Below, piece after piece: positions 1 through 49,636 of a DNA stretch of 49,636 nucleotides. How positions within the stretch are numbered: the stretch's first letter is position 1; every line of letters begins with the position of its first letter. The stretch covers positions 1-49,636 of the forward strand of contig JAJXZW010000015.1 of NCBI GenBank assembly GCA_021779855.1, read 5' to 3'. A model generated the notes under the pieces. That model did no database searches. It was not told where the DNA came from and saw only the letters and a list, made by a program, of their open reading frames with translations. Both the position numbers and the translations under genes were made by a program. This DNA is from Actinomycetes bacterium (GTDB lineage: Bacteria > Actinomycetota > Acidimicrobiia > Acidimicrobiales > RAAP-2).

Positions 1-339
1 CTTCATCGCTCGCGAGGTCCACGGCAGAGTGATGGCAGATTTCCGTGCGCGAGAGTCAGTCAATGAGGCTGCATGACCAACTATTGACATATAGGGGCAT
101 CAACGCGATGATGGAGAGCTTCTGGTCGTCCATGCAGATCGAGCTGCTCGACCGCAAGCACTGGAGGACGCGACTCGAGCTGACCAACGCCATGTTCGAC
201 TACATCGAGGTCTTCTACAATCGCCAGCGACGCCACTCGTCACCCGACTACGTGTCACCGGTCGAGTTCGAGCTGTCGCTGACAACCCAGACCGCCTGAA
301 CTCAAGAGCCAAGGTGGAAAAGAAATCTGGGGCAGGTCA
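1..339 (+). mobile_element. Right-end fragment of an IS3-family insertion sequence
   Basis: The fragment holds the last part of an IS3 OrfB transposase (stop at 297-299) followed by 40 bp that end in GGCAGGTCA at 331-339. A terminus ending in CA, with a GGGCAGGTCA-like end, is typical of right inverted repeats in this family. The next base begins sequence homologous to a serine integrase, so the element appears to have inserted into that older integrase gene. The left end is outside the window or lost, so neither the matching inverted repeat nor the target duplication can be checked. Bases 1-44 show nothing recognisable. Confidence 0.6.
45..299 (+). pseudogene. IS3-family transposase (OrfB), C-terminal remnant
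   Basis: The last 63 residues have the standard IS3 OrfB ending: NAMMESFW carries the final glutamate of the DDE triad, followed by FDYIEVFYNRQRRHSS and a YVSPVEFE tail. A full OrfB is about 280-300 residues, so most of the rve catalytic core is missing. Upstream in this frame there is a TGA at 30-32, and the residues before GINAMM do not match the usual DNA-binding and first-aspartate regions. The copy is therefore truncated or rearranged at its 5' side and should be inactive. The apparent GTG start at 45 is not a biological start. Confidence 0.75.
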
Positions 340-514
340 ACCTGTCAATTAAAGCGACAGCAGTCCCAAGAGCGCCGCGTACTCGCCGGGGACCTGCTCG
401 ACTCGATCTGGTTCTACCCCGACCACATTGCGGTGCAGGTAGTTGGGGCGCCTCCGGTGAAGGTACTTCCGGAGGAGGTCGGGCTCCGTGGTAGCAGACC
501 TGTCGTGTCGGAGA
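340..514 (+). pseudogene. Large serine recombinase (integrase), C-terminal remnant of an older element
   Basis: Reading from 340, the frame gives QERRVLAGDLLDSIWFYPDH then IAVQVVGAPPVKVLPEEVG. This aligns with the C-terminus of the intact integrase at 5191-6624, which reads KERRVLVEELLEVVTVFPDH then LEVKVAGVPSLNVLYGEVG. The remnant starts where the IS3 fragment ends and its homology stops at the 10-bp repeat at 505-514. The frame stays open to 627, but that later part is non-homologous element sequence read through by chance. I infer that this is the integrase end of an earlier element that used the same tRNA-Leu site, later cut by the IS and separated from the tRNA by a second integration. 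Confidence 0.7.
505..514. repeat. Left attachment-site core of the 6.1-kb element (attL-like)
   Basis: The 10 bases GTGTCGGAGA recur at 6605-6614, where they form part of the 3' acceptor stem of tRNA-Leu(GAG). Here they follow integrase-like sequence, exactly as they do at the other copy. Short shared cores fit large serine integrases, whose crossover sites share only a few bases. Ten bases alone could be chance; the support comes from the matching context, an integrase C-terminus ending at both copies. Confidence 0.6.
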
Positions 515-559
515 TCCAAATCGCACAGTTACCGAGTGGCGCCTCGACCCCTGGCTTGG

Positions 560-1237
560 CTAATCCGAGAACGAAACCTCGACACCCCTCGCGGCGAGCA
601 TGTTCAGCCACTCTCGGCTTGTCTTAGATCCCGCGGGGCAAATGAGAGTGAAGAGGTCACTTCGCTCTACACCGCCGGGGCTGGTCAACCATCCAACGAC
701 TATGAACGGGTCTTCCGACGATGCGCGCGAGAAGGCCTCTTCGTGTGCCCGAATGATCACTTCCGTGAGATTCGTCTTCGGAAACAACCTCGCAGAGTTC
801 ACTAAGTGCCACGCATAGCCCAGGACTCCGTTGAGAGATTCCCCCTTGGGATAGAACTCGAGCCTGGGGAGGATGCCGAGGTGGTCGTCACCGGCGACAA
901 AGGTCCCGGACTTGACTCCTCCGATTGCGAACTCAATCCAGCCATCGGCAGAAAAAGTTGGGGCGTTCAACCACGGCGGAGGCTGTTTGGCTCTAGGCAC
1001 GACTTGTGCAGTTGCCGGGACTTGCTGTGCTCGGGTGAGGCAGTTGATTCTCGGTATCGGCAGAGTCTGACGTATACGAGAGAATGTTGCGCAAGTTTCG
1101 GATCAACTCTTCGGCCGCGGCTTCGGACTGGGAGGTCGGGACCCAGCTTTGTTCTGGGCCGGCACTGCGCCCTTCTTAAAGGGCTGTTTGGAACCGGTCT
1201 TCGATGTGCGCCGCGCAGAGGGCGTCTTTTGTGTCAT
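560..1237 (-). pseudogene. Hypothetical cargo protein interrupted by an in-frame TGA
   Basis: An ATG at 1237-1235 overlaps the DUF6338 stop in an ATGA arrangement, which argues for translational coupling. The first 44 residues are basic and rich in Pro, Lys and Ser. A TGA at 1105-1103 then stops the frame, which stays open afterwards for 180 more codons down to 560. The downstream part (from GTG 1000, 146 residues) looks like a real folded protein, with segments such as GWIEFAIGGVKSGTF and DPFIVVGWLTS. I do not recognise the family. Either a nonsense mutation broke a 225-residue protein, or only the downstream part is translated, or there is a sequence error. The position in the operon suggests a partner of the two upstream genes. 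Confidence 0.5.
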
Positions 1238-1884
1238 TGCTTGGCATCATAGACATGAACCGCTCGAACATTCCGGAGTTCCGGGATCAGGACTCCCGAC
1301 GTTTCAGGGATAGGTTCCGAAAAGTCTCCGTTGCTGTCGAGGATCCATTCCACATTGATGAAGACACCGCGGGGTTCAGGTGTCGTGAAGAACATTCCCC
1401 CATCGCTGTCACACACACCTCCGATCATTCTGTGGTCGTCAAATTCGACCACTAAGTACTTCCCGTCCAACCGGCCGTCGAGAACTGCCCAATCCCAAAG
1501 CGAAGGTGCGACCCAGTCATTGACAAAGAAGTGCAGAAGTCTTCTCGGCCATCTTTCGTGATTCGCTGACGCGATATACCAGTTTGTGGCCTTTGCCCAG
1601 ATTGTCCCTGCAACTACGGGGATAGCAAGCGTGACAGTAAGCAGCCAATAGATGAGAAGTCTCCAATTGTGTGGCAGGTGGTGACGATGGCGGACAATCC
1701 ACATCTCGGTAAGCGGCGACACTGCCACCTGAATTATGAGGCTTATCGCAATCGACTGAATTATGGTGCGAAAGTCTGAGGGGTGGCCTCGCCAGGTCAT
1801 GTTGCGAGACCAAATCGAGGTCGCAATGTATCCGGGGACGATCGCGAGAAGGATGAGAATGAGGGCGGTCCAGGTCGTGGGCAA
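1234..1884 (-). CDS. DUF6338 family membrane protein
   Basis: The protein has 216 residues. Three hydrophobic stretches lie at roughly 6-24, 40-62 and 76-97, followed by a soluble C-terminal domain containing SLWDWAVLDGRLDGKYLVVE and a GVLIPELRNVRAV ending. The layout and the W-D plus GKYLVVEF signature resemble DUF6338, whose function is unknown to me. The start is a TTG preceded by AGGAG with 8 bases between, which decides the start. It lies 97 bp downstream of the OLD-like ATPase gene and overlaps the next gene by 4 bp, so the three probably form one transcript. A membrane partner beside an ATPase/TOPRIM-like protein is compatible with a defence role, but this is inference. Confidence 0.65.
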   Translation of the reverse strand: MPTTWTALILILLAIVPGYIATSIWSRNMTWRGHPSDFRTIIQSIAISLIIQVAVSPLTEMWIVRHRHHLPHNWRLLIYWLLTVTLAIPVVAGTIWAKATNWYIASANHERWPRRLLHFFVNDWVAPSLWDWAVLDGRLDGKYLVVEFDDHRMIGGVCDSDGGMFFTTPEPRGVFINVEWILDSNGDFSEPIPETSGVLIPELRNVRAVHVYDAKQ

Positions 1885-1981
1885 GAAATGCTCCTAGCAG
1901 TGGGGAGTGAGGATCAATCCGCGGTCCGCAGATCCGGTTTGGGGTGCGCAGCCTGTATCACAGCACCCACAAAGTGCATCG

Positions 1982-3505
1982 TCACGAAGGCGTGTCCAGA
2001 GAATCGGCTTCGTTGGCTTGCCGAGCGATTGCCTCAAGCGCTTCAATGACATTTCCTGCCGAGTCAGCCAACTCCTTACTGGCCACAGAGGGGTTGGCGA
2101 GTGCCCACTCAACAACCGTTTCCGCAAGCTTGCCTTTGCGCCTAGATCGGTCGAGCGAGTTGTCTACTGCGAGAACATCATCGACTTCTGAAGAAAATCT
2201 CGGTGGATAGAACTCTTCAAAGTTGTGAGCCGAAAATTGAGAGAAGTGCTGTGGGTTCCAGGTCTTGTATTTCGCCTGCAGTTTCTCGATTACAGTCCGT
2301 TCGTCCTTCCCGCCGTCAATTAGGACCCAGACACGATCCTGTTTTTCGGTCTTATGCAGGGAAAGGATTGTTCTAGAGAGCTCGTCGACCAGTGACTCGG
2401 TCTTTGTGAAGCCCCCGGAGGCGAGAGTGGTGAACTGGGCAAGCTGAGGAACGAAGTTCGGGATGATGATGTCGCGAATAACTCGCTCAGCGCTGCTCTC
2501 CTCAAGAATGATCCAGCCAGGTGGGAGCTCCCATTGGAAACCCATCCGTTCCAACGCGTCGCGTCGGCCCAAGGTGTCGAGGGGTCCGAGTATGTGTGTG
2601 ATGGGGACATCGGGCGACGTATCTTGGAAGACCTCGTAAACCGCGGCCTTGGGGTCGCCCCCGAAGAACCTAACAACCAGATCGGAATGGGTGCTGATGA
2701 GGAATTGGCTGTTCTCGGCGTGCTCTGCGATGACTGTGAGGAGTGCCCTCAGTGCCGCCGGATGGAGGTCAGACTCAGGTTCCTCCATGAGGAAGATGTA
2801 CTCGCCTCCCCGCGCAATCTCCGCGAGGACATCCGCGGCGGACCGCATACCGTCGCCCATTCTGGTGATGGGGACCTTTTGGCCGCTCCCCAGGGTGTAT
2901 CCGGGGAGGACACCATTTGCCACCGAAATCGTTCTGACGACTTTCCCGAGCACGCGGCGACTTATTGACTCGTACTTCTCACGCAGACCGTCTGCTGACT
3001 CCAGCGCTTCGTAGATCTTTGACGTCAGATTCGAATCATTACCGCCCACGAAGTCTGCGGCTGAGCTTGAAACGTTGTTGTTGAACGCGGGGCCACGTCG
3101 ATCGTTGAAAAACGGCATAAACATGGTGGTGGCGCGTTGGTAGCCGGGTGCAAGATACAGCGCTCTGTCGGGATGTCCCACGCGAAGTTGGTAACTCTCC
3201 CAGCCGAGGTTTCTCTTTCGAGACCTCACAATCTCTATTCGGTCGCCATCGGCCAGCGGATGTGGGTCGATCGATGGTGGAATAGCAGAATCTGGGAATG
3301 TCAGGGCGACCTTGAAGGCTTCGCAGGAAACCGTAATGTCATCGTCGTCAAACGGATAGCCGTCTTGTAGATGGGCGACGGCGCGGAGAATCGAACTTTT
3401 TCCAGCATCGTTCGGCCCCACAAAGATGGTGATTGGCTTGAGTGAGAGTGTTCCCGAATCCGCGATTGAGCGGTAACCCTCGATTCTCAATTCGTCTGCG
3501 TACAC
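1982..3505 (-). CDS. OLD-like AAA ATPase with C-terminal TOPRIM-like region
   Basis: The protein has 507 residues from a GTG preceded by a G-rich Shine-Dalgarno sequence; a longer frame starting at 3538 lacks this support. Walker A GPNDAGKS is at residues 30-37, Walker B IFLMEEPESDLHP at about 235-247 and the H-loop LISTHSD at about 270. These are ABC/SMC-type ATPase features found in OLD, RecF and AAA_21 proteins. The C-terminal part has an acidic ILEES near 335, LIDGGKDE near 395 and HNFEEF near 428, in the order expected of a TOPRIM nuclease, although the DxD motif is not canonical. OLD-like proteins often act in phage or plasmid defence. The gene diverges from the HTH regulator and leads a three-gene operon. 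Confidence 0.75.
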   Translation of the reverse strand: MYADELRIEGYRSIADSGTLSLKPITIFVGPNDAGKSSILRAVAHLQDGYPFDDDDITVSCEAFKVALTFPDSAIPPSIDPHPLADGDRIEIVRSRKRNLGWESYQLRVGHPDRALYLAPGYQRATTMFMPFFNDRRGPAFNNNVSSSAADFVGGNDSNLTSKIYEALESADGLREKYESISRRVLGKVVRTISVANGVLPGYTLGSGQKVPITRMGDGMRSAADVLAEIARGGEYIFLMEEPESDLHPAALRALLTVIAEHAENSQFLISTHSDLVVRFFGGDPKAAVYEVFQDTSPDVPITHILGPLDTLGRRDALERMGFQWELPPGWIILEESSAERVIRDIIIPNFVPQLAQFTTLASGGFTKTESLVDELSRTILSLHKTEKQDRVWVLIDGGKDERTVIEKLQAKYKTWNPQHFSQFSAHNFEEFYPPRFSSEVDDVLAVDNSLDRSRRKGKLAETVVEWALANPSVASKELADSAGNVIEALEAIARQANEADSLDTPS

Positions 3506-3591
3506 CTCGCACCCCCCGGAATCGCAATTATCCCGCAAAGCTGGGCCGGTGCTTCATGATGCACGTCATCGCTCGGCGACCTCGCAGTCGC

Positions 3592-3597
3592 TATTAT
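3592..3597 (+). promoter_or_regulatory. -10 box of the HTH regulator gene (leaderless)
   Basis: TATTAT lies 6 bases before the ATG at 3604, so transcription would start at or next to the start codon. There is no Shine-Dalgarno sequence. The bases GCGAGTAT at 3598-3605 between box and start recur in inverted form at 4024-4031 in the rep promoter, which suggests a common regulator. No clear -35 is visible. Confidence 0.5.
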
Positions 3598-3603
3598 GCG
3601 AGT

Positions 3604-3987
3604 ATGACTGCAGATTTCCGTTCGTCGCCAATGGAAACTCCAGAGGGACAGGGTCGGGCCGAGAAGTTGTGGAACGCCTACGTGAAGGCCGTAGACCGGC
3701 ACACTCCCCCGTTTGTCAGGCGAGGAGCTCAAGAGCTCGTGAAGCCAGTTGCTCGGCAAACGGTCGAGGACATGGTGGGATTCTGGGTTATGTGGCACCT
3801 ATACGGCGGATTCGAGGGGCTCCAAGACTTTGGGATGCACAAGTCGACCATTTGGCGCAAAGTCCGGATGTTCCGGATAATGACCGGCGAACACCCCGAC
3901 GTGTACCAAATGCCTGGTATTACCGTGGATCCCGCGGCCTATTGGTCCTCCGGACGTACCAAGGTGGGTCCCCCGCCGAAGGATTAG
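3604..3987 (+). CDS. Small HTH-like regulatory protein of the integrated element
   Basis: The product has 127 residues. The region with GFWVMWHLYGGFEGLQDFGM followed by HKSTIWRKVRMFR reads as a helix-turn-helix in which STIWRKVRMFR would be the recognition helix. The upstream frame to 3442 overlaps the divergent ATPase gene and is less likely to be translated. The start at 3604 fits a leaderless transcript. It sits between the cargo operon and rep, the usual place for an element's master repressor, and the palindrome downstream at 4007-4022 is a plausible target. The DNA-binding role is inferred from sequence pattern only. Confidence 0.6.
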   Translation: MTADFRSSPMETPEGQGRAEKLWNAYVKAVDRHTPPFVRRGAQELVKPVARQTVEDMVGFWVMWHLYGGFEGLQDFGMHKSTIWRKVRMFRIMTGEHPDVYQMPGITVDPAAYWSSGRTKVGPPPKD

Positions 3988-3998
3988 CACTCTCGCTG

Positions 3999-4028
3999 TT
4001 GCGAGTACTACACCGGTGTAGTTATACT
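3999..4028 (+). promoter_or_regulatory. Promoter/operator of the replication gene
   Basis: A -35-like TTGCGA (3999-4004) and a -10 TATACT (4023-4028) are separated by 18 bp. Of these, 16 bp (4007-4022) form the perfect palindrome ACTACACCGGTGTAGT. An outer pair, GCGAGTA at 4001-4007 and TACTCGC at 4025-4031, extends the symmetry. A repressor bound in the spacer would block RNA polymerase directly. The -10 box ends 7 bases before the rep ATG, so the transcript is probably leaderless. Confidence 0.7.
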
Positions 4029-4035
4029 CGCAGCC

Positions 4036-5094
4036 ATGCGAGTAACAGCAATCCGGGAGTTGTCGGCGGGGGTGGACGCGCTCTACCTCTCCGCCCGCGC
4101 TTCGCTGCCCGCTGGACTCTTGGAACGCCTGGATCGTGCCCGCCGACTGGCCGAGGAGACTCCCCCCAGCCCCCCCTTCCGATTCGGAGCCGAAGAGTTC
4201 GAAGTAGCGGCCAGAGGTTGGGGGAAGTACCGCTACTCTCTTCGCCACCCCTACGTGCAGCTCGGCTTCACGCCGAGCCCGGTTCTTCCGTCCGTTCGAA
4301 TCCAACCGCGTGCCGAGGCTCTTCACGGGATGGGGGCTGCTGGGGTTGTGACGTGGGTCCGGGACCTGTTGGAAGGTGAAGTCGGACCAGCCAGACTGGC
4401 GGTGACGCGCCTCGACCTATACGCGGACTTCCAGGGCTGGGAGTTGGCCGTGGACTCGCGCCACGAGTTCACCTGTCGGGCGAAGGCGTTGCACGCCTAT
4501 GAGGACGGCGACGAGTTCAATGGCCTGACCTTCGGCAACCGCGGTGCGGCTTCCATCCACGCACGCCTGTACAACAAGACCGCGGAGATCAAGGTCTCGG
4601 GTGCCTCCTACTGGCCCTCGATCTGGGGAAGGGCCTACGACCCCGATGAGAGCGTTCTGCGGGTCGAGTACGAGGTCGGGCGTGACGTTCTTCGTCAGTA
4701 CGGGGTGAAGGAGCCCCAGGAGGTCCTGGACGCCGCAGGGGCCATCTGGGCAGACCTGACGGGCGCGTGGCTTGTCCACCGGGTCCCCACGGGTGACGCC
4801 ACCAAGTCGCGGTGGCCCGTCTCTGATGTGTGGCGGGCGGTCCAGCGGGCCTCGCTCGCTGAGGGCGCCCAGGGGCTCAAACGGGTGTACCTCGGCGTTC
4901 GCCGCGGCGGGATCGAGAACCTGACGCCCGCCCTCTTCGGGTACCTCGCGAGCTTCGGCGCGTACGCGGGGGCTAAGGACATGAACGAGATCCTCCCCTA
5001 CCTCGCCTTCTTCATGGACCGCGAGGAGGCGAGGACCGGGCGCACGTTCGAAGAGCGCATCGTGGCCAAGCGCCGCGAGATCGGACTGCCGTGA
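4036..5094 (+). CDS. Replication initiation protein (Rep_trans / rolling-circle type)
   Basis: The protein has 352 residues. The central core, with AVTRLDLYADFQ around 118-129, SIHARLYNKTAEIK around 174-187 and LRVEYEVGRDVLRQYG around 215-230, matches the replication initiation factor family (Rep_trans, PF02486 type) found on rolling-circle plasmids and filamentous phages. The family normally uses a tyrosine to nick the double-strand origin; the Y of LYNKTAEIK is the best candidate, but I cannot assign it firmly. The ATG at 4036 fits the leaderless promoter just upstream. The stop overlaps a small downstream frame by 4 bp and lies 96 bp before the integrase start. It probably allows replication of the excised circle. 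Confidence 0.75.
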   Translation: MRVTAIRELSAGVDALYLSARASLPAGLLERLDRARRLAEETPPSPPFRFGAEEFEVAARGWGKYRYSLRHPYVQLGFTPSPVLPSVRIQPRAEALHGMGAAGVVTWVRDLLEGEVGPARLAVTRLDLYADFQGWELAVDSRHEFTCRAKALHAYEDGDEFNGLTFGNRGAASIHARLYNKTAEIKVSGASYWPSIWGRAYDPDESVLRVEYEVGRDVLRQYGVKEPQEVLDAAGAIWADLTGAWLVHRVPTGDATKSRWPVSDVWRAVQRASLAEGAQGLKRVYLGVRRGGIENLTPALFGYLASFGAYAGAKDMNEILPYLAFFMDREEARTGRTFEERIVAKRREIGLP

Positions 5095-5225
5095 GCACGG
5101 GTCCGGACTACGGCCGCGTGGTAGACGTGATCGTGGGCGTCGTGTTGCGCAGCTTCTTGGGGGACGACGACGACTCGGAAGGGGGGCTCGGTGCTAACAG
5201 TGGCGTACTGCCGCGTGTCGACTGA
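5091..5225 (+). CDS. Possible small protein between rep and integrase
   Basis: A GTG overlaps the rep stop (GTGA) and opens a 44-residue frame with a hydrophobic segment VVDVIVGVVLRSFLG followed by an acidic DDDDSE run. It runs 35 bp into the integrase gene in another frame. The overlap suggests translational coupling, and small coupled genes are common in such elements. There is no recognisable domain, and the frame may be chance in GC-rich DNA. I do not know a function. Confidence 0.3.
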   Translation: MSTGPDYGRVVDVIVGVVLRSFLGDDDDSEGGLGANSGVLPRVD

Positions 5226-6624
5226 CGAGCAGGCGGACGAGGGGTACTCGATCGAGGGTCAGGCGGACAAGGCCCGTCAGTACGCTTCGCTTCGTGACCT
5301 CGGCGAGGTAACGGTCATCGCGGACCCGGGGATGTCGGGGAAGAACGTCCACCGTCCGGGCCTCCAGCAGCTCATTTTGGCGGTCGAGTCGGGTCACGTG
5401 ACCAACGTCGTCGTCTGGCGTTTGGACCGGCTCTCACGCAACGTGCGCGATCTCCAAGAACTCGATTCACTGTTCTCTCAACACGGGGTGGCCCTCCACT
5501 CGGTCTCGGAGAACCTGGACCTCTCCAGCGCTGCGGGGCGCATGTTCTTCAACATCCTCGGGACCTTCGCCCAATACTTCCGCGAGCAGCTCTCCGAGAA
5601 CGTGTCCATGGGGATCGAGCGGGCCGTGAACGAAGGTCGATGGATGAACCGGCCCAAGACCGGCTACGGCATGGTCGAGGGTCAGCTTCTCCCTAACGAC
5701 GACGCGGCTCGCGTGAGGGAGGTCTACCGCCTCCGGATCGAAGGGCTCAGCTATCGGGCGATCGAGGAACGAGTCGGCATCAGGTACTCGACGGTGAAAG
5801 CCATCCTCGATTCTCGTATCTACCTCGGTGAGGTTCTGCTAAATGGGACATGGCACCCGGGGCTCCATGAGCCCCTCGTCACGGCAGAGGAGTGGGACGC
5901 GGCGCGCAAGGGGCACTCCGCCGGGGTCAGGCGCTCCGGCGACGTGCTGTCGGGACGGGTCCTCTGCGGGGTGTGCGGTAGGCGCATGAACGTCCAGCAG
6001 AACGGCCAGGGCTCCGTCAGCTACAAGTGCTGGCACCGTGGCCAAGGGTGTGACCAGCCATCGCGGAGTAACCGAGGGCTCGCCCGTGCGGTCGTCCACG
6101 GGCTCTCGCTCCTGAGGTCTGACGAGTCGCTCCGAGAGGCGATTCGCCGGCGGCTGGCCGGGCGGGCCCGCCCCGCGCCGGGCGTGGCGCGGCGGGGCCG
6201 CCGGACCGCCCCGGCTGACGCCCTCGCAGCCCTCTCAGAGAAGCGCCGGAAGCTCTTGGACCTCCACTACGCGGGTCGGATCTCAGCGGAGGGTTTCGCG
6301 GAGGAGGAGCAGCGCTTGCTGGCGGCCATTGGGGCTACGCGTGAGCAGGTGGCCCTGGAGGGCGCGTCAGAGGCCCTGGAAGCCGACCTGGAGGATAAGT
6401 TCGAGCGGGTGGCGAAGATCCTGCAGGAGCTCGACATCGAGAGGGTCTGGGCCGCGGCGACGGACAAGGAGCGGCGGGTACTCGTCGAGGAACTGCTGGA
6501 AGTCGTCACCGTCTTCCCCGACCACCTCGAAGTGAAGGTCGCGGGCGTCCCGAGCCTGAACGTCCTCTACGGCGAGGTAGGGATGAGGGAGTCGGAGACT
6601 GTTGGTGTCGGAGACGGGACTTGA
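5191..6624 (+). CDS. Large serine recombinase (site-specific integrase)
   Basis: The protein has 477 residues. The N-terminal resolvase domain begins VAYCRVSTDEQ with the nucleophilic serine at residue 10, followed by VVVWRLDRLSRNVRDL near 70. A recombinase domain follows at about 155-250, then a zinc ribbon with CGVCGRRM and KCWHRGQGC around 260-290, then a coiled-coil-prone helix (about 340-440). The start is a GTG preceded by GGAAGGGGG. The last 7 codons lie inside the 3' end of tRNA-Leu(GAG), so the crossover falls within or right at the end of its own gene. It should integrate and excise the element at that tRNA. A diverged C-terminal homologue survives at 340-514. Confidence 0.9.
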   Translation: MLTVAYCRVSTDEQADEGYSIEGQADKARQYASLRDLGEVTVIADPGMSGKNVHRPGLQQLILAVESGHVTNVVVWRLDRLSRNVRDLQELDSLFSQHGVALHSVSENLDLSSAAGRMFFNILGTFAQYFREQLSENVSMGIERAVNEGRWMNRPKTGYGMVEGQLLPNDDAARVREVYRLRIEGLSYRAIEERVGIRYSTVKAILDSRIYLGEVLLNGTWHPGLHEPLVTAEEWDAARKGHSAGVRRSGDVLSGRVLCGVCGRRMNVQQNGQGSVSYKCWHRGQGCDQPSRSNRGLARAVVHGLSLLRSDESLREAIRRRLAGRARPAPGVARRGRRTAPADALAALSEKRRKLLDLHYAGRISAEGFAEEEQRLLAAIGATREQVALEGASEALEADLEDKFERVAKILQELDIERVWAAATDKERRVLVEELLEVVTVFPDHLEVKVAGVPSLNVLYGEVGMRESETVGVGDGT

Positions 6625-6689
6625 ACCCACACGCCCTTTCGGGCACCAGCCCCTCAAGCTGGCGCGTCTGCCTATTCCGCCACTCCGAC
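6603..6689 (-). tRNA. tRNA-Leu (anticodon GAG)
   Basis: The acceptor strands GTCGGAG (6689-6683) and CTCCGAC (6613-6607) pair perfectly. The D-arm is GCG...CGC, and the anticodon stem CCAGC/GCTGG encloses the loop TTGAGGG with anticodon GAG. A long class II variable arm and a T-arm with GTTCAAGTC follow. The discriminator A is at 6606 and CCA is encoded at 6605-6603. It reads CUC and CUU codons. The gene is intact and serves as attachment site for the element on its 3' side; the integrase reading frame runs 22 bp into it. Confidence 0.95.
6605..6614. repeat. Right attachment-site core (attR-like) inside the tRNA 3' end
   Basis: GTGTCGGAGA matches 505-514. On the minus strand it comprises the acceptor-stem end CTCCGAC, the discriminator A and two bases of the encoded CCA. 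A partial second copy, GTCGGAGAC, lies 16 bp to the left at 6591-6599 and could be part of the integrase binding site. Confidence 0.6.
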
Positions 6690-6723
6690 GTGGGAACCCA
6701 TTCTAGCCGACGGCCCGTGCCGC

Positions 6724-8391
6724 CTAGGTGTACCCGGTCGTCGTGGGCGGGAGCACCGTCCAGGTAGGCACCTGATCGAGGAAACTCGGCGCGCTGAAGG
6801 TCGGGGCCACGATCGAGAGCTGCGTCGACCAGACCTCGAGCGAGGGCGGGGTGAACAAGGGGCGCACCCAGAAGAGGTCCATGACGTCGCGGTCGAGACT
6901 CAACCAGGATGACGTGGCCGTCGCAGGGTTGAAGTTGGCTATCGCGGTGTTGTAGAGGTCCACAACCCCCGCGAGTCGCACCCCCGACGGGTAGGTGTCG
7001 GGATACGCCGGACCCACGAAGGAGCGCGCCGTGTACGACGGCCCCTCGATAGTCGGACGCACGAGGACCCCGGCGTCCACCCGCCCGGCCGCGACGGCGA
7101 GGGCCGTGGCGACCTCGGTGGGCTCGGGCACCGAGACGGCAGCGATCCCGAGGTGGGCCCAGTCGCGCTCGACGAGGTGAGCGACCGAGTGGTCGAGGTG
7201 GCTCGGGCCGATCGCCAGGCGCACGACCAGGCGCCGGCCCTGGGGGCTGAACCAGGCGTGAGTGCCCTGGGTGTAGCCGTTGGCCGAGAGGACCTGGACC
7301 GCGCAGGCCGGGCAGTCGTGCAGGCCGTTGGTCGTGGCGTCGGGGACGGTGGTCGTGGTCGTGGTGTTCGCGGGGTTCGTCCCCCCGAATCCCGGGTACT
7401 GCGCCTGGCCCTGGGAGTAGAGGGCCGACTGGGCGGCGGCCGGCTCGTAGGTGAAGGAGCCGTAGATCGCGTTGATGAGGCCCTGGCGCACGATCGCCCA
7501 GCTGAGCGCCTCGCGCACCGCGATCGGGGCGGTCGTGACGCTGCGCGGCGAGAGGGTCAGCTCCTCGATGCCCGAGGCCGAGCCGATCCGGCTCGAGACC
7601 GCCGGGTCCGAGGTGGTGGCGAGCACCTCGGCCTGGTTGACCGTCGTGGAGAAGGCCGCGTAGGGCGTCGCCACGCTCTTGGGCAGGACCCGCGAGGTGG
7701 TGATGACCAGCCGCCCGAACCGGTTGGGGTCGAGGGGCCAGTGAGGGTTGCTCGTGAGCACGACCCGGGTGGGCGTGGCGCTCGCCACCCGGTACGGCCC
7801 GAGCGTCGGGCGCGCCGCGAAGGCCGCGATCGAGCAGCCGGCGCTCGCCGTGGGGGCCTCCACGTCGCGGAAGAGCAACGTCCAGGTCGCGTAGGGGTGG
7901 CCGAAGACGGCCGTCGCGACGAGTCCGTGGTCCGAGATCCGCATCGAGGAGATCGCCCGGTAGCCATCGCTCGCCACACTCGCCAGCTGGCGGGCCCGCT
8001 GCCACCACGCGATGAGGTCCCGGGCGCTGAAGGCCCGCCCGTCGCTCCAGCGCTGGTGGGGGGCGACGCTGTAGCGCACCGTCTCGGGCGAGAGCGAGGT
8101 GAGCTCGGCCGAGGCGATGGGCCCGCTCTCCCCCACCAGGACACCCGTGGGCAGGGTCGTGAAGGCCGACGGGGTCACCAGGTCGTTCAACGCGTCGTCG
8201 CTGGCGGTGGCGGCCTGGTCGAGGTAGGTGCAGCCCGAGAAGGGGCCGGGCAGGGAGACGAGCAGGGTGTGGCCGCCCTCGTTGGTCCCCCCGGGCGGGC
8301 GGGCGGCGTCGCTGGCCAGCGCCGGGTAGGCGAGGGGCACCAGCGCCAGGGTCGCAACGAGGAGCGCCCGCCGCTGGAGCCGGCGACCCAC
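6724..8391 (-). CDS. ABC transporter substrate-binding protein, family 5 (peptide/nickel type)
   Basis: The product has 555 residues with an N-terminal signal sequence (RRLQRRALLVATLALV, then an ALA-type cleavage site) and no lipobox cysteine near it, which is unusual for a Gram-positive binding protein. The segment RWSDGRAFSARDLIAWW is a diverged form of the SBP_bac_5 signature, and a long solute-binding domain follows. The GTG at 8391 lies 5 bp after the secG stop, so it is the last gene of the glycolytic/secG operon. A permease and ATPase set is encoded at 20680-24470 without its own binding protein, so the two may work together; this is inference. A start further downstream is possible. 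Confidence 0.7.
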   Translation of the reverse strand: MGRRLQRRALLVATLALVPLAYPALASDAARPPGGTNEGGHTLLVSLPGPFSGCTYLDQAATASDDALNDLVTPSAFTTLPTGVLVGESGPIASAELTSLSPETVRYSVAPHQRWSDGRAFSARDLIAWWQRARQLASVASDGYRAISSMRISDHGLVATAVFGHPYATWTLLFRDVEAPTASAGCSIAAFAARPTLGPYRVASATPTRVVLTSNPHWPLDPNRFGRLVITTSRVLPKSVATPYAAFSTTVNQAEVLATTSDPAVSSRIGSASGIEELTLSPRSVTTAPIAVREALSWAIVRQGLINAIYGSFTYEPAAAQSALYSQGQAQYPGFGGTNPANTTTTTTVPDATTNGLHDCPACAVQVLSANGYTQGTHAWFSPQGRRLVVRLAIGPSHLDHSVAHLVERDWAHLGIAAVSVPEPTEVATALAVAAGRVDAGVLVRPTIEGPSYTARSFVGPAYPDTYPSGVRLAGVVDLYNTAIANFNPATATSSWLSLDRDVMDLFWVRPLFTPPSLEVWSTQLSIVAPTFSAPSFLDQVPTWTVLPPTTTGYT

Positions 8392-8396
8392 GACGG

Positions 8397-8627
8397 CTAC
8401 TGGAGCCGCAGGTCCAGCGCCAGCGTGGCGAAGGTGAAGACCAGGGCGACGGCGATGGTGATGCGGTCGAGGTTCTTCTCGACCGCGGTCGAACCCGAGG
8501 CGGCCGTCGTCACCGAGCCGCCCATGAGGTCCGAGATGCCCCCGCCCCGGCCGGAGTGCAAAAGGACGAGGAAGACCAGGGCGACGGCCGCGATCGCCTC
8601 GAACGCGATGATCAGCGCGGTCAGCAT
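8397..8627 (-). CDS. secG: Preprotein translocase subunit SecG
   Basis: The 76-residue protein has two hydrophobic segments (about 3-22 and 55-73). The conserved cytoplasmic loop LLHSGRGGGISDLMGG is typical of SecG, which assists SecYE in protein export. A Shine-Dalgarno GGAGGG precedes the ATG. Its place after tpiA is standard in actinobacteria. Confidence 0.93.
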   Translation of the reverse strand: MLTALIIAFEAIAAVALVFLVLLHSGRGGGISDLMGGSVTTAASGSTAVEKNLDRITIAVALVFTFATLALDLRLQ

Positions 8628-8644
8628 GGTTCCCTCCGGAAAAT

Positions 8645-9418
8645 TCAGCGGTTAGCAGCGTAGCAGTCGTCGAGGGCGCGACAGACCGCATGGAACGCCT
8701 CGGCCCGCAGGCTGGCCCCGCCGACCAGGAAGCCGTCCACCGCCCCGTCGTGGGCCAGCTCCGCGGCGTTCTCGGCGCTCACCGAGCCGCCGTAGAGGAC
8801 GGGAGCGTCGACGCCCAGATCCGCGAGCGTGGCGCGGATCGAGCGGTTCTGCGCCGCCACCTGGGCCGCCTCGGCGACGACCCCGGTCCCGATGGCCCAC
8901 AGGGGCTCGTAGGCGACGGTGACGTGGGCCCGGGCGCCCTCGGCCAGCCCCGCGAGGGCGGCGCGCAGCTGCTCGGCGACGAAGGCCGCCTCCCCGCCGG
9001 CCTCGCGCACCTCGAGGCCCTCACCCACGCACAGGATCGCTCGCAGCCCGGCCCCGGCGACCCGGGCCAGCGTGCGCGCGACGAGGGCGTCGTCCATCCC
9101 GTAGAGCCGGCGGCGCTCGGAGTGGCCGACGATGACCGCGCGCACCCCGAGGCGCTCGAGCATCGCGAGCGATACCTCCCCGGTGTGCGCCCCGGACTCG
9201 TGCTCGTTCACGTGCTGGGCGCACAGCACGAGGCCCAGGCGGTCGGCCTCGATGACCGAGCCCACGCTGCGCAGGTCGACGAAGGGCGGCGCGACGCCCA
9301 CCTCGACGTGCTCGAGGGGCGAACGGCGCAGCAGCACGCCCAGCTGCTGGGTGAGGTGGATGGCCTCGACGACGTCGAGGTTCATCTTCCAGTTCCCGTA
9401 GACGGCGGGCGCGGCCAT
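8645..9418 (-). CDS. tpiA: Triosephosphate isomerase
   Basis: The protein has 257 residues, the normal family length, and interconverts dihydroxyacetone phosphate and glyceraldehyde 3-phosphate in the cytoplasm. The substrate-binding GNWKMN is at residues 8-13, the catalytic histidine in GHSERR near 100, the catalytic glutamate in AYEPLWAIGTG near 173, and the phosphate-binding YGGSV near 217. The ATG overlaps the pgk stop (TGATG), so the two are translationally coupled. Confidence 0.97.
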   Translation of the reverse strand: MAAPAVYGNWKMNLDVVEAIHLTQQLGVLLRRSPLEHVEVGVAPPFVDLRSVGSVIEADRLGLVLCAQHVNEHESGAHTGEVSLAMLERLGVRAVIVGHSERRRLYGMDDALVARTLARVAGAGLRAILCVGEGLEVREAGGEAAFVAEQLRAALAGLAEGARAHVTVAYEPLWAIGTGVVAEAAQVAAQNRSIRATLADLGVDAPVLYGGSVSAENAAELAHDGAVDGFLVGGASLRAEAFHAVCRALDDCYAANR

Positions 9419-10550
9419 CAGTCGAAGGGGCTCTCGCGCAGCGCCCGCAGCCCGGGCAGGTCGCCCTCTTCGACGAGCCGGAGCGTCGCGCCCCCGCCCG
9501 TCGAGACGAAGGTCACCGCCTCGCGCAGCCCCAGGGCGTCGAGGGCGGCCGCCGAGTCGCCCCCGCCGACGACGCTCACCGCCTCGCTCGCCGCGACGGC
9601 CTGGGCGACCGCCTTGGTGCCGGCCATGAAGCGGGGGTCCTCGAAGACCCCCATCGGCCCGTTCCACAGGATCGAGCCGGCCCCCTCGAGCGCCGCGGTG
9701 AAGACGGCCACGGTCCGCGGGCCGATGTCGAGCGCCGTGAAGCCGTCCGGGACGTCCGCCGCGAAGTCGACGGCGCGGGCCTCGCCCCCGCCCGTCCCGA
9801 AGGGCGCCCCGGTGGGCAGCCCCCGGGCGTCGACCGGGACAACGACGGTGCCGCTCTTGAGGAGCGCCCGACACTCCTCGAGCCGGCTCGGGTCGACCAG
9901 GCTGTCGCCGACCCGGCGCCCGTCGGCCAGCGCGAAGGTGTGGGCCATCCCCCCGCCGACGAGCACGAGGTCGGCCCTCTCGGCGAGCACCCGCACCAGG
10001 CCGATCTTGTCCTTCACCTTGGCCCCGCCGACGATGGCGACGAAGGGCCGCCGGGGGCTCTCGAGCAGACCCAGGATCGTCTCGGCCTCGTGGGCCAGGT
10101 TGGGCCCGGCCGCGCTGGGCACGAGGCGCGGGGGCACCACGATCGAGGCGTGGGACCGGTGCGAGGCGCCGAAGGCCTCGTTGACGTAGTAGTCGACGCC
10201 CTCGACCAGCCGCGCGCCGAAGACCGGGTCGCAGGCCTCCTCGCCCGGATCGAAGCGCAGGTTCTCCATCAGCTCCACGCCCGGGCAGAGCGCCTCGAGC
10301 GCTCGGCGCACCGGCTCGACGCTGTACCGCGGGTCGACGCGCCCCTCGGGCCGGCCGAAGTGGGTGCAGGCCACCACGCGCGCCCCGCGGGCGAGCAGGT
10401 CGGTGAGCAGTGGCAGCGCCGCGCGCAGCCGGAAGTCGTCGGCCACCACGACCTCGCCGCCGCGCTCGGTGACCGGTACGTTGAAGTCGACCCGCACCAG
10501 CACCCGCTTGCCGGCCAGGTCGCCCCAGCGCGCGGGTGACGGCAGGGGCC

Positions 10551-10554
<4 letters not shown>
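9418..10554 (-). CDS. pgk: Phosphoglycerate kinase
   Basis: The protein has 378 residues. The N-terminal motif RVLVRVDFNVP, the HFGRPEG loop, the hinge-side NGPMGVFE and the nucleotide-binding GGGDSAAA are all present in order. It makes ATP from 1,3-bisphosphoglycerate in glycolysis. The start is a GTG overlapping the gap stop by 4 bp (GTGA); a much longer open frame continues upstream only by chance. It is slightly shorter than the usual 390-400 residues. Confidence 0.96.
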
Positions 10555-11561
<1,007 letters not shown>

Positions 11562-11573
11562 CGCCGCTCCGAT

Positions 11574-12443
11574 CTACGCTGGGCGGCCCCCGACGAGGGC
11601 CGCCACGGCCACCGCCAATCTTTGCACGTCGTGTACGAGCCCCCGATCGTCGGCCAGATCGGCGCGCACCACCGGCCGCGGGCACGCCTGGGCGGCGAAG
11701 GGGCCCCGGGCGTCCACGAGGACCGTGTCGGGGACCACGCCGTGGCGCTCGAGCGCCCGGACGTGGTCGGCGAGGCTGAACCCCGCCGTCTCGGGCAGCT
11801 GGGGGTGGAGGTTCGCGACGTAGAGCGTGCGGGCCCGGGTCGCGGCCAGGGCCTGGGTCACCCCGGGCACCACGCAGGCGGCCAACACGCTCGTGAAGAG
11901 CGAGCCCGGCCCCACCAGCACGAGGTCGGCCCGCTCGATCGCCTCGACCGCGGCGATGGGGGCCGCGCAGTGGCGGGGCTCCAGGCGGATCCGCTCGATC
12001 GCCCCGGTGCGGGCGACCTCGCTCTGGCCCCGGGTCGCCCCGTGACGGGTGGTGGCGACGAGCTCGACGCCCTCGGTGCTCGCCGGCACGATGGTCCCCG
12101 TCACCCCCATCACCTCGGCCAGGGCGCGCACCGACTCCTCGAGGTCGCCGGTGGCGTCTATCAGGCCCACGAGCAGGAGGTTGCCGACGGCGTGGCCGGC
12201 GAGCTCCCCCACCGCGAAGCGGTGCTCGAAGGAGCGCGTCAGCGGGTTGTCGGGGTCGGCCAGGGCGACCAGGCACTTGCGCAGGTCGCCCACCGCGGCC
12301 ACGTTGAGCAGGGCCCGCAGCCGCCCCGTCGATCCGCCGTCGTCGGCCACCGAGACGACCCCGGTGACCTCGGGGGTGAGCGACTTGAGGGCCCGCAGCG
12401 CGACGGCCGTGCCGTGGCCGCCGCCGACCGCGACGGCCCTCAT
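11574..12443 (-). CDS. yvcK: YvcK/CofD-like protein (gluconeogenesis factor family)
   Basis: The protein has 289 residues. The N-terminal AVGGGHGTAVALRAL is the YvcK nucleotide-sugar-binding loop, followed by VSVADDGGSTGRLR and later VLVGPGSLFTSVLA, the two other family signatures. In B. subtilis YvcK binds UDP-GlcNAc and supports cell-wall synthesis during gluconeogenic growth; in mycobacteria its homologue CuvA acts in cell-wall metabolism. The ATG overlaps the rapZ stop by 4 bp. It is at the short end of the family range (about 290-330). Confidence 0.9.
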   Translation of the reverse strand: MRAVAVGGGHGTAVALRALKSLTPEVTGVVSVADDGGSTGRLRALLNVAAVGDLRKCLVALADPDNPLTRSFEHRFAVGELAGHAVGNLLLVGLIDATGDLEESVRALAEVMGVTGTIVPASTEGVELVATTRHGATRGQSEVARTGAIERIRLEPRHCAAPIAAVEAIERADLVLVGPGSLFTSVLAACVVPGVTQALAATRARTLYVANLHPQLPETAGFSLADHVRALERHGVVPDTVLVDARGPFAAQACPRPVVRADLADDRGLVHDVQRLAVAVAALVGGRPA

Positions 12444-13285
12444 CGGGTGATGTCGCGGTGGAAGGGCGGGTTCTCCAGGCGCAGGCGCCGGGCGATCTCC
12501 TCGGCGACGGCCACGCTGCGGTGGCGGCCCCCGGTGCAGCCCATCGCGATCGAGAGGTACGACTTGCCCTCCTTGGCGAAGGCCGGGATCTGCCACTCGA
12601 GCAGCCCGACCACCTCGTCGATCATGCGTCGGGCCCCCTCCTGAGCGAGGACGTACTGGGCGACCGGCGCGTCGAGGCCCGTCAGGGGGCGCAGCTCCTC
12701 GACCCAGTGAGGATTGGGCAGGAACCGGCAGTCGAAGACGAGGTCGACGTCACGCGGGATGCCGTAGGCGAAGCCGAAGCTCACGAGCGAGACGCGCATG
12801 GCCCGTCCGTCGCCGGGCGCGGCGACGCTCTCGATCACCCGTCGGCGCAGCTGGTTCACGTTGAGCCCACCGGTGTCGATCACCAGGTCGGCGGCGTCGT
12901 GGATCGGCGCGAGCAGGGTCCGCTCGGCGGCGATCGACTCAGCGAGGGTGGCGGCGTCGATGGGGTGGCGGCGTCGGTTGCCCTCGAAGCGGGCGATCAG
13001 CACGTCGTCGGGCGCGTCGAGGAAGAGGATCCGCAGGGCACCGTGGCGCTCCCGCAGCTCGCGGGCCACCTCGAGCAGGGCGGCCGAGTCGAGGTCGGCC
13101 GAACGGCCCACGACGAAGGCGACCCCGGCCTCGCGGGCGCTGCGCGTCGTGGCGAGCTCGCCGACGCGCACCGCCAGCTCCACGGGCAGGTTGTCGATCA
13201 CGAACCAGCCGAGGTCCTCGAGGGCCGCCGAGGCCGTGGAGCGGCCGGCGCCCGACATCCCGGTGACCAGCAGGACCTCGCTCAT
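12440..13285 (-). CDS. rapZ: RNase adapter / nucleotide-binding protein RapZ
   Basis: The protein has 281 residues. A Walker A GMSGAGRST is at residues 8-16, and the family segments FLDAPDDVLIARFEGNRRRHP near 94, SFGFAYGIPRDVDLVFDCRF near 175 and GCTGGRHRSVA near 254 are intact. RapZ (YvcJ) proteins bind nucleotides or GlcN6P; in enterobacteria RapZ controls glmS, but the actinobacterial role is less clear. It follows uvrC by 1 bp and overlaps yvcK, the conserved order. Confidence 0.93.
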   Translation of the reverse strand: MSEVLLVTGMSGAGRSTASAALEDLGWFVIDNLPVELAVRVGELATTRSAREAGVAFVVGRSADLDSAALLEVARELRERHGALRILFLDAPDDVLIARFEGNRRRHPIDAATLAESIAAERTLLAPIHDAADLVIDTGGLNVNQLRRRVIESVAAPGDGRAMRVSLVSFGFAYGIPRDVDLVFDCRFLPNPHWVEELRPLTGLDAPVAQYVLAQEGARRMIDEVVGLLEWQIPAFAKEGKSYLSIAMGCTGGRHRSVAVAEEIARRLRLENPPFHRDITR

Positions 13286-13286
13286 C

Positions 13287-15133
13287 TCACCTCTTCTCCG
13301 GCCGGGGCGCGGCCGGCGCGTGCAGGTGATCGTAGAGGCTGGCCGCCACCGTGTCCGGTAGCCACGAGAGGGCCGCCAGCTCCTCGGGCCGCGCCGCGCG
13401 CAGCGCCTCGAGCGAGCCGAACTGCGCCATCAGCCGCTCCCGACGGGCCGGTCCGAGCCCCGCCACGCCCTCCAGGGTCGAGGCGACCATCGAGCGGCCC
13501 CGCTTGGAGCGGTGGAAGGTGATCGCGAAGCGATGGGCCTCGTCGCGCACCCGCTGGACGAGGTAGAGCGCCTCGCTCCCGCGCTCGAGCGCGATGGGCG
13601 TGGCCCGCCCCGGCCGGTACAGGAGCTCCTCGCGCTTGGCCAGCGCCGCGAACTCGACGCGCCCCGCGAGACCCACCTCGGCGGCCGCGGCCTCGGCCGC
13701 GTGCAGCTGGGGCAGGCCGCCGTCGATGATGATCAGGTCGGCCCTCGCGAAGCGGGACCCCTCCCCCTCGTCCCAGTGGGCCAGGCGCCGGCGCACCACC
13801 TCGGCCATGGCGCCGGCGTCGTCGTTGCCGAGCACCTCGCGGACGTTGAAGTGCCGGTACTCGCGCTTGGCCGCCAGGCCGTCCTCGAACACGACCATCG
13901 AGCCCACGTAGTTCGTCCCCTGGAGGTGGCTCATGTCGAAGCACTCGATCCGGAACGGCGGGGCCGCGAGCCCCAGCGCCTCGCCGAGCTCGAGCAGGGC
14001 CCGGCTGCGCACGTTGTGGTCGGCCTGGCGGCGCAGGCCGTCACGCGCGACGACGGCCGCCGCGTCGGCCCGGGCCAGCTCGACCACCCGGCGACGCTTG
14101 CCGCGTTGGGGGGCCACGACCTCGACCGGGCGACCCCGTCGGGCGCCGAGGAAGGCGGCGGCGAGCGCGCTCGCCCACCCCGACCGCTCCACCACCACGA
14201 CCGGCGGCACCGGCTCGCCCTCGGCGTAGAGGTCGCCCAGCACGTCCTCGAAGAGCTCCTCGTCGTCCTCGTCCATCGTGCGGTCGATGAGGTGGGCCGT
14301 GCGCCCGACGATCCGTCCGAAGCGCACCCGGAAGCGCACCAGGGCGGTGCGCGACCCCTCCGTCGCCGAGGCCACCACGTCGAGGTCCGAGTGGTCGTCG
14401 AGCACCACGCTCTGGCTGGCCGACGCCCGCTCCAGGGCCTCCAGGCCGTCGCGGGCGCGCGCGGCCGCCTCGTAGTGGCGGTTCCGGGCGGCCTCGTCCA
14501 TCTGGGCGGTCAGCCGGTCGCGCAGGGGCCGCACGTCGCCCTCGAAGAACCGGGCCCAGGACTGGACGATCTCGCGGTAGCCGGCCTCGTCGACCTTGCC
14601 CACGCACGGGCCGCTGCACTTGCCGATGTCGTAGAGCAGGCAGGGCCGGCCGACCCGCTCGTGGTAGCGGAACTTGTGCGTGGAGCAGGTGCGCAACGGG
14701 AAGGCCTGGAGCAGCTCGTCCATCGTCGTGCGCAGCGCGCCCACGTCGGCGAAGGGTCCGTAGTACCGCACGCCCTTCACGTGGGCCCCGCGGGTCAGGT
14801 AGGGCGCGGCGAAGGCGGTGCGCGAGTCGAGGGCCACGTAGGGGAAGGTCTTGTCGTCCTTGAGGCGCAGGTTGTAGCGGGGCTGGTTCGCCTTGATCAG
14901 CTCGTTCTCGAGCACCAGGGCGTCGAGCTCGCTCGGGGTGACGATCCACTCGACCGAGGTCGCCTCCTCCATCAGGAGTCGCGTCTTCTCCGGCAGTCCG
15001 TCACGGCGCTGGAAGTAGCTCGAGAGCCGCTGGGCCAGTACCCGGGCCTTGCCCACGTAGATCACCTCGGCGCGCGCGTTGCGGAAGAGGTAGCAGCCGC
15101 TCTGACGCGGGATGCCGGCGGGCTTGTCGAGCA

Positions 15134-15134
<1 letters not shown>
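13287..15134 (-). CDS. uvrC: Excinuclease ABC subunit C
   Basis: The protein has 615 residues. The N-terminal GIY-YIG nuclease (SGCYLFRNARAEVIYVGKA, residues 11-29) makes the 3' incision. A cysteine cluster (near 150-170), the UVR domain (near 205-240), the RNase H-like 5'-incision domain with ECFDMSHLQGTNYVGSMVVF and IIIDGGLPQ, and a C-terminal helix-hairpin-helix follow. The start is a GTG that shares one base with the uvrA stop (TAGTG). It works with UvrA and UvrB in nucleotide excision repair. A long in-frame extension upstream is only an open frame opposite or across uvrA. Confidence 0.96.
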
Positions 15135-17968
<2,834 letters not shown>

Positions 17969-17984
17969 CGTCGAACCCTACCGG

Positions 17985-19985
17985 TCACTCCGCGACGACC
18001 AGGTCGTCGCTGCCCTCGAGGGACTGTCGGTGTAGGGCGTGGAGCGTGTCGCGCAGCACCGCCGCCTCTTCGAAGCGCAACTCGGCCGCCGCCTGGAGCA
18101 TGGCCTCCTCGACCCGGGCCATCTCGCGCGCCAGGTCCGACGCCGCCACGTCGTGGCCGACGACCCGCTCGGGAGCGACGCGCTCGCCGCTGCGCAGCCG
18201 GTTCAGGATGTCGGCCACGTTCTTGGTGACCGTCGTCGGCTCGATGCCGTGCTCGGCGTTGAACGCCGCCTGCATCGCCCGCCGTCGCTCGGTCAAGGAC
18301 ACGGCCTCGCGCATCGAGTCGGTCATCGAGTCGGCGTAGAGGACCGCCTGGCCGTTGGCGTTGCGCGCGGCGCGCCCGATCGTCTGGATGAGCGCGCTCC
18401 TCGAGCGCAGGAAGCCCTCCTTGTCGGCGTCGAGGATCGCCACCAGCGACACCTCGGGCAGGTCCAGGCCCTCGCGCAGGAGGTTGATGCCCACCAGCAC
18501 GTCGAACTCGCCCAGGCGCAGCGAGCGCAGGATCTCGATCCGCTGGATCGTGTCGATGTCGCTGTGCAGGTACTGGACGCGGTAGCCGGCCTTGGTGAGG
18601 AACTGGGTGAGGTCCTCGGCCATGCGCTTGGTGAGCGTGGTGACGAGCGCCCGCTCGCCTCGCTCGACCACCTCGGTGAGCCGGCCTCGCAGGTCGTCGA
18701 TCTGGTTGCGCGTCGGCACGACCCGCACCACCGGGTCGAGCAGCCCCGTCGGTCGGATGACCTGCTCGACGACCTGGTCCGAGACCTCGACCTCGAACGG
18801 CCCCGGCGTGGCCGAGACGAAGACCGTCTGGGGCACGAGGTCGACGAACTCCTCGAAGGTCAGGGGGCGGTTGTCGAGCGCGCTGGGCAGGCGGAAGCCG
18901 TGCTCGACGAGGGTCTCCTTGCGCGAGCGGTCGCCGGCGTACTGGCCGCGCAGCTGGGGCACCGCGACGTGGCTCTCGTCCACCACCACGAGGAAGTCAT
19001 CGGGGAAGTAGTCGAGCAGCGTGTAGGGCCGCTCCCCCGCCGCGCGCCCGTCGAGGTGGCGGGCGTAGTTCTCGACCCCGGCGCACACCCCGGTCTGCTC
19101 GAGCATCTCCAGGTCGTGCTCGGTCCGGCTGCGCAGTCGCTGGGCCTCGAGCAGCTTGCCCGCGGCCTGGAAGCGGCCCAACTGCTCGCCCAGCTCCTCT
19201 TCGATCGAGCGGCAGGCCCGGCTCAGGGTCTCGAGGCTGGTCGCGTAGTGGGACGCGGCGAAGAGCGTCACCTCGTTGACCCGCCCGCGGCTCTCCTGGG
19301 TCAGGGGGTTGAAGAAGGAGATCTCCTCGACCTCGTCGCCGAAGAACGAGACCCGGATGGCCTCGCTCGCGTAGGCCGGTTGGACCTCGAGGGTGTCGCC
19401 CCGCAGGCGGAACGTGCCCCGGTCGAGCACGAGGTCGTTGCGCGAGTACTGCATCTCGACCAGCCGACGCAGCAGGGCCCGCTGCTCCAGGGTGGCGCCC
19501 ACCTCGATCGGCAGCATCCGCTCCCGGTACTCGAACGGCGAGCCCAGACCGTAGATGCACGAGACCGAGGCCACCACCACGGTGTCACGGCGGGTGAGCA
19601 GGGACGAGGTGGCCGCGTGGCGCAATCGGTCGATCTCGTCGTTGACCGAGCTGTCCTTCTCGATATAGGTGTCGGTGCGCGGGATGTAGGCCTCGGGCTG
19701 GTAGTAGTCGTAGTACGAGACGAAGAACTCGACGCGGTTCTCCGGCAGCATCTCACGCAGTTCCGAGGCGAGCTGGGCGGCGAGGGACTTGTTGGGCTCG
19801 AGGATGAGCGTGGGGCGCTGGACGCGCTCGATCAGCCAGGCGATCGTCGCGGTCTTGCCGCTGCCCGTGATGCCCTCGAGGGTCTGGTAGCGCAGCCCGT
19901 CGGTCACCCCGAGCGCCAGGGCCTCGATCGCGCGCGGCTGGTCGCCCGCCGGGGCGAAGGGCGAGCGGACGACGAACTCAGCCAC
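17985..19985 (-). CDS. uvrB: Excinuclease ABC subunit B
   Basis: The protein has 666 residues. Walker A GITGSGKT is near residue 39, the damage-probing beta hairpin [20 protein letters not shown] near 92, the DEAD-type DESH near 335, helicase motif [11 protein letters not shown] near 540, and the C-terminal UVR domain that contacts UvrC is intact. It verifies lesions after UvrA loading. The GTG start overlaps the 3' end of coaE by 8 bp, so the two are probably co-transcribed. Confidence 0.97.
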
Positions 19986-20580
19986 GTCGGGCTCCCACGC
20001 CCAGCGCGGCGAGGGCGTCCTCGAGCGCGCGGTGCAGGTCCTCGGGCGAACCCTCGTTGTCGATCACCCGGTCGGCCAGGGGCCGGCGCTCCTCGTTGGT
20101 CATCTGCGCGGCGATCCGGGCGCGCGCGTCGGCCGGCTCCATCGCCCGCTCGGCGGTGAGCCGGGCGAGCGCGGTCGCGGGCGAGACCTCGAGGGCCCAG
20201 ACCTCGTCGAGCCCGAGTTGCGCGCGGTGTTCGGCCCGGTACAGCGGCAGGGCCACGAAGGCCACGTCCCCGGGCGCGCCCTCGAGGGCGGCGGCCATCG
20301 CCTCGCCGATCCTCGGGTGGGTGATGGCCTCGACCCGCCGTCGGGCCGTCGGGTCGGAGAAGACGATCGAGGCCAGGAACGCCCGGTCGATCGCCCCGGA
20401 CCCATCGAGCACCGCCGGCCCGAAGGCGTCGACCAGGGCGACGAAGGCCGGCCGGCCCGGGCGCACGACCTCGCGCGCCACCTCGTCGGCGTCGACGACC
20501 GCGAAGCCGCGGCCCCGCAGATAGGCGGTCGCCGCCGACTTGCCCGAACCGATCCCCCCGGCGAGGGCCACACGAATCAC
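19978..20580 (-). CDS. coaE: Dephospho-CoA kinase
   Basis: The protein has 200 residues. The P-loop GGIGSGKS is at residues 8-15. The following segments [15 protein letters not shown] and [14 protein letters not shown], and a C-terminal VIDNEGS, are typical of CoaE, which phosphorylates dephospho-CoA in the last step of CoA synthesis. The GTG at 20580 is chosen because TACGGT lies exactly 6 bases upstream and no Shine-Dalgarno is present, suggesting a leaderless transcript. It heads the coaE-uvrB run. Confidence 0.93.
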
Positions 20581-20586
20581 CCGTCC

Positions 20587-20592
20587 ACCGTA
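20587..20592 (-). promoter_or_regulatory. -10 box of coaE (leaderless)
   Basis: TACGGT on the minus strand ends 6 bases before the coaE GTG. The same spacing recurs at several other genes in the window. No convincing -35 is seen. Confidence 0.45.
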
Positions 20593-20679
20593 CCCACCGC
20601 CTGTCACGGCCGGCCCGGCCTGTCCCGTCGCGCCGGGGGGCCTTCGCTAATGTCCAGGGGAAGTCTCCAAGGGGGGTAG

Positions 20680-21630
20680 GTGGCGCGGTACTTGGCGCGA
20701 CGGCTGGTCACGCTCGTCGGCATCGTCATCATCATCTCCATCGGTGCCTTCTACCTGATCCACCTGCTGCCCGGCGACCCCGCCACCGTGATCCTGGGCA
20801 CCGGCGACAGCCCGCAGAACCGCGCCCGGCTCTACGCGCAGCTCGGCCTCAACCGGCCGGTCATCGAGCAGTACTTCGTCTGGATCAAGAACGTCCTCCA
20901 CGGCAACCTGGGGACATCGTTCATCAGCCAGGTCCCGGTGTGGACGACGATCCGGGCCGCCCTGCCGATCGACCTCGAGATGATCGTCATCAGCCAGATC
21001 ATCTCGTTCGCCGTGGCCATCCCCCTGGCCATGAGCAGCGCCAAGCGACCCGACAGCTGGTTCGACCGCTTCCTCGGGGCGTTCAGCTTCACCATGCTCT
21101 CCATCCCCGCGTTCATCCTGGTCGTGGTGCTCGTCCTCGTGGTGGCGATCAAGCTGGCGGTCCCCCACACGGGGGTGTCGTCCTACGTGCCGCTGACTCA
21201 GGACTGGGTCACGAACCTCGAGAGCATGGCCCTCCCGTCGCTCGTGCTGGCGATCGGGAGCGTGACCGTCTACTACCGGGTACTGCGCTCGGACCTGATC
21301 GCAACGCTCCAGCAGGAGTTCATCACCCTCGCCCGCTCCAAGGGGATCAGCCAGCGCCGGATCCTCTGGCGCCACGCGCTACGGCCGTCGTCGGTGGCCC
21401 TGCTCGGCACGGCCGGGGTCAACATCGGGGGGCTGCTGGCCGGGGGGTTCATCGTCCAGTACCTGCTCGACATCCCGGGCCTCGGCTACACCCTGGTGAA
21501 CTCGATCGGCCTCTCGGACTACCTCGTCGTCCAGGGCATCGTGCTCGTCGTCTCCGTCGGCGTGATCGTCATCAACTTCGTCTTCGACTTCCTCATCACC
21601 CTCGTCGACCCGAGGATCGCCCGTGAGTAG
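20680..21630 (+). CDS. ABC transporter permease, DppB type
   Basis: The protein has 316 residues with about six membrane segments. It has the DppB-type N-terminus (RYLARRLVTLVGIVIIISIG), a HLLPGDPA periplasmic start and the ATPase-contact loop with EFITLARSKGISQRRILWRHA near 210-230. It should form the peptide/nickel-class channel with the next gene. The GTG is preceded by AAGGGGGG. It begins a four-gene operon divergent from coaE and lies between coaE and rpsA, which are neighbours in mycobacteria. Confidence 0.9.
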   Translation: MARYLARRLVTLVGIVIIISIGAFYLIHLLPGDPATVILGTGDSPQNRARLYAQLGLNRPVIEQYFVWIKNVLHGNLGTSFISQVPVWTTIRAALPIDLEMIVISQIISFAVAIPLAMSSAKRPDSWFDRFLGAFSFTMLSIPAFILVVVLVLVVAIKLAVPHTGVSSYVPLTQDWVTNLESMALPSLVLAIGSVTVYYRVLRSDLIATLQQEFITLARSKGISQRRILWRHALRPSSVALLGTAGVNIGGLLAGGFIVQYLLDIPGLGYTLVNSIGLSDYLVVQGIVLVVSVGVIVINFVFDFLITLVDPRIARE

Positions 21631-22498
21631 CTCCCTCGAGCTCTCCGAGATGGTCGAGGAGGTCACCGAGGCGCCCGACGCGCGCCGCCTCGGTGTGCTG
21701 TTCTGGGTCTGCGTGGGCTGGCTCGCCCTGAACCTGCTCGCGGCGATCCTGGCCAACGTCCTACCCCTGACGAACCCCCTCACCCAGAACTACAACGCCG
21801 TCAACGCCGGGCCCTCGCTGCACCACCTCTTCGGCACCGACGACCTCGGCCGGGACATCTTCAGCCGCGTGGTCTTCGGCTCGCGCGTGTCCATCGAGGC
21901 CGGCCTCGGCTCGATGGTCATCGGCTTCGGCGTCGGGGCGCCCCTCGGCATGCTCGCCGCCTACCGACGGGGCCGCTTCGACCAGGTCCTCACGGTCGTG
22001 ATGTACGTCGTACTCGCCTTCCCGGCGATCATCGCCACGATCGCCATCTTGTCGTTCTGGACCCCGCGCACGCTGCTCAAGATCATCCTGGTGATCGGCG
22101 TCGCCGCCATCCCCCTCGTCTACCGGGTGATCCGTACGGCCACCCTGGCCGTCGCGACCCAGGACTTCGTGGTCGCGGCCAAGGTCCAGGGCGCCTCCGA
22201 CCGCCGCATATTGGTGCGCGAGCTCCTGCCCAACGTCGCACCGATCGCCGTCTCGTTCCTGCTCATCGGCGTCGCCACCGTCGTCACGCTCGAGGGCTCG
22301 CTCGCCTTCCTCGGCCTCTCGGTCGCCCCGCCGACGCCCTCGTGGGGCAACATGATCAACGAGAGCCGCACCATCTTGCAGCTGAACCCGTGGCTGGCCC
22401 TCTTCCCCTCGGCGGCCATGTGCCTCTTCCTGCTCGCGCTCAACTTCATCGGCGACCGCCTGCGCACCCACTTCGACGTCACCGAGGGCAAGCTGTGA
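21623..22498 (+). CDS. ABC transporter permease, DppC type
   Basis: The protein has 291 residues. A cytoplasmic N-terminus of about 25 residues precedes the first membrane segment. The periplasmic HLFGTDDLGRDIFSRVVFGS near 68-87 is a hallmark of DppC/OppC. The coupling loop DFVVAAKVQGASDRRILVRE lies near 185. It overlaps the preceding permease gene by 8 bp and the next ATPase gene by 4 bp. Substrate cannot be read from the sequence; peptides, nickel or sugars are possible. Confidence 0.9.
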   Translation: MSSSLELSEMVEEVTEAPDARRLGVLFWVCVGWLALNLLAAILANVLPLTNPLTQNYNAVNAGPSLHHLFGTDDLGRDIFSRVVFGSRVSIEAGLGSMVIGFGVGAPLGMLAAYRRGRFDQVLTVVMYVVLAFPAIIATIAILSFWTPRTLLKIILVIGVAAIPLVYRVIRTATLAVATQDFVVAAKVQGASDRRILVRELLPNVAPIAVSFLLIGVATVVTLEGSLAFLGLSVAPPTPSWGNMINESRTILQLNPWLALFPSAAMCLFLLALNFIGDRLRTHFDVTEGKL

Positions 22499-23493
22499 GC
22501 GACGAGACCCTCCTGCGCGTGCGCGAGGTCACCACGACCTTCGACACCCCCCAGGGCCGACTCACCGCGGTGGACGGCGTGAGCTTCGACCTCGCCGCCC
22601 ACGAGTCGCTCGGGGTGGTCGGTGAGTCGGGCTCGGGCAAGACCGTCCTCTCGCGCACGATCATGGGCCTCCAGCCCCGACGCGGGGTCAGCGTCACCGG
22701 GTCGGTGCTCCTGAACGGCACCGAGGTCGTCGGGGCGAGCGAGGACGCCAAGCGCGAGCTGTGGGGCCGCCAGGTGGCGATGGTCTTCCAGGATCCGATG
22801 ACCTCGCTGAACCCCGTCGTCAAGGTCGGCCGACAGATCGACGAGGTGCTGCGGGTGCGCCTGGGCATGGGCCGCCCCGCGGCGCGCGCCCGGGCGATCG
22901 AGCTGCTCGAGATGGTCGGTATCCCGGCGGCGGCCACGCGCTACGGCGCCTACCCCCACTCGCTGTCCGGCGGCATGCGCCAGCGTGTCGTGATCGCCAT
23001 CGCGCTGGCCGGCTCGCCCCAGCTCCTGCTCGCCGACGAGCCCACGACCGGGCTCGACGTCACCATCCAGGCCCAGATCCTCAACCTGCTCGACGAGGTC
23101 CAGGGACGCTTGGGCATGTCGATGATCCTGGTGACCCACGACCTCGGGGTCGTCGCGACGCGCACCAGTCGGCTCGTGGTGATGTACGCCGGGCGCGTGG
23201 TGGAGACCGGCACCACCCGCGACGTCTTCGCCCGCCACCGCATGCCCTACACCCGGGCCCTGCTCGAGAGCTCGCCCAAGGTGTCGAACCCCTCCCACAC
23301 CCGGCTCGCGGTCATCCCCGGGCGCCCGCCCAACCTGTTGGAGCTGCCGCCGGGCTGCGCCTTCGCCCCGCGCTGCGCCTACGCCACCGACCGGTGCGCG
23401 AGCGAACGGCCCGTCCTCGAACCGGCGGACGAGCCCGGACACCTCTTCGCCTGCTTCAACCCCCTGCCCCCTCGCGCCGGGAGCCCCTCGTGA
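22495..23493 (+). CDS. ABC transporter ATP-binding protein, DppD type
   Basis: The protein has 332 residues. Walker A GESGSGKT is near 42, the signature LSGGMRQR near 157, Walker [13 protein letters not shown] near 178 and the H-loop VTHDLG near 212. The C-terminal oligo/dipeptide transporter domain has clustered cysteines ([14 protein letters not shown]). The GTG start overlaps the upstream stop (GTGA), excluding the longer frame. It pairs with the next gene as the heterodimeric motor. Confidence 0.92.
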
Positions 23494-24470
23494 CCGAGAC
23501 CCTTCTGGCGGTGCGCGACCTGTCGGTCACCTTCGGCCCCCGCGGCCGACGCGTGAGCGCCGTCGACGGGGTGAGCTTCGACGTCGCGGCCGGCGAGACC
23601 CTCGGGCTCGTCGGCGAGTCGGGCTGCGGCAAGTCCACGACGGGCCGGGCGCTCATGCGCATCGTCGAGCCCACGTCCGGCACCGTCACCCTCGAGGGAG
23701 TCGAGCTCACGGCCGCCTCCGGCCGCACGCTGCGCGAGCAGCGCACCGCCATGCAGATGATCTTCCAGGACCCGATCAGCTCGCTCAACCCACGTCGGCG
23801 GGCCCGCGACATCGTGGCCGAGCCCCTCGACTGCTGGAAGCGCGCCGCGGGCGAGGAGCGCCGCCGCATCGTCGACGAGCTCCTGGCCCAGGTGGGGATC
23901 GACCCGGTCGCCTACGGGGACCGCTACGCCCGGCAGTTCTCCGGAGGCCAGTGCCAGCGGATCTCCATCGCCCGGGCCCTGGCGATGCGCCCGAAGCTGC
24001 TGATCTGCGACGAGGTGGTCTCGGCCCTCGACGTGTCGGTCCAGGCCCAGATCCTCAACCTGCTCGAGGACCTGAAGGCCGAGTACGGCCTGACCCTGCT
24101 CTTCATCGCCCACGACCTCGCCGTCGTGAAGAACATCTCGGACCGGGTGGCCGTGATGTACCTCGGCCGGCTCTGCGAGATCGGACCGGCCGACACGCTC
24201 TACAGCGCGCCGGCCCACCCCTACACCGAGTTCCTCCTGGGCGCGGCCCTCGAGGCCGACCCCGAGGCGCCCCGGCGCGGCGAGGTCCTCCAGGGCGAGC
24301 CACCGAACACCCTGAACCCGCCCTCGGGCTGTCGGTTCCGCACGCGCTGCCCCTTCGCCACCGAGCGCTGCGCCGCCGAGACGCCCCCGCTGCGCGAGGT
24401 CGCGCCCGGCCACCAGGTGGCCTGCCACTTCCCGCTCACGATCGCGCGCCGCGAGGGCGCGGGCGCCTAG
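23490..24470 (+). CDS. ABC transporter ATP-binding protein, DppF type
   Basis: The protein has 326 residues. Walker A GESGCGKST, signature FSGGQCQR, Walker B LLICDEVVSALD and the H-loop IAHDLAV are intact. The same C-terminal cysteine cluster as its partner is present (CRFRTRCPFATERC). The GTG overlaps the upstream stop by 4 bp. The stop codon TAG shares the palindrome CTAG with the stop of the convergent rpsA, so there is no room for a terminator between them. Confidence 0.92.
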   Translation: MTETLLAVRDLSVTFGPRGRRVSAVDGVSFDVAAGETLGLVGESGCGKSTTGRALMRIVEPTSGTVTLEGVELTAASGRTLREQRTAMQMIFQDPISSLNPRRRARDIVAEPLDCWKRAAGEERRRIVDELLAQVGIDPVAYGDRYARQFSGGQCQRISIARALAMRPKLLICDEVVSALDVSVQAQILNLLEDLKAEYGLTLLFIAHDLAVVKNISDRVAVMYLGRLCEIGPADTLYSAPAHPYTEFLLGAALEADPEAPRRGEVLQGEPPNTLNPPSGCRFRTRCPFATERCAAETPPLREVAPGHQVACHFPLTIARREGAGA

Positions 24471-25810
24471 AGGCCGGGCTCGCCCTCGCCGGGGACGTCG
24501 CCCTCGGCCGGGGCCTCGCCCTCGCCGCCGAACTCGGCCCAGGCGGCCTGGCCCTCGGACTCGGGGGTGAACTCGCCGTACTCGAGCTGGCCGATGTAGT
24601 TGCCCTCCTCGTCGTAGGCGTGGCTGCCGAAGGCCTCGCGGTACTCCTCGGAGACCTCGCCGCCCTCGGCCGCCTGCTTGATCGACAGGCTGATGCGCCG
24701 CCGGCCCGTGTCGAGCTCGATGATCTTCACCCAGAGCTCCTCGCCCACGGTGACGACCTGCTCGGGCGACTCGACGTGGTGGGCGGCCATCTCCGAGATG
24801 TGCACCAGGCCCTCGATGCCGTCGCCCACCTGGACGAAGGCGCCGAAGGGGACGAGCTTGGTGACCCGGCCGTAGACCAGCTGGTTGACCGCGTGGGTGT
24901 CGGCGAAGACCTGCCAGGGGTCGGACTGGGTGGCCTTCAGCGACAGCGAGATGCGCTCCTTGGCGAAGTCCACGTCGAGGACCTCGACGTCGACCTCGTC
25001 GCCCACCGAGACGACCTGGCTCGGGTGGTCGATGTGCTTCCAGCTCAGCTCGCTGACGTGGATGAGCCCGTCCATCCCGCCCAGGTCGACGAAGGCACCG
25101 AAGTTCACCACCGAACTCACGACGCCGTGGCGGCGCTCGCCCGGCTTCAGGTTCGCCAGGAAGTCCCCGCGCTGCTCCTTCTGGGTCTCCTCCAGCCACG
25201 CGCGACGGCTGAGCACGACGTTGTTCCGGTTCCGGTCGAGCTCGATGATCTTCGCCTCGACGGTCTTGCCGATGTAGGGCGCGAGGTCGCGCACGCGGCG
25301 CAGCTCGACCAGCGAGGCCGGCAGGAATCCGCGCAGGCCGATGTCCACGATGAGCCCGCCCTTGACGACCTCGATGACGACGCCCTTGACGACCTCGTCC
25401 TTGGCCTTGAGCTCCTCGATGGTGACCCAGGCCTTCTCGTACTGGGCCCGCTTCTTCGACAGGACGAGGCGGCCCTCCTTGTCCTCCTTCTGCAGGACCA
25501 GGCACTCGACGCGCTCGCCCAGGCTCACGATCTCGGAGGGGTCGACGTCGTTACGGATCGAGAGCTCGCGCGCCGGGATCACGCCCTCGGACTTGAAGCC
25601 GATGTCGAGCAGCACCTCGTCGCGGTCGATCTTCACGACCGTGCCCACCACCAGGTCGCCGTCGTCGAACTCGAGCACGCTGTCGCCGACCAGGGCGGCC
25701 AGGTCGGCGTCCGGGAGGTTGTCCTCGGTGACGGGGCGCGGGACGTACACGCCCTGCTCGTCGAAGGTGCCCATCGGCTGGGCGGAGAGGAGGCCGGCGG
25801 AATCGGTCAT
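24467..25810 (-). CDS. rpsA: 30S ribosomal protein S1
   Basis: The protein has 447 residues with four S1 RNA-binding repeats at roughly 30-100, 117-184, 203-272 and 288-357. GAFVDLGGMDGLIHVSEL and GAFVQVGDGIEGLVHISEM mark the last two. Four repeats instead of the six of E. coli is usual in actinobacteria. The C-terminus is acidic and Gly/Glu-rich. An ATG at 25816 is also possible, but the GAAAG Shine-Dalgarno sits 7 bases before the ATG at 25810. It recruits mRNA to the 30S subunit. Confidence 0.93.
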   Translation of the reverse strand: MTDSAGLLSAQPMGTFDEQGVYVPRPVTEDNLPDADLAALVGDSVLEFDDGDLVVGTVVKIDRDEVLLDIGFKSEGVIPARELSIRNDVDPSEIVSLGERVECLVLQKEDKEGRLVLSKKRAQYEKAWVTIEELKAKDEVVKGVVIEVVKGGLIVDIGLRGFLPASLVELRRVRDLAPYIGKTVEAKIIELDRNRNNVVLSRRAWLEETQKEQRGDFLANLKPGERRHGVVSSVVNFGAFVDLGGMDGLIHVSELSWKHIDHPSQVVSVGDEVDVEVLDVDFAKERISLSLKATQSDPWQVFADTHAVNQLVYGRVTKLVPFGAFVQVGDGIEGLVHISEMAAHHVESPEQVVTVGEELWVKIIELDTGRRRISLSIKQAAEGGEVSEEYREAFGSHAYDEEGNYIGQLEYGEFTPESEGQAAWAEFGGEGEAPAEGDVPGEGEPGL

Positions 25811-25897
25811 CGCCATACTTTCGGGTGACCACACCGGGGTCTGACTAGGGGACGCGACGAGGGCCTCCGGTGTCGGCCCGAGGGGCGAGCCTAGCAC

Positions 25898-28510
25898 CTA
25901 CTCCTTGGCGACCGCCCAGCTGTCGCCCCACGCGAGGCTCACCTCGAGCGGCACGCTGAGGGCGGCCGCGTGCTCGAGGCTCTCGCGCACGATCCCGGCG
26001 ACGGCCTCGCGCTCGCCGCCCGGCGCCTCCACGAGGACCTCGTCGTGGACCTGCAGGACGAGACGGGCCTCGAGCCCGGCCCCGGCGAGGGCGTGGTCGA
26101 GGCGCACGAGCGCCGACTTGAAGACGTCGGCGGCGAGCCCCTGGATGCCGGCGTTCATCGCCTGGCGCTCGGCCGCCTGGCGCTGGGCGCCGACGGCGGT
26201 CGCCAGGTCGGGGAAGGGCCGGATCCGGCCGAACTCGGTTCGCGAGAAGCCCTGGGCCCGGATCTCGCTGATCGTGCGGTCCATGAAGCGCCGCAGGCTC
26301 GGGAAGCCCTCGAAGTAGCGCTCCATCACCGCCCGGGCGTCGGCCACCGGGATGCCCAGGCGCTGGCTGAGCCCGAAGGCCTCCATGCCGTAGGCCAACC
26401 CGTAGGAGACGGCCTTGGCCTGCTCGCGCTGCTCGTGGGTCACCTCCTCGGGCGCCACGCCGAAGACCGAGGCCGCGATGGCCCGGTGGACGTCCTGATG
26501 GTGGGCGAAGGCGCCGAGCAGCCCGTCGTCCTGGGAGAGGTGCGCGAGGATCCGCAGCTCGATCTGGTTGTAGTCGGCCACGCACAGGGCCCAGCCCTCG
26601 CGCGCGGTGAAGGCGAAGCGCAGCCGGCGGCCCTCGGGCGTGCGCACCGGGATGTTCTGCAGGTTCGGGTTCTCCGAGGAGATCCGCCCGGTGCGCGCCA
26701 CCAGCTGGTTGAAGGTGGCGTGGATCCGCCCGTCGGGCGCGACGGCGTCGATCAGCGGGCTGCCGTAGGTGCTGCGCAGCTTCTCGACCTCGCGGAAGCG
26801 CAGGATGAGCGGCACGACCGGGTGCGCGTCGGCGATGGCCTCGAGGGTCGTCGCGTCGGTCGAGTAGCCGGTCTTGATGCGTTTGCCCCTCGGCAGGCCC
26901 AACTCGTCGTAGAGCACGACCTGGAGCTGCTGGGGCGAGGTCACCTTGAAGGGGTGGCCGGCCATCGCCTGGATCCGCGCGTCGAGGTCGGCCGCCTCCG
27001 CCGCGAACTCCTCGGCGATCGTGCGCAGCATCGCCGCGTCCACGCGGATCCCGCGCGCCTCCATCCGCCCGAGCACCCCGACCAGGGGCAGCTCGATCTC
27101 GCGGTAGACGCGTCCGAGCTCCCAGCGCTCGATCTCGCCCGCGAGGACGTCGCGCAGGCGCGCCACGAGCGCGGCCGTTCCCGCGAGCTCCTCGTCGCCC
27201 TGGCCGAAGAGGGTCGGCGCCGCGCCGGCCGGCTCGCCGAGGTAGCGCTCGGTCACGTCAGCCAGGCCGTAGCGACCGCTCACCGCGTCGAGCAGGAAGG
27301 CCATCACCGCGGTGTCGTCGACCGGGTCCTCGAGCCCGACGCCACGCTCGCCCGCGCGCCGGTAGAGCGCCTTCACGTCGTGGCCGACGAACCGACGCCC
27401 GCCGAGCGCGTCGATCGCCGCGTCGAGCCCGCCCACCCACGCGGCACCGCTCGCGGGCTCGACGAGGGCGACCCGACCCGCGTCGAGGGCGATCGCGAGC
27501 TCGGCGCCCCCGTCGAGCACCGCGGCCAGCTCCCCCACGCGTGGCGTGACGCCGGGGGCCCGGGTCCCGCCGGCCGGCGCGACCGGGGCGGCCCCGTCCG
27601 CCGGCTGGCCCAGCAGCCCCTCGCGCATCAGCCGCTCGAACCGGACGCGCACGGTGTGCAGCTCGTAGCGGTCGGTGAAGGCGACGAACGCCTCACGCCG
27701 CCAGCCGCCCAGGTGCAGGTCGTCGAGGCTCGTCTCGAGGGGCACGTCGCGCACCAGGCGCATCACCTCGGCGTTGTTGCGCACCCGCCCCTCGTAGGTG
27801 GCCAGGTTCTCGCGCAGCTTGGGCGTGAGGTCGGCCAGGTGCCCGTACAGCTCGTCGAGGTCGCGGTACTGGGCGAAGAGCTTCGCCGCCGTCTTCTCCC
27901 CCACCCCGGGCACGCCGGGGAGGTTGTCCGAGGTGTCCCCGCGCAGGGCGGCGAGCAGCGGGTAGCGCTGGGGCTCGATGCCGCAGCGCTCGACGATGCC
28001 GGCCTCGTCGTAGAGCGAGTAGTCCGATACCCCGCGTCGGTTGTAGAGCACCCGGACGAAGGGGTCCTCGACGAGCTGGAAGGTGTCCCGGTCGCCCGAG
28101 ACGACGATGGCCGGCCGGCCGGCGTCGCGGGCCCGGGTGGCCAGGGTCGCGAGCACGTCGTCCGCCTCGAAGGAGGCGGCTCCGAGCACCGGGATGGCCA
28201 GGCTCTCGCACAGGCCCCGGATGAGGTCGAACTGGGGCTCGATCTCGGGCGGGGTGGCGGCGCGCCCGCCCTTGTAGTCCTCGGCCAGCTCGTCGCGGAA
28301 GGTCCCCCCCGGCAGGTCGAAGGCCACCGCCAGCGCCCGGGGCCGGTGGTCGGCGACGAGGGAGGCGAGCATCGAGGCGAAGCCGTGCAGGGCGTTGGTG
28401 ATCAACCCCGAGGACGTCTGGATGTCGGTGGGCAGCGCGAAGAAGGCCCGAAAGGCCAAGCTCATCCCGTCGAGCAGCAGGTAGGGCCGCTCGTCGGGCC
28501 CCTCAGCCAA
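25898..28510 (-). CDS. polA: DNA polymerase I
   Basis: The protein has 870 residues. The N-terminal 5'-3' nuclease domain (about 1-300) is intact, with DDVLATLATRA and GVPGVGEKTAAKL. The middle 3'-5' exonuclease fold (about 320-490) lacks the catalytic acidic residues: ALDAG stands where DTE would be. The polymerase domain has motif A VADYNQIELRILAHLSQDD, motif B KAVSYGLAYG and motif C QVHDEVLVE. Motif B has tyrosine where E. coli has phenylalanine 762, a change known to relax dideoxynucleotide discrimination. A TTG overlapping the upstream regulator gene by 8 bp appears to be the start; no ATG or GTG fits. Confidence 0.95.
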   Translation of the reverse strand: MAEGPDERPYLLLDGMSLAFRAFFALPTDIQTSSGLITNALHGFASMLASLVADHRPRALAVAFDLPGGTFRDELAEDYKGGRAATPPEIEPQFDLIRGLCESLAIPVLGAASFEADDVLATLATRARDAGRPAIVVSGDRDTFQLVEDPFVRVLYNRRGVSDYSLYDEAGIVERCGIEPQRYPLLAALRGDTSDNLPGVPGVGEKTAAKLFAQYRDLDELYGHLADLTPKLRENLATYEGRVRNNAEVMRLVRDVPLETSLDDLHLGGWRREAFVAFTDRYELHTVRVRFERLMREGLLGQPADGAAPVAPAGGTRAPGVTPRVGELAAVLDGGAELAIALDAGRVALVEPASGAAWVGGLDAAIDALGGRRFVGHDVKALYRRAGERGVGLEDPVDDTAVMAFLLDAVSGRYGLADVTERYLGEPAGAAPTLFGQGDEELAGTAALVARLRDVLAGEIERWELGRVYREIELPLVGVLGRMEARGIRVDAAMLRTIAEEFAAEAADLDARIQAMAGHPFKVTSPQQLQVVLYDELGLPRGKRIKTGYSTDATTLEAIADAHPVVPLILRFREVEKLRSTYGSPLIDAVAPDGRIHATFNQLVARTGRISSENPNLQNIPVRTPEGRRLRFAFTAREGWALCVADYNQIELRILAHLSQDDGLLGAFAHHQDVHRAIAASVFGVAPEEVTHEQREQAKAVSYGLAYGMEAFGLSQRLGIPVADARAVMERYFEGFPSLRRFMDRTISEIRAQGFSRTEFGRIRPFPDLATAVGAQRQAAERQAMNAGIQGLAADVFKSALVRLDHALAGAGLEARLVLQVHDEVLVEAPGGEREAVAGIVRESLEHAAALSVPLEVSLAWGDSWAVAKE

Positions 28511-29072
28511 CGAACTCGCCCTTCAAGATCCGCTGGGCGACGTCGCGCATCCGCGTCCGCCCGCGCATGGCCGACTGCTGGATCACCTCGAAGGCCGTGG
28601 GCTCGTCGAGCCCGCGCTCGGCCATGAGCCGCTCCTTGGCGCGCTGGACGATCTCGCGGGTCTCGATCTTGTCCTCGGCCCGGTGGGCCGCCTCGTCGTC
28701 GGCCGGCCCGTCGCTGGGGCTCACGAGGGCGGCCAGCTTGGGCAGGATCTCGCTCGAGCGGAACGGCTTGACCAGGTAGGCCGAGACGCCCGCGTCGCGG
28801 GCCGCCTCGATGAGGCTGCGCTGGCTGAAGGCGGTGAGCAGCACGACGACCGTGTCCCCGCCCTTCACGCGCTGGGCGACCTCGACCCCGTCGAGCCCGG
28901 GCATCTTCACGTCGAGCAGCGCCAGGTCGGGCCGGTGCTGCTCGATGAGGGCGAGGGCGTCGTCCCCGCGGGCCGCCTCACCCACCACCTCGTAGCCGTC
29001 GTCCTCGAGGATCTCCTTGAGGTCGAGCCGGATAATCGACTCGTCGTCGGCTATGACCACGCGCTTGCCCAT
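28503..29072 (-). CDS. pdtaR: ANTAR-domain response regulator (PdtaR-like)
   Basis: The protein has 189 residues. A receiver domain (about 3-120) carries ADDES, the phospho-acceptor aspartate in LLDVKMPGLDG near 55, LLTAFSQ and the lysine of LVKPF. The C-terminal helical ANTAR domain (about 135-189) with AKERLMAERGLDEPTAFEVI binds RNA hairpins and antiterminates. Mycobacterial PdtaR (Rv1626) lies close to polA and rpsA in the same order. Its usual kinase PdtaS is not in the window. AAGGGTG precedes the ATG at 29072, which decides the start over the longer frame. Confidence 0.88.
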   Translation of the reverse strand: MGKRVVIADDESIIRLDLKEILEDDGYEVVGEAARGDDALALIEQHRPDLALLDVKMPGLDGVEVAQRVKGGDTVVVLLTAFSQRSLIEAARDAGVSAYLVKPFRSSEILPKLAALVSPSDGPADDEAAHRAEDKIETREIVQRAKERLMAERGLDEPTAFEVIQQSAMRGRTRMRDVAQRILKGEFVG

Positions 29073-29074
29073 CG

Positions 29075-29365
29075 TCACCCTTCGGGAGTCCACACTCGCA
29101 GCAGCTCATCGCGGGCCGCCACCAGAGCGCTCACCTCGAGGGCGCGGCGCTCGAGCTCGGCCGTCGCGACGCCGACCTGTCGAGAGAGGTCATCGTATTC
29201 CTTGGCCTGCAGGGGCGTCTCGGACACCAGGGCGCGGATGCGCGCCTCGTCGAGGTCCTCGCGCCACTTGGCGACCTGCTCGTCGAGCACGGCCAGGCTC
29301 TCGCGGGCCGCCACCAGCCGGCGCTGGACGTCTTCGAGGCGGCGGCGCTGCGCCACAGATCCCAC
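29075..29365 (-). CDS. Small coiled-coil protein of unknown function
   Basis: The 96-residue product is almost entirely helical with heptad-like charged repeats (RRLEDVQRRLVAARESL, later DDLSRQVGVATAELERR). No enzymatic motif is visible. It ends 2 bp before the ANTAR regulator ATG and is probably co-transcribed with it. A GTG at 29365 lies 6 bases after TAGACT, suggesting a leaderless start; a second GTG three codons later is possible. Confidence 0.65.
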   Translation of the reverse strand: MGSVAQRRRLEDVQRRLVAARESLAVLDEQVAKWREDLDEARIRALVSETPLQAKEYDDLSRQVGVATAELERRALEVSALVAARDELLRVWTPEG

Positions 29366-29371
29366 GGCCCG

Positions 29372-29377
29372 AGTCTA
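29372..29377 (-). promoter_or_regulatory. -10 box of the coiled-coil gene / pdtaR operon (leaderless)
   Basis: TAGACT on the minus strand lies 6 bases before the GTG at 29365. Identical TAGACT-N6-GTG arrangements occur at 36974 and 40111. Confidence 0.5.
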
Positions 29378-29391
29378 CGGGTCGCCCCCGG

Positions 29392-30435
29392 TCAGGCCTC
29401 GAGCACCTCGGCCCCGGCCAGCGCCTCGGGCGCCGGCCACAGCCCCACCGCGCCGGCGACCGCGACGGTTTCGGGCGGCCCCGCCACGGCGACGTCGGCC
29501 ACGTCGCTCGGCTCCTCGACCGCGTGGGCCGCGAGCGCGCGGTGCACGGCCCGGGCGAAGGGCGACTCGAAGAACCCCCCGAGGTACGGGGTCAGCCCGA
29601 GGTCGAGGGCCCGACCCACGAGGTCGAGGGCCCGGGCGAGGCCCCCGACCCGGGGGGGCTTCACGCAGACGAGCCCCGCCGCCCGGTACCGCGCGGCCCC
29701 GCGCAGGTCCCCCAGCGTGCGCACGCCCTCGTCCAGGCTGACCGCGATCCCGGCCTCGCCGAGGCGCGCCGCGAGGCGCGCGGTCTCGACCAGGTTGCCG
29801 GGGGCGAAGGGCTGCTCCACCGCCACGACCCGCGCGACCCCGGCGACCTCGCGGGCCCGCTCGAGCACGCCCTCGGGGTCGAGGGCCGTCGCGTTGTAGT
29901 CGATGATGACGGGCACCCCGAGCGCCCCGAGGCGCTCGAGGGCGCCCGGCGCGAGCGGGCCCGGCGCGCACTTCGCGCGCACCCGCGCGACCCCGGCCGG
30001 CACCCGCCACGGCTCCGGGGAGAGCAGCGAGACGGTGGCCGTCGTGCGCACCTCGTAGCGCGCCGGCCAGAGCTCGCCGAGGGTGCGACCGCTCGCACGC
30101 AGCTCGCGATCCAGCAGCGCCATCTCCACCAGCGCCGCCGCCGCGCGCGCCACCGAGGTGCCGTCGACGGCGACCCCCGCGCGCCACCACGGCGGGATCC
30201 CCTCCCGGGCGACCCACTCGCGCACCCGGGCGAGCGCTCGCCGGGTCGCCGTCACCACCTCGGCGACACCGGGGTCGCCGTTCAGCGCGACCGGCTGGGG
30301 CGCAACCTCGCCGAAGCCGATCACCCCGTCGAGTTCGAGCTCGAGGTAGAGGCGGGGACGCGACGCGTGCGTCTGCGCGCCGCCCTCCACGACGTCGCGC
30401 AGCGCGACCTCGGTGCGATAGACGCGCGCCCTCAC
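29392..30435 (-). CDS. menC: o-Succinylbenzoate synthase (enolase superfamily)
   Basis: The protein has 347 residues and belongs to the mandelate racemase/muconate lactonizing group. The metal ligands appear in order: VIIDYNAT, VAVEQPF and AVSLDEG. The lysines of RAKCAPG and CVKPPRVGG serve as acid/base. MenC dehydrates SHCHC to o-succinylbenzoate in menaquinone synthesis. The assignment over dipeptide epimerase or racemases rests on the nearby menG and menF at 37487-39402. A GTG at 30435, 7 bases after TAGGGT, is preferred; the alternative GTG is at 30444. Confidence 0.75.
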   Translation of the reverse strand: MRARVYRTEVALRDVVEGGAQTHASRPRLYLELELDGVIGFGEVAPQPVALNGDPGVAEVVTATRRALARVREWVAREGIPPWWRAGVAVDGTSVARAAAALVEMALLDRELRASGRTLGELWPARYEVRTTATVSLLSPEPWRVPAGVARVRAKCAPGPLAPGALERLGALGVPVIIDYNATALDPEGVLERAREVAGVARVVAVEQPFAPGNLVETARLAARLGEAGIAVSLDEGVRTLGDLRGAARYRAAGLVCVKPPRVGGLARALDLVGRALDLGLTPYLGGFFESPFARAVHRALAAHAVEEPSDVADVAVAGPPETVAVAGAVGLWPAPEALAGAEVLEA

Positions 30436-30474
30436 CGTCGTCACCCTAGGGTGAACTGGTAGCGTGACCCGACG

Positions 30475-30558
30475 GCCCGGATGGCGGAATCGGTAGACGC
30501 GGAGGCCTCAAAAGCCTTTACTCGCAAGGGTGTGTGGGTTCGAGTCCCACTCCGGGCA
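30475..30558 (+). tRNA. tRNA-Leu (anticodon CAA)
   Basis: The acceptor GCCCGGA pairs with TCCGGGC (30551-30557), with discriminator A at 30558. The D-arm is GCG...CGC, the anticodon loop CTCAAAA gives anticodon CAA for UUG codons, and a long class II variable arm and T-arm GTTCGAGTC follow. CCA is not encoded. An open frame of the fabD gene runs across it but the real fabD start is downstream. Confidence 0.95.
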
Positions 30559-30635
30559 CGCGAGGGGCGCCGTGAGGGCCCGCCGGCCCGCGCGGCTTCG
30601 GTCGCACGGAGCCCAGAGGGCGCGGACCGCGCGAG

Positions 30636-30641
30636 TAGCGT
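30636..30641 (+). promoter_or_regulatory. -10 box of fabD (leaderless)
   Basis: TAGCGT lies 7 bases before the GTG at 30649. It serves as the likely promoter of the fatty acid gene set downstream of the tRNA. Confidence 0.45.
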
Positions 30642-30648
30642 GACCGCC

Positions 30649-31575
30649 GTGACCGCGCCCGCCGGCCTCCTCCTGGACGACGTCGTCGCCCTCTTCCCCG
30701 GTCAGGGCTCGATCGGCGCGGGTGCGGGCACGGCGTGGCGCGACAGCGCGCACTGGGGGCTCGTCGAGGAGGTCTCCGACGCCGCCGGCGTCGACGTGGC
30801 ACGACTCCTCCTCGAGGCCGACGACGAGGAGGTCGTGCGCACCGACAACGCCCAGATCGCGACCTTCGCGCTCTCGATGGTCGGGTACCGCGATCTCACG
30901 GCCCGCGGTCCGCGGCCCCGGTATCTCCTCGGCCACAGCCTGGGCGAGTTCAGCGCCCTGGTGGCCGCGGGCCTGCTCTCGATCGACGAGGGCGCCCGGC
31001 TCATCGCGGTGCGCGGGGCGGCCATGGCCCGCGCCGCCCGCGAGGCGCCGGGCTCGATGGTGGCCCTCATGGGCGGCGACGCCGACGCCCGGGCGGCCCT
31101 GGCGACCCTCGACGGCGTGTGGGTCGCCAACGTCAACGGCGCCCAGCAGGTGGTGGTGAGCGGCACCCGCGAGGGCTTGACCGCCCTGCTCGAGCGCCAC
31201 CGGGACCTGGGCTGGCGCCGCGCGACGGCGCTGCCCGTCGGCGGCGCCTTCCACTCGCCGCTGATGGCCCCGGCCCAGGGTGACCTCGATCAGGCGCTCG
31301 CGCGCGCTGCCTGGGGCACGACCGACCACGTCGTCGTCGCCAACGTCGACGGCCGACCCCACGCCGACGCGGCCGAGTGGCGCGATCTGCTCTCGCGCCA
31401 GCTCACCTCACCGGTGGAGTTCCTCGACGCGACCCTCGCCCTTCCCCCGAGCGTGCGCGTCACCGTCGAGATGCCCCCCGGGTCCGTCCTCACCGGGCTG
31501 ACCAAGCGCATCCGCGCGTTCGACCACCAGTACGCACCGGCCGACCCGGCCGAGATGGGAGCGATCACCCCGTGA
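30649..31575 (+). CDS. fabD: Malonyl-CoA:ACP acyltransferase
   Basis: The protein has 308 residues. The oxyanion loop VALFPGQGS is near residue 12, the nucleophile serine in GHSLGEFSAL near 96, and the catalytic histidine in GGAFHSPLM near 202. FabD loads malonate onto ACP for type II fatty acid synthesis. Two GTG codons are available; 30649 is preferred because of the leaderless-type promoter spacing, 30640 being the alternative. The stop overlaps the next gene by 4 bp. Confidence 0.92.
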   Translation: MTAPAGLLLDDVVALFPGQGSIGAGAGTAWRDSAHWGLVEEVSDAAGVDVARLLLEADDEEVVRTDNAQIATFALSMVGYRDLTARGPRPRYLLGHSLGEFSALVAAGLLSIDEGARLIAVRGAAMARAAREAPGSMVALMGGDADARAALATLDGVWVANVNGAQQVVVSGTREGLTALLERHRDLGWRRATALPVGGAFHSPLMAPAQGDLDQALARAAWGTTDHVVVANVDGRPHADAAEWRDLLSRQLTSPVEFLDATLALPPSVRVTVEMPPGSVLTGLTKRIRAFDHQYAPADPAEMGAITP

Positions 31576-32273
31576 GCCGACACGTCATCGTCACCGGCGC
31601 CAGCCGCGGCATCGGCGCCGCCATCGCCCAGCACTTCGTCGCCCTGGGCGACCAGGTCGTCGGACTGTCGCGCAGCGGCGTCGCCCCCGCGGGCTGCACC
31701 GACGCCCGGGCCGTCGACGTGGCCGACGCCGACGCCGTGGGCGCGGCGGTGAAGGCCAGCGTCGAGCGCCTCGGGCCCGTCGACGTCATGGTCGTCAACG
31801 CCGGCGTCACGCGCGACGGGCTGGCGCTGCGCATGAGCGACGAGCAGTGGCGCGAAGTACTGGCGACCGACCTCGACGGTGCCTTCTACTGCGCGCGCGC
31901 CGTCCTCCCGTCGATGGTGCGCAACCGGCGAGGGGCGATCGTCTTCATCGGCTCGGTCTCCCCCTTCATGGGCGTGCCGGGCCAGGCCAACTACGCCGCC
32001 GCCAAGGCCGGGCTCGTGGGGATGGCGCGCTCGCTCGCGACCGAGGTGGCCTCGCGCTCGATCACGGTGAACGTCGTCGCGCCCGGCCTCATCGACACCG
32101 AGATGACGACCGACCTCGCCTCGCGCGAGGCGATGACCGCGCGCATCCCCCTCGGCCACGCCGGCACGCCCTCGGATATAGCGGGCGTGGTGGGGTTCCT
32201 CGCCGGTAACCACGCCCGCTACATCACCGGCGCGGTGATCGTCGTCGACGGGGGCCTCTCGCTCGGCCACTAG
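31572..32273 (+). CDS. fabG: 3-Oxoacyl-ACP reductase (SDR family)
   Basis: The protein has 233 residues. The NADP-binding TGASRGIG is at 7-14, NAG near 77, the catalytic serine in IGSVSP near 127 and YAAAKAG near 140, and the C-terminal TGAVIVVDGG is intact. It reduces 3-oxoacyl-ACP. The GTG overlaps the fabD stop (GTGA). In many actinobacteria fabH occupies this slot between fabD and acpP; here it is a reductase instead. Confidence 0.9.
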   Translation: MSRHVIVTGASRGIGAAIAQHFVALGDQVVGLSRSGVAPAGCTDARAVDVADADAVGAAVKASVERLGPVDVMVVNAGVTRDGLALRMSDEQWREVLATDLDGAFYCARAVLPSMVRNRRGAIVFIGSVSPFMGVPGQANYAAAKAGLVGMARSLATEVASRSITVNVVAPGLIDTEMTTDLASREAMTARIPLGHAGTPSDIAGVVGFLAGNHARYITGAVIVVDGGLSLGH

Positions 32274-32298
32274 GGCGCGGGGCGCACGTCGGCCCAAG

Positions 32299-32304
32299 TA
32301 CCAT
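32299..32304 (+). promoter_or_regulatory. Likely -10 box of acpP
   Basis: TACCAT lies 29 bp before the ATG. A start near 32311 would give a short 5' leader that includes GGAGG at 32319-32323. A separate strong promoter for acpP would fit the high demand for this protein. Confidence 0.4.
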
Positions 32305-32333
32305 GGGTCGACCGACACGGAGGAACACACACA

Positions 32334-32573
32334 ATGGACCGCGAGGAAGCCTTCCAGAAGTTCAGGGACGACACCGTCGAGGTGTTGGCCGTGGACCCGT
32401 CGCAGGTGACCCCCGAGGCGTCGTTCGGAGACGACCTCGGCGCCGACAGCCTCGACCTCGTCGAGCTGGTGATGGCGCTGGAGGAGACCTTCGGCATCGA
32501 GGTGGCCGAGGACGAGCTCAAGGAGATCAAGACCGTCGGAGAGGCCTTCGAGCTCATCTACGCCAAGCTGTAG
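32334..32573 (+). CDS. acpP: Acyl carrier protein
   Basis: The 79-residue acidic protein has the phosphopantetheine attachment serine in GADSLDLVELVMALEE (residue 39). It carries growing acyl chains in the type II system. A good Shine-Dalgarno (GGAGG) precedes the ATG, and the stop shares one base with the fabF start (TAGTG). Confidence 0.97.
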   Translation: MDREEAFQKFRDDTVEVLAVDPSQVTPEASFGDDLGADSLDLVELVMALEETFGIEVAEDELKEIKTVGEAFELIYAKL

Positions 32574-33772
32574 TGCGCGTCGGGCTCACCCCCTCCGGAC
32601 CCCTCGACGGCCGACGGGTGGCGGTGACCGGCGTCGGCGCCCTGACCTGCGCCGGCGTGGGCGTCGACGCGCTCTGGTCCGCGCTGCTCAAGCCCGAGGC
32701 ACCCGACGCCATGACGATCGCGCCCTTCGACGCGACCCACCTCGGCGGCCCCAAGGAGCTGCGCCGTCTCGACCCGTTCACCCTGTACGCCCTCATGGCC
32801 GCCGACGAGGCGTGGCGCCAGAGCGGCCTCGAGGGGCCGCAGCTCGACGGCGGCAGCGTCGTCACGACGGGCATCGGCGGTCTCCAGACGGTGCTCGAGC
32901 AGGTCGTGGTCCTCAACACCAAAGGTCGTGACCGGGTCTCGCCCTTCATGGTGCCCATGATGATGCCCAACGCCGCCACCGCCGCGGTGTCCATGCGCTT
33001 CGGCCTCGGCGGTCCGGCCGAGACCGTGACGACGGCCTGCGCGGCGGGGACCCACGCGGTGGGCAACGGGGCGCGCCTCGTGGCGACGGGTCGCTGCCCG
33101 ATCGTGCTCGCCGGCGGCGCCGAGGCCGTGATCGTCGAGATCGCCGAGGCGGGCTTCCGCAACATGACGGCCCTGTCGAGCCGGGGGCTGTCACGCCCCT
33201 TCGACGTCGACCGCGACGGCTTCGTGATGGGCGAGGGGGCCGGAGTTTTGGTGCTCGAGGAGTGGGAGCACGCGCTCGCGCGCGGGGCCACCATCCTCGC
33301 CGAGGTCGTGGGCGCCGCCTCGACCGCCGACGCCTACCACCTGACGGCCCCGGACCCCGAGGGCCACGGCGCGATCCGATCGATGACCCTCGCGCTCGAG
33401 GACGCCGGCCTCAGCCCGGCCGACGTCTCGCACATCAACGCCCACGGCACCTCGACGCCGCTCAACGACCTCGCCGAGGCGGTCGCGGTGCGCGCCGTCT
33501 TCGGCGACGCCGCCCCGCCGGTCACCTCGATCAAGGGCCACCTCGGCCACTCCCTGGCCGCCGCCGGCGCCCTCGAAGCCGTGGCCTCGGTGATGACGCT
33601 CCGCCACCAGGTCATCCCGCCCACCGCCGGGACCACCGTGGTCGACCCCGCCATCGGCCTCGACGTGGTGGTCGGGGCGCCGCGCGCCGCCTCGGTCGAC
33701 GTCGTGCTCTCGAACTCCTTCGGCTTCGGCGGTCATAACGGCAGCGTGATCCTGCGCCGGGTCGCGGCCTAG
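32573..33772 (+). CDS. fabF: 3-Oxoacyl-ACP synthase II
   Basis: The protein has 399 residues of the beta-ketoacyl synthase fold. The nucleophile cysteine is in TTACAAGTHA near 157, the first histidine in NAHGTSTPLND near 291, and the lysine and second histidine in SIKGHLGHSLAAAGA near 319-325. It elongates acyl-ACP. The GTG overlaps the acpP stop, and its TAG shares CTAG with the stop of the convergent TrpF-like gene. Confidence 0.95.
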   Translation: MRVGLTPSGPLDGRRVAVTGVGALTCAGVGVDALWSALLKPEAPDAMTIAPFDATHLGGPKELRRLDPFTLYALMAADEAWRQSGLEGPQLDGGSVVTTGIGGLQTVLEQVVVLNTKGRDRVSPFMVPMMMPNAATAAVSMRFGLGGPAETVTTACAAGTHAVGNGARLVATGRCPIVLAGGAEAVIVEIAEAGFRNMTALSSRGLSRPFDVDRDGFVMGEGAGVLVLEEWEHALARGATILAEVVGAASTADAYHLTAPDPEGHGAIRSMTLALEDAGLSPADVSHINAHGTSTPLNDLAEAVAVRAVFGDAAPPVTSIKGHLGHSLAAAGALEAVASVMTLRHQVIPPTAGTTVVDPAIGLDVVVGAPRAASVDVVLSNSFGFGGHNGSVILRRVAA

Positions 33773-34428
33773 AGGGTCCACTCGTCGAAGTGGCGTTCGA
33801 CCTCGCTGTGGTCGTACGCCCAGCGCGCGTTGGCCACGAACTCGCCCAGGGCCACCGGGTCGAGCTCGCCCGGCGAGCGCTCCACGCCCGCGCGCACGTC
33901 GACCCCGAAGACCGGGTAGCGCTGGACGACCCCGATGACGTTCTCGGGGTCGAGGCCGCCCGCCACGATCACCGGCGTGCGCGGGCCGGAGCGCTCGAGC
34001 AGGTCGAGCGAGGCCTCCAGCGCGGCCGGCTCGTCGAGGTCGGGCACCAAGAGGTAGTCGACGCCCCCCGCGGTCGTGAGCCGCTCGGCGTCGAAGGGCA
34101 CCGCGCGCAAGAGGTGGTTAACCCGGTCGCTCACGTAGAGCAGGTCCTCCAGCGCCGCCGGCCCGGAGACCTCCACCGCCGTCAGGCCCGTGGCGTTGGC
34201 CACCTCGACGATCCGCTGGGGCAGCTCGTGGTGGAAGGCGCCCACCGCGACCACGCCCTGGGGGAGGCGCTTGACGATGTCGCCCACCGTGGCGACCGGC
34301 ACCTGGCGCTCGCTGCGCGACACGTCGAAGGAGACCGCGTTCGCCCCCAGGGCCACGGCGAAGAGGGCGTCCTCCTCGGTGGTGACCCCCGAGACCTTGA
34401 CGAAGAGGCCCTCAGCCGCTAGTCGCAT
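33769..34428 (-). CDS. Phosphoribosylanthranilate isomerase-like protein, cysteine missing
   Basis: The 219-residue (beta/alpha)8 protein resembles TrpF: LFVKVSGVTTEEDALFAVAL at the start, then GVVAVGAFHHELP, a late PVIVAGGLDPENV phosphate-binding stretch and a FGVDVRAGVE ending. In TrpF the first strand is normally VKICGLT, with the cysteine acting in acid/base catalysis. Here it is VKVSGVT, and the general-acid aspartate region is also altered (YLLVPDLDE). It may be a TrpF with serine, or a related enzyme with another substrate. No other trp gene is near; ygfZ lies upstream on the same strand. Confidence 0.65.
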   Translation of the reverse strand: MRLAAEGLFVKVSGVTTEEDALFAVALGANAVSFDVSRSERQVPVATVGDIVKRLPQGVVAVGAFHHELPQRIVEVANATGLTAVEVSGPAALEDLLYVSDRVNHLLRAVPFDAERLTTAGGVDYLLVPDLDEPAALEASLDLLERSGPRTPVIVAGGLDPENVIGVVQRYPVFGVDVRAGVERSPGELDPVALGEFVANARWAYDHSEVERHFDEWTL

Positions 34429-34455
34429 CGACCGCCCCCACGACGGCCACCCTAC

Positions 34456-35154
34456 TCAGGGGGTGCCGTCGACCTCGTCGACCTCGACCACGGTGACCCC
34501 GCCCTCGGTCCCGGCGCCGAGCGTACGGTGCGCGACCCCGAGCGCCTCGACGGTCCCGGCCCGCTCGAGCGCCGTCGTCACCCCGCGCGGCCCCTCCGGG
34601 CCCCGCCCGGCGAGCACGGCCTCGATCGCCCCGACGCTCGGCCCACGCGCGAACACGAGGCGCCACGGCACCCGCGCGCCGCGCGCGTCGAGCCGTCCGA
34701 CCAGCTCCTGGCCGGTGTAGCACCCCTTGGTGAACGACACGGTCGCCTCGAGCACCCGCCGACCGAGGCCGTGGGGGGTGAGGCCGCGCGCCGCCTCGGG
34801 CGCGCCGGGCCAGCGGGCGCCCACGCGCTCACCGACGGTGGCGTAGGGCCCCTCGACCGACTCCACCACCTCCAGCGAGCACGCGACGCGCAGGCGGAAG
34901 CGCTTCAGGCGCGCGAGGGTCGTCTCGGCCAGGGCGCGCTCGAGCACCAGGGCGAGGTCGTCCCCGCGACGGGTGACCCACACCGGCGCCACGACGGTGC
35001 TATCGGGCTGCAGGACGAGGCTCCACCGGGGCCGGTCGAGGTCGGTCACGTCCTGGGTGAGCTGACCCGAGAGGAACGACTCGGCGTCGGGGCCGGAGAC
35101 AACCAGTGCCGACCAGGCGATGGCCTCGGTGTCGGGCACGGGCGAGACGGTCAC
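34456..35154 (-). CDS. ygfZ: YgfZ/GcvT-like folate-binding protein
   Basis: The protein has 232 residues. The signature KGCYTGQELVGRLDARG near 154-170 is the KGCYxGQE motif of YgfZ proteins, which use folate to help repair or assemble iron-sulfur clusters. The N-terminal aminomethyltransferase-like fold is seen in SGPDAESFLSGQLTQDV. The GTG at 35154 is preferred: TAGCGT lies 7 bases upstream. It may be co-transcribed with the TrpF-like gene 27 bp downstream. Confidence 0.85.
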   Translation of the reverse strand: MTVSPVPDTEAIAWSALVVSGPDAESFLSGQLTQDVTDLDRPRWSLVLQPDSTVVAPVWVTRRGDDLALVLERALAETTLARLKRFRLRVACSLEVVESVEGPYATVGERVGARWPGAPEAARGLTPHGLGRRVLEATVSFTKGCYTGQELVGRLDARGARVPWRLVFARGPSVGAIEAVLAGRGPEGPRGVTTALERAGTVEALGVAHRTLGAGTEGGVTVVEVDEVDGTP

Positions 35155-35161
35155 GGACAGT

Positions 35162-35167
35162 ACGCTA
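35162..35167 (-). promoter_or_regulatory. -10 box of ygfZ (leaderless)
   Basis: TAGCGT on the minus strand ends 7 bases before the ygfZ GTG; the same hexamer and spacing occur at fabD. Confidence 0.45.
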
Positions 35168-35203
35168 GGCGCCGACCGTCCCGACCCACCCGCCCGAGGC
35201 CCC

Positions 35204-35392
35204 ATGTCGACCCAGACCGAGATCAACACGATCGCCTCGACCATGGCCGAGGTCGCCCGGCGCGTCACCGCCCTCGTCGAGCACGACGGCGAGGACCTCG
35301 CGCCCGACGTCTACACCGAGCTCGTCGCCGCCGAGCGGACCATCGGCGCGCTCGTGCGGCGCCTGGGGCGCATCGCCCAGCGCGTGGCCTAA
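35204..35392 (+). CDS. Small hypothetical helical protein
   Basis: The 62-residue product starts at an ATG preceded by GAGG. It is predicted helical and amphipathic (MAEVARRVTALVEHDGEDL, then AAERTIGALVRRLGRIAQRV). No known domain is seen. It is divergent from ygfZ and lies 44 bp before mshD on the same strand. A longer frame from 35120 overlaps ygfZ and is less likely. Confidence 0.55.
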   Translation: MSTQTEINTIASTMAEVARRVTALVEHDGEDLAPDVYTELVAAERTIGALVRRLGRIAQRVA

Positions 35393-35424
35393 TGGGGCTG
35401 GAAGGTCTAGCGCGGGGGTCCCGG

Positions 35425-35430
35425 TAGGGT
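35425..35430 (+). promoter_or_regulatory. Possible -10 box of mshD (leaderless)
   Basis: TAGGGT lies 6 bases before the GTG at 35437. The same hexamer could instead act as a weak Shine-Dalgarno sequence, so this assignment is ambiguous. Confidence 0.35.
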
Positions 35431-35436
35431 TCCACC

Positions 35437-36279
35437 GTGCCGATCGCCTGGCGGTGTGTCCCCTCGCTGACTCCGCTGGAGCGGCTGGCGGTGCTCAACC
35501 TGCTCGATCGCACCGAGGCCGAACTGGGTCGCGAGGCCCTCGACGAGGGCCGGCGACGGGCCGTGGTGCACGGGCGACGGGCCGAGCACTGGCTCGCCGG
35601 GGACGCCGAGCTGGTGGGCTACGCGTCGGCCACCCCCGGCGCCCACAGCACCGTGGAGATGTGCGGCGGGGGTGTCGATCCAACTCTGCTGGAGGCCCTG
35701 CGCGGGCGCCACCGCGTCATCGACTGGTGGACCCGTGACCGCACCGACGCCCCCCCGGGCGGCACGACCGTGCGTACGCTCGAGCTCCTGCGCGTCCCGC
35801 TGCCCGTGGCGGTCGAGCCCGTCCCCGAGGGAGCCGTGTTGCGCACCTTCGAGCCCACTCGCGACGCCACCGCGTGGCTCTCCCAGAACAACGCGGCCTT
35901 CGCCGACCACCCCGAGCAGGGGGCCTGGGACGAGGCCGACCTCGCCGTGCGCATGGCCGAGCCGTGGTTCGACCCCTCGGGCTTCCTCGTGCTCGAGCTC
36001 GACGGCCGGCTGGCCGCGTCGTGCTGGACGAAGGTGCACGAGCTGCACCCCGACCGCTTCGGTGAGATCTACGTGATCTCGGTCGACCCGGACTTCCAGG
36101 GCCGGCGGCTCGGCCGGGTGATGGTCACCCAGGGCCTGCACGTCCTGGCCCGACGCAACGTCGCCTCGGCCGTGCTCTTCGTGGACGAGTCCAACGAGCC
36201 GGCCCGGCACCTCTACGCGTCGCTCGGCTTCGGCCTCGAGCGGAGGGACCTCCTCGTGCGCTTCGCCGGCTCGGCCTAA
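35437..36279 (+). CDS. mshD: Mycothiol synthase (GNAT acetyltransferase)
   Basis: The protein has 280 residues: two GNAT domains, of which the C-terminal one is well conserved. The stretch WLSQNNAAFADHPEQGAWDE near 148-167 and GEIYVISVDPDFQGRRLGR near 209-227 (acetyl-CoA binding) match MshD closely. It acetylates Cys-GlcN-Ins, the last step of mycothiol synthesis, a hallmark of actinobacteria. The N-terminal domain is more diverged, as in other members. Its TAA overlaps the stop of the convergent VIT gene. Confidence 0.9.
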   Translation: MPIAWRCVPSLTPLERLAVLNLLDRTEAELGREALDEGRRRAVVHGRRAEHWLAGDAELVGYASATPGAHSTVEMCGGGVDPTLLEALRGRHRVIDWWTRDRTDAPPGGTTVRTLELLRVPLPVAVEPVPEGAVLRTFEPTRDATAWLSQNNAAFADHPEQGAWDEADLAVRMAEPWFDPSGFLVLELDGRLAASCWTKVHELHPDRFGEIYVISVDPDFQGRRLGRVMVTQGLHVLARRNVASAVLFVDESNEPARHLYASLGFGLERRDLLVRFAGSA

Positions 36280-36974
36280 CCCACGCCGACCAGGTGGCCG
36301 ATCCCGTAGGTGACGGCCGCCGAGAGCCCGGTGATGAGCAGCATGCGCCCCGCGGCGTAGGCGAGCCCGCGCCGCGTGAAGTGACCGACCCCAGCCCCCA
36401 CGAGCGCGGTGACCACCGCGGTCAGCCCGACCGACCACCACACCTCCTGGCCCGAGGAGGTGACAAGCCACGGCAGCAACGGGACGACGGCGCCCAGGGA
36501 GAAGAGCGCGAAGGAGGAGAGCGCGGCCGTCCAGGGCGCCCCGATGGCGCTCGGATCGACCCCGAGCTCCTCGCGCGTGTGGGTGCGCAGGGCGAGCTCG
36601 GGGTCGCGCATGAGGTCGGTACTCAGCCGCTCGGCCAGCTCCTCGCTGATGCCCTGGTCGAGGAAGGTCTGGCGCAGCTCGAGGCGCTCCTCCTCGGGCG
36701 AGGTCGCGAGCGCCCGGCGCTCGACCTCGATCTCGTAGAGCAGCAGATCGCGCTGGGAGCGCACCGAGAGGTACTCGCCGCTGCCCATCGAGAAGGCGCC
36801 GGCGACCAGTCCCGCCAGGCCCGCGAGGCGCACGACGTTGTGGCCCGGGTTGGCCCCGGCGAAGCCCAGGATCAACGAGACGTTGGTGACCAGGCCGTCG
36901 GCGAGCCCGAAGAGCGCGGCGCGGAACCCCCCGTTCGCGACTTGGCGATGCGGCTCGGGCTGGGCGACGCTCAC
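36276..36974 (-). CDS. VIT1/CCC1-type iron/manganese transporter
   Basis: The protein has 232 residues. A first membrane segment with FGLADGLVTNVSLILGFAGA is the VIT family signature. AGAFSMGSGEYLSVRSQRD follows, then a cytoplasmic, Glu-rich helical region (about 85-140) that binds metal in the plant family member, and three further membrane segments. These proteins export Fe2+ or Mn2+ from the cytoplasm. The GTG lies 6 bases after TAGACT. Confidence 0.88.
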   Translation of the reverse strand: MSVAQPEPHRQVANGGFRAALFGLADGLVTNVSLILGFAGANPGHNVVRLAGLAGLVAGAFSMGSGEYLSVRSQRDLLLYEIEVERRALATSPEEERLELRQTFLDQGISEELAERLSTDLMRDPELALRTHTREELGVDPSAIGAPWTAALSSFALFSLGAVVPLLPWLVTSSGQEVWWSVGLTAVVTALVGAGVGHFTRRGLAYAAGRMLLITGLSAAVTYGIGHLVGVG

Positions 36975-36980
36975 GCGACG

Positions 36981-36986
36981 AGTCTA
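36981..36986 (-). promoter_or_regulatory. -10 box of the VIT transporter gene (leaderless)
   Basis: TAGACT on the minus strand, 6 bases before GTG 36974. It is back to back with a plus-strand TAGTCT at 37015-37020 that probably serves the MaoC-menG-menF operon and ends 9 bases before its ATG. Confidence 0.5.
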
Positions 36987-37029
36987 GGTAGCCGGGACCA
37001 TCCCGCCCGACCGGTAGTCTGGCCCCGAC

Positions 37030-37485
37030 ATGGCGGCTGCGACCATCCCCCTCGACGAGCTCTCCGGTCACGTCGGCGAGCACCTCGGCTACTCCGACTA
37101 CCGGGTCGTGACCCAGGAGCAGGTCGACCGGTTCGCTGACGCCACCGGCGACCACCAGTGGATCCACGTCGACCCCGAGCGCGCCGCCGCCGGTCCCTTC
37201 GGCGGCACCATCGCCCACGGGTACCTGACCCTCTCGCTCATCCCGGTGCTCGTCGGGGCGCTCCTGCGCGTCGGGGGCGTCTCGATGGGCGTCAACTACG
37301 GCTCGAACCGGGTTCGCTTCACCTCCCCGGTGCGCGTCGGCAGCGAGGTGCGCGCCGGGGCGACCCTGGCGTCGGTGGAGGAGGTTGCCGGTGGCGTCCA
37401 GGTCGCCCTCGAGGTGACCGTCGAGGTGCGCGGACAGGAGAAGCCGGCCTGCGTCGCCGAGACCCTGACCCGGTTCTACCGCTGA
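37030..37485 (+). CDS. MaoC-like hydratase/dehydratase
   Basis: The 151-residue single hot-dog protein has the hydratase 2 motif: the aspartate and histidine of FADATGDHQWIHVDPERA at about 36-53 and GGTIAHGYLTLSLIP near 60. Such proteins hydrate trans-2-enoyl-CoA to the R-3-hydroxy form. It precedes menG by 1 bp, so the operon links it to menaquinone genes, but a direct role there is not known to me. Confidence 0.85.
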   Translation: MAAATIPLDELSGHVGEHLGYSDYRVVTQEQVDRFADATGDHQWIHVDPERAAAGPFGGTIAHGYLTLSLIPVLVGALLRVGGVSMGVNYGSNRVRFTSPVRVGSEVRAGATLASVEEVAGGVQVALEVTVEVRGQEKPACVAETLTRFYR

Positions 37486-37486
37486 C

Positions 37487-38173
37487 GTGACGACCCTGCC
37501 CCAGGGCGACGCCAAGACGCGCCAGGTGCGCTCGATGTTCGACGCCATCGCCGGGCGCTACGAGCTGGTGAACCGACTGATGACCTTCGGCCTCGACGCG
37601 CGCTGGCGGCGACGCGTCGTGGCCGACCTGCGCCTCGCGCGCGGCAGCGTCGTGCTCGACGTGGCGGCCGGGACGGGCGACCTGAGCCGCGAGCTGGCCC
37701 GCCAGGGCCTGCGCCCGGTCGCCACCGACCTGAGCTACAACATGCTCGCCCACGCCCGCGGCGTGGCCGATCGCGTCCAGGCCGACGCCCTCACGCTGCC
37801 CTTCGCGACCGCCAGCGTCGACGGCGCGACCTGCGGCTACGCGCTGCGCAACTTCACCGACCTCGCCGGTACCCTGGCCGAGGTCGGCCGGGTCGTGCGC
37901 ACCGGCGGGCGGATCTCCATCCTCGAGGTGGCCGAGCCGCGCCGGGGGCTGTGGCGGGCCGGCTTTCGCCTCTGGTTCCGCCGGGTGGTCCCGGTCCTCG
38001 GCGGCCTGCTCTCGGACCGCCAGGCCTACCGCTACCTCCCGGCCTCGACCGCGTACCTGCCCGACGCCGCCGGGGTCGCCGCCCTCCTGCGCGACGCGGG
38101 CTTCTCGGCCGTCAACCACCGGGTGATCCTGGGCGGGCTCAGCCAGCAGTTCGTCGCGACGAGGCGCGCGTGA
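37487..38173 (+). CDS. menG: Demethylmenaquinone methyltransferase
   Basis: The protein has 228 residues of the UbiE/MenG family. The SAM-binding VLDVAAGTGDLSREL is near 57-71, and the family mark CGYALRNFTDL near 121. The C-terminal YLPASTAYLPD segment is also typical. It methylates demethylmenaquinone in the final step. The GTG start is 1 bp after the MaoC stop, and the stop overlaps menF by 4 bp. Confidence 0.9.
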   Translation: MTTLPQGDAKTRQVRSMFDAIAGRYELVNRLMTFGLDARWRRRVVADLRLARGSVVLDVAAGTGDLSRELARQGLRPVATDLSYNMLAHARGVADRVQADALTLPFATASVDGATCGYALRNFTDLAGTLAEVGRVVRTGGRISILEVAEPRRGLWRAGFRLWFRRVVPVLGGLLSDRQAYRYLPASTAYLPDAAGVAALLRDAGFSAVNHRVILGGLSQQFVATRRA

Positions 38174-39402
38174 GGCTGCGGCGGCGCGAGGTCGCGCCCC
38201 TCCCCGCCGAGCGGGTGCGGACCCTGGCGGCGCGTGAGGGGTGGCTCGTCGAGTCGCCCGACGCGCTGCGCGCGGGCTTCGGCCGCCGGCTCTTCGCCGT
38301 GCACCTCGACGAGGGTCTCGAGGGGGTCGGGGGCGGCGTCGACGCCCTCTCGGCCGTCGGGCTCTCCGGCGTGGACGGGCCGAGCGGCACCGGGGTCGTG
38401 GCCTTCGCGACGCTCCCCTTCGACCGGACCCTCGCGGGCCAGCTCGAGGTCCCCGAGTACGTGCTGACCCAGACCGCCGACGGGCGGGCCTTCCTCACGG
38501 CCCCCGAGGACAGCCCCGACCCCCGCGAGCTCGTCGAGGCGGTCGAGCTCCCCGCCCAGGGGCTGCAGGCACCGGTCGACCTCGAGCTGCGCCCCACCCC
38601 GGAGGGCTACGCCCGCCTCGTCGCCCGGGCGGTCGAGGAACTGCGCACCAAGGAGCTCGACAAGGTCGTGCTCGCCCGGGCGGTGCGGGGCGCGGTGGGC
38701 GCCCCCATCGACCCGGGGGCGCTCGCCGCCCGGCTACGCCGGCGCGAGGCGGTGAGCACCCTCTACAGCCTCCCGACCCCCGAGCGTCGCCGCTTCGTCG
38801 GGGCGAGCCCCGAGCTGCTCGCCCGCCGACGCGGCACCGAGGTGCGGTGCCACCCGCTGGCCGGCACGATCGCCCTGCCCTCGGACGGCGCGGCCGAGGG
38901 GTACGGCGAGTGGCTCCTGCACAGCGCCAAGAACCTCCACGAGCACGCGGTCGTCGTCGACGAGATCGTCGCGCGCCTGGCCGGGGTCGCCGACGACGTC
39001 GACGCCGACCCCGCGCCGTCGATCGTGGCCCTCGGCTCGGTGGCCCACCTCGGGACCTGGATCGTGGCCCACGGCGACCCGGCGCCCGACGCGCTGGCCG
39101 TCGCGCGCCTCCTGCACCCCACGGCCGCGGTCGGGGGCCGCCCCCGCGACGAGGCGCTCGCGGCCCTCGCCCGGCTCGAGCGCCACGACCGGGGCCACTT
39201 CGCCGGACCGCTCGGCTGGGTCGACGCGGAGGGTGACGGCGAGTGGTGGCTGGGGCTGCGCGGGGTCGTGCTCGACGGGGCCCAGTTCGAGGCGTGGGCC
39301 GGCGCGGGCATCGTGCCCGAGTCCGACCCCATCGCCGAGCGCGAGGAGACCCGCAACAAGCTCGCGGTGGTGCTCTCGGCGCTGCTCAGCGAGAGCGTCT
39401 GA
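38170..39402 (+). CDS. menF: Isochorismate synthase
   Basis: The protein has 410 residues of the chorismate-binding family. The core motifs ELDKVVLARAV, RFVGASPELLARRRG, VRCHPLAGTIALP and a C-terminal GAGIVPESDPIAEREET are present. It isomerises chorismate to isochorismate; the preceding menG and the menC at 29392 make menaquinone, rather than siderophore, the likely destination. The GTG overlaps the menG stop (GTGA). The last 17 bp overlap the convergent mannose synthase gene. Confidence 0.85.
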   Translation: MRLRRREVAPLPAERVRTLAAREGWLVESPDALRAGFGRRLFAVHLDEGLEGVGGGVDALSAVGLSGVDGPSGTGVVAFATLPFDRTLAGQLEVPEYVLTQTADGRAFLTAPEDSPDPRELVEAVELPAQGLQAPVDLELRPTPEGYARLVARAVEELRTKELDKVVLARAVRGAVGAPIDPGALAARLRRREAVSTLYSLPTPERRRFVGASPELLARRRGTEVRCHPLAGTIALPSDGAAEGYGEWLLHSAKNLHEHAVVVDEIVARLAGVADDVDADPAPSIVALGSVAHLGTWIVAHGDPAPDALAVARLLHPTAAVGGRPRDEALAALARLERHDRGHFAGPLGWVDAEGDGEWWLGLRGVVLDGAQFEAWAGAGIVPESDPIAEREETRNKLAVVLSALLSESV

Positions 39403-40111
39403 GCAGGCGCAGGGGGCGCTCCAGGGCCCACAGGGTCACCAGCCAGAGCGCCTCGACGACGATCGCGAGGGACATCTTGGACTCGCCGCGCTCGCGGTCG
39501 CTGAACGAGATGGGAACCTCGGCGATGCGCAGCCCCCCGCGCCGGGCGCGATGGGTCATCTCGATCTGGAAGCCGTAGCCCTCGGCGCGCACGCTGGTGA
39601 AGCCGATCACCTCGAGCGCGTGGCGCGAGTACACCCGGTACCCGGAGGTCGAGTCGGCCACGCGAAGGCCCAGCATCACCGAGGCGTAGACGTTGCCGCC
39701 GCGCGACAGGAGCCGCCGGGACCAGGCCCAGTTGGGGATCCGTCCACCGGGCACGTAGCGCGAGCCGATCACCACGTCGTGGTCGGCCGCCGCCTCGAGC
39801 AGCTCGGGCAGCGCCTTGGGGTCGTGGGAGAAGTCGCAGTCGATCTCGACGAAGTGGTCGTAGCCGCGGGCGATGCCCCAGGCGAACCCCGCCCGGTACG
39901 CGTGGCCGAGGCCGCCCTTGTCGGCCCGGGCCAGGACGTGGATCTGCCCCAGCTCCTCGGCCAACTCGCGGGCCACCTCGGCCGTCTTGTCGGGGCTGTT
40001 GTCGTCGACGACGAGCACGTCCGCCTCGGCCACCACCGCGCGCAGGGTGCGGAGCATCTCGCCCACGTTCAAGATCTCGTTGTAGGTGGGTAGCACCACC
40101 AGTGTGGGCAC
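39386..40111 (-). CDS. Polyprenol-phosphate mannosyltransferase (GT2)
   Basis: The protein has 241 residues with the dolichol-phosphate mannose synthase pattern: VVLPTYNEILNVGEML at the start, VVDDNSPDKT near 35, the metal-binding FVEIDCDFSHDPKALPEL near 88, and GSRYVPGGRIPNW near 117. It would transfer mannose from GDP-mannose to polyprenol phosphate for lipoglycan or protein mannosylation, like Ppm1 of mycobacteria but without the acyltransferase domain. The GTG lies 6 bases after TAGACT. Confidence 0.87.
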   Translation of the reverse strand: MPTLVVLPTYNEILNVGEMLRTLRAVVAEADVLVVDDNSPDKTAEVARELAEELGQIHVLARADKGGLGHAYRAGFAWGIARGYDHFVEIDCDFSHDPKALPELLEAAADHDVVIGSRYVPGGRIPNWAWSRRLLSRGGNVYASVMLGLRVADSTSGYRVYSRHALEVIGFTSVRAEGYGFQIEMTHRARRGGLRIAEVPISFSDRERGESKMSLAIVVEALWLVTLWALERPLRLLRRSR

Positions 40112-40117
40112 CCGGCG

Positions 40118-40123
40118 AGTCTA
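40118..40123 (-). promoter_or_regulatory. -10 box of the mannosyltransferase gene (leaderless)
   Basis: TAGACT on the minus strand lies 6 bases before GTG 40111. The insertion at about 40130 replaced everything upstream of this box, so any -35 now lies inside the inverted repeat. Confidence 0.5.
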
Positions 40124-40129
40124 CGGTGT

Positions 40130-40154
40130 GGGGGGTCCATCTAACTGGGGGAAA
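40130..40154 (+). repeat. Left terminal inverted repeat
   Basis: It contains six G, TCCATCTAAC, then T and GGGGGAAA. It pairs with 40902-40928 with two substitutions and a short insertion/deletion. Confidence 0.7.
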
Positions 40155-40205
40155 GCCCACCTCCGAAGGAATGCCGTGTCACGGCCCGGTGGCACGATCT
40201 CCTGC

Positions 40206-40642
40206 GTGCCTCGTAGCGCCACTGACGCTGACCACAGCGTCCTCGTGCTGGATCTGAGGCCCAGTCCCGCCCAGGCCCACCGTCTCGACCAGGCCCTCGT
40301 CGCCGCCGGTGACCTGCGCCGGGTTCTCACGCACTTCGGACTGGCCCGCCCGCGTGACCTGCGCCAGAGCCCCGAGTGGCGGGCGGCGCGAGCCCTCCCC
40401 ACCGGACTCGACGCCAAGGGAAAGGTCGTCGACGCACCCGCGCGAAAGGCGCGCAACGAGGCCCTGAACGCCGCCCGGACGACCCGCCGACTCTCCGAGC
40501 GAGACTTCGAGATGGTTGCGTTGGAGCTGCGCCGTGAGTCGCACTGGATCGCCGAGCACGTGCCCTCCTCCTCGGCGCTCGCGATCAGCCACGAGGTGTG
40601 GGAGGTCTTCGAGCGCCACCTCTTCGCTGGGGGTGGACGTGC
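40206..40642 (+). pseudogene. TnpB/Cas12-like protein, N-terminal part only
   Basis: From a GTG at 40206, about 146 residues resemble the N-terminal half of IS605-type TnpB relatives: LRPSPAQAHRLDQALVAAG, a charged helical stretch, then ISHEVWEVFERHLFAGGGR, where the family normally continues GRPRF. After this the reading frame becomes low-complexity and runs to 40886. The RuvC-like catalytic residues and zinc finger are absent. A LPAVKQET stretch in another frame at 40714-40737 resembles a TnpB tail, so an internal deletion plus frame shift is possible. CACGAT lies 7 bases before the GTG, so it may still be transcribed. The family assignment is from pattern memory, not a search. Confidence 0.5.
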
Positions 40643-40901
40643 CCTACGCCACGCGCGTGTGGGCGACGGGGGCCGAGGCTCGCCGCAGCCGCGTCCCGGA
40701 GGCCGGGAGTCATCTCCCGGCAGTCAAGCAAGAGACGGGCGGGCGCGCAGTCGGGCGCTCGTCGAGATCGAAGCTCGCGGCGAAGCACCGACCCCCTGGT
40801 CGACCTCGACGGAGACCGTGTCGTCACCTCCGGTGGCGGGCGCGGGCCCTGTCGAGAAGACAGTCCGGGCACGGGCAGTCCACTGACTGAACGAGTCCTC
40901 G

Positions 40902-40928
40902 TCTCCCCCGGTTAGATGGATACCCCCA
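40902..40928 (-). repeat. Right terminal inverted repeat
   Basis: On the minus strand it reads TGGGGGTATCCATCTAACC followed by GGGGGAGA, matching the left repeat. Confidence 0.7.
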
Positions 40929-40941
40929 CTACGGTGTCCCC

Positions 40942-40947
40942 TAGACT
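40942..40947 (+). promoter_or_regulatory. -10 box of the LPG-synthase-like gene
   Basis: TAGACT on the plus strand gives a leader of about 40 bases to the ATG at 40992, with GGAG at 40981-40984. With the insertion removed, it would stand 10 bp from the divergent TAGACT at 40118-40123. Confidence 0.45.
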
Positions 40948-40991
40948 CGCTCTGGTCCGCTCCCGCGGGGTCGGGCGCCTGGAGACGAGCT

Positions 40992-42053
40992 ATGCCCGAG
41001 GCTGCGACCCCCCGATTCCACCTGCCGCGCGAGATCCGCCTCATCCTGAGCCTGGGGCTGCTGATCTTCGTCGCGGAGTACCTCGTCCTGCCCCAGTTCG
41101 CCTCGGCCCGCCAGTCGCTGCACCTCCTGCGCAGCGTCAACCCGGTGCTGGTCGCGGCCGCCGTCGTCCTCGAGGCGGCGGCCCTGATGTGCTACGTGGA
41201 GCTCACCCGCACCGTCCTGTACCCCTTCGCCCCCGGCCACTACGACACCCTCCGGGTCAACCTGGCCGGCCTCGCCATCGGCCACGTGGTGCCCGGCGGG
41301 ACCGCGCCCGCGGGCGCCCTGGCCTACCGGATGTTCAACGCCTTCGGCGTGCCCCGGGACGCCAACGCCTTCGCCCTGGCCGCCCAGGGGGCCGGCTCGG
41401 CCGTGGTGCTCAACCTGATCTTCTGGATGGCCCTCGTCGTCTCGATCCCCCTCAACGGGTTCAACCCCCTCTACGGGTTCGCCGCCCTCGCGGGGGTCTT
41501 CCTCCTGCTGGCCTTCTTCGGCACGATCGTGATGATCACCCGCGGCCAGCGGCGCGCCGACTCCTGGCTGCGCGCGGTCGCCGGGCGGATCCCCCGGCTC
41601 AACCCCGACCGGATCTCCTCGATCCTGGCGCGCCTGGCCGAGCGCATCACGCTGCTCATCGCCAACCGGCGCAAGCTCTGGTGGGCCTTCACCTGGGCCG
41701 CCCTCAACTGGCTGCTCGACGCCGCCTGCCTGTGGGTCTTCCTCTGGGCCTTCGGCTCGGTCCTCTCGCCGATCGACCTCCTCGTGGCCTACGGGCTCGC
41801 GAACATCCTGGCCGTCATCCCCATCACCCCCGCCGGGCTCGGCGTCGTCGAGGGCGTCCTCATCGCCACCGTCGTCGGCTTCGGGGTCCCCCACGGCCAG
41901 GCGATCCTCGCCGTCTTGGCCTACCGGCTCGTCAACTTCTGGCTGCCGATCCCGGTGGGCGGGCTGGCCTATCTCTCCCTGCAGTGGCGCAGGGACCGCC
42001 GCGACCCTACGCCGGGGAGTACGCCCGGGCCCGGTCCAGCGCCTGTCGCTTGA
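40992..42053 (+). CDS. LPG-synthase TM-domain (UPF0104/flippase-like) membrane protein
   Basis: The protein has 353 residues with about eight membrane segments. It fits the lysylphosphatidylglycerol synthase transmembrane family (PF03706): an early NPVLVAAAVVLEAAALMCY segment, the VNLAGLAIGHVVPGGTAPAG block near 93-112, and VAYGLANILAVIPITPAGLG near 262-281. The soluble aminoacyl-transferase domain of MprF is absent, so a lipid-flipping role is only inference. GGAG at 40981 precedes the ATG. Its last 47 bp overlap the convergent ppk gene. Confidence 0.8.
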   Translation: MPEAATPRFHLPREIRLILSLGLLIFVAEYLVLPQFASARQSLHLLRSVNPVLVAAAVVLEAAALMCYVELTRTVLYPFAPGHYDTLRVNLAGLAIGHVVPGGTAPAGALAYRMFNAFGVPRDANAFALAAQGAGSAVVLNLIFWMALVVSIPLNGFNPLYGFAALAGVFLLLAFFGTIVMITRGQRRADSWLRAVAGRIPRLNPDRISSILARLAERITLLIANRRKLWWAFTWAALNWLLDAACLWVFLWAFGSVLSPIDLLVAYGLANILAVIPITPAGLGVVEGVLIATVVGFGVPHGQAILAVLAYRLVNFWLPIPVGGLAYLSLQWRRDRRDPTPGSTPGPGPAPVA

Positions 42054-44112
42054 ACTCGCGCTGGGCGCTCAGGTGGTTCACCGGCTGGAGCCGGCGCCAC
42101 CGCCGGTCGGTGCCGAGGACCCAGGTGAACTCGTCGTCGGCCCACGTGACCTCGAAGGCGTCGACCAGCTCGCGCGCCAGGGTCGGGTTCTCCAGGGGCA
42201 CCAGCACCTCGACGCGCCGGTCGAGGTTCCGCTCCATCAGGTCGGCCGAACCCATGTAGGCGCTGAAGCCGGACTCCCCGGGCCGGCCGAAGAGCAGGAG
42301 CCGCGAGTGCTCGAGGAACTCGCCCACCACCGAGTGGACCGTGATGTTCTCCGAGAGCCCCGGCACCCCCGGGCGCAGGCAGCAGAGCGTGCGCACGACG
42401 AGCCGGATCCCCACCCCGGCGGCCGACGCCTCGTAGAGCGCGTCGATCACGGCCGGGTCGGTGAGGCCGTTGACCTTGATCGCTATGTGGCCCTCGGGAC
42501 CGCGGGCGCGCTGGGCGTCGATGAGCTCGATCACCCGCTGGCGGGTCCACTGGGGCGAGACGACGAGCTTCTCGTAGTCCCCGATGCGCGAGAAGCCGGT
42601 GAGGAAGTTGAACAGCTCGCCGACGTCGTGGGTCACCGCGGGGTCGCGGGTGAGGAGGCCGAAGTCCTCGTAGACCCGGGCGGTGCGGTCGTTGTAGTTG
42701 CCGGTGCCCACGTGGGCGTAGCGCACCGTCGTGTCGCCCTCGGCGCGCAGCACGAGGGCGATCTTCGCGTGCGTCTTCAGCCCCAGGATGCCGTAGACCA
42801 CGTGGACGCCGGCGTCCTCGAGCGCCTTGGCCCACTCGATGTTGGCCGCCTCGTCGAAGCGGGCCTTCAGCTCGACCAGCGCCACCACCTGCTTGCCGCG
42901 CTCGGCCGCGTGGATGAGCGAGGCCACGATCGGCGAATCGCCGGAGGTGCGGTAGAGCGCCTGCTTGATCCCGACCACCCGGGGGTCGCTGGCCGCCTGG
43001 GCGATGAACGCCTCCACCGAGTCGGTGAACGAGTCGTAGGGGTGGTGCAGGAGGATGTCCCCCTCGCGGACCGCGGCGAAGACGTCCCCGACGTGCTCGC
43101 CCTCGAGGAGCCGGCGCGGGGTGACCGGCGACCAGCTCTCCCCCTTGAGGTCGGGCCGGTCGATCCCGTAGAGGCTCCACAGGTCGCGTACGCCCACGAA
43201 GGCGTCGGTCACGTAGACCTGGCTCATCTCCAGGTCGAGCTGGTCGACGAGCAGCTTCAAGAACTCCTCGGACATGTCGCGCTGGATCTCCACGCGCAGG
43301 GCCTCGCCGAAGCGCCGCCGGCGCAGCTCGATCTCGACCGCGACGAGCAGGTCGTCGGCCTCGTCCTCGTCCAGGGTGAGGTCGGCGTTCCGCGTCACCC
43401 GGAAGAGGTCGGCCCGACCGATGCGCATCCCGGGGAAGAGCTGGTCCAGGTGGGCCACGATCAGGTCCTCGAGCAGGCACCACTGGCCCTCGCCGGCCTC
43501 GAGGAACCGCGGCAGCGAGCTCGGCACCTTCACCCGCGCGCTGCGCTCGTCGCCCGTCACCGGGTCCACCACGGTCACCGCGATGTTCAGCGAGAGGTTG
43601 GAGATCATCGGGAAGGGGTGGCCCGGGTCGACCGCGAGCGGGGTCAGGATGGGATAGACGTTCTCGTCGAAGTACCGGGCCATCCGCTCGCGCGCCGGCG
43701 CCGCGAGCTGGTCGAGGGGCACCAGCGCGATGCCGCCGCGGGCGAGCTCGGGCAGGAGCTGGTCACTCAGGAGCCGGTCCTGACGCTCGGTGAGCTCGAG
43801 CACGCGCTCGCGGATGGCGGCCAGCTGCTCGCGCGGTCGCACCCCGTCCACCGAGGGCGTCTGGACGCCCGCGGCGAGCTTGTCCTCCAGAGAGACCACC
43901 CGCACCTGGAAGAACTCGTCGATCATGTCGGCGAAGATCGCCACGAACTTGCAGCGCTCGAGCACCGCGAGCCCGTGGTCCTCGCCCAGGTCGAGCAGGC
44001 GCGCGCCGAACTCGAGTCGCGAGAGCTCCCGGTTCGAGAACCGCTCGGAGCCGAAGGCCGCCAGGTCTATCGCCACCGCGTCGCTCTCCTCGCTGGGTCC
44101 GTTCGCCACCAT
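42007..44112 (-). CDS. ppk: Polyphosphate kinase 1
   Basis: The protein has 701 residues with N-terminal, head and two phospholipase-D-like C-terminal domains. NRELSRLEFGARLLDLGED near 23 is the N-domain mark. The phosphorylated histidine lies in GLKTHAKIALV near 447, and YAHVGTGNYNDRTARVYEDF and INGL-like KVNGLTDPAVIDALYEAS follow. It builds polyphosphate from ATP. ATG 44112 and GTG 44109 are both possible starts. It diverges from the SEDS gene with 20 bp between them. Confidence 0.95.
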   Translation of the reverse strand: MVANGPSEESDAVAIDLAAFGSERFSNRELSRLEFGARLLDLGEDHGLAVLERCKFVAIFADMIDEFFQVRVVSLEDKLAAGVQTPSVDGVRPREQLAAIRERVLELTERQDRLLSDQLLPELARGGIALVPLDQLAAPARERMARYFDENVYPILTPLAVDPGHPFPMISNLSLNIAVTVVDPVTGDERSARVKVPSSLPRFLEAGEGQWCLLEDLIVAHLDQLFPGMRIGRADLFRVTRNADLTLDEDEADDLLVAVEIELRRRRFGEALRVEIQRDMSEEFLKLLVDQLDLEMSQVYVTDAFVGVRDLWSLYGIDRPDLKGESWSPVTPRRLLEGEHVGDVFAAVREGDILLHHPYDSFTDSVEAFIAQAASDPRVVGIKQALYRTSGDSPIVASLIHAAERGKQVVALVELKARFDEAANIEWAKALEDAGVHVVYGILGLKTHAKIALVLRAEGDTTVRYAHVGTGNYNDRTARVYEDFGLLTRDPAVTHDVGELFNFLTGFSRIGDYEKLVVSPQWTRQRVIELIDAQRARGPEGHIAIKVNGLTDPAVIDALYEASAAGVGIRLVVRTLCCLRPGVPGLSENITVHSVVGEFLEHSRLLLFGRPGESGFSAYMGSADLMERNLDRRVEVLVPLENPTLARELVDAFEVTWADDEFTWVLGTDRRWRRLQPVNHLSAQREFKRQALDRARAYSPA

Positions 44113-44120
44113 CGTATTGG

Positions 44121-44126
44121 TACGCT
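44121..44126 (+). promoter_or_regulatory. -10 box of the first SEDS gene (leaderless)
   Basis: TACGCT lies 6 bases before the ATG at 44133, within the 20-bp gap to ppk. No Shine-Dalgarno sequence fits. Confidence 0.5.
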
Positions 44127-44132
44127 TCTTCG

Positions 44133-45530
44133 ATGGCGAAGCACGCGCGCAGCGACAGCCCGTCGGCCACGCTCGCCCCCCCGCCCGCCGCCGGCGCCGG
44201 CCCGGCCGAGCGCCCCTCGCGGCTGCGCCTGACCGAGCTGACCCTCCTCTTCCTGGCCTGGGTCGTCACCGGCGCCTTCTACGCCCTCGCCTACCTGGGC
44301 GCCCAGGGCCAGATGCCGCCCAGCTACGTCTCGTTCCTCGTCGGGATGGTCGTGGTGTCGCTCGCGATGCACCTGGTCATCGCCCGCCTGGCCCCGCGGT
44401 CCTCCCAGGTCCTGCTGCCCATCGCCACGCTGCTCAACGGCATCGGCTACGTGGAGATCGCCCGATGGGACCCGCCCCTCGCGCGCCAGCAGTCGCTGTG
44501 GTACCTGGTGAGCGCCGTGGCCCTGACGGTGGTGCTCGCCGTGGTGCGCCGGGTGCGCGACCTCGACCGCTACCGCTACCTGACCCTGCTCGGGGGGCTC
44601 CTCCTGCTCGTCGCGCCGATGATTCCCAAGGTCGGCACCTCGGTCAACGGGGCCCGCCTGTGGATCTACCTCGGGCGGTTCTCCCTCGAGCCGGTCGAGT
44701 TCGCGAAGATCCTGCTCGTCATCTTCTTCGCCTCCTACTTCGCGGCCAACCGGGACCTGCTCACCACGCCGACCCAGCGCCTGGGCCCCTGGCGGATCGT
44801 CGCGCCCAAGGTCCTCGTGCCCATCCTCGCCGCCTGGGGCCTCTCGGTGGCCATCCTCGGGGCCGAGAACGACCTCGGCTTCGCCATCTTGATCTTCGCG
44901 CTCTTCATCGCCCTGCTCTGGGTGACGACCGGGCTCAAGAGCTACGTCGCGCTTGGGACGGGCCTGCTCGTGGGCGGGGCCCTCCTCGCCGACCACCTCT
45001 TCCACCAGGTCCAGGGGCGCGTCAGCGAGTGGCTGGACCCCTGGTCGAGCGTGAACCTCGCCCACTCGACCCAGCTGGCCTACGGCTGGTTCTCGATCGC
45101 CGCCGGCGGGGTCGCCGGCACCGGCCTCGGGCTCGGGCACTCCGGCACCATCCCCTTTGTCACCTCCGACATGATCTTCGCGGCCCTTGCCGAGGAGCTC
45201 GGCTTCGTGGGCGTGGTGGTCATCGTCGCGCTCTTCGCCGCCTTCGTCGGGGAGGGCTTCCGCATCGCCCAGCGCGCGCCCTCGGACTTCGTGCGCCTGG
45301 CGGCCGGCGGGTTGACGGCCCTGCTCGGCTTCCAGACCATCGTCATCATGGGCGGGATCCTGCGCCTCCTGCCCTTCACGGGCATCACCCTGCCCTTCAT
45401 GGCCTACGGCGGCAACGCGCTCATCGCGAACTACGTCGTGCTCGCCCTGCTCATCCGCATCTCGGACGAGGTGGCCCTCGAGCGCCGGGGCGGCGAGGTG
45501 CTCATCGTGCACCACACCCCGGGCGCCTAG
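44133..45530 (+). CDS. SEDS-family glycosyltransferase (FtsW/RodA)
   Basis: The protein has 465 residues with a Pro/Ala-rich cytoplasmic N-terminus of about 35 residues and ten or more membrane segments. SVNGARLWIYLGRFSLEPVE, then FAKI near 190, the catalytic aspartate in ENDLGFAIL near 248 and the C-terminal ITLPFMAYGGNALIANYV are SEDS features. The usual PDLG is NDLG here. SEDS proteins polymerise lipid II with a partner transpeptidase; no PBP gene is adjacent. In actinobacteria such a long form is often the RodA beside pbpA, but FtsW cannot be excluded. Its TAG shares CTAG with the DUF151 gene stop. Confidence 0.85.
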   Translation: MAKHARSDSPSATLAPPPAAGAGPAERPSRLRLTELTLLFLAWVVTGAFYALAYLGAQGQMPPSYVSFLVGMVVVSLAMHLVIARLAPRSSQVLLPIATLLNGIGYVEIARWDPPLARQQSLWYLVSAVALTVVLAVVRRVRDLDRYRYLTLLGGLLLLVAPMIPKVGTSVNGARLWIYLGRFSLEPVEFAKILLVIFFASYFAANRDLLTTPTQRLGPWRIVAPKVLVPILAAWGLSVAILGAENDLGFAILIFALFIALLWVTTGLKSYVALGTGLLVGGALLADHLFHQVQGRVSEWLDPWSSVNLAHSTQLAYGWFSIAAGGVAGTGLGLGHSGTIPFVTSDMIFAALAEELGFVGVVVIVALFAAFVGEGFRIAQRAPSDFVRLAAGGLTALLGFQTIVIMGGILRLLPFTGITLPFMAYGGNALIANYVVLALLIRISDEVALERRGGEVLIVHHTPGA

Positions 45531-46093
45531 GTGTAGTAGTCCCGCAGGACCTCCTCGGCGCAGAGGATCGGCGCCGGCACGCTCTGGCGCAGCGCCAGGG
45601 CCAGCGCGTCGCTCGTCCGGCAGTCCAGGACCTCACGGCCGTGGGGCGTCATCAGGTCGAGCTCGGCGAAGAAGACCCCGCCCTCGTAGCGCACGACGCG
45701 CGCGGCGATCACGTCGACGCGCGCGCGCGCCAGCGCGGCGGCCAGCAGCTCGTGGGTGGTCGGGCGCCGCCCGCTGACCTGGATGTGGGCCGCGTGCACG
45801 GCGATCGCGTCGGCCGTCGCCACCGGGATGGCCAGGTACCGGAAGGGCGACTCGGCCTCCTGGAGGTGGACGAAGGGCGAGGGGTCCGCGAGGTCGTAGA
45901 GCACCGACTCGAAGTTCATGACCCGGAAGACGGGCACCGCGGACGGCCCCGCGGGGTCGGGGGCGTCGTCGGGGGCGTCGTCGCGCGGCGGGCCGGCCGC
46001 CACGTCCTGCGCCTCGGGCGACGCGACGTCGCGCTCGGCCGTCTCGTCCTGCGCCTCGGGCGACGCGACGTCGCGCTCGGCCGTCTCGTCCAT
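45527..46093 (-). CDS. DUF151 / bifunctional nuclease-like protein with acidic repeat tail
   Basis: The protein has 188 residues. The C-terminal domain (about 52-188) is DUF151: LQEAESPFRYLAIPVATADA, RPTTHELLAAAL and a VLDCRTSDALALALR ending. The N-terminus is acidic, disordered and carries two exact copies of DETAERDVASPEAQ. ATG 46093 is chosen since TAGGGT, whose TAG is also the rodA stop, lies 7 bases upstream; GTG 46102 is the alternative. Plant and bacterial homologues have been linked to nuclease activity. It is last in the alaS-ruvX-mltG-aroE-rodA run. Confidence 0.82.
   Translation of the reverse strand: MDETAERDVASPEAQDETAERDVASPEAQDVAAGPPRDDAPDDAPDPAGPSAVPVFRVMNFESVLYDLADPSPFVHLQEAESPFRYLAIPVATADAIAVHAAHIQVSGRRPTTHELLAAALARARVDVIAARVVRYEGGVFFAELDLMTPHGREVLDCRTSDALALALRQSVPAPILCAEEVLRDYYT
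46004..46087 (-). repeat. Two exact tandem copies of a 42-bp unit inside the DUF151 gene
   Basis: 46004-46045 and 46046-46087 are identical base for base and add 14 residues per unit in frame. Next to it a 12-bp unit (GGGGGCGTCGTC) is also doubled near 45959-45982, coding DDAP twice. Exact identity suggests recent slippage or unequal recombination. Confidence 0.9.
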
Positions 46094-46103
46094 CGCGCTC
46101 ACC

Positions 46104-47252
46104 CTAACCGGCGCGTCGCGACACCGACAGGGCGACGCCGCCCGCGGCGAAGAAGACCACCGTCGCCGAGCCGCCGTAGCTGAGGAACGGCAACGGGATG
46201 CCCGTCATAGGCATGATGCCCATGTCCATCCCGATGTTCTCGAAGCAGCTGAACGCGAAGAACACGAAGATGCCGATCGCCAGGAGCCGGCCCATCGTGT
46301 CGCGCGCGTGGCGGCCCACCTTGAATATCCGGTAGGCCACGAAGGAGAGCAACCCGATCACCACGACCGAGCCGATGAACCCGACCTGCTCGCCGATGGC
46401 GGTGAAGATGAAGTCGGTCTGCTGCTCGGGCACGTAGCCGAGCACGGTCTGCAGCCCGTGGAAGAGGCCCGCCCCGTGGAGCCCGCCGGCACCGATGGCC
46501 GACTTGGCGTTGTCGACCTGGTAGATCAGCGGGGCCAACTGGGGGTTGTTGGAGTTCTGGTTGAGGAACGCCGTGAACCGGTCGACCTGGTAGCGCTTGA
46601 GGACGTCGAGGTAGGTGGCCACGACGAGGCCCGCGGAGCCCAGGACCGCCAGCAGGGTCATGAACCGGGGCGGCACCCCGGCCACCACGAGCATCGCCCC
46701 GATGGTGAGCACGATCACCACCGAGGTCCCGAGATCGGGCTGCTTGACGATCAGCAGCAGCGGGACGGCCGACATCACGAGGAGCCGCGCCACGTCGTAC
46801 ATGGTCAGGCCCTCGCGGCGCCGCTCGCAGTAGGTCGCCACGGCCAGCACCAGGCAGAGCACGGTGAACTCGCTCGGCTGGATCTGGATCGTCCCGCCCA
46901 GGCTGTACCAGCGCTGGGCGCCCAGGGCGCTGCGGCCCACGACGAAGAGCCCCGCCAGCGCGAGCAGGCTCAGCACGTACAGCGGGGTGGCCGCGATCTC
47001 GAAGCGCCGGTAGTCGAAGCGCGAGATGACGTACATCACCACCACGCCGAGCACCACGAAGACGGCCTGGCGCTCGACGTAGTAGTGGGGGTTGAGCCCG
47101 GCGTTGACCAGCGCCTGTCGGGTGGCGCTGTAGATCATGACGACCCCGGTCAGCCCGAGGACGACGATGCCGACGAACAGGCTCCAGTCCATCGTCCCGG
47201 GGGCCCGGAGGCGGCCCAGCACCAGGTCTCGGGCCCCGCGGACCTCGCTCAC
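46104..47252 (-). CDS. rodA: Rod-shape-determining protein RodA (SEDS)
   Basis: The protein has 382 residues and about ten membrane segments. GAQRWYSLGGTIQIQPSEF near 106-124, the catalytic aspartate in IVKQPDLGTSVVIV near 162, and the C-terminal TGIPLPFLSYGGSA are canonical RodA. It polymerises glycan strands of peptidoglycan. The GTG overlaps the aroE stop by 4 bp. It is the second SEDS protein in the window, and the more conventional one. Confidence 0.88.
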   Translation of the reverse strand: MSEVRGARDLVLGRLRAPGTMDWSLFVGIVVLGLTGVVMIYSATRQALVNAGLNPHYYVERQAVFVVLGVVVMYVISRFDYRRFEIAATPLYVLSLLALAGLFVVGRSALGAQRWYSLGGTIQIQPSEFTVLCLVLAVATYCERRREGLTMYDVARLLVMSAVPLLLIVKQPDLGTSVVIVLTIGAMLVVAGVPPRFMTLLAVLGSAGLVVATYLDVLKRYQVDRFTAFLNQNSNNPQLAPLIYQVDNAKSAIGAGGLHGAGLFHGLQTVLGYVPEQQTDFIFTAIGEQVGFIGSVVVIGLLSFVAYRIFKVGRHARDTMGRLLAIGIFVFFAFSCFENIGMDMGIMPMTGIPLPFLSYGGSATVVFFAAGGVALSVSRRAG

Positions 47253-48031
47253 CTCACGACCTCGAGGAGTTCGGCACCGTCCAAGGCTACGCCCCACCAG
47301 CCCGTCATGAGCCGCGCCGCCGTGTAGCAGAGCATCGCCAGCCCGTTCTGGGTCCGGCACCCCGCCGCCGCGTACCGCGCCAACCAGGGCGTCTCGCGGG
47401 GCTCGTAGGCCAGGTCCACCGCGACGGTCTCGGCGCCGGCGCCCGGGGCGATCGCGGCCTCGGGCCCGCGCGCGTGGGCCGGGACGGTGTTCACGACGAC
47501 CCCGACCGGTCGCTGGACCAGGGCCCCGGCGTGCACCCGCGGGTACCTCGCGGCCAGCCGCTCGGCCGGCCCGGGCCGGCGCGCGACGACCGACACGCTC
47601 GCCGCGCCGCGCTCGACCACCGCGTCGACGACGGCCCGGGCCGCGCCGCCGGCCCCGAGCACGACCACGTGGGCGTCCGCGACGACCTCGCCGTAGGCCG
47701 CCGCGAGGGCGTCGAGGAAGCCGCCGCCGTCGGTCGAGTCGCCCACCAGCCGGCCCTCGCGCACCACGATGCCGTTCACCGAGGAGGTGCGCCGGGCGAC
47801 CGCGCTCAGCTCGTCACAGGCGGCGAGGGCCCGGCCCTTGAGCGGCGCCGTGACGGCCACGGCGTCGAACTCCGCGAGAACCAGCTCGCGCAGTCGGCCC
47901 GCCTCCTCGGGGGTGACCTCGCGGCGCACCGAGTGGCCCCGCAGCCCGGCCCGGGCGAGGCCGGCCGCGTGCAGGGCCGGCGAGAGCGAGTGGGCGACGG
48001 GCGAGCCGACGACTCCGAGGCGCCACTCCAT
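47249..48031 (-). CDS. aroE: Shikimate dehydrogenase
   Basis: The protein has 260 residues. The shikimate-binding GSPVAHSLSPALHAAGL is at 9-25, the catalytic lysine in VTAPLKGRAL near 63, NGIVV and GDSTDGGGF near 84-101, and the cofactor-binding VVVLGAGGAARAVVDA near 120. The ATG overlaps the mltG stop (TGATG). The order mltG-aroE is common in actinobacteria. Confidence 0.92.
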   Translation of the reverse strand: MEWRLGVVGSPVAHSLSPALHAAGLARAGLRGHSVRREVTPEEAGRLRELVLAEFDAVAVTAPLKGRALAACDELSAVARRTSSVNGIVVREGRLVGDSTDGGGFLDALAAAYGEVVADAHVVVLGAGGAARAVVDAVVERGAASVSVVARRPGPAERLAARYPRVHAGALVQRPVGVVVNTVPAHARGPEAAIAPGAGAETVAVDLAYEPRETPWLARYAAAGCRTQNGLAMLCYTAARLMTGWWGVALDGAELLEVVR

Positions 48032-49065
48032 CACAGCCCCCTCTTCGCCGCGAGGGCCTCGGCGGCCAGCTGCTCGGTGAAGGTGCGCGAGAACCTCTCG
48101 TCGCCGGCCTTGTCGATCACCTCGAAGTACATCCAGGGCCCCGGAGGGGCGTGGAGCACGGCCGCGAGCGCGCTCGCCGACACGGTGCAGATCGGGGTGG
48201 GCGGCAGGCCGGGGTGCAGGTACGTGTTGTACGGCGAGGGGGTCCGCTCGATGGCGTGGGTGACGGCGCCCCCGTCGATGTGCAGGGCGTAGAGCACGGT
48301 GGCGTCCATCTGCAGGGCGTCGCCGATGGCCAGGCGGTTGTAGATCACCCGGGCCACCCGGGGCATGTTCTTGGGGTAGTACCCCTCCTTCTCGACGATC
48401 GAGGCGGCCACCACGAGCTGGTAGGCGTCGAGCCCGCCGATCCTGGTCGAGGGGGTGAGCCCGGCCCGGGCCGCCTCGGCGTCGAAGGCCGCCACCATCT
48501 CGTGGGCGAGGCGCGCCGGGGTCGTCCCCGGGGTGACCAGGTACGCGCGCTCGCCGATGAGCCCCTCGGGCGAGCGGCCCTGGTGGTAGGGGCTCGCCGC
48601 GGCGGCCGCCGGCAGCGCCTTCTCCAGCGCGGTCGCGTAGCGGGCCCCGAGGATCGAGCCGGCCACCTGCTGGTAGAGCTCGTAGGTGGTGAGCCCGGCG
48701 GTGTTCTCGATCAGCGCCACGTTCGGCCCGCCCGCGAGGACGGCGCGCACGCTCGAGAACGACGACCCCTGGCGCATCTGGTAGGCCCCGGGCTGGACGG
48801 TCGGGGCGCCGAGCACGACCGCCTCCAGGCGGAAGGCGAAGGGCGAGGCGATCACCCCGGCCCGGCCCAGGTCGCCGGCCACCTGGGCGAAGGACTGGCC
48901 CGGGGTCACCTCGACGATCACCCGCTTGTGGCCGCCCGAGAAGATCGGGTACATCTGCAGCAGGAACCACACGGCGGCCACCACGACGAGGGCCGCCAGG
49001 ACTCCCGCGGCGAGCAGCGCGCGCGAGTGGCCGGCCGGGGCCCTCTCCTCGGCGTGGCTAGCCAC
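48031..49065 (-). CDS. mltG: Endolytic murein transglycosylase MltG (YceG family)
   Basis: The protein has 344 residues: a short cytoplasmic part, one membrane anchor (about 17-38), a LysM-like region with EVTPGQSFAQVAGDLGRAGV, then the YceG domain with the catalytic glutamate in ASIVEKEGYYPKNMPRVARV near 215 and SPYNTYLHPGLPPTPI near 270. It cleaves nascent glycan strands. The segment EGLIGERAYLVTPGTT is diverged from the usual LEGYLFPDTY. It overlaps ruvX by 8 bp. Confidence 0.9.
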   Translation of the reverse strand: MASHAEERAPAGHSRALLAAGVLAALVVVAAVWFLLQMYPIFSGGHKRVIVEVTPGQSFAQVAGDLGRAGVIASPFAFRLEAVVLGAPTVQPGAYQMRQGSSFSSVRAVLAGGPNVALIENTAGLTTYELYQQVAGSILGARYATALEKALPAAAAASPYHQGRSPEGLIGERAYLVTPGTTPARLAHEMVAAFDAEAARAGLTPSTRIGGLDAYQLVVAASIVEKEGYYPKNMPRVARVIYNRLAIGDALQMDATVLYALHIDGGAVTHAIERTPSPYNTYLHPGLPPTPICTVSASALAAVLHAPPGPWMYFEVIDKAGDERFSRTFTEQLAAEALAAKRGL

Positions 49066-49471
49066 GCGGGCCCCCGAGGTACGCCTCGAGCACCACCACG
49101 GCCGCGGCGCTGTCGATCGCCTCGCGCGCCTCGCGGGCGCGCCGGCCGGCCCCGGCGAGGCGCCGCCCGGCCTCCACGGTCGACAGCCGCTCGTCGAACG
49201 CGACGACCTCGACGCCCACGAGCGCGGCGCGCAGCTCCCGGCACAGCTCGTCGGCGAGCGACGTGCTCGGCGTCGACCGGCCCGACAGGGCGACGGGGCG
49301 CCCGACCACCACGGTCTCGACGGCCTCGTCGGCGACGAGGGCCGCGACCCGGGCGACGAGGCCCGCGCCGGCGGCGAGCGCCGGGCGCGGGAAGGCCATG
49401 GTGCGCCCCGAGTCGCTGAGCGCCACCCCGCAGCGCACGGTGCCCGGGTCGAGCGAGAGGACCCGCCCCAC
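49058..49471 (-). CDS. ruvX: Putative pre-16S rRNA nuclease / Holliday junction resolvase-like protein YqgF
   Basis: The 137-residue RNase H-like protein has the first aspartate in LSLDPGTVRCGVALSD, VVVGRPVALSG, FDERLSTVEA and the last aspartate in IDSAAAVVVLEAYL. The family helps 16S rRNA maturation in E. coli. The GTG lies 2 bp after the alaS stop; alaS-ruvX-mltG-aroE is a conserved order. Confidence 0.92.
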   Translation of the reverse strand: MGRVLSLDPGTVRCGVALSDSGRTMAFPRPALAAGAGLVARVAALVADEAVETVVVGRPVALSGRSTPSTSLADELCRELRAALVGVEVVAFDERLSTVEAGRRLAGAGRRAREAREAIDSAAAVVVLEAYLGGPRG

Positions 49472-49473
49472 GG

Positions 49474-49636
49474 TCAGAGGGACCGCGCCGCGACCAGCAC
49501 GGCGTCGATGCCCCCCGGGTCGCGCCCGCCGGCCACGGCCAGCCGGTCGCCCCCCCCACCGCCGCCGCTCACGTGGCGGGCGAGCGCGCGCACCGTCGCC
49601 GTCGCGTCGAGCGAGCCGTCGGTCGCCACCGCGAGG
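49474..49636 (-). CDS. alaS: Alanyl-tRNA synthetase, C-terminal end (partial)
   Basis: The last 54 residues before the TGA at 49476-49474 include HVSGGGGGGDRLAVAGGRDP followed by GGIDAVLVAARSL, the glycine-rich DHHA1 end typical of AlaS (compare the G-K-G-G-G-R pattern of the family). The rest lies beyond the right edge. Position just before ruvX supports the call. Confidence 0.85.
   Translation of the reverse strand, partial: LAVATDGSLDATATVRALARHVSGGGGGGDRLAVAGGRDPGGIDAVLVAARSL

What the first reader, a model, noticed from the sequence alone, without database searches (positions are those of the whole stretch)
340..6689. Two serine-integrase elements used the same tRNA-Leu(GAG) site in succession
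An integrase C-terminal remnant (340-514) ends at the same 10 bases, GTGTCGGAGA, at which the intact integrase meets the tRNA (6605-6614). This is what results if element A integrated first and element B then integrated between A and the tRNA. The two C-termini are homologous but diverged, so this is not a simple duplication. It gives precise ends for a 6.1-kb element.
Basis: partly seen in the sequence, partly recalled or inferred. Interest (0 to 1): 0.7.

Follow-up and report, generated by a model that had tools for sequence, protein, structure and literature searches.

The report
Serine-integrase gene-cassette arrays at tRNA-Leu
Two mobile elements really are stacked beside a leucine tRNA gene here, and relatives of this uncultured bacterium carry long rows of mostly single-gene cassettes joined at the same short recombination site, which looks like an integron-style gene store run by a different class of recombinase.

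Summary
A serine-integrase C-terminal remnant (about 364-504) ends at GTGTCGGAGA (505-514), and the intact integrase (5191-6624) meets tRNA-Leu(GAG) at the same ten bases (6605-6614). The remnant ends in GGTAGCAGACCTG, the junction of a second integrase type (A) that sits directly on this tRNA in other species. Element B (6.1 kb) is therefore the newest insertion. A was not the first: a relative's empty-site flank (G004) matches contig C1 near 4989, so the stack is probably at least 11.6 kb. The larger finding lies in the genus. Left of tRNA-Leu(GAG), and at other loci, the same core plus a conserved left arm recurs (up to 77 arm matches per genome, nearly always on one strand within a locus). 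It separates cassettes of median 0.8 kb (183 of 197 without an integrase match) and quantised 66-70-bp units. The arm model hits 43 of 61 genus genomes and 0 of 39 from other families. Some cassettes are shared between species with ends at the cores. Core position 10 follows the host tRNA allele (54 of 56). I read this as an integron-like cassette array built by tRNA-targeting serine integrases. Mobility of integrase-less cassettes is inferred, not shown.

The parts
45..299 (+). C-terminal end of an IS3-family (rve) transposase; the insertion sequence truncates integrase A and forms the contig end
   Evidence: Pfam rve_2 E 4.6e-11, rve_3; window 294-367 resembles C1 1895-1968, beside another IS3-type transposase
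364..504 (+). C-terminal remnant of a serine integrase, element A (start uncertain)
490..514 (+). Right half-site of element A (type-A P arm) running into the core; the same motif lies directly on tRNA-Leu(GAG) in six other species (integrase or remnant also detected in five of them)
   Evidence: (13 of 15 positions of the type-A arm)
505..514 (+). Left core of element B, GTGTCGGAGA; predicted exchange dinucleotide GA at 513-514
   Evidence: the dinucleotide is inferred from half-site symmetry
505..548 (+). Left arm (type II) of element B
   Evidence: R2 match 505-546, E 3.2e-7, but this row is one of the 11 that built R2; 0.63 identity to the type-II consensus
563..1000 (-). Cargo ORF, no family found above cut-off
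1237..1884 (-). Cargo: DUF6338 protein
   Evidence: Pfam PF19865 E 6.4e-21
1985..3538 (-). Cargo: OLD/AriA-like AAA ATPase, candidate defence gene
   Evidence: Pfam AAA_21 E 1.3e-23; PADLOC AriA E 1.8e-24; none of the four other element ORFs scanned matched PADLOC
3604..3984 (+). Small ORF of element B, no convincing family; a homolog of the longer overlapping ORF lies in an integrase-remnant element of G011 (L083)
4036..5094 (+). 352-aa protein, tentatively Rep-like, also present in the type-B element of G025 and upstream of related integrases in L181 and L184
   Evidence: PHROG endonuclease family E 6.9e-7; G025 homolog; L184 and L181 43% and 41% identical
5191..6624 (+). Intact type-B serine integrase (Resolvase, Recombinase and zinc-ribbon domains); last codons and stop lie in the tRNA gene
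   Evidence: Pfam Resolvase E 3.7e-37, Recombinase, Zn_ribbon_recom; PHROG 95 integrase E 2.4e-92
6590..6611 (+). Right half-site (P arm) of element B
   Evidence: 14 of 15 positions of the type-II arm in inverted orientation
6605..6614 (+). Right core of element B within the tRNA 3' end
6603..6689 (-). tRNA-Leu(GAG), CCA encoded: the attachment gene

Best explanation
Window 513-6612 is a 6.1-kb integrative element (B) inserted by its own serine integrase into the 3' end of tRNA-Leu(GAG). It is the newest unit of a stack. The unit before it (A) carried a related integrase with its own half-site, and older units lie on contig C1. Each insertion keeps the tRNA intact and leaves a junction made of the previous unit's right end, the core (T)CGGAGR and the new unit's left arm. 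In related species the same junctions (core plus type-I or type-II left arm) separate many small, mostly integrase-less gene cassettes and 66-70-bp gene-less units, so the site works as a cassette-array platform. Integrases arriving with autonomous elements recognise the arm, exchange strands at the central GA/GG dinucleotide, and join cassette circles at the tRNA or at other junctions. Shown by sequence: the junctions, the half-site inverted repeats of integrase-bearing elements, the position-10 match with the host tRNA, cassette sharing between species with ends at cores, and the uniform strand of sites relative to the tRNA. Inferred: that the integrase acts on one-sided junctions, that integrase-less cassettes still move, the circular intermediate and the exact exchange point.
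For: Type-A and type-B integrases abut this tRNA in relatives, and each right half-site is an inverted repeat of the left arm of its own element type. Tandem A-B-tRNA with both intact in G030. Empty site in G004 against G000:C1, and synteny of C1 with the left flank in G033. Arm model R1: 43 of 61 genus genomes (14 of the 43 supplied its training arms), 0 of 39 outside; strict pattern 44 of 99 genus genomes, reversed-pattern control 0 of 99. Nearly all sites on one strand per locus. 52 of 261 gaps are 59-70 bp, none 71-119. 183 of 197 gene-size intervals have no integrase match. 118 of 138 cassettes under 1.3 kb have one ORF covering at least half, against 114 of 414 shuffles. Ends of cross-species identity blocks lie at sites: left 27 and right 43 of 136, control mean 5.7 and 6.3, 0 of 1000. 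A 2,053-bp block is 95.7% identical in G005 and G074, whose tRNA-flanking ABC protein is 55% identical. Core position 10 equals the host tRNA allele in 54 of 56 sites, Fisher p 9e-13.
Against: No excised circle, split read or experiment. Right ends of gene cassettes are not conserved (1.2 bits at -20 to -4 against 23.8 bits in the arm); only 26 of 174 show a recognisable right half-site, against 5 of 870 shuffles, so a classical two-armed attP cannot be rebuilt for most. Only 5 of 68 cross-species blocks coincide with sites at all four ends. Core quality does not fall with distance from the tRNA (73 sites, rho -0.02, p 0.88), so no age gradient was seen. Several arrays are not next to the tRNA (G073:C10 51-118 kb, tRNA at 277.5 kb). 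20 of the 56 sites of the position-10 test come from one genome. The genomes are MAGs; the window's own array is short.
Confidence: 0.78

Rival explanations
1. Ordinary tandem accretion: successive serine-integrase islands decayed in place (CIME-like), and the small units are relics, not mobile cassettes. No cassette system exists beyond the autonomous elements.
For: Integrase C-terminal remnants end at junctions. Known precedent with the same logic in Dehalococcoides ssrA islands, including islands without integration genes (PMC3146451 passages), and the CIME model (PMC5704250 passages). Most cassettes have no recognisable right half-site.
Against: Random decay does not predict mostly single-ORF units, a sharp 66-70-bp class, arms kept at up to 77 sites in a genome, or cassettes far more alike than the flanking gene with ends at the cores. 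Only 7 of 197 intervals held an integrase remnant by tblastn. Decay of cores with distance was not seen.
Confidence: 0.35
2. A true integron: tyrosine integron integrase with folded attC sites; the serine integrases are bystanders.
For: Cassette sizes, cargo of integron type (GNAT, methyltransferases, glyoxalases, GrpB, CPT) and a 66-70-bp spacer resemble integrons. Two fold measures on 23 units of 69 bp were borderline: top-strand energy reached by 5 of 100 column shuffles, bottom-strand covariation term by 4 of 100.
Against: Integron integrase family TIGR02249: 0 of 61 genomes over the cut-off; the sub-threshold matches also ring in all 14 control genomes, none of which is a positive control. 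The other two fold measures were unremarkable (64 and 37 of 100), and the best top-strand helix only pairs the arm with the next core. The arm equals the half-site of the tRNA-abutting serine integrases. No cassette strand bias (101 to 92).
Confidence: 0.03
3. The two junctions in the window arose by IS-mediated deletion, duplication or misassembly and not by two integrations.
For: Both contig ends concerned are in insertion sequences; MAG assembly.
Against: The type-A end with core recurs at 10 independent places, six directly on the tRNA. A viral-collection contig (L180) has GGTAGCAGACCTGTC, core and a type-II-like arm, followed 2.6 kb later by a type-B-like integrase.
Confidence: 0.04

Closest known systems
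Dehalococcoides ssrA-specific genomic islands (PMC3146451; passages seen)
   Same: Serine recombinase; tandem islands at an RNA-gene 3' end; short direct repeats; some islands without integration genes; integrase gene running into the RNA gene.
   Different: There a CcrB-type enzyme with an integration module, 20-bp repeats, tmRNA target, over a dozen repeats within 100 kb. Here single phage-type serine integrases, tRNA-Leu(GAG), mostly single-gene units of about 0.8 kb, a quantised 66-70-bp unit and up to 77 arm matches per genome.
Integron and superintegron cassette arrays (recalled; search listing only)
   Same: Rows of small single-gene cassettes sharing a recombination site; similar kinds of cargo; gene-less cassettes; a fixed platform site.
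   Different: Serine and not tyrosine recombinase; no convincing folded attC; the platform is a tRNA gene; the integrase rides in a unit of the array; cassette orientation random.
SCC / SCCmec composite islands (recalled)
   Same: Serine recombinases and tandem units at one site, some lacking recombinase genes.
   Different: Different target gene, Ccr enzymes, units of tens of kb.
tRNA-targeting phage serine integrases (PHROG 95)
   Same: Sequence family; a related integrase lies on a viral contig with a major head protein gene, L183.
   Different: Here 183 of 197 site-bounded intervals lack an integrase match and carry host-type cargo.

Membership tests
Large serine integrase (phage-type) | Resolvase catalytic domain, Recombinase domain and zinc ribbon in one protein | tested here: met
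   Y6, R8, V9, S10, T11 invariant in 12 sequences (that S10 is the catalytic serine is recalled)
Large serine integrase (phage-type) | attP with inverted half-sites around a short exchange site that matches attB | tested here: met
   Half-site symmetry; position-10 match 54 of 56. The cleavage point itself was not tested.
Tandem-accreted tRNA/RNA-gene islands | Successive units bounded by copies of the RNA-gene end, newest at the gene | tested here: met
CIME (cis-mobilisable, integrase-less unit with functional att sites) | Both flanking att sites functional | not testable with these tools
   Left arms conserved, right ends mostly not
Integron | IntI tyrosine recombinase present | tested here: not met
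   0 of 61 genomes over the TIGR02249 cut-off; no positive control in the set
Integron | attC site with conserved single-strand fold | tested here: inconclusive
   No convincing fold in 23 units of 69 bp, two of four measures borderline; no Rfam match in three arrays. No attC model was available.
Integron | Array of mostly single-gene cassettes sharing a recombination site | tested here: met
SCC element | ccr genes and rlmH target | not tested
   Target here is tRNA-Leu(GAG); no ccr search was made

The most novel reading that the evidence does not exclude
A serine-recombinase counterpart of the integron: a tRNA gene is the fixed capture site, a 50-bp one-sided arm (core plus a single integrase half-site) is the cassette recombination site, and wandering integrase elements capture, shuffle and spread single-gene cassettes in trans through a whole bacterial genus.
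Probability: 0.5. Interest if true: 0.88.

Novelty: new variant of a known kind. Interest (0 to 1): 0.72.

Why it matters
Integrons are the textbook way in which bacteria bank and shuffle single genes. A second such system, built on serine integrases and a tRNA gene, would show that cassette banking evolved more than once, give new serine integrases with predicted att sites (GA and GG dinucleotides) for genome engineering, and open a gene pool (acetyltransferases, methyltransferases, chloramphenicol-phosphotransferase-like and aminoglycoside-nucleotidyltransferase-like genes) in uncultivated actinobacteria. It also makes a question testable: whether a serine integrase can recombine sites with only one proper half-site.

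Tried and rejected
Rejected: chance (and the extended motif). Duplication of B's end: the junction is of type A and the remnant is not closest to B (E-values level). True integron. Folded attC-like site: on 23 units of 69 bp RNAalifold gave, against 100 column shuffles, top strand energy 5 and covariation 64 as good, bottom strand energy 37 and covariation 4 as good; not convincing, not fully excluded. Known RNA family: none at gathering threshold in L116, L102, L100. Age gradient along the array: no correlation. Exact type-I arms in viral contigs: 0. Defence-island reading: among 130 main cassette ORFs only two PADLOC families matched at E 1e-5, mad2 in five members and PDC-S07 in one; the ATPase in element B hits AriA/OLD/Gabija models, but four other ORFs of the element match nothing there.

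Unresolved: why the 66-70-bp units are so regular (41 of 163 gene cassettes are followed by one). Whether arrays far from the tRNA are rearranged pieces or insertions at other sites.

The ten paper searches listed no description of serine-integrase gene-cassette arrays; they cover only open-licence PMC papers and no preprints. Two papers were opened, as passages only; all others were seen as listings.
Full report
Observation. The window is the whole of contig C44 of a 2.06-Mb genome assembly in 51 contigs. tRNA-Leu(GAG) lies at 6603-6689 minus and a 477-aa serine integrase at 5191-6624 ends inside it. A C-terminal integrase remnant lies at about 364-504, directly before GTGTCGGAGA (505-514), which occurs only there and at 6605-6614 in the window (0.22 expected). 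Upstream the remnant is cut by the end of an IS3-family transposase.

Which elements. In 31 relatives' loci plus the window, each with tRNA-Leu(GAG) (the set was chosen from genomes with the flanking ABC-transporter gene, plus two added because of an integrase hit; five loci whose contigs end before the tRNA were left out), 13 of 32 have an intact integrase or integrase C-terminus ending at the tRNA. Two integrase types share the site: type B (62-66% identical to the window's where it abuts the tRNA) and type A (44-47%). Each has its own junction. Type A ends ..GGTTGCAAACCTG before TGGTGTCGGAG, and type B ends ..TCGGANNNTGT or similar before TGGTGTCGGAG. The window's remnant ends GGTAGCAGACCTG and so belongs to type A by its junction; by protein the evidence is weaker. 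The motif with the core is found at 10 other places: six directly on the tRNA (G018, G003, G007, G021, G080, G071, with an integrase or remnant detected in all but G007) and four elsewhere (G065, G008, G063 and viral-collection contig L180). In G030 both integrases are intact in the order A, B, tRNA. So B went in after A, between A and the tRNA.

A was not the first. G000 contig C1 starts with insertion sequences and a second OLD-like ATPase, then has three arm matches at 4175-4989 on the minus strand (E 1.8e-8, 9.9e-8 and 0.0018). In G033 the homologs of C1 8.7-20 kb lie in the same order 1.7-13 kb left of the tRNA, so C1 reversed is the likely left neighbour of C44. At C1 about 4989 the sequence GGATTCGTGG..CCCACTGNATGGTGTCGGAGACG matches G004, where that flank runs straight into the tRNA (46 bp, 84.8%, E 4.6e-7); G004 has no arm match anywhere. 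G004 is thus an empty site and the true left boundary in G000 is on C1. The stack measures at least 4,989 plus an unknown gap plus 6,604 bp. In G001 the 70-bp unit homologous to C1 4146-4222 (77 bp, 88%) lies directly on the tRNA, which places the later insertions of G000 on the tRNA side. The flank match is short, and the join of C1 to C44 is inferred from synteny, not from reads.

The sites. The half-sites of integrase-bearing elements are inverted repeats: type A CCGACACCACAGGTTTGCAACC on the right against CCGACGCAACAGGTCTGCCACC on the left; type B CCGACACCAACAATCTCCGACT against CCGACATCAACAATCTCCGACT (the left forms are consensus strings). The window's left junction pairs a type-A right half (13 of 15) with a degenerate type-II left arm, its right junction a type-B right half (14 of 15) with the tRNA. 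The centre of symmetry is positions 9-10 of the core, GA or GG. Across 56 intact array cores with type-I or type-II arms in 17 genomes with a known tRNA, position 10 equals the host tRNA allele in 54 (36 A/A, 18 G/G, 2 mismatches; Fisher p 9e-13), as expected if this dinucleotide must match for strand exchange. Cores in one genome are not independent (20 are from G073), so the p-value is generous.

Cassette arrays in the genus. Left of the tRNA many relatives carry further cores, each followed by a conserved arm. A model of 33 type-I arms (R1) hits 43 of 100 genomes, all 43 among the 61 of this genus and none of 39 from other families of the order; 14 of the 43 supplied its training arms. Per genome it reaches 77 in G063, 47 in G073 and 43 in G074 at E 0.001. 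A strict pattern with up to 3 mismatches hits 44 of 99 genus genomes, its reversed control none. Within a locus nearly all sites lie on one strand. In 44 loci without overlaps, 261 gaps between successive sites fall into two classes: 52 of 59-70 bp (50 of them 66-70), none of 71-119 bp, and mostly 0.4-3 kb for the rest (175), with 18 longer. In 197 intervals of 200-6500 bp the median is 814 bp and 193 hold an ORF of 60 aa or more; 7 hold a full integrase, 7 a remnant and 183 no integrase match. Below 1.3 kb the largest ORF covers at least half in 118 of 138, against 114 of 414 dinucleotide shuffles. The largest ORF points either way (101 to 92). G017 (28 sites) has no match to integrase B at all in its draft genome.

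Cargo. Of 20 cassette proteins scanned singly, 17 had a Pfam match at E 0.01, some below the curated cut-off. Examples above it are a chloramphenicol phosphotransferase-like protein, an aminoglycoside-2''-adenylyltransferase-like protein, methyltransferases, a glyoxalase, GrpB, a pentapeptide-repeat protein, a TetR regulator and a cation-efflux protein. Of 130 main ORFs (those covering half a cassette and at least 80 aa), 9 match GNAT acetyltransferases, 6 DUF4232, 5 methyltransferases and 5 glyoxalases; 87 Pfam families in all at E 1e-4, of which the first 25 were listed. These are family names, not tested functions.

Cassettes as units of transfer. Nucleotide blocks of 250 bp or more shared by different genomes start and stop at the sites more often than placed at random (left ends 27, right ends 43 of 136; control means 5.7 and 6.3; 0 of 1000 shifts reach either, 68 of 90 blocks used). 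Examples: 1,234 bp at 94.3% in G008 and G063 (flanking ABC protein 78% identical), 2,053 bp at 95.7% in G005 and G074 (flanking protein 55%), 611 bp at 78.7% in G011 and G031 from core to core. The 5.2-kb block shared by G029 and G074 is not informative, since those genomes are close (95%). Only 5 of 68 blocks coincide with sites at all four ends.

One-sided sites. Aligned at the core, 174 gene-cassette right ends hold 1.2 bits over positions -20 to -4, while the left arm holds 23.8 bits over 40 positions. So the conserved site is core plus one half-site, in contrast to the two-armed sites of the integrase-bearing elements. This is the least understood feature: either the integrases accept one-sided junctions, or most cassettes are no longer mobile.

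Integrase family elsewhere. Of 51 named loci with the integrase or a distant relative, 17 are titled Acidimicrobiaceae bacterium, several with isolate names palsa, fen or bog, which I take for peat sites; most of the rest with high identity are other actinobacterial MAGs. In viral contigs five loci (L180-L184) have the integrase at 59-66% identity; one of the three examined (L183) also has a major head protein, so related enzymes serve phages or phage-like elements.

Comparison with known systems. Dehalococcoides ssrA islands (PMC3146451, passages) are the nearest precedent: tandem islands at an RNA gene, serine recombinase reading into the gene, some islands without integration genes. The three-step CIME accretion model (PMC5704250, passages) covers the window itself. 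What neither covers is the scale and regularity: mostly single-gene units, the 66-70-bp class and a shared arm at dozens of sites. Integron membership fails on the enzyme; the fold test is inconclusive but unconvincing. The array nevertheless works like one on paper.

Verdict. The finding is confirmed and its succession of insertions supported; its claim that A came first is not. The window is a modest example of a genus-wide array system that the ten paper searches did not show as described.

Noticed in passing
G000:C1:2056-3627 (locus L128) and window 1985-3538: Two OLD/AriA-like AAA ATPase genes in the same tRNA-Leu stack, in different units; parts of the surrounding DNA are similar.
   Followed up: partly
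L119 5623 and 7092, L112 12323, L077 10693 (oriented coordinates): Array loci carrying 52-63 bp copies of the tRNA-Leu 3' half, possibly spare attB sites or another class of element.
   Followed up: partly
L070 12374, L107 8278, L113 2862, L090 1984, L092 3671 (oriented coordinates): A third arm type, CCGACGTGAACCCGCAC or close to it, that imitates the tRNA T-arm; integrases of L094-L097 end beside it with a different core.
   Followed up: partly
66-70-bp units, e.g. L116 (oriented 12330, 13084), L114 6351-6483: Gene-less units of fixed length with a partly conserved right end (CTGATTG), sometimes in tandem; function unknown.
   Followed up: partly
L183 (IMGVR_UViG_3300037114_000291), 9251-10492: Major head protein gene on a contig with a type-B-like integrase and a tRNA-Leu 3' fragment: perhaps a small phage or satellite using the same site.
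   Followed up: partly
G073:C10 51-118 kb; G074:C11 88-192 kb: Arm sites, all on one strand, far from tRNA-Leu(GAG), which lies at C10 277.5 kb in G073 and beside the ABC gene on C29 in G074.
   Followed up: no
window 30475-30559 (+): tRNA-Leu(CAA), not examined for elements.
   Followed up: no
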